A program made the position numbers and the translations under genes. This document shows positions 1-64,000 of a DNA stretch of 64,000 bases, one piece after another. The notes under the pieces were generated by a model that was not told where the DNA came from, made no database searches, and was given only the letters and a program-made list of their open reading frames with translations. The stretch's first letter is position 1. The number at the start of each line of letters is the position of its first letter. This stretch comes from Pseudanabaena sp. UWO311 (GTDB taxonomy: Bacteria > Cyanobacteriota > Cyanobacteriia > Pseudanabaenales > Pseudanabaenaceae), in the NCBI RefSeq assembly GCF_006937785.1, contig NZ_SJEE01000011.1, positions 1-64,000 on the forward strand, written 5' to 3'.

Positions 1-209
1 TTGTTTTTTTTTATATAGGACGCGGCGCCCCGAATGTACTACACGAAGGGGGTCGGCGGCAGCTTCAGATGTTAAAAAGAAACAGATCCCCCCCCTGAGA
101 TTTACCGCCGAGATCAAATATTAACAGATGAGATTTTTCTTGATTTGGCAGTGACATCAGAGCATTTTTTTGTGAAGGCAGGATTTTAGCCCGTTTAGTG
201 ATTAAAACA

Positions 210-248
210 AAAAGGGGGTGGCGGTGCTTTGCACCGCCACTCTCTTTT
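210..248 (-). terminator. hairpin terminator of the 269-757 gene
   Basis: A 10-bp perfect GC-rich stem (GTGGCGGTGC / GCACCGCCAC, loop TTT) is extended by A/G against T/C pairs and lies just past the stop codon of the leftward gene. Read leftward it is followed by a run of T. The remainder of bases 1-209 shows no gene I can support. Confidence 0.75.
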
Positions 249-268
249 GGTTTGCAATTATTTTGCAA

Positions 269-757
269 TTATACAGAGAGATAGTGTGGTGTGGAATCTT
301 TTAGTTCTTGCAAATAGGAATTTTTTTGTAGAAGTCGCGAATGGTTTGTGAATAAATGGATTTTGTTCCAAGAGTCGCTATAGTCGGTATCTGCGATTAA
401 GGAATCAACTAGCTCATTGGAGATCGCTTGCCAATGTGGGTTAGTGGCGATGATCGCTTGTTTCCATTGAAATGTGACCTCACTATACTCTGAGCAAATT
501 TGTCTGCTGGCATAGTTAGGGTCATGCTCAATCCAAGTTAGGCGATTAGGATTAAGCTGAAAATCCTGAATAATCTGTGTGGCAAGCTTTTCAATCTGAG
601 ATGGAATAAACCAACCAATTTCACAGTTTTGGGGTGAGACGATCACGACTTGCTGTCCAAACTGTTGATAGATAATGCGTAAATGGCATTGCAGTTGCCA
701 AATTGCAGAATCCTGACCAGTAACGTGACATTGATAAAAGAGATTGATTTTTTTCAT
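269..757 (-). CDS. hypothetical protein, 162 aa
   Basis: I do not recognise a named family. The product is soluble-looking, with no signal peptide or membrane segment, and rich in Gln, Ile and aromatic residues. It begins with a beta-strand-like stretch (MKKINLFYQCHVTG) and ends in a polar region. The ATG start and TAA stop are clear and a strong hairpin terminator follows, which supports a real gene. The next leftward gene upstream is a DUF1816 protein about 100 bases away, so the two may be co-transcribed. Codon use, including the GCGATCGC-type sites nearby, resembles the rest of the window. Function unknown. Confidence 0.6.
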   Translation of the reverse strand: MKKINLFYQCHVTGQDSAIWQLQCHLRIIYQQFGQQVVIVSPQNCEIGWFIPSQIEKLATQIIQDFQLNPNRLTWIEHDPNYASRQICSEYSEVTFQWKQAIIATNPHWQAISNELVDSLIADTDYSDSWNKIHLFTNHSRLLQKNSYLQELKDSTPHYLSV

Positions 758-860
758 AAAGTTAAAATGTGTGACCTAAGCTGCAATATCAATCAACAGA
801 GCTTGATTTAAATCGGAATGAGGCAGGTTTTTCGATGAGAGAAAGTGCGATCGCAGATCG

Positions 861-1085
861 TCATCTTTTCAAAGTTAATTGGCTAGGTTGACAAAATCGA
901 ATATTAGCCGAAAGAATTGTGGCGCTCTCTAAAAGAAGATCTTCAATAAATCCTGCTTTTAGTTGTTGGACTTCTTGATGGCTTGTAAATGCGCCAAAGT
1001 AATATAGGCACAGAGGCTGTGCAGTCAATATTTCAATGCACCAACCTAATTCAGAGCCTGAGCTATTTAGTTGAATTTGATTCAT
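861..1085 (-). CDS. DUF1816 domain protein
   Basis: A 74-residue protein that matches the pattern of the cyanobacterial DUF1816 family: W-x-I-E-I-x-T-x-x-P-x-C-x-YYFG near the start, then a conserved 'GFIEDLLLESA' segment and a C-terminal 'CQPSQLTL'. Members are short, lack signal peptides, and are usually found only in cyanobacteria; a role near phycobilisomes has been proposed from gene context but the biochemical function is not known. The length is normal for the family. It starts at an ATG about 100 bases before the 269-757 gene, in the same direction. Assignment rests on motif memory, not a search. Confidence 0.7.
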   Translation of the reverse strand: MNQIQLNSSGSELGWCIEILTAQPLCLYYFGAFTSHQEVQQLKAGFIEDLLLESATILSANIRFCQPSQLTLKR

Positions 1086-1109
1086 GCTTTTGGTGATTTA
1101 TTTCAATAG

Positions 1110-1253
1110 CTAGAAAAGGCTTTTTGCCCACTCAGTCAGTCCAAGTTTTTCAAGATGTGCCCGCACTACCGCTTTAAAGATTAAAAATAAAAAATGAGGA
1201 AATTCTGTAGGTAGTGAAATATTTTCTGAAAATGCTTTGTGCTGAAATAAAAA
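1110..1253 (-). pseudogene. possible 3' fragment of a lost gene
   Basis: Between the DUF1816 gene and the first receiver gene, a leftward open frame of 47 codons without an ATG ends in a protein-like sequence (FKAVVRAHLEKLGLTEW then a few residues and TAG). It looks like the C-terminal tail of a real protein whose 5' part is gone or frameshifted. No ribosome binding site is visible. It could equally be chance; base composition upstream of it is very AT-rich. Confidence 0.25.
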
Positions 1254-1301
1254 TCAATATTTTTGGAAAAAGTATTGCCATGCGATTTATAGCCAATGCT
1301 A

Positions 1302-1691
1302 CTACCAGCCTAAAATCTTGGTGATTTGACCGACGAGCTTAATCGCACTAAAGGGTTTGGCGATCGCGCCTTTGACTCCCAGTTGAGAGAGTTTTTGGGT
1401 TTCAAGCAGATCTAAACGAGCGGTAATAAGTACTATAGGGATATCAGCAAGTTGAGGATCGGCTTTTAAATTTTTGAGGAAGGTAAACCCATCCATATTT
1501 GGCATCATCATATCCAGCAAAATTGCATCAGGTTTAGCCTTAGCTACTGCTGCTAATCCTTCATCGCCAGAAGCTGCGAGTGCTGGTCGCCAATTGCTGA
1601 AATTTTCTATACAAGCCTCTACAATTTGGAGAATGTAATCTTCATCATCAATCAATAAAATCGTTTTACTAGATGCCTGTTGCGTTTCCAT
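1302..1691 (-). CDS. stand-alone response regulator receiver (CheY-like)
   Basis: A 129-residue single receiver domain with no output domain. The acidic pair is in ILLIDDED, the phosphoacceptor Asp in AILLDMMMPNMDG, a Thr in LITAR, and the conserved Lys in IAKPF. Stand-alone receivers shuttle phosphate or act through protein contact. It is a tandem paralogue of the next gene (1769-2143): both have the same length, the same G-V-x-G-x-IAKPF segment and end in (I/M)LGW. Both lie downstream of a hybrid kinase in the same direction, so it is probably a carrier or output of that phosphorelay. ATG start at 1691. Confidence 0.9.
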   Translation of the reverse strand: METQQASSKTILLIDDEDYILQIVEACIENFSNWRPALAASGDEGLAAVAKAKPDAILLDMMMPNMDGFTFLKNLKADPQLADIPIVLITARLDLLETQKLSQLGVKGAIAKPFSAIKLVGQITKILGW

Positions 1692-1768
1692 GTTGAAGCC
1701 AATGTTGTCTTCTAATTACTAATCTCTAGTGTAAAAAATAAAAATGAGGACAATCTGAGAGAGCGTAA

Positions 1769-2143
1769 TTACCAACCGAGCATCTCGGCAATTTGATCAG
1801 AAATTTTGAGCGGCTCAAAGGGCTTCGCAATTGTCCCTGCTACGCCTAATTGGGCAAAACGTTCGCGATCGCTTACTTGTACCTTCGCGGTTAAGAAGAT
1901 TACGGGAATATTTTGAGTAGCTGGATTATTTTGTAAGTTTTGATAGACAGTGATGCCATCCATTATGGGCATCATCACATCAAGGAGAATTGCGTCAGGC
2001 TTGAGGGTTTCCACAATGCTAAGTCCTGCTTTGCCAGAATTAGCCACTTGCACCTTCCATCCTTTAAAGCTTTCTAGACATACAGCAATAACTTCCGCAA
2101 TATTTGGCTCGTCATCAATAAGTAAAATTGATTTGGTAGTCAT
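1769..2143 (-). CDS. stand-alone response regulator receiver (CheY-like)
   Basis: A 124-residue single receiver domain: acidic residues in LLIDDEP, phosphoacceptor Asp in AILLDVMMPIMDG, Thr in FLTAK, Lys in IAKPFEP. It pairs with the adjacent 1302-1691 gene as a tandem duplicate and follows the hybrid kinase gene by about 100 bases containing a long hairpin. That hairpin could reduce read-through and set a lower level for the two receivers than for the kinase. ATG start; a short AGGAGG-like purine stretch lies about 8 bases before it on the coding strand (GAGGTTCT). Confidence 0.9.
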   Translation of the reverse strand: MTTKSILLIDDEPNIAEVIAVCLESFKGWKVQVANSGKAGLSIVETLKPDAILLDVMMPIMDGITVYQNLQNNPATQNIPVIFLTAKVQVSDRERFAQLGVAGTIAKPFEPLKISDQIAEMLGW

Positions 2144-2200
2144 AAATCTAGAACCTCCTCTTAGGATTGCAAATCAAATAACTTATGTGATTTAAAGCCC

Positions 2201-2241
2201 AATAATTGTTGAGTCGAGCGAAGCTCGACTCAACAATTATT
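2201..2241. terminator. 19-bp perfect hairpin between kinase and receiver genes
   Basis: The arms (AATAATTGTTGAGTCGAGC and its exact complement) are separated by a 3-base loop GAA. It lies after the hybrid kinase stop codon and before two co-directional receiver genes, so it is either the kinase terminator or an attenuator within the cluster. Confidence 0.65.
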
Positions 2242-2247
2242 AGTTCC

Positions 2248-4719
2248 TTAGCTTATGCGATGGGGAATGGTAAACGAAAAAGTACTACCTTCTGACAATA
2301 CACTCTCTACCCAAATCTTGCCACCATGTTGTTGGACAATGCTGCGACAGATCGCCAAACCTAAACCTGTGCCTCCCATTTGGCGGGAATCGGAAGCATC
2401 TACTTGGTTAAAGCGCTCGAAAATGCTTTCTAGATGTTCTTCGGGAATACCACGACCGCGATCGCATACTCGAAACACTATCTCATTGGCAATGTGTTCG
2501 GCTTCAAGTTGCACTTGACTTTGAGGTGGCGAGAACTTAATGGCATTGCTGAGTAAATTAACTAAGGTTTGGACAAGGCGATCGCGATCGGCAAAGACTT
2601 GCTGTGGCTGGACATTACATAATATTTCGATCTGGCTTTCGGCAGCGAACGCCTGCATCGTTTCGAGCGTCTGCTGACATAGCTCAACCACATCATACCA
2701 ATTGCGATCGAGCGTGACTTTGCTGGATTCTAAACGCTCTAAGTCCAGAATGTCATTGACTAGACGAACTAATCTTTCGGTGTCTGAGGAGGCAATATTG
2801 AGCATGTTTTTGGCGGTTTCAGGTCGATTAGCTAATACACCCGAAGAGAGCAAGCCTAAAGCGCCCCGAATTGAAGCTAAAGGAGTTCTGAGTTCATGGC
2901 TAACAATAGAAATAAATTCACTTTTGATGCGTTCAACTCTCGATTTCTCCGTAATATCTTCACCAATGCTCAGTGACCCAATAATTTCGTTTTTTTGATT
3001 CCGAAGGAGCGTATTATTCCAAGCAATTATTCTTTCGTCACCCCCTTTCGTCACAATCGCATTTTGATAATATTGATGAAAGTCCTTATTCAACATATCG
3101 GCAAAATCTTCTTTGATCACGACTTGATCAATCTGAGGTAAAAAATTCGAGTGCCAATCTTTTCCAATTACTTCATCGAGATCATAGCCTGTAACATTCA
3201 GGAAAAAGGGATTGACATACTCCACTTCTCCTTGACAATTCAATCCAATAATGACTAAGCGAACATCATCCAGTAACGATTGCCAACGACGGTTTGATTC
3301 TAGGAGAGCTATTTCATTTAGTTTGTTCTGCGTAATGTCATAGAAGATCGATAGTATCGTGGCAATTTCGCCATCTGGAGCATATTCAGGAATGAGATGA
3401 GCGCGATAATATCCCATGCCCTGATCTTCTGGGAATGGATAATCGATTTCATATCGCTGGTCTTTACCTGTTTCGAGTAATTTTTGAACAGCAGATTCCA
3501 GCATAGATACATTCTTCTCAGGGAATCCCATTTCTCGAAGGGTTTTGCCCAGAAATTCCTCAGCGGGAATACCTGTAGCTCTTTCTATGGCTCGATTAAC
3601 GTAGAGGTGTCGCTGTTGTAGGTCGAGGCGCATAGTCACGTTTGGTGAATTCTCAGCGAGAGCAATAAATTCTTGTTGACGTTGAAAAAGCTCGGCAGTA
3701 CGCTCAATCACACGATTTTCTAATTCAGCATTGCTTTTTTGGAGATTTTGATAGAGTTCAGCTTGTTGCAATGCGATCGCAAGTTGTACCGATAATTGCT
3801 GAAGTAAGCGAATATCTGACTCTTGCCAAATCCGTGGAGACTCACATTGATGGGCGATGAGCAAGCCCCATAACGTATGAGTTTGATTGTCTGTGATCAG
3901 AATTGGCAAGACTAAATTTGCCCTGATCTGAAACTGTTCCATTAGTTTCAGATGGCATTCATGTAAGTTAGCCGTATAAACATCGAAAGTTGAGAAAACT
4001 CGTCCCTCTCGGTATGCCCCACCGAGATTTTCTTGAAAACAGCACTCGTCAATGTGTTGATTGAGACAGGATATCCATGGCGAGAGAACTGACTCTGCGA
4101 CAACCGTTCCACTCATATCAGGATTGAACTGATAAATAATGGAGCGATCGGCATTTAAAAAGGCTCGTACTTCTTGAACAATTGAGTTGGCAATATCTCC
4201 TATATTCAGATATTTCCGAATACGGAGCGCAATGTTGGCAATTAAAATTTCCTGCTGTTGCGATCGCTTTAATTGGCGATCGAGGGTAAGGCGATCAGCA
4301 ACTTGATTAACGCGATTGATCATCGCAGCCACAGTAATCGATCCTTTTACCAGATAATCTGAAGCCCCTAATCTCATTGCCTGTAAAATCTTTTCATTTT
4401 CAGAACCTGTGAGCGCGATCGTGCCTACCCCCAAATTTTCTGAGGTTATTGTTTGTAATAGTTCCAATCCATCGCCATCGGGAAGTTCGCAATCAATAAG
4501 GACAATATCGGGATTTTGCGATCGCCATAGCTCTAATCCTGCCTCTAGGATGTCTGCTTCCAGAAAATGATAGAGATGCGATTTATCCGATTGCAGATAG
4601 CCCATGTAGGTAGCGCGATCATCATCCACGATCAGCACAGTTAAAATCGCGGCTGATGATTGAGAAAAGTCAGCATTTCTATGGATTTGGGAAATTGGGA
4701 GCGGCGAAGATGGTGGCAT
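2248..4719 (-). CDS. hybrid histidine kinase: receiver, CBCR-like GAF, two PAS, HisKA, HATPase
   Basis: 823 residues. An N-terminal receiver (about 26-140, Asp76 in VLIDCELP, Lys125) is followed by a GAF domain (about 155-325), PAS domains (about 350-465 and 470-585), a HisKA domain with [11 protein letters not shown] and an HATPase with N-box NLLSNAIKF, DRGRGIP and GGTGLGLAI. The GAF looks like a cyanobacteriochrome domain: it has the Cys-His pair in HECHLKLMEQFQIRANLVLP (Cys255-His256) where those proteins attach a bilin, and a Cys-Phe (ECCFQE, Cys227) at the DXCF position. Light sensing is therefore plausible but unproven. The OmpR-Hpt-receiver gene ends 4 bases upstream, so they are almost certainly co-expressed. 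Confidence 0.88.
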   Translation of the reverse strand: MPPSSPLPISQIHRNADFSQSSAAILTVLIVDDDRATYMGYLQSDKSHLYHFLEADILEAGLELWRSQNPDIVLIDCELPDGDGLELLQTITSENLGVGTIALTGSENEKILQAMRLGASDYLVKGSITVAAMINRVNQVADRLTLDRQLKRSQQQEILIANIALRIRKYLNIGDIANSIVQEVRAFLNADRSIIYQFNPDMSGTVVAESVLSPWISCLNQHIDECCFQENLGGAYREGRVFSTFDVYTANLHECHLKLMEQFQIRANLVLPILITDNQTHTLWGLLIAHQCESPRIWQESDIRLLQQLSVQLAIALQQAELYQNLQKSNAELENRVIERTAELFQRQQEFIALAENSPNVTMRLDLQQRHLYVNRAIERATGIPAEEFLGKTLREMGFPEKNVSMLESAVQKLLETGKDQRYEIDYPFPEDQGMGYYRAHLIPEYAPDGEIATILSIFYDITQNKLNEIALLESNRRWQSLLDDVRLVIIGLNCQGEVEYVNPFFLNVTGYDLDEVIGKDWHSNFLPQIDQVVIKEDFADMLNKDFHQYYQNAIVTKGGDERIIAWNNTLLRNQKNEIIGSLSIGEDITEKSRVERIKSEFISIVSHELRTPLASIRGALGLLSSGVLANRPETAKNMLNIASSDTERLVRLVNDILDLERLESSKVTLDRNWYDVVELCQQTLETMQAFAAESQIEILCNVQPQQVFADRDRLVQTLVNLLSNAIKFSPPQSQVQLEAEHIANEIVFRVCDRGRGIPEEHLESIFERFNQVDASDSRQMGGTGLGLAICRSIVQQHGGKIWVESVLSEGSTFSFTIPHRIS

Positions 4720-4723
4720 GGGT

Positions 4724-6301
4724 TCAGGAAATATTGCTAGAAAATATTTTTGGTGATTGGCGACGGCGTTCTAAACGGCTGAGAATGCGAGTATACAAAT
4801 CTTCCTCCACAATTGGCTTGCTGAGATAATCATCAGCGCCAGCGATAAACAATTGACGGATTGTTTCCCGATCGCTATGGGCTGACAAAAACACAATCGG
4901 TAAATCTTGCCATAGCGAAGAGATTCGCATGGATTGACACAAATCCATACCATTACAGTCTGGCATGATCAAATCCAAAATTAGTAGGTCTGGAGAAGTT
5001 GCTTCCAAAACCTGCCAAAATTGTTGGGGATTTTGCAAAGTGATCACCTCAAGATCCCAACGCTCCAGTAAAACCCGCAAAATATTCAGGATATGAGGAT
5101 CGTCATCAACAATCATTACTTTCGAGCGATCGCCTTGCTGTTGTCTCAGGTAATGAGGTTGGGGCTGAGATTTAGAAAGGATAGGAGTTGCGCTTTTAGA
5201 TGAGTCACAAACACTTACTTCTAAATTGGTAATCAATTGCAGCAACATCGCCGTATCGGACTGAGCTAAAGTAAAATCACTTTTGAGCATCTGCTCGATC
5301 TGAAATGCGATCGCCGATCCTTCTGGAAAACCTAATGAACCCATCGATCCAATGAGCCGATGCGCCTCCATATATCCGTCATAGCGCAAATCTGGATCTA
5401 AGTTGCCCTGATTCAAAGCGATCGCTACTCGCTGTAAAAGGGCGATCGATTCTGGCAAAATTGCGATTAACTTCTTAGTCACAATCGCAATTACCTCCAG
5501 CACTCGCGTTTTATCTATCTGCGGTAAGGTTTCATCAGGTAAAGGATTTGACACTACCGTGTGAACGATAGGTAGATCCATAGCTTGAACAGGCGCAGGT
5601 TTGAGGCGATATCCCAATCCATATAATGTCTCAATTGGATCTATAGGCAGTCCTGCCACCTTCAGCTTTTTACGTAATCCCTTAATGTGCGTAGTCACTG
5701 CCTCCTCACCAGGAAACTCTCCTGCCGACCACACCTGATCGATCAAACCACTACGGCTAAATACTTGTTGGGGATGTCTGAGAAACAGCTCTAATAGCCG
5801 ATATTCCTTGTGAGTGAAGCGCAAAGGTTTCTGCTTATAAGTAACTGTATTCGTTCTAAGATCCAGAAGGAGATGCTCCCATGTTAATTCTTGGGAGAGC
5901 GTATCGCGATCGCTATAGCGACGTAATAGCGCCCGAATCCGTGCAATTAACTCCTGAAATTCATAGGGCTTAACCATATAGTCATCGGCTCCTGCCTCCA
6001 ACCCCATCACTCGATCGTTTGTACTATCCTTTGCTGTTAGCAATAGCACGGGGGCATTGTGACCAGCGGCGCGAAGCTTGGTACATAGCTCGATACCATC
6101 GCTATCAGGCAACATAATATCGAGAATGATCAAATCGTAGGTATAGGTCTCGATGTATTGCCACGCAGTCTTAGCATTGAGAGCGGAATCAATTGTGTAA
6201 TGCGACTCTGCTAGTAGCTGCGAAAGTAGCTCCGTAGAATGTAGATCGTCTTCAACCAGTAAGATTTTCAAAATTTTTTCCTGTAAAACATGAATCTGCA
6301 T
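4724..6301 (-). CDS. OmpR-type regulator fused to Hpt and second receiver
   Basis: Domain order: receiver (Asp in LIILDIMLPDSDG, Lys in MVKPYEF), winged-helix OmpR output (HKEYRLLELFLRHP ... LRKKLKVAG ... GLGYRLK), Hpt domain (phospho-His in AHRLIGSMGSLGF) and a second receiver (LLILDLIMPDCNG, SKPIVEE). It thus carries phosphotransfer and DNA-binding parts in one chain and probably completes a relay with the kinase gene that starts 4 bases after its stop. The ORF track starts at a TTG (6331); the ATG at 6301 (MQIHVLQEKILKILLVEDD) is the better start because the receiver begins right after it. A Uma2 gene lies upstream in the same direction. Confidence 0.88.
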   Translation of the reverse strand: MQIHVLQEKILKILLVEDDLHSTELLSQLLAESHYTIDSALNAKTAWQYIETYTYDLIILDIMLPDSDGIELCTKLRAAGHNAPVLLLTAKDSTNDRVMGLEAGADDYMVKPYEFQELIARIRALLRRYSDRDTLSQELTWEHLLLDLRTNTVTYKQKPLRFTHKEYRLLELFLRHPQQVFSRSGLIDQVWSAGEFPGEEAVTTHIKGLRKKLKVAGLPIDPIETLYGLGYRLKPAPVQAMDLPIVHTVVSNPLPDETLPQIDKTRVLEVIAIVTKKLIAILPESIALLQRVAIALNQGNLDPDLRYDGYMEAHRLIGSMGSLGFPEGSAIAFQIEQMLKSDFTLAQSDTAMLLQLITNLEVSVCDSSKSATPILSKSQPQPHYLRQQQGDRSKVMIVDDDPHILNILRVLLERWDLEVITLQNPQQFWQVLEATSPDLLILDLIMPDCNGMDLCQSMRISSLWQDLPIVFLSAHSDRETIRQLFIAGADDYLSKPIVEEDLYTRILSRLERRRQSPKIFSSNIS

Positions 6302-6337
6302 GACTGGTAAGAATGCTTTATAGCAAAGCAAAGCGTC

Positions 6338-6919
6338 TTAAAAAATGTCTTCCCAGCTAAATACTATGTCAGGGAAGACAAGCATTGCCAAAGTTTCATT
6401 TTGTTCATAGCGCTGCATCCGCTTATATCCTGATACAGATGGTTGTGAATATCCTTCTACTACTTTTTTATTCACATCGAATAGCCACATCTCTGGAATC
6501 CCATTCGCTGCGTAAAGAGTGTTTTTGACATCACGGTCATAGGCGAGAGTGCTATCTGCCACCTCAATAATCAACAAAATATCATCAGACGTAGGCAAAG
6601 CCTCAGCATAAAAATCATCACGCCATTTGAGGATCGCCAAATCGGGCTGCGGTTCAGAATGATCGCCAAGGCGAATTGGATTCTGTGTCCAGATAAAAGC
6701 TTGATTACCTAACTTGATTTGAAAAGCTCTAGATGTTTTCGCCACACAAGCTGCATGTTTCCTGCCAATGGGCGACATTACTCTGATTTCTCCGTTAATT
6801 AGTTCAAGGCGATCGCTTTCAGCAAATACTCCTGCTTCGAGCATCAGCTCATATTGCTGCACCGTGAACTTATGAACATTAGACGTAAAGCTTGGCGTAA
6901 TTAATTGAGCTGTCATCAT
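6338..6919 (-). CDS. Uma2 family protein (DUF820, restriction-endonuclease fold)
   Basis: 193 residues with the Uma2 layout: N-terminal 'TVQQYELMLEAGVF', then 'LELINGEIRVMSP', a central 'PQPDLAILK', the acidic/hydrophobic 'ILLIIEVADSTLAYDRDVK' and 'IPEMWLFDV'. The family has a PD-(D/E)XK nuclease fold (here D of QPDLAI, E of IEVADS) and is greatly expanded in cyanobacteria; the biological role of most members is unknown. It ends about 36 bases before the OmpR gene ATG, so it may head the signalling transcript. Two ATGs start the frame (6919 and 6916). Confidence 0.88.
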   Translation of the reverse strand: MMTAQLITPSFTSNVHKFTVQQYELMLEAGVFAESDRLELINGEIRVMSPIGRKHAACVAKTSRAFQIKLGNQAFIWTQNPIRLGDHSEPQPDLAILKWRDDFYAEALPTSDDILLIIEVADSTLAYDRDVKNTLYAANGIPEMWLFDVNKKVVEGYSQPSVSGYKRMQRYEQNETLAMLVFPDIVFSWEDIF

Positions 6920-6994
6920 GTTTCACCTAGGATTGGTGGATTTTTATTGGACGAAAGGTGCGACAAGCGCACCCTCTTGGTTGTTGCATAAACT

Positions 6995-7201
6995 TTATTG
7001 CATAGATTTTCGAGCAAGACTGACTGCTTTGACAAAGCTATAGACACCTACAGGTAAGCTGATGAGCAAAATTGCCCAAGTCAAAGCAAAGCCAAAATCT
7101 GGCGCACCGTATGACAATTCATAAATACAACCAACAAAGGCGATCGCCGCCACAATCGAGATAAGCAAGATTAATTGAGCTTTTATATAATCGGGTGACA
7201 T
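6995..7201 (-). CDS. small two-helix membrane protein
   Basis: 68 residues. Two hydrophobic segments (about 9-28, ILLISIVAAIAFVGCIYEL; and 36-58, ALTWAILLISLPVGVYSFV) are joined by a short polar loop, with a basic C-terminus (LARKSM), giving an inner- or thylakoid-membrane hairpin. No family recognised. It is transcribed away from leuS, from a short divergent region that contains a hairpin. Real gene status is supported by good hydrophobic pattern and ATG start, but there is no homology evidence here. Confidence 0.55.
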   Translation of the reverse strand: MSPDYIKAQLILLISIVAAIAFVGCIYELSYGAPDFGFALTWAILLISLPVGVYSFVKAVSLARKSMQ

Positions 7202-7238
7202 AAGTTAGATTAGGGCTTGATGTTTAGTATTATTAAGT

Positions 7239-7275
7239 ATGAAGGTGAGCAGCGCATAGCGTTGCTCACCTTCAT
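7239..7275. repeat. hairpin in the divergent region before leuS
   Basis: Arms of 17 bases (ATGAAGGTGAGCAGCGC and complement with one G-T pair), loop ATA. It lies between divergently read genes, where no transcript should end, so it is not a simple terminator; it may fold in the leuS leader. Confidence 0.6.
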
Positions 7276-7298
7276 ATTCGCATATAGACTGATACGTG

Positions 7299-9878
7299 AT
7301 GGAAACCAGATATAACCCCCAGCAGATCGAACCCAAATGGCAAAAAGTTTGGGCAGAGAAACAACTTGACAAAGTAAGCAATGATGCAATTGGTGCAGAC
7401 AAAAAGAAATTCTATGCGCTGTCAATGTTTCCCTACCCATCGGGTGATCTGCACATGGGGCATGTCCGCAATTACACGATCACCGATGTAATTGCCCGTT
7501 ACAAAAGAATGCAGGGCTATCAAGTGTTGCACCCGATGGGCTGGGATGCTTTCGGGTTGCCTGCGGAAAATGCAGCGATCGATCGCAATACCCATCCTGC
7601 GAAATGGACTTACGCGAATATCGACAATATGCGATCGCAGCTTCAGCAAGTGGGTTTGTCCTACGACTGGGATCGCGAATTAGCAACTTGTTCGCCCGAC
7701 TATTACAAATGGACACAATGGATCTTTTTGCAATTTTTGGAAGCGGGTTTGGCTTATCAAAAAGAAGCAAAAGTTAACTGGGACCCGATCGATCAAACCG
7801 TAATTGCGAATGAGCAGGTGGATAGTGAAGGCAGATCTTGGCGATCGGGTGCGATCGTTGAGAAGCGCAAATTGCGTCAATGGTTCTTAAAAATTACTGA
7901 CTACGCCGAACAACTTTTGCAAGATTTGGACAAGCTCACCGACTGGCCCTCTAATGTCAAGATCATGCAAGCCAACTGGATCGGTAAATCCACAGGCGCA
8001 GAGCTAAGTTTTCCCATTGTTGGCTGTGACGAAAAAATCACTGTATTCACCACACGCCCTGACACAGTTTACGGTGTGAGTTATGTCGTGCTTGCTCCAG
8101 AACATCCACTAGTTGAGACATTGACCAGCAGTGCTCAAAAAGAATCCGTTGAAGCATTCATTCAAGAAGTCAAAAATCTTAGCGAAATCGATCGCACCTC
8201 AGATGATCGCCCTAAACGTGGCGTAGCGATCGGCGCAAGTGTAGTTAATCCATTTACTGGAAAAGAAGTCCCAATTTGGATTGCGGACTATGTTCTATTT
8301 GAATATGGAACAGGCGCAGTTATGGGAGTTCCAGCCCATGATGTCCGCGATTTTGCCTTTGCAAAACAATACAATCTTCCTATTCAAACGGTAATCATCT
8401 CTAACTCCCCTCTCCCTATGGGAGAGGGGCAGGGGGTGAGGGAATCCGCTTACACCGAAGCAGGAATCATGACCAATTCGGGCAGCTTTGACGGATTGGA
8501 TTCCGTAACTGCGAAAACCAAAATCATCGAACTCGCGGAAGTAAACCAATGGGGAACCGCCAAAATCACCTATCGCTTGCGTGATTGGTTGATTTCCCGC
8601 CAAAGATATTGGGGCTGTCCAATTCCCGTAATTCACTGTCCTAGTTGCGGCATCGTTCCCGTCCCTCATGCTGACTTACCGATCGCCTTGCCAGAGGATG
8701 TCGAACTTACAGGTCGTGGCGCGTCACCTCTCGCCCAATTGGACTCTTGGGTAAATGTCCCTTGTCCTAAATGTGGCACAGCCGCCAAGCGCGAAACTGA
8801 CACGATGGATACCTTCATCGATTCCTCTTGGTATTTCTTGCGATTTGCCGATGCGAGGAACGATCAAGAAATAGGCGATCGCGCTGCTATCAATAACTGG
8901 ATGCCCGTCGATCAATATGTGGGCGGTGTAGAACATGCGATTTTACACTTGCTCTATTCGCGATTTATGACTAAGGTTTTACGCGATCGGGGATTGCTTA
9001 ATTTCGATGAGCCATTTGCGCGATTGTTGACTCAGGGGATGGTGCAGGGCTTAACCTACATGAACCCCAACAAAGGCGGCAAAGACAAATGGATTCCATC
9101 TTCACAGGTCAATCCCCAAGATCCCAAAGATCCCAAAACGGGAGAACCTTTGCAAGCGCTCTTTGCCACGATGTCTAAATCTAAGGGGAATGGGGTATCT
9201 CCTGAAGTGGCGATCGCTAAATATGGAGCTGATACTTTGCGAATGTTCACGCTCTTTAAAGCGCCTCCTGAAAAAGATTTGGAATGGGAAGATGCCGATG
9301 TCGAAGGTCAACAACGCTTTTTAAATCGCGTTTGGCGCTTAGTTACTAGCTTTGCGGAAACTAAACAGAACGGCATTTCTAAAAAAGTTGATAAGAATCT
9401 GCGTCGCGCTATCCACATCGCGATCAAGGAAGTTTCCGAAGATTTCGATGGTGGCTATCAACTGAATACTGCCATTTCAGAAATGATGAAGCTTAGCAAT
9501 GCTTTGCAAGATGCCGAAGATAAGAGTTCCGCAACGTTCCTAGAAGGAATCGAAACTCTCTTAACTTTACTTGCTCCCTTTGCGCCACACATCGCCGAGG
9601 AACTTTGGTCACTCATTGGATATGAAGACTCAATTCATTTACAGCCTTGGCTGACCCATGATCCAGAAGCGCTTACCGTTGATGAGATTACGCTCGTAAT
9701 TCAAATCAATGGCAAAGTGCGTGGCAGTCTTCAAGTGCCGTCTAGCGCTAGCAATGATAAGCAAGCCTTGGAAGAGTATGCTCGTAGTTCAAGTGCTGCC
9801 CAGAAGTATCTCGAAGGTAAGGAGATTAAGAAGGTGATTGCAGTTCCCGGAAAGTTGGTGAATTTTGTAGTTGTCTAG
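7299..9878 (+). CDS. leuS: leucyl-tRNA synthetase
   Basis: A class I synthetase that charges tRNA-Leu in the cytoplasm. The HIGH-type motif is HMGHVRN (about residue 50) and the KMSKS-type loop is MSKSKGN. The editing CP1 domain (about 225-420) contains the usual TTRPDT and GVPAHD motifs; zinc-like CPSCG/CPKCG pairs follow, and the C-terminal anticodon and 'INGKVRG' segments are intact. Length (859 aa) is normal. The track starts at GTG 7296, but the next codon is ATG 7299 and fits better. Oddity: within CP1 a short palindromic repeat is translated in frame as [14 protein letters not shown] strong terminator follows. Confidence 0.97.
8405..8442 (+). repeat. palindromic interspersed repeat inside leuS
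   Basis: The core CCCCTCTCCC-TAT-GGGAGAGGGG is a perfect 10-bp hairpin followed by CAGGGGGTGAGGG. This sequence type is an abundant intergenic repeat in cyanobacteria; here it lies inside an open reading frame, keeps the frame and adds no stop codon. Confidence 0.8.
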
Positions 9879-9905
9879 GCTTTTACATCTGAACTTTGCC
9901 TAACC

Positions 9906-9960
9906 AATCCCAATAATTTTAAAAGGTTTACAGAGTAAGCTTTTTAAAATTATTGGGATT
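9906..9960 (+). terminator. leuS terminator hairpin
   Basis: Arms of 19 bases (AATCCCAATAATTTTAAAA and exact complement) with a 17-base loop, starting 28 bases after the leuS stop; the 3' side runs into T residues. The stem is AT-rich apart from CCC/GGG. Confidence 0.7.
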
Positions 9961-9961
9961 T

Positions 9962-9989
9962 TTGCGTTTTAAAAACTCTCATGTATAAT
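9962..9989 (+). promoter_or_regulatory. candidate promoter of the toxin-antitoxin pair
   Basis: TTGCGT, 16 bases, TATAAT, about 33 bases before the antitoxin ATG. An imperfect dyad GTATTA-N15-TAATAC (9994-10020) lies between the -10 box and the start codon, where an antitoxin could bind and repress its own operon. Sequence inspection only. Confidence 0.45.
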
Positions 9990-10021
9990 GTTTGTATTAC
10001 AACGCATTATTTGATAATACG

Positions 10022-10270
10022 ATGTCAACTATAGCTAAGGAAACGATTACCTTTCGGCTCGATCGCACAAAGCGTGAAGCATTAGATGCGATCGCTAAGG
10101 AACTAGATCGCGATCGCTCTTACCTGTTGAATGAGGCGATCGAGAACTATATTGAAATTTATAAGTGGCAGATTGCGGAAATTAATTTAGCGATCGCTGA
10201 GGCAGATGCTGAAGATTTTGCCAGTGATGAAGATGTAGATATTATGTTTGGGCGCTTGAATGAAGGTTAG
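10022..10270 (+). CDS. ribbon-helix-helix antitoxin (ParD/CopG-like)
   Basis: 82 residues from ATG 10022 (MSTIAKETITFRLDRTKREAL). The N-terminal part has the ribbon-helix-helix pattern: a beta strand ETITFRLD, then two helices with 'LDRDRSYLLNEAIENY'. Such proteins bind DNA as dimers and neutralise a toxin with their C-terminal tail, here acidic (EADAEDFASDEDVD). The ORF track begins 10 codons earlier (9992), but that segment lies in the promoter/operator region and the internal ATG is preferred. It overlaps the toxin gene by 11 bases, typical of a coupled toxin-antitoxin operon. Confidence 0.8.
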   Translation: MSTIAKETITFRLDRTKREALDAIAKELDRDRSYLLNEAIENYIEIYKWQIAEINLAIAEADAEDFASDEDVDIMFGRLNEG

Positions 10271-10532
10271 GTGGTTACGCAAAGCCCTACATAATCTAGA
10301 AGTGATTCATGAATATATTGCTAGAGACAATCCAGAGGCAGCTTTAAAATTGGTAATCAAGATTCGCAGTGCCGTGAAGCAATTGGAAACTTTTCCAGAA
10401 ATGGGACGTGTTGGGCGAGTAAAGGAGACAAGAGAAATTGTGGTCAATCCTTATTTCATCGTGTATCGAGTTAATGGAAGTTTTGTCGATATTTTGCGAA
10501 TATTACATTCAGCGAGAAAGTTTCCAGATTAG
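10260..10532 (+). CDS. ParE/RelE superfamily toxin
   Basis: 90 residues with ParE-like layout: 'VRWLRKALHNLEVIHEYIARDNPEAA' N-terminal helices, 'KQLETFPEMGRVGRV' and a C-terminal beta region 'REIVVNPYFIVYRV ... VDILRILHSARKFP'. ParE toxins of this type poison gyrase, while RelE relatives cut mRNA; the P-E-M-G-R pattern and 'Y-x-V-x-Y-R-V' favour ParE. It overlaps the antitoxin gene by 11 bases. After the stop, another frame encodes a short tail (DEILADALKLIEQESVN) that may be the remnant of a further gene. The pair sits just upstream of a Septu-type defence operon. Confidence 0.8.
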   Translation: MKVRWLRKALHNLEVIHEYIARDNPEAALKLVIKIRSAVKQLETFPEMGRVGRVKETREIVVNPYFIVYRVNGSFVDILRILHSARKFPD

Positions 10533-10667
10533 ATCGCGATGAGATTTTGGCAGATGCGTTAAAATTAATTGAGCAGGAATCAGTTAATTAAATTTCAACT
10601 TTATTATGTGCATTACATAGACAATTTTATACTTTATGTCCGCAATAAATTACTCTAATAAGTAAAT

Positions 10668-11951
10668 ATGAAAATCAAACAATTAAGAATGCAATCATTT
10701 CGTGGTATCAGCGATCTCACTCTATCCTTTGACCCACAACTTAATATTCTAATTGGTAATAACGGTTCAGGAAAATCTAGTATTCTTGATTGTTTAAGTG
10801 TTTTCCTCAATCACATTTCAGACGAAATAAAGTTTTTATATCAAGCTGGTTACCATCCTAATCGATTTATATCACCCCAAGTTAAGGATATTTTTTTAGA
10901 TGACGATATCCCTACTGGTAGTAAAGAAAAGATTGAAACCCAATTGGAATCTACTCTTAATTCTTTAAACTTTCAACACATCATAAAAAAGGATAGAGGT
11001 GATACATCTAAATTATCAACTCAAATAGATGATTTACACCTAGCTACTCCTATTTTACAGGGGATTGTTAATGCTAAAAATATTCCAATAATGATTTACT
11101 ACTCGGTTAAACGAGATCTTATTTTTGATGATTTGGAACCCTCTAAAGAGGTTAATACGAGTAATAGTATTCTTGATGTTTATAATCGTGCTTTTACAGG
11201 TGGGCAAGTTATTTTTAAAGGGTTTTTTGAATGGTTTAAATTGCTTGAAGAATTAGAAAATGAACTAATTAGAGACAACCCAAATTATAGAGATAAACAA
11301 TTAGAATCAGTACGCCAAGCAATTTATACTTTTCTACCAGAATTTAAAGATCTCAGAATTCGTCGTCGTCCTGAACTACGCATGACTGTTACGAAAAATG
11401 ATGCTGAACTAACGATCAATCAATTGTCTGATGGTGAAAAAAACTTACTAGCGATGGTTGGGGACTTAGCGAGAAGATTGGCGATCGCTAATCCTGAGAT
11501 GGAAAAACCTGAACAGGGTAGCGGTGTAGTTTTAATTGACGAGATCGAGCTACATCTGCATCCTAAATGGCAACGCATGGTTATCCCTGCATTGCTGCGA
11601 ACCTTCCCCAACTGCCAATTTATAATTACAACCCACTCACCACAAGTACTAGGCGAAGTCAAAGATGGAAAAATCTATCGACTTGCTAATACAGAATCAG
11701 GCGTTACCGCAGAAATCGTTAGAACCTACGGCAGAGATAGCAATCGCATTCTTGAAGATGAAATGGGAGTTCCCAAACGGAATCAAAAAATTAAAGATGA
11801 TTTATTAAATCTATTTAGATTGATTGATGATGGTAATTTAACTCAAGCAAAAGAACTACAAACATCTTTGAAAGAAGAGATTGGCTTTGATGAGCCAGAA
11901 TTTGCTAGGGCAGATGTATTAATTCATCGGAAAGAAGTTTTGGGAAGATGA
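10668..11951 (+). CDS. ptuA: AAA/ABC-type ATPase, PtuA-like (Septu defence)
   Basis: 427 residues of the SMC/RecF-like overcoming-nuclease ATPase group. Walker A is IGNNGSGKSS (about residue 30), the signature-like motif LSDGEKNLLAMV, Walker B VVLIDEIELHLHPKWQ and the switch His in IITTHSPQVL. The gene overlaps by 4 bases (ATGA) with a gene for a TIGR02646/PtuB-type HNH protein; ATPase plus this HNH partner is the composition of Septu (PtuAB) anti-phage systems, also used as effectors in Ec78-type retrons. No reverse transcriptase or retron RNA is visible here, so stand-alone Septu is favoured. The C-terminal part after 390 is helical. Local AT content is higher than in leuS or apcE, consistent with transfer. 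Confidence 0.8.
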   Translation: MKIKQLRMQSFRGISDLTLSFDPQLNILIGNNGSGKSSILDCLSVFLNHISDEIKFLYQAGYHPNRFISPQVKDIFLDDDIPTGSKEKIETQLESTLNSLNFQHIIKKDRGDTSKLSTQIDDLHLATPILQGIVNAKNIPIMIYYSVKRDLIFDDLEPSKEVNTSNSILDVYNRAFTGGQVIFKGFFEWFKLLEELENELIRDNPNYRDKQLESVRQAIYTFLPEFKDLRIRRRPELRMTVTKNDAELTINQLSDGEKNLLAMVGDLARRLAIANPEMEKPEQGSGVVLIDEIELHLHPKWQRMVIPALLRTFPNCQFIITTHSPQVLGEVKDGKIYRLANTESGVTAEIVRTYGRDSNRILEDEMGVPKRNQKIKDDLLNLFRLIDDGNLTQAKELQTSLKEEIGFDEPEFARADVLIHRKEVLGR

Positions 11952-12637
11952 GATATATCAAGATAGGTCAAGAACCGCAAAGTTTCACTGACTGGAAATC
12001 ACAAGAAAATGATGACTGGAAACCAACTTATAAAACATTGCGAGGTCAAATTAAAGCTGAAGTACATGATGCCTTATTGGCAGAGCAAGGTTATACCTGC
12101 TGTTACTGTGGTATGAGCATCACTAGCGACATTAGCCATATTGAACATCTACAACCTCAGAACGAGAAAGATCCAGATTTGTCCACAGATCTATCACTAG
12201 CAATAGATTTCAATAATCTCTTAGCATCATGTGGCTTTTCGGATAAATCCAAGATGACTGCCCCAGAATATGAAAAAGCTCTGCACTGCTTGCAGCATTG
12301 TGGCTGCAAAAGAGGAAATAATCCACTTTCAGTCTCACCATTGCAAGTAGATTGTGCTGATTTCTTTCGATATACAGGTTCTGGAGAAATACGTCCTGCC
12401 GAAGAACCTGATAAACATCAATCTGCTTCAGAAACTATCCAGACACTAAATCTCAACTATGGAAATCTAGTTGCCATGAGAGAAGAGGCTATTGATCAAG
12501 CCGTACAGGGCTTAGAAGAATTAACAGCAGAGGATCTAGCAATTCTGATTAAATCTTATGAACAGCCAAATCAACAAGCTTTTAGCTTTGCGATCGCCTA
12601 TATCCTCAAGCAATTTCTAAACCCGAAATCAACATGA
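11948..12637 (+). CDS. ptuB: HNH endonuclease, PtuB-like (TIGR02646 type)
   Basis: 229 residues. The N-terminus 'MRYIKIGQEPQSFTDWK' and the zinc/HNH core 'YTCCYCGMSI ... HIEHLQPQ ... FNNLLASCGF' match the TIGR02646 family of HNH nucleases that partner a PtuA-type ATPase. A second Cys-rich segment (CLQHCGCKRGNNP) and 'FFRYTGSGEI' follow, as in the family. The start codon overlaps the ptuA stop (ATGA), implying translational coupling. The expected role is to cut DNA when the ATPase complex senses phage infection. The conserved Cys and His residues look intact, so the system may be active. Confidence 0.82.
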   Translation: MRYIKIGQEPQSFTDWKSQENDDWKPTYKTLRGQIKAEVHDALLAEQGYTCCYCGMSITSDISHIEHLQPQNEKDPDLSTDLSLAIDFNNLLASCGFSDKSKMTAPEYEKALHCLQHCGCKRGNNPLSVSPLQVDCADFFRYTGSGEIRPAEEPDKHQSASETIQTLNLNYGNLVAMREEAIDQAVQGLEELTAEDLAILIKSYEQPNQQAFSFAIAYILKQFLNPKST

Positions 12638-12683
12638 TGTAAATTTGCTTGAAGGGTAGGCGATCGCACCCAAATTCAAACAT

Positions 12684-13388
12684 TCAAACATCCCCTTGCT
12701 GTGAATAATTTGCCCTCACCCATCCCCGAAACTCCTTTAAAGTCTTGCTTTCGCCTAAGAGCAGTCGCTTCTGTACATATTCCACAATAACCGCTGCGGG
12801 TAACGTCGGAAACGACAAACTATTTTCTATCGCCATATATTCCCCATTCTCTAAACCTAAAAACTCTAAACTATAACCGTCATAGGGCCAGACTTCAGGC
12901 ACACCGAGGAGAGCGTAAATTGGCAAACGGCGATCGCTAGGATTAGTGATATCCACCTCTAAAACCAGATCGGGCGGAGGATCTTGTCCGACAATGACAT
13001 TTTCTTTCTCACGGATCACCAATTCATTTTTAACGTAATAGCAAGAGTCAGGTTCTGCTCCAACCTTTAACTCTGGTATCTTCATTAATAGAGATCCTAG
13101 TCGTCTCATATCTATCTCTAATTCATCAACAAATACACCGAGTAAAGCCTCAATAAATCTATTGCTACCTTCATGCAGTAAGAGAGGCGACATAATTTCT
13201 AAAGTACCGTTAATATAATTGAATAGAGTTTTACGGCGATCGCCAACATCTGCTAGTAAGCACTCAAAAGTTTCCCAACTCACCCCATGCAACAAGACCC
13301 GATTTTCAGATAATGGTCTGGGCTTCTCGATTTTTTCACTTACTGATGTAGCAGCTTGCTCTCTTGGTAAGGTTGGAGTATTCATCAT
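12684..13388 (-). CDS. Uma2 family protein
   Basis: 234 residues, longer than the other Uma2 copies here because of a 45-residue N-terminal and a C-terminal extension. Core features: 'LLADVGDRRKTLFNYINGTLEIMSP', 'AEPDSCYYV', 'PPDLVLEVDITNPSDRRLPIYALLGVPEVWPYDG'. It has the PD-(D/E)XK arrangement (D of PPDLV, E-x-D). Convergent with the Septu operon, 46 bases away, with no clear terminator between. It closes the accessory pocket between leuS and apcE. Role unknown; several Uma2 genes in cyanobacteria sit in variable regions like this. Confidence 0.85.
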   Translation of the reverse strand: MMNTPTLPREQAATSVSEKIEKPRPLSENRVLLHGVSWETFECLLADVGDRRKTLFNYINGTLEIMSPLLLHEGSNRFIEALLGVFVDELEIDMRRLGSLLMKIPELKVGAEPDSCYYVKNELVIREKENVIVGQDPPPDLVLEVDITNPSDRRLPIYALLGVPEVWPYDGYSLEFLGLENGEYMAIENSLSFPTLPAAVIVEYVQKRLLLGESKTLKEFRGWVRANYSQQGDV

Positions 13389-16459
<3,071 letters not shown>

Positions 16460-16500
16460 CTAATAAAAATCACATGAAATACGCTGTGTGTGTTTCATGT

Positions 16501-16554
16501 AAAACCCAGAAAGGTAGAGGCAATTCATAAATTGCCTCTACCTTTCTGGGTTTT
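16501..16554 (+). terminator. apcE terminator
   Basis: A perfect 25-bp stem (arms 16501-16525 and 16530-16554) with loop CATA and a TTTT end, 41 bases after the apcE stop. Confidence 0.85.
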
Positions 16555-16664
16555 ATTAAGATTCAAAATTTTGCTTCAAGAGAGAATAAATTGGTGACGG
16601 TTTTTCGGTATCATAAGCATCAGATTAAAGTAAAAAGTTAAATTTATATAAAGGGCGATAAGAA

Positions 16665-17678
16665 GTGACTATCAGGGTAGCGATTAATGGATTTGGGCGC
16701 ATCGGACGTAACTTTCTCAGATGCTGGGCTGGTCGCTCAGAGACAAACATAGAACTAGTTGGACTGAACGATACGTCCGATCCCCGTACCAACGCTCACT
16801 TGCTTAAGTACGACTCCATGCTCGGCAAATTTGCGGGCGAAGTTAGTGCTGATGACACCACAATTACTGTTAATGGCAAAACCATCAAAACAGTTTCCGA
16901 TCGCAATCCTGACAATTTACCTTGGAAAGATTGGGGCATTGATTTAGTCATCGAATCTACGGGTGTATTTATCGATAAAGTTGGCGCTGGCCGACATATT
17001 GGTGCAGGTGCTAAGAAAGTTCTAATTACTGCCCCTGGTAAAAACGAAGATGGTACGTTTGTAGTTGGTGTGAATGATAAAGATTACAACCATGATATTC
17101 ACCACATCATCAGTAATGCTAGTTGCACCACCAACTGTTTAGCACCTGTTGCCAAAGTCTTGCTAGAAAACTTTGGCATTGTCAAAGGTGTAATGACTAC
17201 CACCCACAGCTATACTGGTGACCAACGCTTGCTTGATGCTAGCCACCGCGATTTGCGCCGTGCTAGAGCTGCTGCTTTAAGCATTGTTCCAACCTCCACA
17301 GGTGCAGCTAAGGCTGTTGCGCTTGTATTACCACAACTAGCTGGCAAATTAAATGGCATTGCTTTGCGAGTGCCAACTCCTAACGTCTCAGTTGTTGACT
17401 TTGTGGTCGAAGTGGAAAAAGCCACGATCGCTCAAGAAGTTAATGAAGCATTCCGCGTTGCAGCCGAAGGCTCAATGAAAGGCATTTTGGAATATAACGA
17501 ATTGCCTTTGGTGTCAATCGACTATCGCGGTGTTGATGCATCTTCAATCGTTGACTCTTCTTTGACTATGGTCATGGGTGGCAATATGGTTAAGGTTGTT
17601 GCTTGGTACGACAACGAGTGGGGCTATAGCCAACGTGTTGTTGACTTAGCTGAAATTGTTGCTAAAAACTGGAAATAA
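16665..17678 (+). CDS. gap2: glyceraldehyde-3-phosphate dehydrogenase, photosynthetic type
   Basis: 337 residues. NAD(P)-binding GFGRIGRN at the N-terminus, catalytic Cys in [10 protein letters not shown], His in [14 protein letters not shown], and C-terminal [15 protein letters not shown]. The dinucleotide region and overall sequence resemble cyanobacterial Gap2, the Calvin-cycle enzyme that uses NADPH and NADH to reduce 1,3-bisphosphoglycerate; the plant CP12-regulated GapA is its descendant. There is no C-terminal GapB-type extension. The start codon is GTG, preceded by a weak purine stretch (AAGAA). It is flanked by strong terminators on both sides, so it is monocistronic. Confidence 0.95.
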
Positions 17679-17684
17679 TTTTTC

Positions 17685-17721
17685 AAAAAAAGAGGCGGCA
17701 CTTTGTGCCGCCTCTTTTTTT
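17685..17721 (+). terminator. gap2 terminator
   Basis: A-run, GC-rich stem GAGGCGGCAC / GTGCCGCCTC with loop TTT, then T8: a textbook intrinsic terminator 7 bases after the stop codon. The 17-bp stem includes the A/T runs. Confidence 0.92.
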
Positions 17722-17803
17722 TGTTCACGCAATTTCGCTGATGTATGAGTATCCAGCGATGTAGATAGAATATTGTGAAGTCAATGTTCTTATAGCGATC
17801 GCA

Positions 17804-19771
17804 ATGAAACTTCCTGCCACTTTGGTTAATTTCGGAGCTTTTTGTAAACGTAATCATCAGCAATTAGTGGCTGGATTGATTACGTTTTCATTGTCTTTGG
17901 GCGTTTTAGGCTTAAGAGAAAATGGAGCTTTTAAGGAAGTGGAGCTTTGGGTTTATGACAGCTTGATGCGATCGCAACTTAACGAACCACCCGATCGCCG
18001 TGTTGTTATTGTCGAAATTTCTGAAGCTGATATTCAAGATTTCTCTAAGCTATATTTTGAGCGATGGCCAATTTCGGATCGCTTATTTGCCAGACTGATT
18101 AACCAAATTTCCGTTGCCAAACCTGCTGCGATCGGCATTGATAAATATCTGGATTTACCAGTTCTAGAAGGACGTAGTGAGTTGGTTAACGCCATTAAAA
18201 ATGCTGGTAATGTAGTAAATGCTAAATTTATTGCAACGGTCGAAGGTCGCAGTGGTGTTGATCCTGCGAAAGATCTAGAACAAATTAGCAGCTATGGATA
18301 TGTGAATTTACCCACAGACAAAGGGGCGCTGGTGCGGCGAGCTTCAATCGTTGGCGATTCAGGGTCTTTAGCCTTTGAGATTGCCAATTTGTATTTAAAA
18401 AATTTGCATGGTAAACAGCTTGTATTTGACCCAGCTGCAATTCAATTTACGGCTGGCAAACAAATTATTCCAAGGATAACGGCAAATTACGGTGCATATC
18501 GTAAAGAGGATGATAGCGGATATCAAATGATGATTCGCTATCGAGGAAAGGCAAGATTCTTTGAGCATATTCGAGCAACTGATGTACTTGAGAAGCGTGT
18601 TGCTCCTGAGAAACTGCGCGATCGCGTAGTCCTAATTGGTGTGACTGCGGAAAGCCTCAAAGATAGCTTTCCCACTCCTGTTAGTGTTGATGGCGAAGTG
18701 ATGTATGGGGTGGAAATCCATGCAAATATTGTCAGCCAGTTGATTAGTAGTACTTTAGACGATCGCAAATTTATTCAGGTTTGGTCAAACGAGATTGAAA
18801 ATATTTGGATTTTGTTTTGGGCGATCGCTGGTGGTGCAATGGCAGCATTTATTGCTCATGCTGGTAAAAATATAGGGCTTTTAGTTCTCTCCTCTGGTGG
18901 TTTAGTTTGGGCTAGCTATTTTGCCTTTGGTCAGGCTCTGTGGATACCATTATTTCCAGCCTTGTTGGGTTTAATTTCTTCAAATGTACTAGTCATGGCT
19001 TATCAGCTTGCAATTCAGCAATCAGAACGCAAAGTGCTGATGGGATTATTTTCACGACATGTCTCTAAGGAGCTAGCCGATATTATTTGGTCAAATCGCG
19101 AAAAATTTCTGCTAGAGGGGCGGATAACTGGACAGGAGGTTTATGTCACTGTTTTGTTTACGGATATGAGAAACTTTAGTACTGCGGCGGAGGCTCAAGC
19201 CCCTGGTGAGACGCTAAATTGGCTCAATAATTATTTGGGAACGATCGCTAATGAAGTTTTAGCTTATGGCGGTATGGTCGATAAGTACATTGGTGATGCG
19301 GTGATGGCAGTATTTGGAGTGCCGATTCCCCATAGTAATGAAATTGAACGTACCCGCGATGCTCAATCTGCTGTTGCTGCGGCTTTAGCGATCGCCCATA
19401 AATTAGCGGAAATGAATGAGGTCTGGGTAGCCCAAGGATTACCACCCGTCTCGACAGGAATTGGCATTAATTCTGGTCTGGTGATTGCAGGAAGTTTAGG
19501 TAGTTCGGAGCGATTGGAATATTCTGTATTAGGAGATGCGGTTAATGTTGCGTCGCGACTAGAGAGCTTTAATAAAGAAGTTGATGGTGGACCACATCAT
19601 ATTTTGATTAGTGAAGAGACATATCAGCGATTAGATAACAATTTCCAGACCGAGTTTGTGGGTAAATTTGCACTCAAAGGGAAAACACAGGAAACAGGAA
19701 TTTACCGAGTTTTGGATGTCCAAAAGAAGCTTAATCAACTTAGTTCCACAAGCTCATTTGAAAATAAATAA
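17804..19771 (+). CDS. CHASE2 domain adenylate/guanylate cyclase
   Basis: 655 residues. A signal-anchor helix (about 20-38) is followed by an extracytoplasmic CHASE2 sensor domain (about 45-330; 'WVYDSLMRSQL', 'ISEADI', 'AIGIDKYLD'), three hydrophobic helices (about 338-400) and a class III cyclase domain (about 440-635) with 'VLFTDMRNFSTAAE', 'GGMVDKYIGDAVMAVFG' and 'EYSVLGDAVNVASRLE'. The metal-binding Asp residues (FTDM, IGDAVM) are present. Substrate-specifying residues suggest adenylate (Lys in VDKYIG, Asp in VLGD), but this is inference. The signal sensed is unknown. It converges on a lipoprotein gene through a shared terminator. Confidence 0.92.
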   Translation: MKLPATLVNFGAFCKRNHQQLVAGLITFSLSLGVLGLRENGAFKEVELWVYDSLMRSQLNEPPDRRVVIVEISEADIQDFSKLYFERWPISDRLFARLINQISVAKPAAIGIDKYLDLPVLEGRSELVNAIKNAGNVVNAKFIATVEGRSGVDPAKDLEQISSYGYVNLPTDKGALVRRASIVGDSGSLAFEIANLYLKNLHGKQLVFDPAAIQFTAGKQIIPRITANYGAYRKEDDSGYQMMIRYRGKARFFEHIRATDVLEKRVAPEKLRDRVVLIGVTAESLKDSFPTPVSVDGEVMYGVEIHANIVSQLISSTLDDRKFIQVWSNEIENIWILFWAIAGGAMAAFIAHAGKNIGLLVLSSGGLVWASYFAFGQALWIPLFPALLGLISSNVLVMAYQLAIQQSERKVLMGLFSRHVSKELADIIWSNREKFLLEGRITGQEVYVTVLFTDMRNFSTAAEAQAPGETLNWLNNYLGTIANEVLAYGGMVDKYIGDAVMAVFGVPIPHSNEIERTRDAQSAVAAALAIAHKLAEMNEVWVAQGLPPVSTGIGINSGLVIAGSLGSSERLEYSVLGDAVNVASRLESFNKEVDGGPHHILISEETYQRLDNNFQTEFVGKFALKGKTQETGIYRVLDVQKKLNQLSSTSSFENK

Positions 19772-19804
19772 AAAGCGGCGCTTAGCGCCGCTTTTTATTT
19801 ATTT
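19762..19804. terminator. bidirectional terminator, overlaps both stop codons
   Basis: A perfect 20-bp stem, loop TTA, with A-run/T-run on both sides. Its left arm contains the last codons of the cyclase gene, and its right arm the stop codon of the convergent lipoprotein gene. Confidence 0.92.
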
Positions 19805-21667
19805 TTTAGTCAACTCTTTAACAGGTGAGGTTGAAGTTGTAGACAAATCCGTTAATGCTGGAGGCTTGTCTGTTGATTTAGCCTCAGCTTTATTCTCTGA
19901 AGTTTCTTTTTTCTCAGAAGACTTATCTACAGGTTTTGTTTCTTCAGTTTTGGCTGGGAAAAATTTACTTGTATCAAAGTTGAAATTTTTGAATACATCT
20001 GTTGGAGCAGCATTTGGTTTGAACTTCTTCGGTTCCTTCTCAGGCAAAGCATCTTTGGGTGGTTCAGATTTTGGTGTTATCAGAGTTGTATTTTTAGAGA
20101 CTTCTTTGGCGGCTTCCTGAGGAGCTTCTTTAGGTGTTGTTACTTGAGGTGAGACTTTGGGTGCGATCGGTCTTCCTGGTATTGCAATAGGGGCATATTT
20201 ACTCCTAATTGGAGCAGGAACGCTCTTGACTGGTTCTACAACATTTACAGGCTTAGCCTTGGCAGATTCTGAAGTAACCTTTTCTGACTCAGTAACTGGC
20301 GTGTTTTTAGCCTTGATGGGCGCAGTTTTTACAGGTTCGGCAGACACAGGAGCATCTTTGACTTTAATTGGTTCAACCTTGACTTGTTCTGGGACTGGAA
20401 CTGCCTTAGTCGGGATAGGTTCAACCTTGACTGGCTCAGCTACTGGTGATGATTTTGTAATAATTGGTGCGGCTGGAGCAACAGGAACTACAGGAATTAC
20501 AGGAACTACAGGAACTACAGGAATTACAGATGATGCTTTATCAACAGGTTTAGTCTCTTCCTTGGGCGCATCTGCTGGCGTAGATGTGGGGCTAACAACC
20601 TCAGTTTTAGATGATTCGGTTGGCTTTTCCGTAGGAGTGACGACAGGTGCGACAGACTCAACAGGCGAAGGTATAACTTCAGGAGCAGGTGGTACATAGT
20701 CTGGGTTAACGATCGCATCGATATTTGCAATCTTTTCGCCACGGACTAGACGCGCTAGGGTGTCAGTACCATTGGGTTGATAGTTAATGACATGGGCAGT
20801 GCTGTTAAATACATTCGCGATCGCATCTCCGTCTGGTTCTAGTAATTCTAGCTTCACCCAATTTTGTCCAGTTTTGAAGCCTTTGAGATAGATTGGCTCC
20901 CAACGATCAAAGGTAAAGCTTTGTCCATCAATGGTGGCGCGAACCTGCCAATCATCGATCGCCTCATCATCTTTGCCGAGTAAATGCAAAGGTGCATTTT
21001 GGAGATAAAAATCAAGCATGATTGGCTCAGCACCATAGGTTCCAACAGGACGGCTGTAGGTTAGCAAAGGTGTTTTTGCTTCGGGAGTATTTTCGCCAGT
21101 TTTGGTCAATACATTAAAGGTAGTCTGTGCATACGCACCTTGGTTTTTGAAGCTTTCATGCCAAGGTCGCGAAGCAAAGGCTCGAATTGTATGAGTTCCC
21201 GCGCTGAGGTGATCAAATGTTGCGGTTTGATTTAGGTCGTAAATTGCTTTGTATTCTTGGTTATCCAAAGTCACATGGATATGGGGCCCTAAACCGAAAT
21301 CAGCATTTTTGAAAATTGGCAAATTTTTGACATCAAACTTCACCGACACTTGAGTGTCATTTAGTATTTCATCAGGTTTTGGGCTGATGATAATGACCTG
21401 TGGGGCATAGCTATCAAGTAGGCGACTGAGGCGTTGAATTTCCTTGGGTGGAGAGACTTCGGTGATGTTAATGCTCGATACGACTTTTTTGTCTGGAACT
21501 TTACTGACTGGCTTATTGTCACCACCGCAAGCTGTGAGGTAAAAGCACAGGGCGATCGCCATGACCAAACTGGATAACTTTTTCCAAGGGATATTTCGCC
21601 AATAAGATTGAACTCGCGAAGTCTTTGGCTTGTCTTCGGGTTGGTTAGAGTTTGCGATCGCGCTCAT
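19799..21667 (-). CDS. lipoprotein with Pro/Val/Lys-rich C-terminal half
   Basis: About 622 residues from ATG 21667 (the track start 21682 is a TTG). A basic N-terminus, hydrophobic helix and lipobox-like LTACGG indicate a membrane-anchored lipoprotein. The folded part (about 60-330) contains two Ig-like segments ('VIIISPKPDEIL ... GPHIHVTLDNQEY ... LSAGTHTIRAFASRP' and 'MLDFYLQNAPLHLLG ... DDWQVRATIDG'). The rest is low complexity with repeated (P/V)-V-K-V-E-P-I-like units and Lys/Glu/Pro-rich stretches, likely an extended wall-spanning tether. No family named with confidence. The antisense 180-aa ORF over this part is only a shadow of the repeats. Confidence 0.75.
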   Translation of the reverse strand: MSAIANSNQPEDKPKTSRVQSYWRNIPWKKLSSLVMAIALCFYLTACGGDNKPVSKVPDKKVVSSINITEVSPPKEIQRLSRLLDSYAPQVIIISPKPDEILNDTQVSVKFDVKNLPIFKNADFGLGPHIHVTLDNQEYKAIYDLNQTATFDHLSAGTHTIRAFASRPWHESFKNQGAYAQTTFNVLTKTGENTPEAKTPLLTYSRPVGTYGAEPIMLDFYLQNAPLHLLGKDDEAIDDWQVRATIDGQSFTFDRWEPIYLKGFKTGQNWVKLELLEPDGDAIANVFNSTAHVINYQPNGTDTLARLVRGEKIANIDAIVNPDYVPPAPEVIPSPVESVAPVVTPTEKPTESSKTEVVSPTSTPADAPKEETKPVDKASSVIPVVPVVPVIPVVPVAPAAPIITKSSPVAEPVKVEPIPTKAVPVPEQVKVEPIKVKDAPVSAEPVKTAPIKAKNTPVTESEKVTSESAKAKPVNVVEPVKSVPAPIRSKYAPIAIPGRPIAPKVSPQVTTPKEAPQEAAKEVSKNTTLITPKSEPPKDALPEKEPKKFKPNAAPTDVFKNFNFDTSKFFPAKTEETKPVDKSSEKKETSENKAEAKSTDKPPALTDLSTTSTSPVKELTKK

Positions 21668-21844
21668 AAAAACTATGCTCAACTCACATTACACAGGCAA
21701 ATATACCGAAAAATGAGCGCTTTGCTTGTAAAGAAACCTCATAATTTATAAAGTAATTTGCTAAAAAGTAACTATAGGTGGCTTTTTGATAAATTGCTTT
21801 ATGCTAAAAGCTATATCTTTACACGATCAACCAAGTTCTCATCA

Positions 21845-22714
21845 ATGCAAGTACGCCGCCAATCTGAAACCGCTAGTAGCAAAGGCTATGCGATCGCTGC
21901 CCTAACTGAAGCACCCCAAAACATTTTAGAAAAAATCGTTTGGCATAAGGAGCTAGAGGTTGCGCAGATGTATGCCACTGAGCCGATTGAGTCAATTAAA
22001 GCTAAATTAACTAGCGTTAGTCCGCCGCGAGATTTTTATGGCAGTTTGCAAAATTCCCCGATTAAGCCTGCCCTAATCGCCGAAGTCAAAAAAGCCTCAC
22101 CTAGCAAAGGGTTATTTCGTAAAGATTTTGATCCTATAGCGATCGCCCAAGCCTACGAACGCGGCGGTGCGAGTTGTCTCTCGGTACTAACTGATCGAGA
22201 ATTCTTTCAAGGCGGTTTTGAAAATTTGCAACTGGTGCGCCAAGCTGTTGAATTACCGTTACTTTGCAAAGAATTTATTATTGATCCCTATCAAATTTAT
22301 CTAGGGCGATCGCATGGTGCGGATGCAGTTTTATTAATCACCGCAATTCTTACTGATACTGAATTAACCTCACTGCAAGCATTAATCCATGAGTTAGGCA
22401 TGGCTGCACTAGTTGAAGTGCATACTCAAGCTGAGCTAGATCGTGTTTTACAAATTCCTGAGGTGCGCTTAATCGGGATTAATAATCGCAATTTAGAAAA
22501 TTTTGTTGTCGAGCTTGAGCAAACTAAAATTTTAATGGATAGACTAGATCCAGTAACTAGAGATAAATATCTTTGGGTGAGCGAGTCTGGCATTTATACC
22601 CGTCAAGATCTAGATTTTGTACAAAGTTGTGGAGCGAGATCTGTGCTAGTTGGCGAGTCTTTAATCAAACAAGAAAATATTGAAGATGCAATCACAAATT
22701 TGCTAGAAAAATAA
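21845..22714 (+). CDS. trpC: indole-3-glycerol phosphate synthase
   Basis: 289 residues from ATG 21845 (MQVRRQSETAS). It is a TIM-barrel enzyme closing the indole ring in tryptophan synthesis. Visible motifs: 'ILEKIVWHKELEV', catalytic Lys in LIAEVKKASPSKG, 'SVLTDREFFQGG', 'LLCKEFIIDPYQI', 'IGINNRNLENF', 'VSESGI' and 'VLVGESL'. The ORF track start at 21758 adds 29 residues unlike the family and lies in the divergent promoter region, so the internal start was chosen. No other trp genes are adjacent, as is normal in cyanobacteria. It is followed closely by a nuclease-like gene. Confidence 0.95.
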   Translation: MQVRRQSETASSKGYAIAALTEAPQNILEKIVWHKELEVAQMYATEPIESIKAKLTSVSPPRDFYGSLQNSPIKPALIAEVKKASPSKGLFRKDFDPIAIAQAYERGGASCLSVLTDREFFQGGFENLQLVRQAVELPLLCKEFIIDPYQIYLGRSHGADAVLLITAILTDTELTSLQALIHELGMAALVEVHTQAELDRVLQIPEVRLIGINNRNLENFVVELEQTKILMDRLDPVTRDKYLWVSESGIYTRQDLDFVQSCGARSVLVGESLIKQENIEDAITNLLEK

Positions 22715-22741
22715 ATCCCTAATCTTAAGAGCTAGGAATTA

Positions 22742-23395
22742 ATGGTCACAACATTAGCAATTTCTAAACATGTTAATAGTTTGCTGGAAGTAGAAAATAG
22801 ATTCTCAGCACAACAAGCTATCGGCGATCGCTTTTTCAGTGAATGCTATGAAGACTTGCCAGAGTTGACGGAACTTGAAAAAGAACGCTGCGATCGCCTG
22901 AAGGAGCGATATCTTTACCATCGTCATCATGGACATATCAGTGAAGGGTTAATTAATCAAATTGCGATCGCGCCTTTATTGGAAATGGCAAAATTTTATG
23001 ATCCACCTTTTGATATTAGATCTGAGTATCCTGTTCAAATTGAATCTATAGAATTTGATGTAGACGAAAACGAACAAACTATTTATCAAGGTCGTATTGA
23101 TACGCTTGTGATTCACAAAAAACTATGGGTGCTGGTAATCGAATCTAAAGGTCAATCGTTTAGTATCGAATCAGGCATGGCGCAGGCGCTTACTTATATG
23201 ATGAGTAGTCCCAATCAATTGCAGTCAACCTATGGATTTATTAGCAATGGTGGGTTTTCGATTTTTCTTAAGGTGACACAAGGAGAGGTTTTTCAATATC
23301 AATTCTCTAATGATTTTTCGCTATACAATCGCAATGCAAATGAATTTTTGACTGTACTTCAGATTCTTAAAAAAATCGCTCAGTTATTTCAGTAA
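22742..23395 (+). CDS. stand-alone type I restriction R-subunit-like nuclease domain
   Basis: 217 residues. The core 'IYQGRIDTLVIHKKLWVLVIESKGQSFSIESGMAQALTYM' has the PD-(D/E)XK arrangement D...E-x-K seen at the N-terminus of HsdR proteins. No helicase domain follows, so this is a stand-alone version that is common in cyanobacteria. It lies 27 bases after trpC and 2 bases before the hydrolase gene, suggesting co-transcription. No methylase or specificity gene is in the window, so a classical restriction role is unlikely. Function unknown beyond a probable nuclease fold. Confidence 0.7.
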   Translation: MVTTLAISKHVNSLLEVENRFSAQQAIGDRFFSECYEDLPELTELEKERCDRLKERYLYHRHHGHISEGLINQIAIAPLLEMAKFYDPPFDIRSEYPVQIESIEFDVDENEQTIYQGRIDTLVIHKKLWVLVIESKGQSFSIESGMAQALTYMMSSPNQLQSTYGFISNGGFSIFLKVTQGEVFQYQFSNDFSLYNRNANEFLTVLQILKKIAQLFQ

Positions 23396-23397
23396 AA

Positions 23398-24276
23398 ATG
23401 AACCCGAATTTACAGTCAGTATTGCAAATATTACAAAAGTTTTTATTGCCAGTTGGTCGTATTCTGGTGCTTGCTTACATTGGCTTGGCGATCGCTTTAT
23501 ATCTCGGACAATCAAACCTAGTCTATATGCCGAGTCAAGAGCTAATAGATACGCCTGCAACCATAGGCTTAAAATTTGATGATGTACAGCTCACAACTAA
23601 AGATAATGTCAATTTAGATTCTTGGTTTGTGCCAGCTAAAGATAACGATCAAATTGGTAAAGGTGTGATTTTGTTTTGTCATGGCAATGGTGGCAATATT
23701 GGCAATCGTGTTAGTTATTTACCAATTTTTAAAGATTTGGGGCTTGCTACTTTCCTGTTTGATTATCGAGGCTATGGCAAAAGTGAGGGTAAACCCAGCG
23801 AAGAAGGAACCTATAACGATGTCGAAACTGCGTGGCAATATCTCACTCAAGAGAAACAAATTCCACCTCAAAAAATTATTATCTACGGTGAATCATTAGG
23901 AGGTGCGATCGCCTCTTACTTAGCTCAGAAAATCTCACAACAAGATGGTAAAAATTCAGCAGGTGGTTTGATTCTTGCTTCAACATTTACCTCGATTAGC
24001 GATCGCGCTGCTGAGCTTTATCCATTTTTGCCAATTCGGTTTCTCTCTCGATTTTCCTACAACTCCATTGATCGCTTACCCAGCATCAAAATTCCTGTTT
24101 TAATTATTCATAGCTCCGATGATGAAATCATTCCCTTTCATCATGGCGATCGCAATTTTCAAGCAGCCAATCAGCCCAAAAAACTAGTTAAACTACGTGG
24201 CGATCATAACGGTGGCTTCCTAGACTCTCTCGAAACCTATCGCAAGGGGCTTAAGGAATTTATCCAAAGTATATAA
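23398..24276 (+). CDS. alpha/beta hydrolase, membrane-anchored (BEM46/ABHD13-like)
   Basis: 292 residues. An N-terminal hydrophobic helix (about 15-38) likely anchors it. The hydrolase core shows the oxyanion 'LFCHGNGGNIGNR', 'LFDYRGYGKSEGKPSEEG', nucleophile elbow IIYGESLGGAIAS (Ser), acid 'IHSSDDEIIP' and His in 'LRGDHNGGF'. This is the family of yeast BEM46 and human ABHD13; the substrate is not known. The start codon lies 2 bases after the upstream stop, so translation is probably coupled. Downstream comes a long inverted heptamer repeat. Confidence 0.85.
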   Translation: MNPNLQSVLQILQKFLLPVGRILVLAYIGLAIALYLGQSNLVYMPSQELIDTPATIGLKFDDVQLTTKDNVNLDSWFVPAKDNDQIGKGVILFCHGNGGNIGNRVSYLPIFKDLGLATFLFDYRGYGKSEGKPSEEGTYNDVETAWQYLTQEKQIPPQKIIIYGESLGGAIASYLAQKISQQDGKNSAGGLILASTFTSISDRAAELYPFLPIRFLSRFSYNSIDRLPSIKIPVLIIHSSDDEIIPFHHGDRNFQAANQPKKLVKLRGDHNGGFLDSLETYRKGLKEFIQSI

Positions 24277-24296
24277 TTGTGGACATCGTAAACAAA

Positions 24297-24360
24297 AATT
24301 ACGAATTACGAATTACGAATTATCAAAGAGATTTCAATTCGTAATTCGTAATTCGTAATT
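24297..24360. repeat. inverted array of ACGAATT heptamers
   Basis: Three ACGAATT heptamers in tandem (24301-24321) face three AATTCGT heptamers (24336-24356), giving perfect 25-base arms around a 14-base loop. It resembles the heptameric tandem repeats common in cyanobacterial spacers, here turned into a hairpin. It may end the upstream transcript. Confidence 0.85.
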
Positions 24361-24378
24361 ATCAATTCAGGAATATCC

Positions 24379-24780
24379 GTGCTGTTAGGTTTCGATCCAG
24401 GAAAACAAAAATGTGGTGTCGCTGTCATGGGCTTAGATCGCAAGATTCACTTTCAGGCTGTTATTCTAAGCAAAGATGCGATCGCTAAAGTTGGTGGCTT
24501 ATTAGATAGCTATCCCATTTCGCTGATGGTGATGGGTGATCAAACTGCCTCTAAGCAATGGAAAGCTGAACTACAGTCAACATTCCCAGATTTGCGAATC
24601 ATCACCGTTGACGAGCGTTATAGCAGTGAAGAGGCTCGCCTACGATTTTGGGAGATTTATCCCGCACAAGGCTTAATGAAATTAGTCCCACTTGGAATGC
24701 GATCGCCTGATCGCCCTATTGATGACATTGTTGCCATTATCCTAATTGAACGATATCTCAGTCGCCTAATTAGCTCATAA
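24379..24780 (+). CDS. RNase H-fold protein related to YqgF/RuvC
   Basis: 133 residues starting with GTG. The N-terminal 'LLGFDPGKQKCGVAVMG' is the nuclease-fold Asp motif of the RuvC/YqgF group; 'LMVMGDQTAS', 'ITVDERYSSEEARLRF' and 'PDRPIDDIVAIILIERYL' supply the further acidic positions. True YqgF matures pre-16S rRNA; this cyanobacterial relative is shorter in its middle and its substrate is unknown. It stands alone between a heptamer hairpin and a 24-bp terminator hairpin. Confidence 0.75.
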   Translation: MLLGFDPGKQKCGVAVMGLDRKIHFQAVILSKDAIAKVGGLLDSYPISLMVMGDQTASKQWKAELQSTFPDLRIITVDERYSSEEARLRFWEIYPAQGLMKLVPLGMRSPDRPIDDIVAIILIERYLSRLISS

Positions 24781-24791
24781 GTACTAAATTG

Positions 24792-24842
24792 CCCAAACCC
24801 GTAAAGTTGCGCCCCGCAGGGGCGCAACTTTACGGGTTTGGG
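24792..24842 (+). terminator. 24-bp perfect hairpin
   Basis: Arms CCCAAACCCGTAAAGTTGCG + CCCC and exact complement, loop GCA, 12 bases after the upstream stop codon; a weak T-rich tail follows. A terminator by position. Confidence 0.75.
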
Positions 24843-24917
24843 TTTGTAATTAATTATGCCTAGCTACTCAGACAAGAAAATATCTTGCTTCACGAGATAT
24901 TTTCTCTAAAAGTTTTG

Positions 24918-24951
24918 TCAAGCTTCGTAAAGTAACGTTAAGTAAGCTTGA
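24918..24951. promoter_or_regulatory. dyad upstream of psaD
   Basis: TCAAGCTT-N18-AAGCTTGA about 75 bases before the psaD ATG, with AACGTT inside. The symmetry suggests a regulator site. I could not match it to the HLR1 consensus. Confidence 0.35.
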
Positions 24952-25024
24952 AGCAGGGGTATATAGAAATGATATCTTTGCTCTTGATATCAAAAGCATA
25001 TACGCAATTTGGGAGAACATCTCA

Positions 25025-25468
25025 ATGTCAGAAGAAACAGCAACCTTTACTGCACCTGCCCCTAAAGGCAAAACCCCTATCTGGGGTGGTAGCACAGGTG
25101 GTTTGCTCAACTCCGCCTTCACCGAAGAAAAGTACTTAATCTCTTGGAATAGCCCAAAAGAGCAAGTATTTGAAATGCCCACAGGCGGCGCTGCAACTAT
25201 GGTCAGTGGCGACAACTTGCTTTACTTAGCTAAGAAAGAGCAAGCCCTTGCTTTGGGTACACAGTTGCGTAAATTTAAGATCACCAATTACAAAATTTGG
25301 CGCGAATTTCCTAATGGCGACCAAGTTTATCTACATCCTAGCGATGGTGTATTCCCTGAGAAGGTGAATGCTGGTCGTGTTGCCGCTAATAGCGTCAGCC
25401 GCAAGATTGGTGATAATCCTAATCCTATAAGCGTCAAGTTTACAGGTAAGGCAACTTACGATGTCTAA
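25025..25468 (+). CDS. psaD: photosystem I subunit II (PsaD)
   Basis: 147 residues. This stromal subunit docks ferredoxin on photosystem I. It shows the typical '[12 protein letters not shown] ... [27 protein letters not shown]' N-terminus, '[24 protein letters not shown]' and '[27 protein letters not shown]', and the basic ferredoxin-facing stretch near Lys residues. Length is normal. A long leader of more than 150 bases precedes it. The terminator hairpin at 25515-25554 follows, so it is monocistronic. Confidence 0.97.
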
Positions 25469-25514
25469 TTAATGGCCTTGGCTATTAATACCGCTCTCAT
25501 TTATTTTTATTTTC

Positions 25515-25554
25515 ACAAAAGCTAATGCGATCTAGCGATCTCATTAGCTTTTGT
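25515..25554 (+). terminator. psaD terminator
   Basis: ACAAAAGCTAATG and its complement form a 13-bp stem around a 14-base inner region, ending in TTTTGTTT. Confidence 0.75.
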
Positions 25555-25840
25555 TTGTCAAGGCGGTTTTCGATCAAGCGAACCACAATAAATTTGTGAA
25601 CGCATTGCTTTGCAACACCTTCACAAATTTATTGGTTTGCTCATGATTCCAAAGCACTGCGAGTCTCATTAAAATAGGTAGATGGCACTTGTGCCATCTA
25701 CCTATTTGCTTTTGTAATTAATCTCATAACTTTGTCGAATCTACCTTTAGCGGTATAGCTTATTAAGAAATATAAAGTAATATTAATTCAAATAAAGATT
25801 CTTAACGTTTAGAAATCAGAACACAAAGGAGACAACTGCA
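25555..25840. other. spacer between psaD and the HLIP gene
   Basis: Contains two more hairpins: 25587-25633 (AATAAATTTGTGAA arms with an inner TTGC-TTT-GCAA) and 25672-25707 (17-bp perfect stem, loop TT). The last 130 bases are AT-rich and must hold the promoter of the HLIP gene. No ORF seen. Confidence 0.6.
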
Positions 25841-25987
25841 ATGTCCGATTCTACAGAGCCTAAATTTGGTTTTAATAACTTCGCTGAAACTTGGAACGGT
25901 CGTCTTGCAATGCTAGGATTCGTTATCGGTTTGGCAACAGAATTAATCACTGGACAAGGCATTCTTACTCAAATTGGCTTGATGTAA
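25841..25987 (+). CDS. high-light-inducible protein (single-helix LHC-like)
   Basis: 48 residues, not in the ORF track. 'FNNFAETWNGRLAMLGFVIGLATELITGQG' is the chlorophyll-binding helix with the ExxNGRxAMxGF motif of HLIPs/SCPs, which bind chlorophyll and carotenoid and protect photosystem II assembly. A good ribosome site AAAGGAG lies 8 bases before the ATG. It is the first of two HLIPs in the window (other at 49377). Monocistronic: a terminator hairpin follows 15 bases after the stop. Confidence 0.93.
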   Translation: MSDSTEPKFGFNNFAETWNGRLAMLGFVIGLATELITGQGILTQIGLM

Positions 25988-26002
25988 TTTCATCACATAA
26001 GT

Positions 26003-26039
26003 AAACAAAAAGGGAGCACTTAGCGCTCCCTTTTTGTTT
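26003..26039. terminator. bidirectional terminator
   Basis: AAACAAAAAGGGAGC and complement, loop of 7 (ACTTAGC), between the HLIP gene and the convergent ATP-grasp gene; T-run on both strands. Confidence 0.9.
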
Positions 26040-26041
26040 GC

Positions 26042-26878
26042 TTATGCGCATTCCAAATATCTTAAAATCTTTTGGAAAAGCCCTATGATCGGCTCTTCTC
26101 CATTATCTCGAATAAAAATATCAAAATTTGGATGCGAATTCGCCTCAATCAGCCAGTAAACACCGCGATCATCTATTGCAACATCTAGCCCTACATAAGC
26201 GATCGCTGGCATCTTCTGGAAAATTGGTTTGATAAACTCATCGATCGCTGCAATAGTTTCGTGATTACTAACTTGTTTCGCGATCGCCCCTTCCCAATGC
26301 AAAGGACTGAGATTTCCTGTAAACTCAGCCTGCGAAATATCTTTGTCATACAGAACTATTTGCTCATGATTGAGACATACGGAGCGATATTCTTTAACGA
26401 TATTAATTGGCTCCTGTACTAGAGCAACATAGTCATAGTTTTTGCTATTAACATTAAAAATCACATCTAAAGCACTCCGAATCTGTAGCAAATCAAAACA
26501 CTTAAAGACATTATTCCCCCCCGATCCCCGATTCCGCTTTACAATGATTGGCAACTCAAAGTTGCTTTCAATCTCTGCAATAATTTCCTCGATAGTCGAG
26601 AATTGTAAGTACTCTTTGTATTTCTGATCACAATAGGGTGAGATAAAAGACAACGTGCGAGGCATCTTCACGATATCTTGAAATACCTGATAAAAATATT
26701 GCTTATCCTTAAAGATTTCCGCTATAGATTGCGGCGTGAGAGGGGTTGAATAGTTGGTAAAGTAATATTCGCGATCGCTGAGTTTAATCTTAACTAGATT
26801 CTGATTCGGATGCAAAATCTCATATTCAATGGATAGCTTTTTACAAGCTTCCAATAACATTTTGATGTTTGTGAGCAT
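26042..26878 (-). CDS. ATP-grasp family protein
   Basis: 278 residues. The ATP-grasp core is visible: 'LPIIVKRNRGSGGNNVFKC' (nucleotide-binding loop), 'ALVQEPINIVKEYRSVCL' and 'IAYVGLDVAIDDRGVYWLIEANSHPNF' with the metal-binding D and E-x-N. The nearest relatives in style are RimK-like ligases and other small carboxylate-amine ligases; the substrate is not identifiable from sequence. It lies downstream of alaS in the same direction, separated by a terminator, so it probably has its own promoter. Ends on the shared terminator with the HLIP gene. Confidence 0.75.
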   Translation of the reverse strand: MLTNIKMLLEACKKLSIEYEILHPNQNLVKIKLSDREYYFTNYSTPLTPQSIAEIFKDKQYFYQVFQDIVKMPRTLSFISPYCDQKYKEYLQFSTIEEIIAEIESNFELPIIVKRNRGSGGNNVFKCFDLLQIRSALDVIFNVNSKNYDYVALVQEPINIVKEYRSVCLNHEQIVLYDKDISQAEFTGNLSPLHWEGAIAKQVSNHETIAAIDEFIKPIFQKMPAIAYVGLDVAIDDRGVYWLIEANSHPNFDIFIRDNGEEPIIGLFQKILRYLECA

Positions 26879-26904
26879 ATTTACTTGATTCTATTTCAAA
26901 AAAT

Positions 26905-26929
26905 AGAGGAGGCTCAAAGTGCCTCCTCT
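26905..26929 (-). terminator. alaS terminator
   Basis: AGAGGAGGC-N7-GCCTCCTCT just after the alaS stop on the minus strand, followed leftward by a T-run (ATTTTTTG). Confidence 0.85.
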
Positions 26930-26936
26930 CCAACTT

Positions 26937-29573
26937 TTAAGCTAGCGTATTTCTGAGCTGAGCTTCAGCAGCTTCTAGAGCTTCGGGCAACTTACTGGCA
27001 TCTTTACCACCTGCTTGAGCGAGGTTGGGGCGACCGCCGCCGCCGCCACCGCAAATTTTAGCGATCGCACCAATAAATTTACCAGCTTGTAAACCCTTAG
27101 CAATTACTTCCTTACTGAAAGAAGCAACCAGCGTAACTTTGCCATCATCAGTAAAAGAACCTAGTACTACTGCACTATGTCCAAGTTTTGCAGAGAGCTT
27201 TTCGGCAGCCGCTTTGAGAGCTTCTGCTTCGATGTCAGGAAGTTGAGCAACCAGAATTTTAAATTCGCCGACGGGTTCAGCTTCATGAATGAGAGTATCA
27301 GCCTTGACTAGAGCTAATTCCTGTTTGAGATGTTCGACTTCCTTCTGAGCAGTTTTTAGCTCATGTTGCAAACCTGTAATCCGATCGCTAATTTCTTCAG
27401 GCTTGATTTTAAAGCGATCGCTTAAATCCTTAGCAATATTGTCGCGCAGAGTTAGATATTCCAAAACTGCCTGACCTGCGATCGCCTCAATTCGACGTAC
27501 ACCAGAGGCAACACCTGCTTCAGAAATGATTTTGAATAGTCCAATTTCGCTCGTGTTTTTTACATGCGTTCCTCCGCAAAGTTCCATTGATACATTAGGA
27601 ATATCCATAACGCGGACTTCTGCACCATATTTTTCACCAAACATCGCGATCGCACCTTTGGCTTTTGCTTCGGCGATCGGCAATACTTCGATTACTGATT
27701 CATGGGCTTCGGAGATCCAGTTATTGATCTGCAATTCGATTTGCTGAAGCTCTTCAGTAGTGACCGCTCGATTGAGATTAAAGTCAAAACGCAGGCGATC
27801 GCTATCAACTAAGGAACCTGCTTGAGAAACATTAGGATCAACGATTTTCTTTAGGGCTGCTTGTAACAGGTGTGTGGCAGTGTGGTGCGCCTGAATGCGC
27901 CGACGTTCAGATACTGCAACTTGAGCATTGACGTTATCACCAACAGCAATTTCGCCACGTTCTACTTGTCCAATGTGAATGAATAGATCGGCTTGCTTCT
28001 GGACATCATTAACCTTAGCGATCGCTTCACCAATAGCGAGATAACCCGTATCACCAACCTGTCCACCTGATTCGGCATAGAAAGGAGTGCGATCTAAAAC
28101 AATTTGAACTTTGCTACCAGCGATCGCTGTTTTTACCAATTCACCATTAACGAGAATTGCTTTAATTGTGGTGGTGCTACTGAGTTCCGTATAGCCAAGA
28201 AATTCAGTAGCACCAATTTCTTTAGCAATATTCACCCAGCTATCTTTCGCCATTAGATCAATATCTTCATGGGCAGCTTGCGATCGCTCCTGTTGCTTCT
28301 TCATTTCCGACTCGAAGCCGACCGCATCAACAGTAAAGCCTTCTTCTTCGGCGATTTCTTGGGTTAATTCAAGTGGAAATCCGTAAGTATCATAGAGAGT
28401 GAAAGCATCTACGCCCGAAATCGTCTTGCCAGATTGCACTTCAGCTTTTGTAAGAATCTCTTCAAGCAGCTTTTCTCCACGTTCTAGGGTTTGTAAAAAG
28501 CGAACTTCTTCGATTTTGATCTCATCTTTGATTATTTGCTCTCTTTCGCGAGTATTGGCATAAACGGATTCTGAAAGTGCGATCGCCACTTCGGCAACTT
28601 CAGACGCAAATGTGCCTGAGATACCTATCAACCGCCCATGACGAACTACGCGACGCAAGAGACGACGCATAATGTAACCTCTTCCTACATTCGATGCATT
28701 GATGCCATCGGCAATCATATGGACAACGGAGCGAACATGATCGCCAATCACCTTTAGCGAAGTTTTTACTTTTTCATCGCTCTGATGATAATCAATTCCT
28801 GCAATATCCGCAGCTTTTTTGATGATTGGGAAGATTAAATCTGTCTCGTAGTTATTGGGAACAGCCTGCAAAACCTGTGCCATGCGCTCTAAGCCCAAGC
28901 CTGTATCAATATTTTGCTTCTTTAGTTTTGTAAGATTGCCAGCCGCGTCACGATTTAACTCCATGAACACGAGGTTATAAATCTCTAAAAAGCGTGAATC
29001 ATCTTCCAAATCAATCGCATCGTCACCCAATTCAGGATGAAAATCATAATAGATTTCTGAACAAGGCCCACAAGGCCCAGTCGCACCCGAAGCCCAGAAG
29101 TTATCATCGCCCATTCGTTGAATTCGATGAGCAGGAATGCCGATCGCATCGCGCCAAATCGCAAAGGCATCTTCATCGGTGTGATAGACGCTGACAACTA
29201 GGCGATCGGGTGGTAGTTGAAATACTTTAGTGACTAATTCCCATCCCCAAGCGATCGCTTCTTTTTTGAAATAGTCGCCAAAACTGAAATTCCCTAACAT
29301 TTCAAAAAATGTGTGGTGACGCGCCGTTCTACCGACATTCTCGATGTCATTGGTACGAATACATTTTTGAGAGGTGGTAGCGCGAGGAACCTCAGGCTCT
29401 TGTTGGCCTAAAAAAATCGGCTTAAATGGTAGCATTCCCGCGATCGTTAGTAGCACTGTAGGATCAGCAGGTACGAGTGATGCGCTAGGCATTACCTTGT
29501 GACCGCGCTCCTCAAAGAAATTGAGAAACTTCGCGCGGATTTCAGCACCAGTAAGAGAGGGAAGGCTAGCCAT
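26937..29573 (-). CDS. alaS: alanyl-tRNA synthetase
   Basis: 878 residues from ATG 29573 ([17 protein letters not shown]); the track start at 29624 is a TTG with an atypical 17-residue lead. Class II aminoacylation domain: '[17 protein letters not shown]', '[22 protein letters not shown]', 'DTGLGLERM'. Editing domain zinc ligands are in '[12 protein letters not shown]' and 'CGGTHV'. A coiled-coil region (about 715-765) and a Gly-rich C-Ala domain '[15 protein letters not shown]' complete it. Length normal. Stands alone between its terminator and a repeat-rich spacer. Confidence 0.97.
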
Positions 29574-29999
29574 AAAAGTTTGAATTAATGCAGACAGTAA
29601 TATAGATTCAGGAAAACTCAACAAGTTTGCAACATGAAATGAATATATTGGGCAAACCTAATATAAATTCTTACAAATTTTAACAATTTTCTACTTGTAT
29701 TATAGCGATTAGGGCATCCTTGCCCAAAATTTTGGCGATAATACCAATCCTCTAAATGGTGTTGCCATTTAGTTGAAATTAAACGTAGGATGGGTTAGCG
29801 ATAGCGTAACCCATCATTGCTGACTACTTGATGCGTTACGTTGCACTAACGCATCCTACATTTAGTTATAACAATTCACAGAAGTGTGACAACACTTCTG
29901 TGAATTAAAAACCAAACCCTGCAAGGGTTTTCAAAGCACAAAATGGCTACGCCATTTTGTGCTTTGATATGATGCCTTCCTACTGATTAGCGTGAAAAG
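29574..29999. other. repeat-filled spacer upstream of alaS
   Basis: Holds, in order, an ATACCAATCC-type half of the MITE family seen at 52617 with a small CTAAATGG/CCATTTAG hairpin, the GTAGGATG element (29787-29859), a 15-bp hairpin AATTCACAGAAGTGT (29873-29906), and a 17-bp hairpin with tip GGC-TAC-GCC (29931-29967) that may end the leftward kinase-phosphatase transcript. No gene seen. Confidence 0.7.
29787..29859. mobile_element. MITE-like element with GTAGGATG/CATCCTAC ends
   Basis: A 73-base element with terminal inverted repeats GTAGGATG(G)GTTAG and CTAACGCATCCTAC, and an internal GGGTTAGCGATAGCGTAACCC hairpin. This sequence type recurs in many cyanobacterial genomes. Confidence 0.6.
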
Positions 30000-30845
30000 C
30001 TAGAAATCTCCGTAGTCAACTTGTAGGCAAGTTAAACCCAGATCTCGCCAAACTTTGACAACCTGATCGCGATCGTCTAATACAAACGACACATTGTATT
30101 TATCAAGAATAAATTCATCATAAATCTCTCTCTTAACAATGCTGTCTTTTCTCATGTCACCAGACTTTCGCATATGCAGAGCATCAAAACATATACCATG
30201 CTTCTCTAGCCATGCTAATGTCTGAGGTTTGGACTTATCCTCTCTCCCCGAAACAAATACGATCGCCTTTCCTGATGTCTGCAAAATTGATCGCACGGGT
30301 TCATTAACCAAATCCTTCTCACAGCTAGCGCCATCATAGGGACTGCGATCGCCAATCAGAGCAAGCGTTCCATCCAGATCACAGATGATCGCATCAGGGA
30401 GGTCTGGATTATGAGCAGGTTTTGGGTTTCTAGGCGGTGCGATAAATTGGTTATACATATCGCGAATCACCTTCTCCCCAACCGAATTAAAACGCTTCAA
30501 ATCCCGCTCAATGCAAGTCTCTAGAGACACATGCCGAAAGTCCACTATCTCTAGTACCGCCAAGCCCTTGATTAGTTCTCTAATTCTTGCCTCGTGTTTG
30601 GGTGCAAGGTGAGTATTATCAACAATTACGTGCTTTCCTTCTTCTAAAGCCGCTTTAATAATCTGATCTTGTATATTTAAAACAAATTTCTCATTACCTT
30701 TGGAGAAATAAGAATTATCTAGCATGGCTCGAAGTTCGTCTTTATTAACCCGTTTAATTCCATTGGGTGATTTATCCACTTTTGCCTTCGCCCATGTGGA
30801 TTTGCCAGAAGCGGGCAAACCAATCGTGAAATAAACTGTCAGCAT
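30000..30845 (-). CDS. polynucleotide 5'-kinase / 3'-phosphatase, T4 PseT type
   Basis: 281 residues in the same domain order as phage T4 polynucleotide kinase. The N-terminal kinase has P-loop GLPASGKSTWAK (about 9-20), 'RVNKDELRAML' and 'VIVDNTHLAP'. The C-terminal HAD phosphatase (from about 150) has DLDGTLALIGDRSPYD, VSGRED, 'GDMRKDSIVKREI' and 'DDRDQVVKVWRDLGL', and ends in YGDF as T4 Pnkp ends in SGDF. It would heal broken RNA or DNA ends for ligation. No ligase is in the window. It starts directly after the Uma2 stop (no gap), downstream of minCDE. Confidence 0.88.
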   Translation of the reverse strand: MLTVYFTIGLPASGKSTWAKAKVDKSPNGIKRVNKDELRAMLDNSYFSKGNEKFVLNIQDQIIKAALEEGKHVIVDNTHLAPKHEARIRELIKGLAVLEIVDFRHVSLETCIERDLKRFNSVGEKVIRDMYNQFIAPPRNPKPAHNPDLPDAIICDLDGTLALIGDRSPYDGASCEKDLVNEPVRSILQTSGKAIVFVSGREDKSKPQTLAWLEKHGICFDALHMRKSGDMRKDSIVKREIYDEFILDKYNVSFVLDDRDQVVKVWRDLGLTCLQVDYGDF

Positions 30846-31421
30846 TTATTCAAAAATCTCGGTGAGCTTACAGATAAAATCTGGTAATAGAGGCGAAGTT
30901 ATATCATCATTCTCAAACAAAGTTGCCACTAAAACAAGCGCCGCATTCTCTCTTCGGTAGACTTGGATAGACATCTTTCTCCAATCTACAATCCAATATT
31001 CAAGTACACCCTGAATTGAATAAAGCTTTAACTTCAACTCGCGATCGCGTCTTTCTTGATCCACCCCTTCCGAAAGAACTTCTACCACCAAATCAGGCGC
31101 AGCCGTGAAATGACCCTGATTATCAAGGATATTGGCTAAGCGTCCTTGACTAACCCACACCAAATCAGGAATGACATTATCACTATCGGCAAAAATGACA
31201 CGTGGAGTTATCACTACTTGACCAAGTCGAGAGTAACGAGACCAAACAGTAAGTTCCGTAGTTAAATTACGTATTACATTTTGATGTTTGTAATGCGGCG
31301 CTCTAGTCACTAATAATTCTCCATCAATGATTTCATAGCGAGTATTATCATCTGGGAAAAGCTCTAAATCAGAAGCTGTCCAGCGTACTTTGGCGATGTT
31401 AGCCTCTGTCGTTACTGCCAT
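30846..31421 (-). CDS. Uma2 family protein
   Basis: 191 residues from ATG 31421 (MAVTTEANIAKVRWT); the track start is a TTG inside minE. Typical features: 'YEIIDGELLVTRAPHYKHQ', 'VIPDLVWVSQGRL', 'AAPDLVVEVLSEGVDQERRDRELKLKLYSIQGVLEYWIVDW'. It overlaps the 3' end of minE by 23 bases, and its stop abuts the kinase-phosphatase start, so it is embedded in an operon-like string. The overlap with minE's long tail suggests that the tail or the Uma2 gene was acquired at this junction. Function unknown. Confidence 0.87.
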   Translation of the reverse strand: MAVTTEANIAKVRWTASDLELFPDDNTRYEIIDGELLVTRAPHYKHQNVIRNLTTELTVWSRYSRLGQVVITPRVIFADSDNVIPDLVWVSQGRLANILDNQGHFTAAPDLVVEVLSEGVDQERRDRELKLKLYSIQGVLEYWIVDWRKMSIQVYRRENAALVLVATLFENDDITSPLLPDFICKLTEIFE

Positions 31422-32172
31422 GATTCTCTTCCTCTTGGTTATAAAGTTTTGGAGATTCTTCAACTACCACTTCTTGAGATTCTAGGGAGTTAGAAAAACC
31501 TAAAGACAACTCTAACTGATCGCCTGCTTGCTCATCTAATTCTTCTAATTTTTTATTGATAGAATTTTCTAATGATGCATCAGACGAAACTAAATCAGAA
31601 TTATTGGAAACATCTGTAATTACAGTGGGAGCTGTATCAGTTTCTACTACGTTGCGATCGTTGATCCCCTCATTTTGATTCTTATTAGCAGCTGTTCTTA
31701 TTTTGCTGGTTACTTCGATAGTCCGCTCCGCAATTACAGCAATACGCTCTGGAGAAATATCTTCAGTTGAAGCTTTGATGTTTTCTTTGGATAGGATCGC
31801 ATCAAGAGCATCTTCTGCCGACTGATCCATTTCTAAGATATTAGAGTTATTTGCTGAATCTACTTCTTCAGCGGGCTCATCAAAAAGACTTACTAGATCA
31901 GGTAACTCTTCGCGCACCATCCGAATTGGCAAGTTGGCAATCAGTGCCGTCATCCGTTTGTCAGACTCTAAACGAATATCCAATGAACCTTCATCAAGTT
32001 CTACATACTTAGAAACTACACGCATAATCTCATGGCGCATATTTTCAAATACCTGTGGCTCGATCGCAGCTCGATCATGGGCAAGGATAAATTTCAAACG
32101 CTGCTTGACTTTTGCCCCACTAGGGACATTACTTCTTTGAAATAGGCGATCTAGCAGTGTTGAAATCATCAC
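31399..32172 (-). CDS. minE: cell-division topological factor MinE with long acidic tail
   Basis: The first 90 or so residues are a normal MinE: 'MISTLLDRLFQRSNVPSGAKVKQRLKFILAHDRA', 'MRHEIMRVVSKYVELDEGSLDIRLESDKRMTALIANLPIR', which binds MinD and membrane and drives pole-to-pole oscillation. MinE proteins are usually about 85-105 residues, but this frame continues to 257 with an acidic, Ser/Glu/Asn-rich, low-complexity tail lacking recognisable domains. The tail is in frame without stops, so it appears to be translated. Spacing to minD is 5 bases. It overlaps the following Uma2 gene. Confidence 0.93.
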   Translation of the reverse strand: MMISTLLDRLFQRSNVPSGAKVKQRLKFILAHDRAAIEPQVFENMRHEIMRVVSKYVELDEGSLDIRLESDKRMTALIANLPIRMVREELPDLVSLFDEPAEEVDSANNSNILEMDQSAEDALDAILSKENIKASTEDISPERIAVIAERTIEVTSKIRTAANKNQNEGINDRNVVETDTAPTVITDVSNNSDLVSSDASLENSINKKLEELDEQAGDQLELSLGFSNSLESQEVVVEESPKLYNQEEENHGSNDRG

Positions 32173-32177
32173 AAACC

Positions 32178-32981
32178 TCAGGAGTTCCCACTAATCCAAC
32201 TTGACAGACGGGCAAAAAATCCTTTAGGAGGAGCTTCGAGTTTTAAAAACTCAATATTTTTTCCTTCAAGTCGTTTTGCTACGTTTTCATAGGCAGTGCC
32301 TGCCAACGATGGCTTATCTGACAACACCAATGGTTCCCCTTTATTTGTAGAAACGATCACCTGTTCATCATCAGGAATTACACCAATCAATTTAACTGAC
32401 AAAATATCCAGCACATCCTCGACGCTCATCATGTCGTTGTTTTGTACCATCGCAGGACGAATACGATTCAGAATTAATTTAATATCCGTAATTCGATTGG
32501 CTTCGAGTAACCCAACTACGCGATCTGCATCTCGCACAGCCGAAATTTCAGGAGTCGTTACTACGATCGCTTCTTTTGCCCCAGCGATCGCATTTTGAAA
32601 TCCTGACTCAATGCCTGCGGGGCAGTCAATCAAAACGTAATCAAAATATCTGCCTAAAACCTCTACTAGAGCCTTCATATGGGCTGCTGTAATAGCCGTT
32701 TTGTTGCGCGTTTGCGGAGCTGCCAATAAAGATAAGTTTGGTTGGCGCTTATCTTTGACTAGGGCTTGGTCGAGTTTACATTCTCGCGCAATAACTTCTA
32801 GAGCCGTATATACGATGCGATTTTCTAGTCCCAATAAAAGATCGAGATTGCGTAAGCCAAAGTCAGCATCCACCAAGACTACTTTGCGTCCTAGTTTGGC
32901 GAGCGCCATGCCGAGATTTGCTGAAGATGTGGTCTTGCCGACACCACCTTTACCAGAGGTAACAACGATAATGCGACTCAT
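32178..32981 (-). CDS. minD: septum site-determining ATPase MinD
   Basis: 267 residues. Deviant Walker A SGKGGVGKTTSSANLG, 'VVLVDADFGLRNLDLLLGLENRIVY', 'DYVLIDCPAGIESGFQNAI', 'ATTPEISAVRDADRV'-like switch region (VTTPEISAVRDADRVVG), and a C-terminal amphipathic membrane-targeting helix (FFARLSSWI). It recruits MinC to membrane and is released by MinE. Located between minC (2-base gap) and minE (5-base gap), the standard cyanobacterial minCDE operon. Confidence 0.97.
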   Translation of the reverse strand: MSRIIVVTSGKGGVGKTTSSANLGMALAKLGRKVVLVDADFGLRNLDLLLGLENRIVYTALEVIARECKLDQALVKDKRQPNLSLLAAPQTRNKTAITAAHMKALVEVLGRYFDYVLIDCPAGIESGFQNAIAGAKEAIVVTTPEISAVRDADRVVGLLEANRITDIKLILNRIRPAMVQNNDMMSVEDVLDILSVKLIGVIPDDEQVIVSTNKGEPLVLSDKPSLAGTAYENVAKRLEGKNIEFLKLEAPPKGFFARLSSWISGNS

Positions 32982-32983
32982 GT

Positions 32984-34069
32984 TTACGAATTACTGATTA
33001 ACGAGGGATAGTTGAGCGAATAATGATTAAATGCTGAAAAATCAACAACTTGGACAATTTTAATGGCAGGCGTGCCTTGTGTACTTACAAATGCGACTTC
33101 TGGACAGAAAGATGTACTCGGACTCTCAACACGGGCAATAAAACTAGCAATCCTAATTTGGGTTGCATCTAGGTGCAAAGCCATGACTACCGCTTGGGCG
33201 TTGCCTTTCACACCTGCATGAGCCATGCCTTTTAGCTTGCCACACACAATAATATCGCCTTCAGAGATAAGCTCTGCACCAGCATTAACATCACCGAAGA
33301 TAATAATACTGCCAGAATGACGAATTTCTGTGCCAGATCTTACCGTCATCTTAATGTATAGAGGATCATCCGTCGGTGCATTAGGAATTGGATTAAACCC
33401 TAACAGCTCGCGAAAGACAGTACCTTGCTCTACACAGAAGCCCATGCTAGCAGCATTAACCGCAGTTTGGCGACGATTGGTGACAATACAATGTAGCAAA
33501 AGCTGATAATTTTGCAGTGACTCAGATAACTCTTGGAGTTGGCGCGTATCCAACAGGCGATCTCCTGCTTGCAAATGCACCTGTGTGCGCGGCTTCCAAT
33601 CATGACCACTCGCTGCCATGCGCTGCTCTAACTGAGAAAGTATTTCTTCCCAGTTTAAAGTTAGAAGCGAAGTCTCAGAATTATTTGACTGACTACTATC
33701 TAAGTCAAATGATTTAAATTCGCCATCATCGTTTGATTTACTAAATGGCAACTTGACTTTTTTATCAGTTGGTAAAAGCAAATTCAGTTTCCCTTCAAGC
33801 GTTTTAAAACGAACCTGCGAGATCTCTGGATCGGGTACTGGATCGGGCTGAGATCTCGCAGGTTTGCTGATAGGAATAGGCTTAAGTTCACCACCTTCGA
33901 CATCTGCGACAGTTAGAGGTGCAGGCACATTACCGACATACTCGTCATTTTGAGTTACGACAATGACTTCAGGCATCTCCGCAGATGACAAATCCCCAGC
34001 GACCGACTGTAATTTTGTAGGATGCGGAGGATTAGATTTCACGGCAATATTACGCTGGTTGGCATTCAT
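32984..34069 (-). CDS. minC: septum site-determining protein MinC
   Basis: About 361 residues from ATG 34069. The C-terminal beta-helix domain (about 255-350) shows 'VRSGTEIRHSGSIIIFGDVNAGAELISEGDIIVCGKLKGMAHAG' typical of MinC, which inhibits FtsZ assembly. The N-terminal 240 residues are long and variable: a Pro-rich region, then a segment 'LNWEEILSQLEQRMAASGHDW' preceding the C-domain as in other cyanobacterial MinC. The track start ATG (34114) lies within a hairpin and would add 15 residues; the internal ATG is favoured but not certain. Confidence 0.92.
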   Translation of the reverse strand: MNANQRNIAVKSNPPHPTKLQSVAGDLSSAEMPEVIVVTQNDEYVGNVPAPLTVADVEGGELKPIPISKPARSQPDPVPDPEISQVRFKTLEGKLNLLLPTDKKVKLPFSKSNDDGEFKSFDLDSSQSNNSETSLLTLNWEEILSQLEQRMAASGHDWKPRTQVHLQAGDRLLDTRQLQELSESLQNYQLLLHCIVTNRRQTAVNAASMGFCVEQGTVFRELLGFNPIPNAPTDDPLYIKMTVRSGTEIRHSGSIIIFGDVNAGAELISEGDIIVCGKLKGMAHAGVKGNAQAVVMALHLDATQIRIASFIARVESPSTSFCPEVAFVSTQGTPAIKIVQVVDFSAFNHYSLNYPSLISNS

Positions 34070-34110
34070 GAAGCTTGTTTTAAATTTAGCGCTATGCAAA
34101 TTACCTACAT

Positions 34111-34159
34111 CCATATAAAGGTAGACCCTGCGCTTTGCGTAGGGTCTACCTTTATATGG
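34111..34159 (-). terminator. clpC terminator
   Basis: 23-bp near-perfect stem (CCATATAAAGGTAGACCCTGCGC and complement with a G-T pair), loop TTT, starting 2 bases after the clpC stop codon. Confidence 0.8.
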
Positions 34160-34160
34160 C

Positions 34161-36650
34161 TTAAGCTGAAGGCAGCAACTGAAGGTTATTTTCAGAGCCG
34201 CTTAGAGCTTCTTGTTCAATAACTTTGACCTTGCCATCGTCATCGACATCCACTTGTACAGATGCGCCTTCACGCACTTTACCTGTCAGGATCTCTTCTG
34301 CAAGAGAATCTTCTAGTAAGCGCATAATCGCTCGACGTAATGGACGTGCACCGTAGCTAGGGTTGTAACCTTCTTGGACAAGCAGATCTTTAAATCGCTC
34401 AGTTACCGTAAGGACTATATCCTTATCGAGCATCCGCTTGAAGAACTCATTGAGCATGAGATCGGCAATCTCTTTGACTTCGGGCTTAGTCAACTGACGG
34501 AAGACGATGATTTCGTCGAGACGGTTGAGAAACTCTGGGCGGAAGTATTGCTTCAGCTCTTCATTAACTAGCGATCGGATGCGGGTATAAAGTGCATCTT
34601 CTTGGCTAGCCGCGAAGTCAAAGCCGAGTCCACCACCACCTTTTTCGATTACCTTAGAGCCGACGTTGGAGGTCATAATCAATAAGGTGTTCTTGAAGTC
34701 AACGGTGCGACCCTTGGAGTCAGTCAAGCGACCATCTTCAAGTACTTGTAAGAGTAAATTGAAAACATCGGGGTGAGCTTTTTCGATTTCGTCGAATAGC
34801 ACCACGGTGTAAGGACGACGACGCACAGCTTCAGTAAGCTGACCACCTTCGTTATAACCAACATATCCTGGGGGTGAACCGATCAATTTAGATACGGTGT
34901 GGCGCTCCATATATTCAGACATATCGAGGCGGATCATCGCATCTTCAGATCCGAAGAAGTAAGCGGCGAGAGCCTTAGTTAGCTCAGTCTTCCCAACGCC
35001 TGTAGGCCCTGAGAAGATAAAACTAGCGATCGGACGGTTGGGACTCTTAAGTCCAACACGAGCCCGACGAATTGCACGAGAAATAGCTTTAACAGCTTCA
35101 TCTTGTCCGATTACGCGGCTATGCAGGGTTTCTTCCATCTGCATGAGCTTGACAGATTCAGATTCAGTGATTTTGAGGACAGGTACGCCAGTCCAAGAAC
35201 TGACGATATAGGCGATGTCTTCTTCGGTTACATGGATCTCAGGAGCATCTTCGGCAGGTGTTTCCGCCTTTTTAGTTTGGCTGAGGGCACGAATTTGTTG
35301 CTTGAGATCAATTTCCTTATCGCGTAATTCGGCGGCTTTATCAAAGTCCTGTTTGCGAACTGCGTCATCCTTATCTTTGAGAGTTTGACGCAATTCTTTG
35401 TCTAGTTCTTTGGCTGCGGGAGGTAACTGTGAGTTGATCAGTCGTACACGAGAACCTGCTTCATCCACCAAATCAATCGCTTTATCTGGCAAGAAGCGAT
35501 CGCTGATATAGCGATCGGCTAGTTTTGCTGCGGCAACTAATGCTGCGTCATCGATCTTCAGCTTGTGATGCTCTTCATAACGCTGGCGCAGACCAATCAA
35601 AATTTCGATGGTTTCTTCGACGCTAGGCTCACCAACCATGACAGGTTGGAAGCGACGTTCTAGAGCCGCATCGCGTTCGATGTGTTTGCGATATTCATCA
35701 AGGGTTGTTGCGCCGATGCATTGTAGTTCGCCACGAGCAAGGGCTGGCTTAAGAATGTTAGCGGCATCAATCGCACCTTCAGCTGCACCAGCACCGATCA
35801 AGGTGTGAACTTCATCAATTACCAAGATCACATTGCCAGCAGTGCGAATCTCTTCCATGATCTTTTTGAGGCGTTCCTCAAATTCACCCCGATATTTTGT
35901 ACCAGCGACTAGCAAGCCAATATCTAAGGTGACAACTCGCTTTTCTTGAAGGATATCTGGTATATCACTGTTAGAAATACGTTGTGCTAGACCTTCAGCG
36001 ATCGCGGTTTTACCTACACCAGGTTCACCGATCAAAACAGGGTTGTTTTTGGTGCGGCGACCGAGGATTTGAATTACTCGTTCAATCTCTTTTTCACGAC
36101 CCACAACAGGATCTAGTTTGCCATCTTGGGCTAGCTGGGTCAGGTTTGAGCCAAACTCGTCAAGGGTTGGTGTTTTGGTGCGTCCCGATGAACCGCCACC
36201 TGCGGAGACCTCAGCAGTCTCACCTAACATGCGGATTACTTGTGTGCGGACTTTTGACAAATCAACGCCCAGATTTTCTAAAACTCTAGCGGCAACACCT
36301 TCGCCTTCGCGAATTAGTCCTAGCAATAGATGCTCAGTACCGATGTAGTTATGTCCCAACTGGCGAGCTTCTTCTAAGGACAACTCTAGGACTCTCTTGG
36401 CGCGAGGCGTGAAAGGGATTTCTACCGCGACAAAACCAGAGCCGCGTCCGATGATTTTCTCAACCTCAATCCGTGCATCTTTGAGGTTTACACCCATCGA
36501 CTTCAGTACTTTGGCGGCAACGCCAGTTCCTTCTCCGATCAGACCCAATAGAATTTGCTCTGTGCCGACAAAGTTATGACCGAGGCGGCGAGCTTCCTCT
36601 TGAGCCAGCATGATGACTTTAATTGCTTTTTCTGTAAAGCGTTCAAACAT
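34161..36650 (-). CDS. clpC: Clp protease ATP-binding subunit ClpC (HSP100)
   Basis: 829 residues. N-terminal double Clp-N repeat ('[26 protein letters not shown]', '[19 protein letters not shown]'), first AAA domain (Walker [10 protein letters not shown], Walker [16 protein letters not shown]), middle domain with UVR-like '[15 protein letters not shown]', second AAA domain ([21 protein letters not shown]), and a C-terminal domain; the ClpP-binding loop lies in the second AAA domain. It unfolds substrates for ClpP/ClpR proteases in the cytoplasm. Length typical of cyanobacterial ClpC. Monocistronic by its terminator. Confidence 0.97.
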
Positions 36651-36995
36651 GGCGTTTCCCCATACTTTGCTGCGTTCTGGTTAAAGTTAATACTAGCACA
36701 GCCTTAACAGCATTCTGTGTGTACGGATCTCACACCTTTTTGAGTGAAATTTATAGATACCTCTTAGGGATAATTTTTGCTTTTTATGGTAGATCTTGCC
36801 ATTCATTTTGATGTGTTTTGTCTGTTTTTGTGACTCAGAAAACAGATTAAATGGCAAGTTAATGAGTTAACCAAAAAGATCGGATTGACTTGCTTGTGGC
36901 TGTTGTAATTTTGAAAGATGAGATGCAGCGCGACAGCAATTCTCGTTATGAAACCAATTGTGGGCTTTCCAGCACCACAGCCGCTAGAAAACTAA
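36651..36995. other. spacer upstream of clpC
   Basis: Must contain the clpC promoter near its left end. AT-rich with no supportable ORF. At 36934-36953 it carries one end (CAGCAATTCTCGTTATGAAA) of the CAGyAATTCT repeat family described at 50118. Confidence 0.55.
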
Positions 36996-37044
36996 GGATA
37001 AAAGAAGAAAGACGACGCAAAGCGCCAACTTTCTTCTTTTATCT
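36996..37044 (-). terminator. terminator of the TauE-like gene
   Basis: GGATAAAAGAAGAAAG and near-exact complement, with inner ACGACGC-AAA-GCGCCAA; 5 bases after the stop on the minus strand. Confidence 0.75.
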
Positions 37045-37049
37045 GGCAA

Positions 37050-37964
37050 CTATAAAAAATTAGTAAACAAATCTCTTTGCCCCCATAGCATCCAAATTCC
37101 GCCGACTGCCATAAATGCTAAGACAACCTGACGAAATTGATGTGGACTCATCAGCTTGAGGAGAGCTTTACCGATGAGATTGGCAGGAATAGCGGCTAAA
37201 CCGATCGCTAGTCCTGCAATCACTTGTTCCTTTGACATCGCCGCTAAGGCGCCATAGGTAAGAATTTTGACTAGATGAATGATCGTCATATGGGTAGCTT
37301 TAGTGGCAAGCATTTTCTCCTTGACTAAGCCATAGCGGAGATAAAAAGGATTTAACACAGGACCAGTTGTGCCGACTAAACCTGATACATAGGCTTTGAG
37401 GAAGCCCGCAGGCATAATATGCCAAGCTTTGAGTTGAAATTTGAGCTTTACTTCTTTAGGAATTAACTCTGACTGCTCTAGATCACTCAATTCGCTCAAT
37501 TCGCCTAACTGGTTGATCTCAATGAGTTCCTCTAACTCTTCCAACCCTTGAGAATTATCGATTAGTTTTATACTTTTTGCCTTGTCTTCTGCAACGGTTT
37601 TTTCGGGACTTTTTTCTAGTTCAAATAAAACCGCACTTACAATCAGAAATATGGCAATCACGATTTGCAGCCAATCCAAATGAATTTGCGTAAAAGTATA
37701 CGCCCCCAGAACCGCACCTAAGATCGCTCCTGGTGCATACCAAGCTGTCAATACCCAGTCAATATCACGCCAAAACAGTAAAACTCGATGGGCATTACCA
37801 AAAAACATGCCAATTGTAATTACTGGGGGAACTGCGACGGCTCCCATAAGTAGGTTAACTAACGGAATTAAAATGAATGGACTGCCACCACCCGCCAGTG
37901 TGCTAACGATCCAAGCAAAAAAGCTAACCACGCTGAGATATACAATTGGCATGAATTCTGACAT
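37050..37964 (-). CDS. TauE/SafE-type sulfite/anion exporter
   Basis: About 304 residues. The family pattern is seen: N-terminal helix with 'LAGGGSPFILIPLVNLLMG', 'PPVITIGMFFGNAHRVLLFW', further helices, then second half 'FLKAYVSGLVGTTGPVLNPFYLRYG' and 'AIGLAAIPANLIGKALL'. It is an inner-membrane transporter of about eight helices; the cargo (sulfite, sulfonates or another anion) cannot be told. Odd: the central cytoplasmic loop is long and very acidic (repeats of Glu-Glu-Leu, 'LEELEELIEINQLGELSEL'). The track start (38012) adds 16 residues; the ATG at 37964 lies just before the first helix. Confidence 0.85.
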   Translation of the reverse strand: MSEFMPIVYLSVVSFFAWIVSTLAGGGSPFILIPLVNLLMGAVAVPPVITIGMFFGNAHRVLLFWRDIDWVLTAWYAPGAILGAVLGAYTFTQIHLDWLQIVIAIFLIVSAVLFELEKSPEKTVAEDKAKSIKLIDNSQGLEELEELIEINQLGELSELSDLEQSELIPKEVKLKFQLKAWHIMPAGFLKAYVSGLVGTTGPVLNPFYLRYGLVKEKMLATKATHMTIIHLVKILTYGALAAMSKEQVIAGLAIGLAAIPANLIGKALLKLMSPHQFRQVVLAFMAVGGIWMLWGQRDLFTNFL

Positions 37965-38045
37965 TGGTTGATAATCCGTTTTGATCAGGTTCGGATGTGT
38001 GGCGCACACCATACATCCTCATAAATCTTTAGATAATTACAACAC

Positions 38046-38585
38046 ATGAGCCTCTCGACGCGAATCTATCTAAGTGAGATCGATCAAAAATTTTTATCGC
38101 AACTACGGGCGATCGATTGTGCATGTCTCGGTGATTTTTGGAGCTTAGAAGCCTATCAACGTGAAATCGAAAATCCCAGTAGTCTTATATTGGGCTTAAC
38201 TACTGAAAATTATGAACTACTTGGTTTTGGCTGTTTATGGTCGGTTCTTGAAGAAGCCCATATAACAGTATTGGCAGTGCGTCCCGAATATCAAGGTCAA
38301 GGTTTGGGTAAGTCGTTGGTATGGGGCTTGCTTAAAAAAGCTCGCGATCGCAACTTAGAATGGGCGACCCTCGAAGTACGTGAATCTAATCATGTGGCTA
38401 TCTCTTTATATGAAAGTTTTGGCTTTAAGGAAATTGGTAGAAGACCCAAATATTATGAAGTGACTGGCGAAGATGCCTTGATGTTATGGTGTAAAGGTCT
38501 CCATACAGAGGAGTTTGGGGCATTTCTAGAGCAATGGCATGAGTCCATTTCAGAGAATTTATTAGCTAAGGGCTGGAATTTGTAA
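38046..38585 (+). CDS. rimI: ribosomal protein S18 alanine N-acetyltransferase (GNAT)
   Basis: 179 residues with the GNAT fold: 'LGFGCLWSVLEEAHITVLAVRPEYQGQGLGKSLVWGLLKKARDRNLEWATLEVRESNHVAISLYESFGFKEIGRRPKYYE' is characteristic of RimI (V-x-P-x-x-Q-x-x-G-x-G/S and the RxxYY end). The acetyl-CoA loop is Q-G-Q-G-L-G-K. The C-terminal extra 30 residues are cyanobacterial. It is read divergently from the TauE gene, and a 25-bp hairpin follows. Confidence 0.92.
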   Translation: MSLSTRIYLSEIDQKFLSQLRAIDCACLGDFWSLEAYQREIENPSSLILGLTTENYELLGFGCLWSVLEEAHITVLAVRPEYQGQGLGKSLVWGLLKKARDRNLEWATLEVRESNHVAISLYESFGFKEIGRRPKYYEVTGEDALMLWCKGLHTEEFGAFLEQWHESISENLLAKGWNL

Positions 38586-38591
38586 TTTTAG

Positions 38592-38644
38592 AAACCCTAA
38601 AAACTGTACCGCCTGCGCAGCAGGCGGTACAGTTTTTAGGGTTT
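38592..38644 (+). terminator. rimI terminator
   Basis: A perfect 25-bp stem with loop GCA (tip GCCTGC-GCA-GCAGGC) and TTTTT, 6 bases after the stop. Confidence 0.85.
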
Positions 38645-38728
38645 TTAATTATGCCAAGGTACTTACGATAGAATTAGCTTAAGTTCATGAGCAATTAAGT
38701 CGCTTTAGGGTTAAAGGTCTAAACAACG

Positions 38729-39331
38729 ATGAAGATATCAGACTGGGCAAAACAGGCTATCAGCTTAGCGATCGCAAGTTTGGGATGTTGGAATATAGAG
38801 ATCGCAAATGCTAATGCTCAATTAGGCAATGTTGTTGTCTATATAGCTGGCAATAATCCTGTAACCCTAAATATTGCAAGACAAGTTGTCACTAATCCTG
38901 TAGTTGCTTCAGTTAATGGACAGACCGCCATTGTAGCTGGAGCATTCGATGCTACGACCGCAGATTCTGTGACTAGAGAATTACAACGACGCGGCGTAGC
39001 CGCACAGCAGGCTTATCAAACCTCTCAGACTTTTCAGCCGACTCAACCTACTAATACTTCACCCTATGTAACCTTACCAAGTTATTTACCTAGTAATTCT
39101 TCTACAAATAGCATTGAAAATTCGGCTCAATATCGCTATATCACCGCAGTTCCCATGCGATCTTTGGCAACTTTAGACCAAGTAAGACAATATATTCCTA
39201 GCGCGTTTGTTGCAAAGTCGGGGCGTGGTGACTATATCTATGCAGGCGGATTTCCAAATCGAGATGCCGCCGAATCTTTGAAACATTTCTTGCGATCGCA
39301 AGGACTAGATGCTCGTGTACTCTATTTCTAA
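38729..39331 (+). CDS. secreted protein with two SPOR-like halves
   Basis: 200 residues. The signal peptide (about 1-30, ending near ANA) directs export. Two similar segments of about 70 residues follow, 'VVVYIAGNNPVTLNIARQVVTNPVVASVNGQTAIVAGAF' and 'YRYITAVPMRSLATLDQVRQYIPSAFVAKSGRGDYIYAGGFPNRDAAESLKHFLRSQGLDARVLYF'; the second resembles SPOR/cell-wall binding folds (Y-x-x-A-G-x-F-x-x-R-x-x-A). The linker is Ser/Thr/Pro-rich. It is followed 18 bases later by a peptidoglycan-binding protein gene, so both likely work in the cell wall. Confidence 0.7.
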   Translation: MKISDWAKQAISLAIASLGCWNIEIANANAQLGNVVVYIAGNNPVTLNIARQVVTNPVVASVNGQTAIVAGAFDATTADSVTRELQRRGVAAQQAYQTSQTFQPTQPTNTSPYVTLPSYLPSNSSTNSIENSAQYRYITAVPMRSLATLDQVRQYIPSAFVAKSGRGDYIYAGGFPNRDAAESLKHFLRSQGLDARVLYF

Positions 39332-39349
39332 CTTTAATTTGGGCTAACT

Positions 39350-40615
39350 ATGGACTCGATATTAAGACAAGGTAGTAAGGGTAGTGCTGTCTCTGAGTTA
39401 CAGCAACTTCTCCAAAGTAAAGGATTTTATAGTGGCAAAATTGACGGCGATTTTGGTGCTGGTACAACAAATGCTGTCCTGAAATTTCAAAAAGAGAATG
39501 GATTAGTACCTGATGGCATTGTTGGTAGTTCTAGCTGGGCTAAACTGCGTGCGGGGATACCGACTTCAGCTCAAGGCTTGCCAACATTGTTGCCAGGCTC
39601 CAAAGGGGCTGCTGTTTCTCAAGCGCAACAACTACTCAAAGACAAAGGCTATTACCAAGGTCGCATTGATGGAGATTTTGGCGTGGGTACAAGAGATGCG
39701 ATCGCTGCGTTTCAACGCGCTAATGGATTGACTGTTGACGGTAAAGTGGGCGAGCAAACATGGAAAAAATTGCAAGCGCCAGCGATCTCTAACGTGACAC
39801 CGCCAGTAACGGTTGTGGAGATTGTCCGCCCTTCATCGCCAACCCCAACACCCGTAACTCCATCGCCAACACCTTCGATTTTTGTTCCTTCTCCAACAAT
39901 CCCTGTAACAGCTAATAATCCAAGTGTTAGCACGCCATTACCAGTTCCATCTGCAAGTGCGATTAGTCTAGTCGATGCGGCGAATAGTTATAGCCGCGCT
40001 AGATTGCCCAATCAAACTGCCGCGATTAACAACTTACAAGCAAGTGTTACCCCAGAAATATTGCAACAATTTTTTCAGCGTTGGCAAATTGCTTCGGGAC
40101 AAGCAACTACCTCTACATCTTTACAAGATGCTCTCGGTGGTTACAACAGCGCCCAAATGCTCAATCAAAATCTTGCCTTGCAGTGGTTACAGAGCCAACT
40201 CTTGTCACAGGCGCTCGCGCAATTTCGTCAAGATTGGTCAAACCTTAATGCTGGAACAGGTACAGGTACAACTACTCCATTTACGCCAATACAACCTACT
40301 CCATCTCCAACTAACAATCCTCAACTCCAACTCATCAATTTGACTGCTGCTGTAAAAGCTTATACGCGCACTGCAAACCAGCTAACTGCTTTGGAAAATC
40401 TTCAAGCTTCTTTACCATTACAGACTATGCAGCAGTTTTTCCAACGTTGGTCACTTGCCTCAGGACAAACTGCGATCACTATTTCTCTGGTGGATGTGTT
40501 TCAAGACTACGACAGCCAAAAATTTCCTAGCCAAGTTACAGCCTTGCAAGAGCTAGAAAAAGAGCTAACTACAGCTAACCTAGAAAAATTCTCAAAAGAT
40601 TGGCAAACAATCTAA
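39350..40615 (+). CDS. peptidoglycan-binding protein with C-terminal repeat modules
   Basis: 421 residues. Two PG_binding_1 domains at about 5-70 and 80-142 ('LRQGSKGSAVSELQQLLQSKGFYSGKIDGDFGAGT...', 'LLPGSKGAAVSQAQQLLKDKGYYQGRIDGDFGVGT...') are followed by a Thr/Pro linker. The C-terminal half has four copies of a roughly 50-residue unit, arranged as two pairs: consensus about (L)-x-x-A-x-x-x-Y-(S/D)-x-x-x-x-x-x-Q-x-x-A-(L/I)-x-x-L-Q-x-x-(L/V)-x-x-x-x-L-x-x-F-x-x-x-W. No signal peptide is visible, so export is unclear. Catalytic domain not seen. Co-directional with the preceding secreted protein. Confidence 0.78.
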   Translation: MDSILRQGSKGSAVSELQQLLQSKGFYSGKIDGDFGAGTTNAVLKFQKENGLVPDGIVGSSSWAKLRAGIPTSAQGLPTLLPGSKGAAVSQAQQLLKDKGYYQGRIDGDFGVGTRDAIAAFQRANGLTVDGKVGEQTWKKLQAPAISNVTPPVTVVEIVRPSSPTPTPVTPSPTPSIFVPSPTIPVTANNPSVSTPLPVPSASAISLVDAANSYSRARLPNQTAAINNLQASVTPEILQQFFQRWQIASGQATTSTSLQDALGGYNSAQMLNQNLALQWLQSQLLSQALAQFRQDWSNLNAGTGTGTTTPFTPIQPTPSPTNNPQLQLINLTAAVKAYTRTANQLTALENLQASLPLQTMQQFFQRWSLASGQTAITISLVDVFQDYDSQKFPSQVTALQELEKELTTANLEKFSKDWQTI

Positions 40616-40623
40616 TCCCAATT

Positions 40624-40651
40624 AACAAAAGTGTCGTTATACACTTTTGTT
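40624..40651 (+). terminator. hairpin after the peptidoglycan-binding gene
   Basis: AACAAAAGTGT and complement around a 6-base loop; first of two hairpins in the convergent spacer. Confidence 0.6.
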
Positions 40652-40658
40652 ATCACCT

Positions 40659-40691
40659 AATAAAAAAGGGCGCTCAGCGCCCTTTTTTATT
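40659..40691. terminator. bidirectional terminator before tsaC stop
   Basis: AATAAAAAAGGGCGC and complement with loop TCA; A/T runs on both sides; its last base is in the tsaC stop codon. Confidence 0.9.
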
Positions 40692-41269
40692 TAAAAACTA
40701 ACAGCACCTTGACGGCGAACTACCCAACCAGTTTGTGTCCATTCCACAACAGTTGACGGTAATCCGCTACCAGATTGCTCATTAATGTCGATCGCATCGC
40801 CCAAAGTTATTACTGAGGGAAAAGCATCATTAATTTCGAGCATTTTGCGTAAGGGTGGCTCGTTACTTTTATTGGCACTTGTGGTTAGCATTGCTCCTGT
40901 CTGCTGCAAAATGGCGATCGCTGTTTTACTATCAGGAATTCTTATACCTAAAGTTGTAAAGCCTTGATTTAAAGTACATCCGCGATCGCTAGCTGGCAAA
41001 ACCAGAGTCACCGCGCCTGCAAAATATTTCTGAGCAGTTTGTTGCCAAATCGCCAAATCAGGATGAGCTATATCTAGAAATGGGAGAAATTCTTGCCAAC
41101 TCGCAGCCATCAAAATTAACGGCTTATCAGGCGATCGCTGCTTGAGTGTAAAAATATCAGCGCTGCGATCGGGACGCACCGCCAAAGCTGGCACAGTATC
41201 TGTCGGGAAACTAACTAATTTCCCAGATCTTGCGCTCGCTACCAAAGCTGCTAAAGAAACTAAAGCCAC
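40691..41269 (-). CDS. tsaC: threonylcarbamoyl-AMP synthase (Sua5/YrdC/TsaC)
   Basis: 192 residues with GTG start. It makes the activated intermediate for the t6A modification of tRNAs that read ANN codons. Motifs: 'VSFPTDTVPALAVRPDRSADIFTLKQRSPDKPLILM' (KxR..SxN-like K-Q-R-S-P-D-K-P-L), 'YFAGAVTLVLP', 'LGIRIPDSKTAIAILQQTGAMLTTSANKSNEPP' and 'GLPSTVVEW'. No C-terminal Sua5 domain, so TsaC/YrdC-type. A (GGAAAAA)4 repeat lies just upstream. Confidence 0.93.
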   Translation of the reverse strand: MALVSLAALVASARSGKLVSFPTDTVPALAVRPDRSADIFTLKQRSPDKPLILMAASWQEFLPFLDIAHPDLAIWQQTAQKYFAGAVTLVLPASDRGCTLNQGFTTLGIRIPDSKTAIAILQQTGAMLTTSANKSNEPPLRKMLEINDAFPSVITLGDAIDINEQSGSGLPSTVVEWTQTGWVVRRQGAVSF

Positions 41270-41288
41270 TGAATCTTGCTGTCTCCAA

Positions 41289-41316
41289 GGAAAAAGGAAA
41301 AAGGAAAAAGGAAAAA
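41289..41316. repeat. (GGAAAAA)4 tandem heptamer
   Basis: Four exact GGAAAAA units immediately upstream of the tsaC start. Heptamer tandem repeats are common in cyanobacterial spacers and prone to slippage; on the tsaC strand it reads TTTTTCC. Confidence 0.9.
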
Positions 41317-41346
41317 ATAGTTGCTAAATTGATTGCCAATTGCCAA

Positions 41347-41928
41347 TCAACCATTATCTATTACTGTAATTAATTTCAAATCAACTTCCTTGTTTTCTAA
41401 TTCCGTGACAACTGCTAATATCCCAGGACCAAAAAATCGCGTTAGTTTGTCTTGTTTTTGTTGCCAAGCCGCAAAATCCATCAATGGTGAACGAAAACGT
41501 AAAACTAAACTATAGGCATCTTTAGTTTCTGCGGATTGTGAAATTTCCTCGTAGATGCCTATTAAGACGGGACGCTCTTCATCGGTAGGACTCATCCCTA
41601 GCTTTTCTAAAATTTCATCTAAATGAGCCTTGATACCGTAACGATAGCGGGTTACATCCTTGCGTAACTGCTTTTGTGTTGAAGTTTCTTGCAAATTACG
41701 CAAAGCCATAACTGCTTCAGATTCAGGAACAACTATAGGTATTGGTGTTACTTCTGAAGATTTGAAGGCAAATGCTCCCAATAAAATTGGGAAACCATAG
41801 AAAAAACCAATCAGATTTAATGTGGAATTGCCCTTAGCATAAGCCCAAAATCCGGCAGCAAAAAGAATTGTGCCAACATATAAGCCAATCGATGCTAGAG
41901 ATATTTTATTAGTCTTGGGCATAATCAA
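41347..41928 (-). CDS. DUF2854 membrane protein
   Basis: 193 residues. The start 'ISLASIGLYVGTILFAAGFWAYAKGNSTLNLIGFFYGFPILLGAFAFKSSEV' gives two helices (about 12-30 and 36-55) and matches DUF2854, a family found in cyanobacteria and plant chloroplasts. The soluble remainder has 'VMALRNLQETSTQKQLRKDVTRYRYG', 'LGMSPTDEERPVLIGIYE' and 'LRFRSPLMDFAAWQQKQDKLTRFFGPGI'. Function unknown; thylakoid location is likely. It may be co-transcribed with tsaC, 77 bases downstream. Confidence 0.8.
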   Translation of the reverse strand: MIMPKTNKISLASIGLYVGTILFAAGFWAYAKGNSTLNLIGFFYGFPILLGAFAFKSSEVTPIPIVVPESEAVMALRNLQETSTQKQLRKDVTRYRYGIKAHLDEILEKLGMSPTDEERPVLIGIYEEISQSAETKDAYSLVLRFRSPLMDFAAWQQKQDKLTRFFGPGILAVVTELENKEVDLKLITVIDNG

Positions 41929-42505
41929 AAAATTAATAATACTTAATAAATGTATCTTTTAACCGCATCGATTTTTTGGAGATATTTTTTGGTGATCGCT
42001 TTATTTACATAGATATGGTCACTCAATAAAGCCCAAAGATTGAGTGGCAGTGCTTTGCGCCGTCTTTCGATCTTTGGGCTTTACTCTATCTTGCGTCAGC
42101 AACTATTCTCATTTCCAAAAAATGATTTTTCATAAATGAGAATTGCTGTTTCGCCAGTTTCGGCAGGGCATAAAACTCAAAAGGGGAGACATAGATCGTC
42201 ATGCCATACTCGTTTTTGAGTTTTGATTTATCTTAGTATCAAGTGACTATGACTATTAATTTGCCAAAATTCTTTTGACAAACAAAATTTTTTGTAGTCG
42301 GGTTTACCATCGTTAGACTATAAATATATAAGTAGGAATTACGCTAGTTTGACTAAATTCAAGAATTGTAAATTAACCCTTAGACAGGTTTTTTAAAATT
42401 CTAAGTAGCCCAAACCACCATTTTTATATTTGGCAAGCTACAATCATCTAGGTGTAATTCCCCGTAGCACAAAGTTTTAGACAGTACGGATCTGAGGAAT
42501 CTGGC
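41929..42505. other. sigA upstream region
   Basis: 577 bases without a gene. Contains a 14-bp hairpin with TAAAGCCCAAAGAT arms (42027-42083), a CAGyAATTCT family end in reverse (42131-42148), and AAAACTCAAAA / TTTTGAGTTTT (42172-42224). The 280 bases before sigA are AT-rich and without hairpins: the likely promoter and leader of sigA. A purine-rich GAGGAATC lies about 7 bases before its ATG. Confidence 0.6.
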
Positions 42506-43693
42506 ATGAGCAAAACAGCCATCGACCTACCTATTGAAATCAAGTTGCCTGTAGGCAAACTTGGCGGAAATCTTGAAGAAATTGAAGAAGACCTTGAAGA
42601 CCTAGATGATGATATCGAACTCGAAAAGGACGATTTAATTGATGACTCAGATGAAGACGCTGACTCAGATGATGACCCTGACAAAGCTGGCAAAGCAAGG
42701 GGGACTAAAAAACGAGCTAGCCAGACTAAGAAAAAGCATTTTACTGAAGACTCGATTCGCCTCTACCTTCAAGAAATTGGTCGTATCCGATTACTCAGAG
42801 CTGATGAAGAAATTGAGCTTGCTCGAAAGATTGCCGATCTTTTAGAGCTAGAGCTGAAGCGTGAAGAGATAGCAAATGAGGTTGAATGCCATCCTGATGA
42901 TGTCAGGGAAGCAGACTGGGCAGTCAAAATGGATATGCCCCTTGGAGAGTTTCGCAAACGTCTCCACTCTGGTCGCAGGGCAAAAGACAAGATGGTGCAG
43001 TCTAACTTGCGACTGGTCGTGTCGATCGCTAAAAAGTACATGAATCGTGGATTGTCTTTCCAAGATTTAATCCAAGAGGGCAGTCTGGGCTTGATCCGTG
43101 CCGCCGAGAAGTTTGACCATGAAAAGGGTTACAAGTTCTCGACCTATGCGACATGGTGGATTCGTCAGGCTATTACTCGTGCGATCGCTGATCAATCTCG
43201 TACGATCCGCTTACCTGTCCACCTTTACGAAACTATTTCGCGGATTAAGAAAACTACTAAGTTGCTTTCCCAAGAAATGGGGCGCAAGCCAACCGAAGAG
43301 GAAATCGCCACCCGCATGGAGATGACCATTGAAAAGCTACGGTTTATTGCTAAATCTGCGCAGTTGCCGATCTCTTTGGAAACTCCCATTGGTAAGGAGG
43401 AAGATTCTCGACTTGGTGACTTTATTGAATCTGAGGGTGAAACTCCTGATGATCAAGTTGCTAAAAGTCTCTTGCGTGAGGATCTTGAAAGCGTGCTTGG
43501 CACTCTTAGCCCTAGAGAACGCGATGTCTTGCGTCTACGCTACGGACTTGATGATGGGCGCATGAAAACGCTTGAAGAAATTGGTCAAATCTTCAATGTC
43601 ACCCGTGAGCGCATCCGCCAAATCGAAGCTAAAGCCCTTCGCAAGTTGCGACATCCTAATCGAAATAGCGTGTTAAAAGAGTACATACGTTAA
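42506..43693 (+). CDS. sigA: primary RNA polymerase sigma factor SigA (RpoD)
   Basis: 395 residues. A very acidic N-terminus (about 25-65) precedes region 1.2 ('[28 protein letters not shown]'), region 2 with '[57 protein letters not shown]', region 3 and region 4 ('[32 protein letters not shown]'). The spacer between 1.2 and 2.1 and the complete 2.3-2.4 sequence identify the essential group 1 factor of cyanobacteria rather than a group 2 factor. It reads toward rpmH, ended by a 24-bp hairpin that includes its stop codon. Confidence 0.96.
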
Positions 43694-43736
43694 AAAGTAA
43701 AGGGAGCGCTCAGCGCTCCCTTTACTTTTTAACGTA
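43686..43736 (+). terminator. sigA terminator, overlaps stop codon
   Basis: Perfect 24-bp stem with tip GGGAGCGC-TCA-GCGCTCCC. The left arm starts inside the last codons of sigA. Confidence 0.9.
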
Positions 43737-43770
43737 TCAAACCGATTTTGGTGCTAGAAACACCAAAATT

Positions 43771-43834
43771 AGTTTTTTGAAAGTCAGCCGTAGGCTGACT
43801 TTCAAAAAACTGACTTTTATAGTTAGAATTGCTA
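43771..43834. repeat. 19-bp hairpin followed by a CAGyAATTCT-family end
   Basis: AGTTTTTTGAAAGTCAGCC and exact complement with loop GTA (43771-43811), then TTTATAGTTAGAATTGCTAG (43815-43834), matching the reverse end of the element at 50118-50247, which has a similar TTTTTTGAAAG(C/T)C hairpin inside. Confidence 0.7.
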
Positions 43835-43934
43835 GCCTTGTTGGTAAAACTATACATAGGCTAAACACAGGTGTTATACTTAGAAGCCTGTGAAAAAATG
43901 ACATCTTTTGAAACTAAATAAGTAAGTAACGGTT

Positions 43935-44075
43935 ATGACAAAACGTACCCTACGCGGTAGTGTCCGCAAAAAGAAGCGCACCTCTGGATTTCGTGCCAGA
44001 ATGCAAACTCCTACAGGTCGCCGAGTAATCAGAGCGCGTCGTAGCAGAGGTCGAGTTCGCCTCACAACTGTATAA
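43935..44075 (+). CDS. rpmH: 50S ribosomal protein L34
   Basis: 46 residues, missing from the + ORF track. '[43 protein letters not shown]' is the standard cyanobacterial bL34 with its Arg/Lys-rich composition. It heads the conserved order rpmH-rnpA-PH-yidC-jag-yceD. The gap of 85 bases to rnpA is free of hairpins, so transcription probably continues. Confidence 0.97.
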
Positions 44076-44160
44076 GCTGTATAAGCGATCTCTAGATCAG
44101 CTATTACAAGATTTAATTCATAACCACAATTTGTACGCGATTTGCAATTGTTAATCTCTA

Positions 44161-44511
44161 GTGCTTCCTAATCAAAACCGTCTGCGGCGGCGTGAAGACT
44201 TCGCGAAAGTATATGCCAAAGGTGATCGCTACAGAGGCACTTACCTAAATTTGCGAATTTTTATTGATAGCAATGACCCTTTAACAAGGATAGGCATAGT
44301 TGTCAGCAAAAAAGTAAGCAAGTTGGCGGTAACCCGTAATCGATTTAAGCGTCAACTTCGCGCCATTTTTCGTCAACTTCTGTCACAATTGAAGGATGGA
44401 TTGCAAATAGTTGTAACAGTGACTACTGTTCAGAGCAAGCCAAGTTATCAAGAACTTTGGGATGACCTAAAGAATTTATTAGCAAAGGCGAAGGTGTTGC
44501 ATGGCAGTTAA
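44161..44511 (+). CDS. rnpA: ribonuclease P protein component
   Basis: 116 residues with GTG start (MLPNQNRLRRREDFAKVYAKGDR). It is the protein partner of the RNase P RNA in tRNA 5' maturation. The RNR motif is 'VSKKVSKLAVTRNRFKRQLRAIFRQL', preceded by 'RIGIVVSKK'. Length normal. It follows rpmH as in most bacteria and overlaps the next gene by 11 bases. Confidence 0.95.
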   Translation: MLPNQNRLRRREDFAKVYAKGDRYRGTYLNLRIFIDSNDPLTRIGIVVSKKVSKLAVTRNRFKRQLRAIFRQLLSQLKDGLQIVVTVTTVQSKPSYQELWDDLKNLLAKAKVLHGS

Positions 44512-44899
44512 TGAGGAAGTTTACTTTGAAGGCGCACCCCACATTGGCGATCTAATTATTAGCTTGTTAATGAGTATTTTTGTGATCACGATTCCTTTGG
44601 GCATTGCGGCGATCACAAGAGCGCTGTGGGTACGTTATCGCATCACCAACCGACGCATTACCGTCACAGGTGGTTGGAGAGGTCAAACCCGTACAGATAT
44701 TGTGTACGCTGAAATTGCCAAGATTGTTACGGTTCCCCGTGGTTTTGGTGGTTGGGGTGACATGGTGTTTACCCTCAAAGATGGTTCTCGCCTTGAACTA
44801 AAGTCTCTGCCTAAATTTCGAGAAATATACGAATATATCGAATCGAAGCTAAGCCTCAAAGCGCAAGATATAAGCGGCGCGATCGGTAGTAAAGTCTAA
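44501..44899 (+). CDS. PH-domain membrane protein (DUF304/bPH2 type)
   Basis: 132 residues. Two closely spaced hydrophobic stretches (about 17-45, 'LIISLLMSIFVITIPLGIAAI') precede a bacterial PH-like domain ('YRITNRRITVTGGWRGQTRTDIVYAEIAKIVTVPRGFGGWGDMVFTLKDG'). Cyanobacteria keep such a gene between rnpA and yidC. It overlaps rnpA by 11 bases, implying coupled translation. Possibly a membrane helper of the insertase; the function has not been established to my knowledge. Confidence 0.85.
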   Translation: MAVNEEVYFEGAPHIGDLIISLLMSIFVITIPLGIAAITRALWVRYRITNRRITVTGGWRGQTRTDIVYAEIAKIVTVPRGFGGWGDMVFTLKDGSRLELKSLPKFREIYEYIESKLSLKAQDISGAIGSKV

Positions 44900-45001
44900 A
44901 ATATTTAAGGATCGTCCAATAACTAACGTTGTAGGGCGATCTTAATTTTCATGAGTGATATTCGTTATCATTCGGATGCAAACCCAACAGTAAAGTAGAA
45001 A

Positions 45002-46303
45002 ATGGATTTCGGTGTAGGTTTTCTTTCCAACAACATAATGTTGCCTTTCCTAGATTTTTTCTACGGCATCGTGCCGAACTATGGACTGGCAATTATTGCA
45101 TTAACGTTGGTTGTCCGTTTTGTGTTGTTTCCCGTTAGCGCTAATCAGCTTCGCAGTATGCGTCGCATGAAAATCGCTAATCCTGTGATGCAACAAAGAA
45201 TCAAAGAAGTTCAAGAGCGATATAAGAGCGATCCTGCCAAGCAACAAGAAGAGCTAGCCAAGGTCAACTCCGCTAACTTCAAAGAATTTGGAAATCCTTT
45301 GTCGGGATGTCTACCTGCACTAATTCAGTTACCAATCCTGTTTGCTTTGTTTGCAACCTTAAGAGGATCGCCATTTGCAGATATTAATTATTCTCTAAAC
45401 TTTCAGATTGCGACTCCCGAAAATCAAGCAGAGATTCAACATCAGCCTTTTACCTCACCTAGCCAGAACGTTTATTTTGCCGATCGCGTGCATTTCCCAG
45501 TTCTTGCAACCGCTGTAAACGGTACTAACTTGGCGATCGGTGATCAGTCAAAGATTGTTTTACAGACTTCTCTAGGAAAAGATTTTAACGCTCTAGCTAC
45601 TGAGTATCCAGATGTAGAGTTGACAACTAGATGGAAAGTCACCAAGGGACAAGACTTAGTCGAGCTTCTAGATGATGGAACTGTAATTGCCAAGCAAGCT
45701 GGTGAAGTTACTGTCCAAGCAACAGTACCTGGATTAGCTTCAAATAAAGGATTCCTATTTATTAAAGCTCTTGGTAAGACTGGTGTTACGAACGCTGATG
45801 GCAGCATTAACTGGGATATCGTGATCATGGTATTGGGATTTGGCATCAGTCTTTATGCCAACCAAAATATTTCGAGTGGATCTACTCCTAAGCCCATCAA
45901 TGCCACACCTGAAGCTTCGCAACAGGACACGATGAACAAACTCACACCAATTATTTTCTCTGGTATGTTTTTGTTCTTCCCACTGCCATCTGGTGTCATG
46001 CTCTACATGTTGATTGCAAATATTTTCCAAACTTTGCAAGCTTTTATTGTTGCTAAAGAACCACTTCCTGAAAACTTGCAAAAGTTGGTTGCGGTTTCGG
46101 CGAATTCTGCCCCTTCTGCCAAAGCAATCTCTAAGTCTGACGCTAAAACTAGCGTCTCTAGCAAATCTGAAACTACTAAGACTGTTGATACAAAAGCTAA
46201 AGTTGTAGTTGACGATAAAGACCAAGATACTAAGAGTCCGACGAAGTCTGCTTTACCATTTGAGCCTAACTCTTCCAATAAGAAAAAGAAGAAAGGTTCT
46301 TAA
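45002..46303 (+). CDS. yidC: membrane protein insertase YidC/Alb3/Oxa1
   Basis: 433 residues. 'MDFGVGFLSNNIMLPFLDFFYGIVPNYGLAIIALTLVVRFVLFPVSANQLRSMRRM' contains the first helices and the conserved Arg of the hydrophilic groove, then 'NPLSGCLPALIQLPILFALFATLRGSPF'. The later helices are 'IVIMVLGFGISLYANQ' and 'MFLFFPLPSGVMLYMLIANIFQTLQ'. Between helices 2 and 3, an inserted segment of about 125 residues includes an Ig-like stretch ('VELLDDGTVIAKQAGEVTVQATVPG'). The C-terminal tail is basic (KKKKKGS) and Ser/Lys-rich, suiting ribosome contact. It inserts thylakoid and plasma membrane proteins. Confidence 0.95.
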   Translation: MDFGVGFLSNNIMLPFLDFFYGIVPNYGLAIIALTLVVRFVLFPVSANQLRSMRRMKIANPVMQQRIKEVQERYKSDPAKQQEELAKVNSANFKEFGNPLSGCLPALIQLPILFALFATLRGSPFADINYSLNFQIATPENQAEIQHQPFTSPSQNVYFADRVHFPVLATAVNGTNLAIGDQSKIVLQTSLGKDFNALATEYPDVELTTRWKVTKGQDLVELLDDGTVIAKQAGEVTVQATVPGLASNKGFLFIKALGKTGVTNADGSINWDIVIMVLGFGISLYANQNISSGSTPKPINATPEASQQDTMNKLTPIIFSGMFLFFPLPSGVMLYMLIANIFQTLQAFIVAKEPLPENLQKLVAVSANSAPSAKAISKSDAKTSVSSKSETTKTVDTKAKVVVDDKDQDTKSPTKSALPFEPNSSNKKKKKGS

Positions 46304-46304
46304 T

Positions 46305-46337
46305 TAAATTGGGTGGCGTTTTACGTCACCCAATTTA
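46305..46337 (+). terminator. hairpin between yidC and jag
   Basis: TAAATTGGGTGGCG and complement (one G-T pair), loop TTTTA, directly after the yidC stop. It may attenuate read-through into jag. Confidence 0.6.
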
Positions 46338-46384
46338 GTATTGAAGTTATATTTAATAGAAATTTGATCAGGTAAGTAGGGTTT

Positions 46385-46903
46385 ATGGAAGATACTTCAG
46401 CAGGTGCAAATTGGCTGCAAGAGCTTTTAAGTTTGATGGGTTATGCGACTTCGGTTGATATTCGTCTTGCCGAGGTATCTCCAGAACAAGTTACTGCTGG
46501 CTCTCGGAACTATTGGCTAGAAATAAATTCTGATGGTTTGCAGGAGCAGCAAATTCAAAGATTGATTGGGAAAGACGGGATAGTAATTGATTCGTTACAG
46601 TATTTGTCTAGCATTCTTCTGAATCGTCATTTACCTTCAGAAATAGCAGAAACAGAAAATCGTAATTTTTATACAGTCGAATTAAATGGCTATCGGTCAA
46701 ATCGTATAGCTGACTTACAGGCTTTGGCAGAAAATGCGGTGCAGCAGGTTCGCGAGACGCAAACTGAGTTTGTCATTAAGCAATTGTCGTCCGCCGATCG
46801 CAGGCATATTCACCAGCTTTTAGAAGGTTTTCCAGATATTGAAACCCATAGTCAGGGTCGAGAGCCAAATCGTCATTTGATTGTTAAGTTGGTGCAGAGT
46901 TGA
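46385..46903 (+). CDS. jag: Jag/KhpB-like RNA-binding protein (KH and R3H)
   Basis: 172 residues. An N-terminal KH-like domain ('WLEINSDGLQEQQIQRLIGKDGIVIDSLQYLSSILLNRH', with the GxxG loop GKDG) is followed by an R3H domain ('LSSADRRHIHQLLEGFPDIETHSQGREPNRHLIVKL', R-R-x-x-x-H). These bind single-stranded RNA and are normally next to yidC. No Jag-N domain, as expected in cyanobacteria. The stop overlaps the next ATG (TGATG), so translation is coupled. Confidence 0.92.
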   Translation: MEDTSAGANWLQELLSLMGYATSVDIRLAEVSPEQVTAGSRNYWLEINSDGLQEQQIQRLIGKDGIVIDSLQYLSSILLNRHLPSEIAETENRNFYTVELNGYRSNRIADLQALAENAVQQVRETQTEFVIKQLSSADRRHIHQLLEGFPDIETHSQGREPNRHLIVKLVQS

Positions 46904-47406
46904 TGGAAAAGTTATATATACCTCAGATCGCGAGAGCCGTGGATGCGACTGAAACTTTTGATTTCAAAGAATTTATTGAGGGGCTAGAGACATTAACTCC
47001 TGTCCAAGGTGTGATTAGTGTCAGGCATGTTGGTTCTTTTCTCGAAGTTAGTTCTAAAGCTTCGACGATTATGACTTTGACTTGCGATCGCACGTTAGTG
47101 CAATTTAACTATAGGTTGGCGATTAACAATTCTGAGAGGATTTGTCTGGCTGAGCCTTTGCCAGAAAGTGAGTACCCTAGAGAGCGAGAAATTGAAGCAG
47201 ATGACTTAGTCGAGTCTATATCTCCTAGTGGTTATTTTGATCCTAAGGCTTGGCTATATGAGCAATTAATTTTAGCTATTCCCTATCCGAAGATTGCACC
47301 TGATGCGCCTGCTCTTGAAATTACTGATGCAAATAGTTTTGACGGTTCAACGGCTACCATCGATAAGCGGTGGGAAATATTAAATTCATTAAAATTACCT
47401 GAATAA
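46903..47406 (+). CDS. yceD: YceD family protein (DUF177)
   Basis: 167 residues from ATG 46903. It shows the DUF177 features: 'LTPVQGVISVRHVGSFLEVSSKASTIMTLTCDRTL' (with one Cys), the acidic 'LPESEYPREREIEADDLVESISPSGYFDPKAWLYEQLILAIPYPKIAP'. In many bacteria YceD is linked to 23S rRNA or ribosome assembly. The start overlaps the jag stop. The last 16 bases of the gene form part of a 27-bp perfect hairpin. Confidence 0.9.
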   Translation: MEKLYIPQIARAVDATETFDFKEFIEGLETLTPVQGVISVRHVGSFLEVSSKASTIMTLTCDRTLVQFNYRLAINNSERICLAEPLPESEYPREREIEADDLVESISPSGYFDPKAWLYEQLILAIPYPKIAPDAPALEITDANSFDGSTATIDKRWEILNSLKLPE

Positions 47407-47447
47407 AAAGGGCGTGCTTTGCACGCCCTTTTTATTCAGGTAATTTT
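47391..47447. terminator. 27-bp perfect hairpin overlapping the yceD 3' end
   Basis: Arms 47391-47417 and 47421-47447, loop TTT, tip GGGCGTGC-TTT-GCACGCCC. The left arm includes the last five codons and the stop codon. A second hairpin TTTTTTAAAAGTGTTGC / complement with loop AAA (47446-47479) follows and would serve the convergent TPR gene. Confidence 0.9.
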
Positions 47448-47516
47448 TTAAAAGTGTTGCAAAGCAACACTTTTAAAAAATTTTCGGTTTGAGTTAAAGC
47501 GCAACGCGCTGTATGT

Positions 47517-49046
47517 TTATCCAGCGCAGGCAAATAACTTTTCTAATTGTGATTTTTCTGTAGGATTTTCGATAGTTTGAGCAATTTCCTTGGCTTTATC
47601 GTGTTGACCGATTGCCCAATAGGTACTGCTGATATCTGAGTAAGCTCTAGATCGAATGTTGGGATCTGGTGCAGTTTTGGCGATCGCAAGACTCTCTTCC
47701 AAAATTGGCACTACCTTTTCAGTTAGCCCAAATTCACCATAGGTACTGGCAATAATATTGAAAGCGAAGAGACGATCAATGGGTTGTGGTAGCGCTTTGG
47801 CGATTGCTAAGGATTGATCCCAAGCTTTAGTCGCTAAATCAGTCGATTTAATGATTTGATACTGGCGACCGATTTCTACTAGTAGCGTAAAGACATCCAT
47901 TGAAGGTGCAACCGCACTTAGTCCTTGCAGACTTTGATCAAATAATTTGATAGCCTCATCGTTTTTCTTGTCCTTGGTATAGGCGATCGCGACATTAGCA
48001 ATACCCACACTTTTTTCAACCGATTTATTATCAAGGTTGCCAATAACTTCTAGGGATTTGTCATATTGCTTTGATACTAGGTATTGATTAGCAACCAAAA
48101 AAAGCGATCTCGTCTTTAAGAGTTCAGCATTGGCAGTCGCAGATTGTTCGACAGCTTTAGGATCGGGTATAGCCTTTTCATCTGGCGTATCAGCTTTTAA
48201 GGCTTTATTTGCTAGTTTCGGAGCAGTTTTTTTAGTGGTTTTGGCATTCTTGGCTGCTTCTTTTGCTGAGGAGATCGCATTATCACGCATGGCATCAAAC
48301 TCTTGGAAGACAGCATTTAATGAGGCGATCGCTTTAGCATGATTTCCTGATTGTGCGTAGCTACCTGTAATTTCAACTCTAGCTCTAGTCTTAAGATTGG
48401 GATCTTCGATCATTGGTAACAAATCTGTTGCTGCTGAAATCGAAGCTTCAGAATTAAAATCATCACCTATTTCAGTGTAGACATTGGCGATCGCGGCAAA
48501 AGCTCGCGCTCGCACATAGGAGTCAATGATTTCAGGTGTTGCCTTAGTTGCGTCAGCTAGTAAGTTTTGAGCATTCTCCTTTTTATCTGCTTCCCCATAG
48601 GCTTGAGCGATTTTGATGTTGGCAAAAACTCTATCGACTGGATCAGGTAGTGTTTTGGCGATCGCTAAAGCGTCATTTAGCGCATTCACCGCCAGTTTAG
48701 GCTGCTCAGCTTTGGTTAGACGACCTGCTGTATCCAATAGCGCAAAAGCTTGAAGGGATGGCGTAGTGATCGTACTGGCTGTGGTTAAGCTTTTTTCTAA
48801 AACTTTTTTGGCTTGGTCGGGACGCTGCAATTCTAAATATTTGCCTGCAATTTCAGTATAGGCTGCAACTTTGGCTTCGGGAGATGTCCCTGCATCTGCC
48901 AATGATACGAAGCACTGAAGTGGAACTCCCTGAAATTTTGCTTCTCCAGAATTTTTGGGACTAGCTGCCCATACTGCACTTGTTGTGGCTAGATTGACTA
49001 ACAATGCTAAGCAGCTAGCCAGCAGCCGCATCCATATTGTTCGCAT
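47517..49046 (-). CDS. exported TPR-like repeat protein
   Basis: 509 residues from ATG 49046 (MRTIWMRLLASCLALLVN...), which gives a clean signal peptide ending at VWAA; the track start (49139) is a TTG. The mature part has about ten helical repeats with recurrent motifs such as 'AKTLPDPVDRVFANIKIAQAYGEADKKENAQ', 'AKALPQPIDRLFAFNIIASTYGEFGLTEK' and 'ARVEITGSYAQSGNHAKA', i.e. a TPR-type scaffold. A Lys/Ala-rich central linker (about 255-300) separates two repeat blocks. Probably a periplasmic interaction protein. Convergent with yceD. Specific role unknown. Confidence 0.75.
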   Translation of the reverse strand: MRTIWMRLLASCLALLVNLATTSAVWAASPKNSGEAKFQGVPLQCFVSLADAGTSPEAKVAAYTEIAGKYLELQRPDQAKKVLEKSLTTASTITTPSLQAFALLDTAGRLTKAEQPKLAVNALNDALAIAKTLPDPVDRVFANIKIAQAYGEADKKENAQNLLADATKATPEIIDSYVRARAFAAIANVYTEIGDDFNSEASISAATDLLPMIEDPNLKTRARVEITGSYAQSGNHAKAIASLNAVFQEFDAMRDNAISSAKEAAKNAKTTKKTAPKLANKALKADTPDEKAIPDPKAVEQSATANAELLKTRSLFLVANQYLVSKQYDKSLEVIGNLDNKSVEKSVGIANVAIAYTKDKKNDEAIKLFDQSLQGLSAVAPSMDVFTLLVEIGRQYQIIKSTDLATKAWDQSLAIAKALPQPIDRLFAFNIIASTYGEFGLTEKVVPILEESLAIAKTAPDPNIRSRAYSDISSTYWAIGQHDKAKEIAQTIENPTEKSQLEKLFACAG

Positions 49047-49376
49047 AGTTAATTTTGTCCTTGCGTAAATTATTGCGTGGGATATCTTTGAGATTCTACC
49101 CAATTCGTTAGCGATCGCACCTATAGATATCGCTATCAAAACCTAAGAAGTAAGTGGCGGCGCAAAGCGCCGCCACTTACTTCTTAGGTTTTGTCCCAAA
49201 CCAGCAGCCTGTCGGAGATATCAAAAATCCTTCTTGTTAGGGTGTGTTAGCCATAGAGCTATCTTTACGAATATCAAGTTTGTCTGTCTAAAGGCAGAAA
49301 ATATAAAGAGAGATTGCAGATTTCTAAACAATCTGTTACATTACTAAATATAAATTAACTGAAAGGTAATTCGATT
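49047..49376. other. divergent spacer between the TPR and HLIP genes
   Basis: Contains a perfect 26-bp hairpin (49138-49192, tip GGCGGCGC-AAA-GCGCCGCC) although no transcript should end here, then a 180-base AT-rich stretch that should hold the HLIP promoter; GTTACATTAC at about 49336 is a possible half of an RpaB-type HLR1 site but the second half is not convincing. Confidence 0.65.
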
Positions 49377-49529
49377 ATGTCTGACGAAAGCCGTAACGTA
49401 TGGAATTGGGGTTTCACTTCTGGTGCTGAAAACTGGAATGGACGCTTAGCAATGATCGGATTTGTATCTGCATTGGCGATCGAATTAATTAGCGGTCAAG
49501 GTGTATTGCACTTCTGGGGCATCCTGTAA
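49377..49529 (+). CDS. high-light-inducible protein (single-helix LHC-like)
   Basis: 50 residues, absent from the ORF track. '[42 protein letters not shown]' has the ExxNGRxAMIGF chlorophyll-binding helix. The ribosome site GAAAGG lies 10 bases before the ATG. It resembles the HLIP at 25841 in the helix and the LISGQG/LITGQG end, so both are likely paralogues used under high light or other stress. A perfect palindrome terminator follows 12 bases after the stop. Confidence 0.93.
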
Positions 49530-49540
49530 TTTTTAATATT

Positions 49541-49586
49541 TAGCCAATAAAAAAGCCTCGACTAGTCGAGGCTTTTTTATTGGCTA
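49541..49586. terminator. 46-base perfect palindrome terminator
   Basis: TAGCCAATAAAAAAGCCTCGACT followed directly by its complement; A/T runs on both sides serve the HLIP gene and the convergent rpsF. A second palindrome AAAAAGGTGTACACCTTTTT follows (about 49587-49607). Confidence 0.92.
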
Positions 49587-49606
49587 AAAAAAGGTGTACA
49601 CCTTTT

Positions 49607-50005
49607 TTATTCGGCAGCAGCAACAGCTACGTCAGCATCAGCTACATCGGTAGCAGCAGCTTCTTCAGCATCAGGAATAATTGCTTCAGCATCTTCTGCG
49701 TCAACAGCTTCTGGCTCTAGTTTGATTGTCATATAACGAATTACGTCATCGCCAAGACGCATGGATCTTTCTAGGCTTTCGATGGTCTTAGGAGTCGCTG
49801 TGTAATTTACTTGAATGTAAATGCCTTCGCGGTGACCTTTAATGTCATAGGCTAATCTGCGTCTGCCACGATGTTGAATCGTAATATCTTCGGATTCTTG
49901 TTGTACTAAGAAGTCTTGATATTTTGCGATCGCGGCATCGGCTTCCTGATCGGGAAGATCGGGACGCAGGATATACATGGTTTCGTACAAACGCTTAACA
50001 GTCAT
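49607..50005 (-). CDS. rpsF: 30S ribosomal protein S6
   Basis: 132 residues. '[29 protein letters not shown]', '[55 protein letters not shown]' is bS6 of cyanobacterial type. The C-terminus carries a roughly 30-residue Ala/Asp/Glu tail with no fold, longer than the common 100-110-residue protein. It is not followed by rpsR or ssb here; it is a single-gene unit between two palindromic terminators and a repeat-rich spacer. Confidence 0.96.
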
Positions 50006-50117
50006 TGAATTTTTTCCTTACGGTCAGTATTTGGCTTCTGAAGGTTTAAGTACAGAAGCAAGGATCTATCATCATATCGTGTTAAGGCATTCAGTAAAAC
50101 AGATTTTTATAAAACAC

Positions 50118-50247
50118 CAGTAATTCTCATTATAAAAATCGTTTTTTGAAAGCCCAGCTTAGGCAGGCTTTCAAAAAAACGATTTTTATGTTTCCAACGC
50201 CAAAGGGGTTGGAAACATAAAAATCAGTTTAATAATTAGAATTGCTG
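50118..50247. mobile_element. MITE-like element with CAGyAATTCT ends
   Basis: 130 bases with imperfect terminal inverted repeats CAGTAATTCTCATTATAAAA and (reverse) CAGCAATTCTAATTATTAAA. Inside are a hairpin with ATCGTTTTTTGAAAGCC arms and a second with TATGTTTCCAAC arms. Related ends occur at 36934, 42131, 43815 and 62382. It encodes nothing. Confidence 0.65.
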
Positions 50248-50307
50248 ATACTTGGGGATTGAATCGTCCTTTTTATATCTTGCGATGCTATAGCTGTTGC
50301 CAAATGT

Positions 50308-50370
50308 AATTAAAACCCAAGAATTGATTGACGGCGCGAAGAGCCGTCAATCAATTCTTGGGTTTTAATT
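50308..50370. repeat. 28-bp perfect hairpin
   Basis: AATTAAAACCCAAGAATTGA + TTGACGGC and exact complement, loop GCGAAGA; no gene ends close to it on either strand. Confidence 0.8.
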
Positions 50371-50483
50371 TAGTTCTACTCCCAGTCTAAAAAGAATAAT
50401 TAGCGGCGCGGAGCGCCGCACCACTAATTATTAGGGGCTAATGAGTACACACAAGTCTCTCTGTCTTCGTTTCAATGTGTCTA

Positions 50484-50564
50484 AGCTCCCTAAATCCCCC
50501 AATTCTGGGGGGACTTTGAAAGAATTTTATTTTCTTGTTCCCTCAGAATTGGGGGTTAGGGGGC
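50484..50564. repeat. CTCCCTAAATCCCCC interspersed repeat
   Basis: GCTCCCTAAATCCCCCAATT...GGGGGACTTTGA followed by the inverted CAGAATTGGGGGTTAGGGGG. This is a widely scattered spacer repeat of cyanobacteria. Confidence 0.7.
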
Positions 50565-50789
50565 AGATAATTTTTGACTAAACTAGGTTTTATGACTTAT
50601 GTGTACACGGTAGTTATTAGGGGGAAGGGATTAACACAAGCGGCGACAGCCGTATACAAAAAAGATAATGGTTATCGCGGAGAGATAACTTTTGTATTTT
50701 GGACTAATTTTATATATTAATCGTACAATTACAGTAAGTGGATCAAAAAGCCATTTAGCTTAGGCGCAATTAGAGACAGAGTGAAAAAT

Positions 50790-51926
50790 ATGGCAGTGAA
50801 AACTAATACGATCGCGGATGTCTTGATTGTCGAAGATGAACTTGTAGCAGCAAATGCCCTATCAGATGTTTTAGCTGATATGGGCTATCGAGTTCTGGCT
50901 ATAGCTGATAGTAGTGATGATGCAATTACTTCAATCCGTCATCAGGTTCCAGATATTGTTTTGATGGATATTAAACTTAGAGGCTCAGTTAGTGGGATCA
51001 CTGCGGCTGATGAGATTCATAAGATCGCCTCTATCCCCGTAATTTATCTAACAGCTTTTAGCGATCCTGAGACTTTAGAACAAGCGATCGCTACTTCTCC
51101 CTACGGATATCTTACTAAGCCACTTAGATATGCGGAAGTTAATGTTGCGATTATGCTGGCTTTGAAAAAGCATCATGAAGAAAAAATATTACAAGAAGCG
51201 CTGGATAAAGAAAAAGAGCTTCATATTTTAAAGTCTCGTTTACTTGCTATGGCATCCCATGAATTTTCAACGCCAATGTCAGTAATTCGATTATTAATTT
51301 GGAAATTACAAACCTTTGAAGAGCAACTGACTAAAGAAAGTAGAGCCAAAAATCTTGCTTCTATTCAATCAGCTATTAAAGATATTAACTGGTTACTTGA
51401 AGAGGTAAAATTTATTGCTTGTTCGGAGTCAGGGAAATTCCCATTTAGTCCTGAAAGTGTAGATGCGATCGCCTATTGTCAGCAATTGGTAGATAGCTTT
51501 GAGACAGAAGATAGTATTCGTAAATGTCGGATTAAATTTCATAGTCATGGACAATGTAAAAAATTGAAGCTTGACAAGAAACTGCTATGGCATATATTTA
51601 TGAATCTAGTCTCTAATGCTATTAAATATTCCTACGAAGGGGGGACTATTGATGTGGAGTTGATTTGTGAGTCAAAGCAGTTATTTTTAAGTATTAGAGA
51701 TCATGGTATTGGTATACCTGACGAGTATTTAAATAATTTATTTTTGCCATTTTTGAGGGCTGAAAATGTTGGATCTGTCAAGGGTTTAGGAATGGGGTTA
51801 TATATAGTAAAGCAAGCTGTAGAGGCTCATTCTGGCAAGATTGCTGTTGAGAGTGAAGTCAATATGGGGACAAAGTTTACAGTTGTTTTGCCTTCAGCGG
51901 ATATTGATAAAAGTGTGAAGAATTGA
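50790..51926 (+). CDS. receiver-histidine kinase hybrid
   Basis: 378 residues from ATG 50790 (the track starts at a GTG three codons earlier). An N-terminal receiver (about 12-125; 'LIVEDELVAAN', Asp in IVLMDIKLRGSVSG, Lys in YLTKPLRY) is joined by a coiled coil to HisKA and HATPase domains. The H-box reads MASHEFSTPMSVI, with Phe-Ser in place of the usual Leu-Arg; the N-box NLVSNAIKYS, 'IRDHGIGIP' and 'GLGMGLYIVKQ' are intact. Cytoplasmic. It probably takes phosphate from another kinase or senses redox/other cues through partner proteins. No regulator gene is adjacent. Confidence 0.9.
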   Translation: MAVKTNTIADVLIVEDELVAANALSDVLADMGYRVLAIADSSDDAITSIRHQVPDIVLMDIKLRGSVSGITAADEIHKIASIPVIYLTAFSDPETLEQAIATSPYGYLTKPLRYAEVNVAIMLALKKHHEEKILQEALDKEKELHILKSRLLAMASHEFSTPMSVIRLLIWKLQTFEEQLTKESRAKNLASIQSAIKDINWLLEEVKFIACSESGKFPFSPESVDAIAYCQQLVDSFETEDSIRKCRIKFHSHGQCKKLKLDKKLLWHIFMNLVSNAIKYSYEGGTIDVELICESKQLFLSIRDHGIGIPDEYLNNLFLPFLRAENVGSVKGLGMGLYIVKQAVEAHSGKIAVESEVNMGTKFTVVLPSADIDKSVKN

Positions 51927-52451
51927 AAAACCCACAAATTAAAATTTATGTATAAAACCAAGCAAAATGCAATATAAAACCCTAAAATCTTTGCTGTCCG
52001 CGCAGTGGATGATAAAGATTTTTGATATATTGTTTAATCATTTTGAGGTTCCTATTTAGCCATTTCTATTAGGATATAAAGTGCCAAAAATGAGGGTTAG
52101 CACTTTACCAACACTGTCATTTTTTGAGATCTAATCTTTATGGATATTGGTGACTATAGCAATAGTTTCTATTTTTATGTCTTTGGAGATAACTCTTTAG
52201 ACTTATTTTTATTTCTAGTTTTATGGTGATTATCTCTTGGATTTATAAGAAATAATAACTTGCAAGGTATATGGAGTAAGAATTATTTGGTTTGATGCGG
52301 TTGTAAATTGCTTTGTAATCACTGATTAAAAATGTGTTTAACAATACTTTACATATTCTGGAAACAGATGTAAGGTTTTACCCATGTTAAAAGTCTGTAT
52401 CAATTTTCCTTTATTACTGCATAGACCATGTTTCCTAAAGGAGGTAACGAC
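51927..52451. other. AT-rich spacer without supported genes
   Basis: About 500 bases downstream of the kinase. I see no convincing terminator, no RNA gene and only short open frames without ribosome sites (for example a hydrophobic 29-codon frame at 52140). A strong ribosome site AAAGGAGGT at 52437-52445 starts the next feature. Confidence 0.5.
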
Positions 52452-52616
52452 ATGACAGAACTGGGGATGAGCTTCAAGGCTTAATTATCGACTGCTTACT
52501 TGTTGTGAGCAACGTGACTAAACAAAAACTTTTTAAAAACTCAACGCATATAGAAGTTTGGTCACAAGTTGTTGGCAACGAGATTATTAACCGTCTCACA
52601 AAATTTACTTTGGGTA
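52452..52616 (+). pseudogene. small frameshifted gene cut by a MITE
   Basis: The ATG is preceded at ideal distance by AAAGGAGGT, the best ribosome site in the window, yet the frame stops after 10 residues (MTELGMSFKA). One base earlier, the -1 frame is open and protein-like: after MTELG it would read DELQGLIIDCLLVVSNVTKQ and on through 'HIEVWSQVVGNEIINRLTKF' until it runs into the ATACCAATT element at 52617. A lost base in the GGGG run would explain it. No family recognised. Confidence 0.45.
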
Positions 52617-52721
52617 ATACCAATTCTCAAAATTGCAACGCCATTTTGAGAAATTACAATCCTTCTAATGAGTTTGGGTTTTAATTAACTAAAGTGTGAC
52701 TACACTTTAGTTAATTGGTAT
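52617..52721. mobile_element. MITE-like element with ATACCAATT ends
   Basis: 105 bases bounded by ATACCAATT and AATTGGTAT, with an internal TCTCAAAAT/ATTTTGAGA hairpin and a TTAATTAACTAAAGTGT-GACT hairpin. A second copy is at 62161-62262 and a half copy near 29741. Confidence 0.65.
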
Positions 52722-52804
52722 AAGTTTTAGTTAGCGGCATAGGCTACAAAACTTGCATTATTAACAAATAGTAAAACTAGTGAGACCTCAATATTGGAGG
52801 TTTT

Positions 52805-53578
52805 ATGAATGTTCGTGGAAAAACTGCTCTAATTACTGGAGCTTCGCGAGGTATTGGAAGGGCGATTGCATTGGAACTCGCTCAACAGGGAGTTAAATGC
52901 TTGATCCTAGTTGCTCGCGATCTGGAACGCTTAAATTCTGTTGCTTCAGAAGTGGAAGCTTTTGGAATAGAAGCGGTGAGTTTACCTCTAGATCTATCCC
53001 AGACTGTTGAAGTAAACATTGCGATCGCCCATGTATGGCGTGATTTTGGCCCCATTGATATTCTGGTTAATTGTGCTGGTGTGGCGCATCAATCTTCTTT
53101 TTTGCGATCGCGCTTTCAAGATGTGCAATCGGAAATCGAGGTCAATTTGTTGGGTATGTATGCGATCACGCGGATGGTGGCAAGGCGGATGGCGGTGCTG
53201 CGACATGGCAGCATTGTCAATGTCTCTAGCCTGATGGGTAAGGTGGCTGCGCCGACGATGGCGACTTATTCTGCAACTAAATTTGCGATCGTGGGGTTCA
53301 CTCAGGCTCTGCGTGGTGAGTTGGCTGCTTACAATATCAAGGTGTCGGCGTTACTTCCTTCTCTTACTGATACGGATATGGCGCATGATTTGGAGTGGTT
53401 TCGCTGGGTGGCGATGATGACTCCGAAGCAGGTGGCTAAGGCTCTGATTGCGGGGCTAGAGCGTGAGACTCCTGAAATCCTTGTCGGATGGCAAAGTCAT
53501 CTGGCGGTTTGGGGGCATCGTCTCTTTCCATTCCTAATGGAAAAGGTCTTGCTAATTGCTGCTCCTAAGATTGGATAG
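52805..53578 (+). CDS. short-chain dehydrogenase/reductase
   Basis: 257 residues. Classical SDR: cofactor loop TGASRGIGRA (about 11-20), 'NCAGVAH' , catalytic Ser in VNVSSLMG, YSATKFA (Tyr-x-x-x-Lys) and 'SALLPSLTDTDM'. An Arg in 'ILVARDLERL' after the second strand favours NADPH. A C-terminal hydrophobic stretch suggests membrane contact. The ribosome site TTGGAGG is 6 bases before the ATG. Substrate unknown. Ends in an 18-bp hairpin terminator. Confidence 0.88.
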   Translation: MNVRGKTALITGASRGIGRAIALELAQQGVKCLILVARDLERLNSVASEVEAFGIEAVSLPLDLSQTVEVNIAIAHVWRDFGPIDILVNCAGVAHQSSFLRSRFQDVQSEIEVNLLGMYAITRMVARRMAVLRHGSIVNVSSLMGKVAAPTMATYSATKFAIVGFTQALRGELAAYNIKVSALLPSLTDTDMAHDLEWFRWVAMMTPKQVAKALIAGLERETPEILVGWQSHLAVWGHRLFPFLMEKVLLIAAPKIG

Positions 53579-53649
53579 AGTTACAGAAAGAGAAAGATAC
53601 TGTGGCTCTATATTCAAGCACTGGCTAAAAGCTCAAACCCACTGAAACT

Positions 53650-53687
53650 AGTATCCTATAGTCCACTTCAGTGGACTATAGGATACT
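53650..53687 (+). terminator. terminator of the dehydrogenase gene
   Basis: AGTATCCTATAGTCCACT and exact complement around TC; 18-bp stem about 70 bases after the stop codon. Confidence 0.75.
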
Positions 53688-53760
53688 TTAAGCACTTGAG
53701 CACTTGGGTCGTAGAAATGGGATTGTAAATTAATTAATAGTGAACAGTAATGCTTATCCG

Positions 53761-56118
53761 CTATTGCTCACAAGCTGCAATGCGAGCGAAGAAGTCACCA
53801 TCTCCCCTACGTCCGTCTTTTCCAGACATCGGGAGATATCCCTTTACACACATGAGATTGTTCTTAGCTAAGAAAGCTTTGTCGTATTCTACCCACTTAC
53901 CCTCATTCTTCCATGCTACGCGATCGCAAAATTTATCCCAAGTTTCAGAACTTGGCAAACTAAAATCTAGAATACCACCACACTCGACATAAATATCCTT
54001 CTGGACACTAAAGCCGTACAACCCATTGCTATATTCTATCCATAGATGATTAATTGCTAATAGCTCATCACAAGGGAACTCTTTTAAATCTTTATCGCTA
54101 AACAATTGCCCCAAATCCTTGCCCACAGACGTAATCAACAAGCGTTGGGTTTCCTGATCTGCCTCATACCATTTCTTGCTTTTGAGATTTTCTTCTAATT
54201 TTAGATAGCGCGACTTGGTAACAGATCGCTTAACTTTTTCCAGTGCTTTCTGATCTGGAATTGATAAATTTAATCGCTTCTCAAACTGTTTATAGATGAG
54301 ATAAGCGAGATCATTGTGCTTTTGATTAAGAGCTTCTTGGATTAGTTTTGTAGGATTAACCATCGCCCCATAAAACAAGATCACATCTTGCCATGCACTA
54401 ATTGACAAACACTTGTAGAGCAGCTTTTCACCTTCTTCTCGCAACCATACCAGTTCGCAAGCTGCTAGAAATTCTTGAAAACTGAGATGGGCAAACTGAT
54501 AAACATCATGGGTATATCCATCCTTTTTCACTAACAACTCACTGACATCTTCGGATTGCTTCAAAAACTCTTGAGCTGAGACATCAGGATCGATTTTTTG
54601 CAGTGCGGTCTTAATGTAATCTAATAACTCATCCTTAGGAATTTGTTTAAATCCTTCCTTCTCAAAGTCTTCTAGGATTATCGATAAATCCTGTTCAACA
54701 AATGATTTCGTTCCGCCACACATCATTTCTAAAGCCACAAATTGCAATACTTCCTGACGCTGATTAATAGAATTGAGAACTAAAAAGACACCTCTAGCAC
54801 TTGCTCGTCTCCCTAACTGCAACTCGCAAATGCCTTGATATAACTCCACCTTGCGCTGTGGTAACTCCGCCCCCTGCTTATTATCTCTATGAAACCTTGC
54901 CATCATATTCAATAGCAACGCATTACCCGCAAGATCCTTCAGTTCTGGACGAGCATCAATTTGTTCTAATAACTTCTGTGCCTTTTCCTTTGCTTTAGCT
55001 TCCACATCAGGCGTATTCCGTCCACCCCTCGCATAGCGCTCCTGACAGAGATACCACTGCTCCACAAACTGTTTGCGCTGCTCTGGATTAAAATCCTGAA
55101 TCCAAAAACTCGCTGTTGGTCTTTTTGCTATGTAGTCCTCAGTGTATGCAGTAGGGCGCGATGTCAAAATAAATACAGATTCGGGATATTGGCGCATTTC
55201 ATCACTCAGCCAATTGCTCAACTTTGCCCGTTCCGCAGGTGGCACTTCATCAAAACCGTCAAACATGACCAAAGCATCACCACGCCTAAGAATATTCAGC
55301 GCCCAATTATTCGGCACAGGATCAAGAGGTTTTATCTTCGTCAATCTGCCAATGTGATAGTCAGTCAGGAGTTCGGGCAAATTGGGAGGATTTTCTTTAG
55401 TGATTTCTTTCCAGCAACCTCCCAAAATCAATAAAAAGGGAATTAAAGTCGGTACTTTGTATTTTTTATAACTTCCCTTGCAATATTCCTGTCTGCTGTA
55501 GATATAGGCAAGATGCTTTAACAGTGTTGATTTACCATAGCCGCCCCATGCCCTAATCGCGATTTGTCGCAGGCGATTATCTTCTCTTACCCGTTCTAGC
55601 AATTGCCAGATTTGCAGTTGTTCGCAGGCTTCAGTGCGATCGCGAAATTCATAATCTCTAGTCAACGAGTCAGCGCTCAATTCTAAAGGGACAAACACCT
55701 CCCGCAACAAAGGACTATTCACTGGTAGATCGTCTTCTTCGCGCATTCCCACCACATTATCCTCATGGCAGTCCCACTCTTGACACTTGAGATATTTCTC
55801 CGTAAATCCTAGCGATCGCCAAGATGCCGTTACATTTTCGCCAAGTTGTTCTATACCCTGATTTAAAGACTCTCCTAAATCTTTAGATCGCTTTTTATTT
55901 CCTTCATGAATTGGTTGAAGCAATGCCGCGCCATAGGATATACCCGCACCAATTACCGCCGATGCGATCGCCTTGGGAATATCGCTCACTATAAATAGTT
56001 GCCAAACTGCACCAATCCCACCGCCAGCAATGCCGCCAGTCTTGATCGTTTTCAAAACAATATCGGTGATCTGCTCTTCGATAGATAGCTTTGGTTTCGG
56101 TTCTGGTTCTTGAGTCAT
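53761..56118 (-). CDS. NACHT-type STAND NTPase fused to GUN4
   Basis: 785 residues from ATG 56118 (MTQEPEPKPKLSI); the track start 56193 is a TTG. Two N-terminal hydrophobic stretches (about 28-68) suggest a membrane hairpin. The NACHT part has Walker A AWGGYGKSTLL (about 190), Walker B DALVMFDGFDEVP and 'FILTSRP', followed by a helical winged region ('FAHLSFQEFLAACEL'). The last 125 residues match GUN4, the bilin/porphyrin-binding activator of Mg-chelatase: 'FPCDELLAINHLWIEYSNGLYGFSVQKDIY', 'WDKFCDRVAWKNEGKWVEYD' and 'KGYLP'. Bacterial NACHT proteins are known anti-phage sensors, so defence is a reasonable guess; tetrapyrrole sensing is another. Confidence 0.87.
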   Translation of the reverse strand: MTQEPEPKPKLSIEEQITDIVLKTIKTGGIAGGGIGAVWQLFIVSDIPKAIASAVIGAGISYGAALLQPIHEGNKKRSKDLGESLNQGIEQLGENVTASWRSLGFTEKYLKCQEWDCHEDNVVGMREEDDLPVNSPLLREVFVPLELSADSLTRDYEFRDRTEACEQLQIWQLLERVREDNRLRQIAIRAWGGYGKSTLLKHLAYIYSRQEYCKGSYKKYKVPTLIPFLLILGGCWKEITKENPPNLPELLTDYHIGRLTKIKPLDPVPNNWALNILRRGDALVMFDGFDEVPPAERAKLSNWLSDEMRQYPESVFILTSRPTAYTEDYIAKRPTASFWIQDFNPEQRKQFVEQWYLCQERYARGGRNTPDVEAKAKEKAQKLLEQIDARPELKDLAGNALLLNMMARFHRDNKQGAELPQRKVELYQGICELQLGRRASARGVFLVLNSINQRQEVLQFVALEMMCGGTKSFVEQDLSIILEDFEKEGFKQIPKDELLDYIKTALQKIDPDVSAQEFLKQSEDVSELLVKKDGYTHDVYQFAHLSFQEFLAACELVWLREEGEKLLYKCLSISAWQDVILFYGAMVNPTKLIQEALNQKHNDLAYLIYKQFEKRLNLSIPDQKALEKVKRSVTKSRYLKLEENLKSKKWYEADQETQRLLITSVGKDLGQLFSDKDLKEFPCDELLAINHLWIEYSNGLYGFSVQKDIYVECGGILDFSLPSSETWDKFCDRVAWKNEGKWVEYDKAFLAKNNLMCVKGYLPMSGKDGRRGDGDFFARIAACEQ

Positions 56119-56205
56119 GGTGCTTAGAGCGATCGCATTGTCAGCATTATAAACCGATAAAATAAATTGGTATGATGAAAAGCGAGAAATCAAAAAACGA
56201 TCTAA
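56112..56205. repeat. direct repeat copy A (contains the NACHT gene start)
   Basis: GAGTCATGGTGCTTAG-A-GCGATCGCAT, GAGCATTATAAA-like middle and AAAATAAATTGGTATGATGA end. Covers the NACHT ATG on the minus strand and the region just before the DUF433 gene on the plus strand, so it is a divergent promoter segment. Confidence 0.85.
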
Positions 56206-56209
56206 AAAT

Positions 56210-56434
56210 ATGAACTATCGCGATCGCATCACCATCGAATCAGGAAAACGTAGTGGAAAACCTTGCATCAGAGGAATGCGAATCACCGTTTATGATGTTC
56301 TGTCCTATCTAGCCTCTGGCATGACCTATCAAGAAGTCCTTGAAGACTTCCCATACCTCACCCAAGAGGATATTTTTGCCTGCCTTAGCTATGCCGCCGA
56401 CCGCGAACAACAGACCCTCCTGATTCAAGCATGA
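56210..56434 (+). CDS. DUF433 antitoxin
   Basis: 74 residues: 'ITIESGKRSGKPCIRGMRITVYDVLSYLASGMTYQEVLEDFPYLTQEDIFACLSYAADRE' is the DUF433 family (helix-turn-helix type), commonly the antitoxin gene before a DUF5615 PIN-like toxin. The next gene is just that and overlaps by 4 bases (ATGA). Its promoter should lie in direct repeat copy A. DNA binding and autoregulation are expected by analogy. Confidence 0.88.
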   Translation: MNYRDRITIESGKRSGKPCIRGMRITVYDVLSYLASGMTYQEVLEDFPYLTQEDIFACLSYAADREQQTLLIQA

Positions 56435-56763
56435 AGCTACTCTTCGATCATAATCTTTCGCCAAAATTGATTCATCGCTTAGCAGAATTGTTTCCAAATT
56501 CCAATCATGTTTATCATTTGGGATTAGATCGAGTGGAAGATCGGCAAGTTTGGCAATATGCAAAGACAAATGATTTCTTGATTGTCACAAAAGATGGCGA
56601 CTACAATGAGTTGCTAATCTTGTTGGGATTTCCGCCAAAAATAATTTGGATTCGCCGTGGCAACTGCTCAACCAACGAAATTGAGAATATTTTGAGAAAA
56701 CATTATCTTGACATTCAGGATTTAACCAACACAGAATCTTTGGGGCTGTTGACCATGTACTAA
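56431..56763 (+). CDS. DUF5615 PIN-like toxin
   Basis: 110 residues: 'MKLLFDHNLSPKLIHRLAELFPNSNHVYHLGLDRVEDRQVWQYAKTNDFLIVTKDGDYNELLILLGFPPKIIWIRRGNCST' matches the DUF5615/Mut7-C-like PIN group. Acidic residues expected for metal binding are D6 (LFDHN), the 'D-x-x-V' and 'TKDGDY' motifs. A ribonuclease toxin is likely by family. Translationally coupled to the DUF433 gene. Confidence 0.88.
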   Translation: MKLLFDHNLSPKLIHRLAELFPNSNHVYHLGLDRVEDRQVWQYAKTNDFLIVTKDGDYNELLILLGFPPKIIWIRRGNCSTNEIENILRKHYLDIQDLTNTESLGLLTMY

Positions 56764-56782
56764 ATTTTCTCATTTAGATTTT

Positions 56783-56870
56783 GAGTCATGGTGCTTAGGG
56801 CGATCGCATTCCGAGCATTATAAACCTATAAAATAAATTGGTATGATAAAAAATGAGCATTCAAACAATT
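56783..56870. repeat. direct repeat copy B
   Basis: Same segment as copy A (GAGTCATGGTGCTTAGGGCGATCGCATT ... AAAATAAATTGGTATGAT). On the minus strand it still encodes the first three NACHT residues (MTQ) followed by an early stop, i.e. a dead copy of the gene start. The second toxin-antitoxin pair follows. Confidence 0.85.
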
Positions 56871-56885
56871 AATTGATTCAATCCT

Positions 56886-57104
56886 ATGCAAATATCAACA
56901 GTCGGAAGCATCTTAGAAGCCATCTCTGTTCTCGATCCTGACGATCAACTCTTCGTCACTGAGGTTCTTAACAAAAGAATGATCGAGATCCGCCGCAACC
57001 AAATTTTAGCCAGAGCTAAAGAAGCCGAAGAGAACTATAAAAATGGTAATACTCAGACAGTTACAGTTGCAGAACTAATGATGTTGAGTGCTGACGATGA
57101 TTGA
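56886..57104 (+). CDS. small antitoxin-like protein
   Basis: 72 residues: 'MQISTVGSILEAISVLDPDDQLFVTEVLNKRMIEIRRNQILARAKEAEENYKNGNTQTVTVAELMMLSADDD'. Helical and charged with an acidic end, in the position and size of the antitoxins that precede RelE/YafQ-like toxins in cyanobacteria. It overlaps the toxin gene by 8 bases (ATGATTGA). No DNA-binding fold recognised with confidence. Its promoter would be in repeat copy B. Confidence 0.75.
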   Translation: MQISTVGSILEAISVLDPDDQLFVTEVLNKRMIEIRRNQILARAKEAEENYKNGNTQTVTVAELMMLSADDD

Positions 57105-57366
57105 ACTGATTCTAAACGAGTCATTTTTACGCATTTTAAAAAAGTGGCGTAAAAAACATCCCGAACTCGTCAATCGATTTGAACAAAAACTTACGCTCTT
57201 TACCGATGAGCCGTTTCATCCTTCATTAAAAACACATAGTTTGAGTGGTAATTTTGCTGGATATTGGGCAATTAGTATCAATTATGAACATCGACTAATC
57301 TTTAAATTTCTATCCGATACCAAAGTTTTGTTAATCGATCTTGGTACTCATGATGATGTTTATTAG
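57097..57366 (+). CDS. RelE/YafQ-family toxin
   Basis: 89 residues from ATG 57097 (MIELILNESFLRILKKWRKKHPEL); the track start (57088) lies inside the antitoxin gene. The layout is of the YafQ/YoeB branch: 'FEQKLTLFTDEPFHPSLKTHSLSGNFAGYWAISINYEHRLIFKF' then 'VLLIDLGTHDDVY', with the conserved L-x-G-x-x-x-G-x-W-(A/S) and His-Asp-(D/x)-V-Y end (catalytic His/Tyr). Such toxins cut mRNA in the ribosome. Coupled to the antitoxin by overlap. Confidence 0.87.
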   Translation: MIELILNESFLRILKKWRKKHPELVNRFEQKLTLFTDEPFHPSLKTHSLSGNFAGYWAISINYEHRLIFKFLSDTKVLLIDLGTHDDVY

Positions 57367-57381
57367 AGTCAATGCGCTTTT

Positions 57382-57408
57382 GAGTCATGGTGCTTAGGAC
57401 GATCGCAT
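57382..57408. repeat. direct repeat copy C, left half
   Basis: GAGTCATGGTGCTTAGGACGATCGCAT, the left part of the repeat only; it stops at the HIP1-like GCGATCGC point. The right half is at 58064. Confidence 0.8.
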
Positions 57409-57423
57409 ATTCAATGTATCTTA

Positions 57424-57999
57424 TTACCAAATTTCCGCAAGGCTCAAAACAAACTCAGGTAAAACATCTTCCCCAGACAGAGAAATTGGATTTTGCAAAA
57501 CTTCCTTAGACTTCCCAATGCGATAAACTTCCACTTCCCGATCTTTGCGATTAATCAGCCAGCCAAGCCTTGCGCCATTATCCTGATATTCCTGCATCTT
57601 CGCTTGCGTAGCCTTCAAATTATCGCTAGGCGACATCAATTCAATTACAAAATCTGGACAAATTGGTGCAAACTTAGACTGTTGCTCGGTCGTTAACGCT
57701 TCCCAACGCTCCTTCAAGATCCATGAAGCATCAGGAGAGCGATCGCTACCATTGGGAAGTTTAAAGCCCGTTGACGATCCAAAAATAAAGCCTAACTTAG
57801 TTTTGCGATTCCAAATTGATAAATCGGTAGTAATGCTGGCACTACGCATTCCTGTGCCGCCGCCTTCTGGAGCCATAATTGTGATATCCCCTTGAGCATT
57901 GCGCTCGAATCTGAGGTCGCTATTTTTGCGGCAAAGTTGAAAAAACTGTTCGTCAGTAAGATCGATAACAGATTCTAAGCTGATCGTTAAAGCATTCAT
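57424..57999 (-). CDS. Uma2 family protein inserted in a direct repeat
   Basis: 191 residues from ATG 57999 (MNALTISLESVIDLTDEQF); the track start is a GTG 14 codons earlier. Features: 'FERNAQGDITIMAPEGGGTG', 'SDRSPDASWILKERWEAL', 'ICPDFVIELMSPSDNLKATQAKMQEYQDNGARLGWLINRKDREVEVYR'. PD-(D/E)XK-like (D of SPDAS, E of IELMS). It lies exactly between the two halves of a direct repeat, on the opposite strand to the toxin-antitoxin genes. Confidence 0.88.
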   Translation of the reverse strand: MNALTISLESVIDLTDEQFFQLCRKNSDLRFERNAQGDITIMAPEGGGTGMRSASITTDLSIWNRKTKLGFIFGSSTGFKLPNGSDRSPDASWILKERWEALTTEQQSKFAPICPDFVIELMSPSDNLKATQAKMQEYQDNGARLGWLINRKDREVEVYRIGKSKEVLQNPISLSGEDVLPEFVLSLAEIW

Positions 58000-58063
58000 A
58001 TTTCTCAGCAAAGTCTTGAGCCTACAGCCCGATTTTACCACAGGTACAGAGAGGTGTTTGTTT

Positions 58064-58147
58064 CGATCGCAGTGTCAGCATTAATTATTAGCATTATAAG
58101 GCGATAAAATAAATTGGTATGATGAAAAGAGAGAAATCAAAAAACGA
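58064..58147. repeat. direct repeat copy C, right half
   Basis: CGATCGCAGTGTCAGCATTA, then an extra 13 bases, then TAAGGCGATAAAATAAATTG and GTATGATGAAAAGAGAGAAA, matching the right part of copy A. After it, a nine-codon frame (MTKDDLADY) remains, perhaps the stump of a lost gene. Confidence 0.8.
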
Positions 58148-58227
58148 GTTGAAAGCAGAAGAAAGAAATTCAATTCAGATGACAAAGGATGATCTCGCAG
58201 ATTACTAGCGATCGCCTCTCACATTAA

Positions 58228-60462
58228 TTAATCTACCGATAAGAGAGCGCCTTGCAAATTACTATCGTCAAGAATTGAACCTGTTGTATTTGCATCTCTT
58301 AAGTCAGCACCCCGCAGATCAGCACCTCGCAGATCTACCTGTTGTAAATCCGCAAATTGGAAATTTGCTCCACGCAAATCTGCACCACGTAAATTTGCAG
58401 ATTGGAAATTGGCGTAGCTACAATTACTGCCATTGAGCGCCACACCACTAAAATCAGCGTATCGTAAATCAGCCTCGACTAAATAAGCCCCACGCAAATT
58501 CAAACCCGCAAAATTGCGTTGACCAATTTTGTATTGATTGAGCAATGTATTTGCATTGAGCGTCACAAAATTGGCGATCGCCTCTGTGCCAGAGCGAACC
58601 ATTGATGCGCTCTGAACCTGCTCAAACTCAAGAGCCTGATTATGCTTTGTTGTAATAGAACTGCGATCGCCAGCTTCATCAATAATCCGCAATATCCCAA
58701 CGATTTTGCCATGGGGATCGTGGACGAGAACCGTTGAGACATTCACGTTAGTCCAACTCCCATCACCAAGTTGAAAAGTCATTGGAACACCATTGATCTG
58801 TCTACCTGCCAGCGTATCGAGAATCACAGCTTGTAACTCCAAAGCTTGAGACTCAGGAACACTCGGTACAGGATGACCGACAACAGTAGAAGTATTCCAC
58901 GCAAATAGTTTTTCTGCGGCTGCGTTCCATAATAAAACTTTGCCTTCAGGACTAACAATATCAATCGCTACAGGAACAGCCTTGATTACTGCTCTTAATA
59001 GTTCATTTGTTCTTTGGAGACTAGACTCAGCTTCACCTCTTTCGCTAATGTCGATACATACTCCATCAGCGAATATCGTGTCCGAATCGGTATGATAATA
59101 GCGGGTAATATTCTGTACCCATTTGACTTCACCAGAGACCGTAATAACGCGAAATTCATGACGGAAAGTGGCAAGCTTATCAAACCCAGCTCTGATTAGA
59201 GCCTTAAATTGATCAACATCTTCAGGATGAACTAAATCTAATAATTGGTATGGAGAAGAAATAACATATCTTGGTGAGATCCCGACTAGATCGATTAGAC
59301 CATCACTAATAAATGGAATGGAAATTTTTCCATCGGAGTTGATTGATAAACGATAGAGAGTTGCAGGCATACTTGATGCGATCGCTGCTAATCTAAGTTC
59401 GCTATCTTGCAGCGCTGATTCCGTGCGTTTACGTTCTGTAATATCACGGGAATTAATAACTAAGCCCTGAACATTTGTATCCTGTAAAAGATTACAACAA
59501 ACTGATTCTAAATAAATCCAATTCCCGTTGATATGCCGATGACGCATCACTATTGGCGTTGATACAGACAAAGCATCCACTGATTGAGTTAGGAAATCTT
59601 GAAAAATCGGCAGGTCTTCAGGATGAATAAAGCTAATAAATTTACTGCCCATCACGTTTTCAGGCATATAGCCTAAAGTTCTTAAGATCGCAGGGCTGCA
59701 ATAATTAATAGTAGTATCAATATCTAGAATATTTACGATATCTGAAGAATGCTGCATCATTGCTCGTAATTTAGCTTCATTATGGGCAAGATTGCGCGAA
59801 ATACGGCGCTGTTCTTCTCTCTCTACACGGATTTGGCGATCCATCAGGTTGAGCTTGGCGTTCATTTCGGCAACACGAATTTCTAAGCGCTGATGAGAAT
59901 GCTGCAATTTATCAACTTCTTGCTTTCTTTGAGTAATATCTTGAATCCACCACCTCAGTCCAGTTACTCTTCCATCTAGCGGTACACGAATGCTGATAAT
60001 TGTAAAACTTGCATCAAAGGGCTGTCCTGTCGGAAACTGCATCCGAAAGTCTAAACTCTTGATATTTTGCCCCCGTTGTAGTTGTCCTAATAATCTTTGG
60101 AATTGTTCTTTGTAGGAGGGATAGACAAAGTTTTCTAAGTTTTGACCAATCGGCAGTGAACCAAACATCAGAGTTGCCGCACGGTTGGCTTCAGTAATGT
60201 CGCCATTAGCATCAGTAACAAAGTAGCCGTCAGGAGCAAAGTCAAACAGTTCGCGATATCGCTCTAATTCTCCAGCAATTGATTGCTGATAAACTTCTAA
60301 TTCTGTTAAGCTAGATCGCAAAACATTGCTAGCATCCTCTAGATTGAGATTTCTTGTCTCGATTTCGATAGAAGATGATACTGGAGACGCTGCAATATGT
60401 TCTAACTCTTGTAGTTGCTGAATCGAGGTTGCGATCAATTCGAGGCAAAGGCGCATTCCCAT
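58228..60462 (-). CDS. four-PAS sensor protein ending in pentapeptide repeats
   Basis: 744 residues with no membrane segment and no kinase, cyclase or GGDEF domain. PAS1 (about 68-185, 'FDFAPDGYFVTDANGDI'), a coiled coil (about 190-235), PAS2 (about 240-345, 'MMQHSSDIVNILDIDTTI'), PAS3 (about 352-472), PAS4 (about 480-600, 'VPVAIDIVSPEGKVLLWN'), and then about 16 A(D/N)LxX pentapeptides (about 655-735: NLRGAYLVEADLRYADFSG...), forming a right-handed beta helix. PAC signatures 'ITERKRT' and 'ITQRKQE' are clear. The output must be through protein contact by the pentapeptide helix. Confidence 0.87.
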   Translation of the reverse strand: MGMRLCLELIATSIQQLQELEHIAASPVSSSIEIETRNLNLEDASNVLRSSLTELEVYQQSIAGELERYRELFDFAPDGYFVTDANGDITEANRAATLMFGSLPIGQNLENFVYPSYKEQFQRLLGQLQRGQNIKSLDFRMQFPTGQPFDASFTIISIRVPLDGRVTGLRWWIQDITQRKQEVDKLQHSHQRLEIRVAEMNAKLNLMDRQIRVEREEQRRISRNLAHNEAKLRAMMQHSSDIVNILDIDTTINYCSPAILRTLGYMPENVMGSKFISFIHPEDLPIFQDFLTQSVDALSVSTPIVMRHRHINGNWIYLESVCCNLLQDTNVQGLVINSRDITERKRTESALQDSELRLAAIASSMPATLYRLSINSDGKISIPFISDGLIDLVGISPRYVISSPYQLLDLVHPEDVDQFKALIRAGFDKLATFRHEFRVITVSGEVKWVQNITRYYHTDSDTIFADGVCIDISERGEAESSLQRTNELLRAVIKAVPVAIDIVSPEGKVLLWNAAAEKLFAWNTSTVVGHPVPSVPESQALELQAVILDTLAGRQINGVPMTFQLGDGSWTNVNVSTVLVHDPHGKIVGILRIIDEAGDRSSITTKHNQALEFEQVQSASMVRSGTEAIANFVTLNANTLLNQYKIGQRNFAGLNLRGAYLVEADLRYADFSGVALNGSNCSYANFQSANLRGADLRGANFQFADLQQVDLRGADLRGADLRDANTTGSILDDSNLQGALLSVD

Positions 60463-60492
60463 AAAGCATCCTTGTTTTTATCATTCTTTCTG

Positions 60493-60607
60493 CTACTTAG
60501 AGCACTTTGTGCCTACTCAAAATGCAATGACATTTTTGAAAGTACCGCGAAATGGTACTTTCAAAAATGTCATTGTATCTCTTGGCTATGCAAAGTGCTG
60601 TAAGTAG
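60493..60607. mobile_element. MITE-like nested palindrome
   Basis: Outer inverted repeats CTACTTAGAGCACTTTG / CAAAGTGCTGTAAGTAG (one mismatch) surround an inner perfect 22-bp hairpin (CAATGACATTTTTGAAAGTA...; 60525-60546 and 60554-60575). The ORFs in the track on both strands here are products of the symmetry. Confidence 0.65.
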
Positions 60608-60701
60608 TATAGCAAGATAAATGGCAGTGGGATATGAAGCGAAGAGTTGGCTTTTATGTTGAAAAATACTGCGGACGCTTTTGCGAACTACCTCAATAAA
60701 A

Positions 60702-60746
60702 TCGAAAAATGTTGCGGCGGGCTTATCCCTCCGCGACATTTTTCGA
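60702..60746 (-). terminator. terminator of the DEAD-box helicase gene
   Basis: TCGAAAAATGTTGCGGCGGG with complement (two mismatches), 6-base loop, 5 bases past the helicase stop on the minus strand. Confidence 0.8.
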
Positions 60747-60750
60747 GCAA

Positions 60751-62082
60751 TTAATTTGGGTTTCGAGATTTGGTAATCACACTTTTATTAAGCTGTGGCT
60801 TTTGTGGTTTACTGGGCGATTTGCTTGGCGCAGCCACTGATGACGGCTTGCCTGCATGATTACGATCGCTATTTCCCCCCCGTCGAGGCTGATGCTTAGA
60901 TTGCCTTCCAACTTGAATCGGCTCAGGCTTAGCACGGGGATCAGGCTCGAAACCAGCTATGATTTCTTGGGGCAGCGATCGCTTGATTAATTTCTCGATA
61001 TCTGACAAGAACTTTCGCTCATCGACACATACCAGCGAGATTGCCTCGCCAGATGAGCCAGCGCGTCCAGTACGTCCGATCCGATGTACATAATCTTCAG
61101 GGACATTTGGTAACTCGTAGTTGACGACATGGGGCAGTTCGCTAATATCTAAGCCCCGCGCAGCGATATCTGTGGCAACTAATACTTGCAAACTGCCATC
61201 TTTAAACTTGCCAAGGGCGCGAGTGCGGGCTGCTTGGCTTTTATTGCCATGAATTGCCATTGCTACAATGTCATCTTGATGTAGTTGCTTTACTAGGCGA
61301 TCCGCACCATGCTTAGTACGGGTAAATACCAGTACCTGATACCAGTTATGAGTCTTGATCAAATGAGTTAGCAAGTCTCTCTTGCGATCGCGATCTACAG
61401 GAAAAATCCGCTGAGTAACTAGATCGGCTGTGGCATTCTGACCAGCAACTTCAACCAATACTGGCTGATTGAGTAAAGTACTGGCAAAGGATTTGATCTC
61501 ATTGGAAAAAGTTGCCGAAAACAGTAGATTTTGGCGTTCTTTAGGTAATAATGCTAGAATTCGCCGAATATCACGGATAAAGCCCATGTCCAACATGCGA
61601 TCGGCTTCATCTAATACCAAGATTTCTACCTTGGATAGATCCAATCTGCCCTGTTGCACATGATCTAGCAATCGCCCTGGTGTTGCTACCAAAATTTCGA
61701 CACCACCCCTGAGTCGGTTGATCTGGGGATTAATATTAACGCCGCCATAGATCACCATTGATTGCAGAGGTAAATGTCTGCCATACATGCGCACGCTTTC
61801 TTCGACTTGAGCTGCAAGCTCACGGGTAGGTGTGAGGATCAGCGCCCGAATTGGGATTTTGCCCGTTGGCGATCGCTTAACGACCTTGTTAGATAGTAGA
61901 TGCAAGATTGGTAATGTAAATCCTGCGGTTTTGCCAGTACCTGTTTGTGCGCCAGCTAGTAGATCTTGACCTGAGAGAACAACGGGGATCGCCCGTAACT
62001 GAATCGGTGTGGGCTCAGTATAGCCGCGTGCAGTGACAGCGCGAACGATTTGATCAGACAAACCAAGGGCTGAGAAAGACAT
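60751..62082 (-). CDS. DEAD-box ATP-dependent RNA helicase (RhlE-like)
   Basis: 443 residues. Q motif '[14 protein letters not shown]', motif I AQTGTGKT, Ia [14 protein letters not shown] ([13 protein letters not shown]), III SAT, IV '[14 protein letters not shown]', V '[11 protein letters not shown]', [12 protein letters not shown]. The C-terminal 70 residues are Lys/Pro/Ser/Asn-rich and disordered, typical of RhlE-group enzymes and cold-induced helicases such as CrhR, though this protein is closer to RhlE in its core. It would unwind RNA duplexes in ribosome assembly or decay. Monocistronic by its terminator. Confidence 0.93.
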
Positions 62083-62457
62083 AGAACTCCAAATTGTGTG
62101 TCAGTTTTTTATCGGTCTGTCGCTGTTAATGTTGCCATTTTTATTCGTGCCAATTCATTCATACCAATTCTTAGAGGGTTGCGACATTTCTAAGAATCTA
62201 AAACCTTACCCAGAGGGATTTTAAAGCTTCAAATATGGCTAAGCCATTTTTGAAATTGGTGTCAGATGGAGCAGAGACAGGAGGATTTAATGAGTCAGCA
62301 GTATCAATAACTGGGAGCAGATACTGTAGGTCTAGATTCTAGCAGAGGTTGGTAATTTATGGTGAAATTGATGATTAGAGCCAGTAATTCTCATATGAAA
62401 ACTATTTTGGTATTTTCAGCACCGCAGGTACAGCAAACTCCAAAATTGGTTTTGGGT
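62083..62457. other. repeat-rich spacer upstream of the helicase gene
   Basis: Contains a second copy of the ATACCAATT MITE (62161-62262), and a CAGTAATTCTCATATGAAAA family end (62382-62401). The helicase promoter is expected in the first 80 bases; no ORF supported. Confidence 0.6.
62161..62262. mobile_element. MITE-like element, second ATACCAATT copy
   Basis: 102 bases bounded by ATACCAATT and AATTGGTGT, with an internal TTCTTAGA/TCTAAGAA-like hairpin and a second hairpin AAATATGGCTAAGCCATTT. Same ends and length as the 52617 copy. Confidence 0.6.
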
Positions 62458-64000
62458 TTAGCCAGTCTCTATCAGTTTATTGAGATAGTTTAAAATATTG
62501 CGAAGTTGGAAACCTTTTGCCAATTCTATGATTTTTCCAGTAAATGTTTTTAGTCCATCATCAGACCTTTCTAAATCTTTTAAAAGCTTTTGGAGAGAAT
62601 CTAAATCGCCTGCTTGTATCAGTTCTATTAACTTTAAAATGATTTGTCGAGAAGGTAGCAAAATGTTGTTGGCGATCGCTTGATCTGCTAAAGATGATTG
62701 AGAAGAAGCTTCGGAATCGGCAAAATAGCAGTACTCCCACTCTAAGTTCAAATTTGCTTGAATTATGTCCATTAATGGCTGCATGGTGATGGGTTTCACT
62801 AGAATATCAGCGCAACCAGCTTCTATACATTTCTGGCGATCGCTTTCAATGATATCTTCCAATATCATAATTATAACAACGTTCTTCAGCTTAGAATTCT
62901 GACGGATTTTACGCAGAATATTCCAATTATCATCATCTAAATTTTTTAATCCGAGTAAAAGCAAATCAGGAATATACGCGGATGTTTTATCAAAACTATC
63001 AAGTCCACCTTCAGCTTCGATGATGTCAAAATCTAAAGGTGTAAGCATATCTATCAATACATTACGGTCTAATTGTTCTGAATCCGCTACGACGATTTTA
63101 AGCTTTTCGCCTTTATAACCAATGATTTCAAGATTCAGTTGGATCTGCTCAGTCGTTTTTGTATTTATGTAAGTAGGCAAATCAATTTCGATCCAGAAAG
63201 TACTACCTTGCCCTACGGTACTTGCTACATTTAGCTCCCCTCCCATCAACTCGATTAGGCGCTTGCTAATCGGTAAACCCAAGCCAGTTCCTGATTGCAT
63301 TTTGATGGGATCACCAACTTGTTCAAAGGATTGGAATATTTTGGGCAAATCCTCTGGCGCGATCCCCACACCACTATCGATGACATCAAAACGAATTTTG
63401 CCATCAACTAGACTCTGCACTGTCAGAGTTACAGTCCCCTTGTCTGTAAACTTGATGGCATTACCTACAAGATTAAACAACACTTGGCGCAAACGCTTAG
63501 CATCACCATAAACAAGCTTAGGAATTTGTCCAATTATCTTATAAATAACTTCAATACCTTGACTGCTTGCCTGAACCTGAAATATGTCGATTAGACTATT
63601 GAGAAGTTCATCTAAGTGGAACATATCACGATCAATCTCTAATCTACCTGCCTCAATTTTGGATAGATCGAGAATGTCATTAATTAATGTAAGTAAATGC
63701 TGACCACTTCGCAGGATAACATTTAGCCCATCTTGATGTTTAACGGGGTCATCGCTCAGTTTTAGAAGTTGAGCATAGCCTAGAATTCCATTAAGAGGGG
63801 TTCTCAGTTCATGACTCATATTAGTCAAAAACTGACTTTTTGCTTTATTTGCGCTATCAGCAGCTTCTTTAGCAATTTCGAGTTCAATAGTGCGCTCTTG
63901 GACTCGCTTTTCTAAATTCTGATTAAATTGATAGAGCTTTTTGTTTAAGATAGCCATCTTTTGACGGCCTTCGGCAAGATTTACGATACTGCTGTATGCT
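62458..64000 (-). CDS. hybrid histidine kinase, 5' end outside the window
   Basis: The frame stays open to base 64000, upstream of the ATG at 63957 used by the track (…[13 protein letters not shown]…), so the gene continues off the edge. Seen: coiled coil ([20 protein letters not shown]), HisKA with '[19 protein letters not shown]', HATPase ([34 protein letters not shown]), then a receiver-like domain (about 275-395 of the visible part). In that receiver the phosphoacceptor position reads LLLLGLKNL (Gly instead of Asp), although the Lys (LVKPI) is kept. The missing N-terminus probably holds sensor domains. Confidence 0.88.

Follow-up and report, generated by a model that had tools for sequence, protein, structure and literature searches.

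Long perfect hairpins at Pseudanabaena gene ends carry the footprint of template switching

INTRODUCTION

Template switching at quasipalindromes was modeled by Ripley in 1982 (as cited in PMC8604942), and the resulting mutations have been assayed in E. coli (PMC7202029). In such mutation, as in the Pseudanabaena hairpins described here, an imperfect inverted repeat is perfected when one arm is copied from the other and synthesis returns at a short match; the Pseudanabaena case differs in that it concerns genus-wide evolution of hundreds of terminator-like hairpins that reach into gene ends. The reported footprints of template switching are multiple compensations, stem extension, and inversion of the loop or spacer (PMC8794818, PMC8604942). 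The rRNA hairpins studied by Monttinen and Loytynoja (PMC8794818) show all three as well, but rRNA loops are mostly 4 nt long and rarely inverted because they are constrained (GAAA is 99 times commoner than UUUC), whereas Pseudanabaena loops are 3 nt long, C-G closed, and often inverted. In 39 yeast genes (PMC8604942), arm homogenization and spacer inversion likewise affect coding DNA, with amino acid changes; those repeats are short and intragenic, whereas the Pseudanabaena stems are long, lie across the stop codon, and place the copy outside the gene. Nematomorpha mitochondria (PMC6649704) also have coding DNA with perfect inverted repeats, for which template switching has been suggested as one possible cause; those repeats lie inside genes, with coding sequence in both arms, and in Pseudanabaena usually only one arm is coding.

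In form, the hairpins resemble bidirectional intrinsic terminators, with an A-rich 5′ arm, a GC tip, and a T-rich 3′ arm directly after the stop codon, but their stems (15–34 bp) are free of mismatches and their loops are 3 nt long. A literature search on Pseudanabaena hairpins returned nothing on gene-end copying. The mechanism is already known; its scale and placement in Pseudanabaena look new. What sets the hairpins apart from the known cases is how densely they occur in one genus, how they extend into coding ends, and how often the loop flips, together with the C(NNN)G tip.

RESULTS

The 64-kb window (the whole stretch of DNA that was analyzed) is part of contig C3 of a 5.2-Mb Pseudanabaena genome (G000). 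Statistics cover about 0.46 Mb of G000 plus roughly 1 Mb from relatives, and the orthologous hairpins sampled number a few dozen. Genes were named from matches to PF02620, NF005643, and CHASE2/Guanylate_cyc. The hairpin from which the analysis departs lies at the end of yceD:

46900–47406, (+) strand: yceD, DUF177/YceD family (from the ORF list; PF02620, E = 2.4e-11)
47391–47417, (+) strand: left arm, 27 nt, of which 47391–47406 is coding and includes the stop codon TAA
47418–47420: triloop TTT, C-G closed
47421–47447, (+) strand: right arm, the exact complement of the left arm
47442–47482: second hairpin after yceD, with a stem of 19 and loop AAA, a member of a dispersed repeat

The stem is perfect over 27 bp (47391–47417 with 47421–47447) and takes in 16 bases at the 3′ end of yceD (13 nt plus TAA), exactly as the initial annotation had described. 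The region 47398–47440 is terminator-like on both strands.

The coding copy at yceD is derived. In G018, a 96% sister, the last codons of yceD are identical and the copy is absent; the right-arm site reads ATTCGGAACCGAAAATTTT, and the 3′ side as a whole reads ATTCGGAACCGAAAATTTTTT in G018 and ATTCAGGTAATTTTTT in G000. Specifically, GGAACCGAA in G018 corresponds to AGGT in G000, which is the complement of ACCT. Because GAATAA was already paired and AATTTT already present, only AGGT (4 nt), directly after TTTTTATTC at about 47438–47441, needs to have been newly copied since the split from G018. AATTTT, common to both genomes, forms the junction of the change, which, examined by hand, can be read as a single switch. 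The bases displaced in G000 had belonged to AACCGAAAA, the outer left arm of that second hairpin, which is kept in G018 and lost in G000. Since the longer second hairpin of G018 fits the dispersed repeat in its symmetric form, other copies of which have near-symmetric outer arms, the G000 state is the derived one. Of the core hairpins present at this gene end in G009 and G017, the former is related and the latter different; both end at AATAA.

Searching the genome with the yceD region placed the second hairpin at about 40 sites and the first stem only at its own. Identical arms at many unrelated sites, the mark of REP/MITE-type elements, were thus not found for the first stem, and the sigA and cyclase arms described below follow their own genes, which argues against membership in that type. 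The dispersed repeat itself consists of TTTTTTAAAAGTGTTGCAAAGCAACACTTTTAAAAAA with symmetric outer arms (window 47442–47482; L003–L008). Another repeat, a double hairpin of about 100 bp with the layout AATTCACAAAAGTGT...ACACTTTTGTGAATT-AAAACCAAACCC...-AAAGCACAAAATGGC NNN GCCATTTTGTGCTTT, occurs in dozens of copies per genome (window 29873–29967; L066 around 16776–16885) and in all seven relatives searched; in G011, one copy lies inside the sigA terminator hairpin.

Two further hairpins of the window overlap gene ends in a like manner:

43685–43737: hairpin at the sigA/RpoD end, with a perfect stem of 25 bp and loop TCA
19761–19805: hairpin at the CHASE2-guanylate-cyclase end, between convergent genes, with a perfect stem of 21 bp and loop TTA

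Both had been pointed out in the initial annotation and are indeed there, starting one base earlier than given (43686 and 19762). The sigA gene ends at 43693, so that its stem takes in nine gene bases (43685–43693), and the cyclase gene ends at 19771, which puts 11 gene bases in the left arm; the right arm of the cyclase hairpin also spans the final 7 bases of ORF 19799–21682, which is convergent with it.

At sigA, the right arm is extended by AACGTAT in G000 only among 15 species, i.e., in none of the 14 relatives. In relatives that carry the core hairpin, it terminates in TTTTTATATAT, TTTTTATAATT, TTTTTAGG, TTTTTGGG, or a similar sequence; five of the 14 have no hairpin at the site, with the protein end conserved. 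As at yceD in the comparison with G018, the derived arm is the reverse complement of an arm that existed before. TA in the arm has become ACG in G000, a copied tract of 3 nt, and in the gene a synonymous ATT-to-ATA change pairs with a TAT that was already in place; ATA occurs in G008 as well, where the arm is not extended. The synonymous change together with the arm change means that both sigA arms took part and that the coding side was not fixed. The proposal that the right arm was made from the left thus stands as far as the outside arm is derived and copied, the new tracts being short (about 4 nt at yceD and 3 nt at sigA).

Arms also track changes in last codons. At the cyclase end, G009 has other last codons (AEHKQ-stop), mirrored in a perfect stem of 26 bp; in G016, a Lys-to-Arg change is paired with a TAA-to-TAG change in the opposing gene's stop codon, the arms having changed together around a loop TAA; and in G005, AAT-to-AAC is mirrored in the other arm. 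The coding copy is absent in G011 and G022. One counter-case was found, in G018, where two mismatches in the cyclase stem remain unrepaired; both opposing stop codons carry one of them, at the T, so that repair of either from the other arm would cost one of these stops. Mismatched stems beside diverged coding ends had been named as the pattern that would speak against copying; apart from this instance, the main prediction holds.

Tracking recurs elsewhere in the genome. At C1:286297 (a permease-like gene), a Glu-to-Asp change in G005 is mirrored in a copy of 11 bases, and the hairpin is missing from several relatives whose protein end is identical. GCC-to-GCA in G016 (C1:156724) and CGT-to-GGT, Arg to Gly, in G018 (C1:97547) are each mirrored in the other arm, and of three mirrored changes at C1:114507, one abolishes the stop codon. 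The expectation that the arm in relatives would either follow the last codons or be missing was therefore borne out in both forms, by the changes at these loci, at the cyclase, and at ppk (below) and by the missing yceD copy (G018) and sigA extension (0 of 14 relatives).

At ppk, the mirror copy has passed into a neighboring gene:

G000:C1:67366–68304 (L062:7366–8304): bioB, convergent with ppk

In G022, G011, and G005, where bioB is not adjacent, the copy is present in a TTC or TTT form. In G000, G018, G016, and G009, it now codes for the end of BioB. The protein terminates in KEFA there, against KELV in another four species, and the EFA codons mirror the 3′-terminal codons of the convergent ppk on the opposite strand. 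The names BioB and Ppk, read from the protein sequences, are putative, and a deletion probably joined bioB to the arm of the ppk hairpin. The premise of the initial annotation that coding bases are fixed by the protein consequently fails in three places: the sigA change that made a pair with a pre-existing TAT, the stop codon bases of C1:114507 that changed along with the other arm, and the BioB end taken from a hairpin arm.

Compensatory changes far exceed the number expected if the two sides of a stem changed independently. Specifically, in 21 hairpins orthologous between G000 and G018 (433 pairs), 14 changes were compensatory, against 0.3 expected, and 13 one-sided; in 23 hairpins compared with G016 (474 pairs), 28 were compensatory, against 1.2 expected, and 25 one-sided. 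Loops, in turn, are often inverted. Where a loop changed without changing length, the new loop was the exact reverse complement of the old one in 8 of 10 cases against G018 and in 8 of 14 against G016, compared with about 8% by chance. At C1:148038, the sole difference from G018 is the loop (AAA to TTT), and some flips are found in stems as short as 14–15 bp. Template switching, which the initial annotation had put forward, leaves this published footprint of excess compensation and loops flipped to their reverse complement (PMC8794818, PMC8604942).

The tips of the hairpins follow a narrow rule. Among 579 perfect stems of G000 and its congeners, 416 have a loop of 3 nt, of which 406 (98%) are closed by 5′C...G3′ and none by 5′G...C3′. 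In DNA, triloops with a C-G closing pair have very high stability. With orientation taken from the gene, loops and their reverse complements occur in similar numbers (GAA 26 and TTC 23; GCA 9 and TGC 8; GTA 9 and TAC 7; TTT 33 and AAA 19), a near balance that fits neutral flipping combined with a tip chosen for folding. Tips at one gene end differ between lineages, and the insertion of a small GC tip proposed in the initial annotation is hypothetical.

The window holds 22 perfect stems of at least 15 bp with loops of at most 9 nt; five first-order Markov shuffles of it held none. Over 464 kb of G000, there are 154 perfect stems of at least 12 bp, 92 of which lie nearest a gene 3′ end. Twelve stems in these 464 kb reach a stop codon from outside, and they extend into the gene by at least 3 further coding bases in 10 cases (0.2 expected by chance), at least 6 in 5 cases (0.004 expected), and at least 8 in 3 cases (0.0002 expected). 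Folded as single-stranded DNA, the yceD, sigA, and cyclase hairpins reach −30.3 kcal/mol (z = −13.7), −28.1 kcal/mol (z = −13.7), and −22.7 kcal/mol (z = −6.0), respectively. Other hairpins of the window are as follows, the last being a perfect hairpin and the rest of the same class as those three:

17685–17721: 3′ of ORF 16665–17678, stem of 17, loop TTT
26003–26039: perfect outer stem of 15 plus an inner mismatch
38592–38644: 3′ of ORF 38046–38585, stem of 25, loop GCA
40659–40691: between convergent ORFs, stem of 15, loop TCA
49137–49193: stem of 27, loop AAA
43771–43811: stem of 19, loop GTA

The hairpin at 49137–49193 differs from that of G018 by one pair changed on both sides with pairing kept (AAGTAAGTGG versus AAGTATGTGG), the inner mismatch at 26003–26039 is absent in G016, and the loop GTA at 43771–43811 is inverted to TAC in G016.

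This abundance is restricted to the genus. The nine congeners first sampled have 22 to 70 perfect stems of at least 15 bp per 100 kb, and G012 has 10 in 48 kb. Five genomes representing four sister genera (480 kb in all) and 100 kb of E. coli contained no such stem, and six other cyanobacteria yielded one in 120 kb. At gene ends, a stem of at least 8 bp occurs in 28.7% of cases in G000 (nearly all of these reaching at least 12 bp), in 0–3.4% in the sister genera, and in 19.8% in E. coli, where 1.2% reach at least 12 bp. Four of the five sister-genus genomes sampled (L189–L196, L219–L234) lack any perfect stem of at least 12 bp.

Loss of SbcCD or ExoVII was rejected as the cause, since the genes for SbcD and XseA (ExoVII) are present throughout Pseudanabaena. 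A second SbcD homologue (L215:9612–10796, [−] strand) was found in nearly all Pseudanabaena genomes searched, with weak matches in sister genera. As a candidate cause it was set aside: it adjoins a downstream gene for a NACHT/HEAT protein and not SbcC, and it was not found in G012, which nevertheless carries its 10 perfect stems.

DISCUSSION

We consider it highly probable that these are intrinsic-terminator-like gene-end hairpins whose arms are kept identical and lengthened outward, as far as into the adjacent gene, by template switching in replication. A nascent or single strand would fold at the hairpin tip, the 3′ arm would be extended with the 5′ arm of the same strand as template, and a short match would let synthesis rejoin the normal template; the loop would flip whenever a switch crossed the tip. 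Where the outer arm is a gene end, purifying selection would mostly retain outcomes in which the gene served as template, so that the outside arm would come to be a mirror copy of the last codons. That the copying takes place during replication and within one molecule is what we infer from these patterns. The hairpins have a GC-rich stem followed by a T run 3′ of genes, as intrinsic terminators do, and would terminate transcription. One-sided and compensatory changes occur at about equal frequency (13 and 14 against G018), so repair is not immediate, and because several tracts are only 3–4 nt long, a single event proves little.

Selection could by itself favor long perfect stems as bidirectional terminators or RNA-protecting structures, with pairs restored by compensatory point mutation. 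The placement of the stems agrees with this, a stem of at least 10 bp being found at 26.9% of 334 gene ends and at 0% of sites inside genes, as do the A-rich 5′ and T-rich 3′ arms and the terminator-like character of 47398–47440 on both strands. Point mutation followed by selection leaves unexplained, however, how a loop is exactly inverted while the arms otherwise stay as they were (as at C1:148038), how multi-base tracts arise, and why coding bases that alter amino acids change together with the other arm, and stems of 20–34 bp exceed those of E. coli terminators (at least 8 bp at 20% of gene ends, at least 12 bp at 1.2%). We therefore regard selection alone as improbable; selection for terminator strength could still add to the compensation.

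Less probable again is the insertion of mobile hairpin elements beside stop codons, both arms included, with the gene end being part of the element. Dispersed hairpin families do exist here (the 47442 hairpin and, in seven relatives, the double-hairpin repeat of about 100 bp), and a hairpin arm was the source of the last codons of BioB. The protein ends of yceD, sigA, ppk, and the permease gene are, however, unchanged in relatives that lack the hairpin or the extension, so these gene ends are older than what now pairs with them, which refutes the insertion reading for these genes; the outer arms at all four are also gene-specific. An assembly or library artifact at palindromes might produce flipped loops and falsely perfect arms, and many of the relatives are metagenome bins or drafts in which palindromes are hard to assemble. 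Yet the same patterns recur in many independent assemblies, including the near-complete G022, G002, and G020, the shortest flipped stems (14–15 bp) are below the usual assembly word size, and the arms track real coding differences; we give this explanation almost no credence.

Beyond template switching at existing hairpins, we offer, tentatively and as the less likely side of the matter, a broader proposal: that a lineage-specific and unusually active process in Pseudanabaena starts and perfects hairpins at C(NNN)G tips and may thereby have supplied intrinsic terminators, which are nearly absent from the sister genera, writing mirror copies of gene ends into neighboring DNA and at times into a neighboring gene.

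How long RNA stems arise and remain perfect has yet to be settled in the study of RNA evolution, and Pseudanabaena provides dozens to hundreds of natural replicates. Protein coding ties down one of the arms, which often makes it possible to tell which way copying went, and because sister species diverged by 4–10% already show repair, extension, and flips, the rate could be measured directly. A mutational habit of this kind may both install terminators and alter the ends of proteins.
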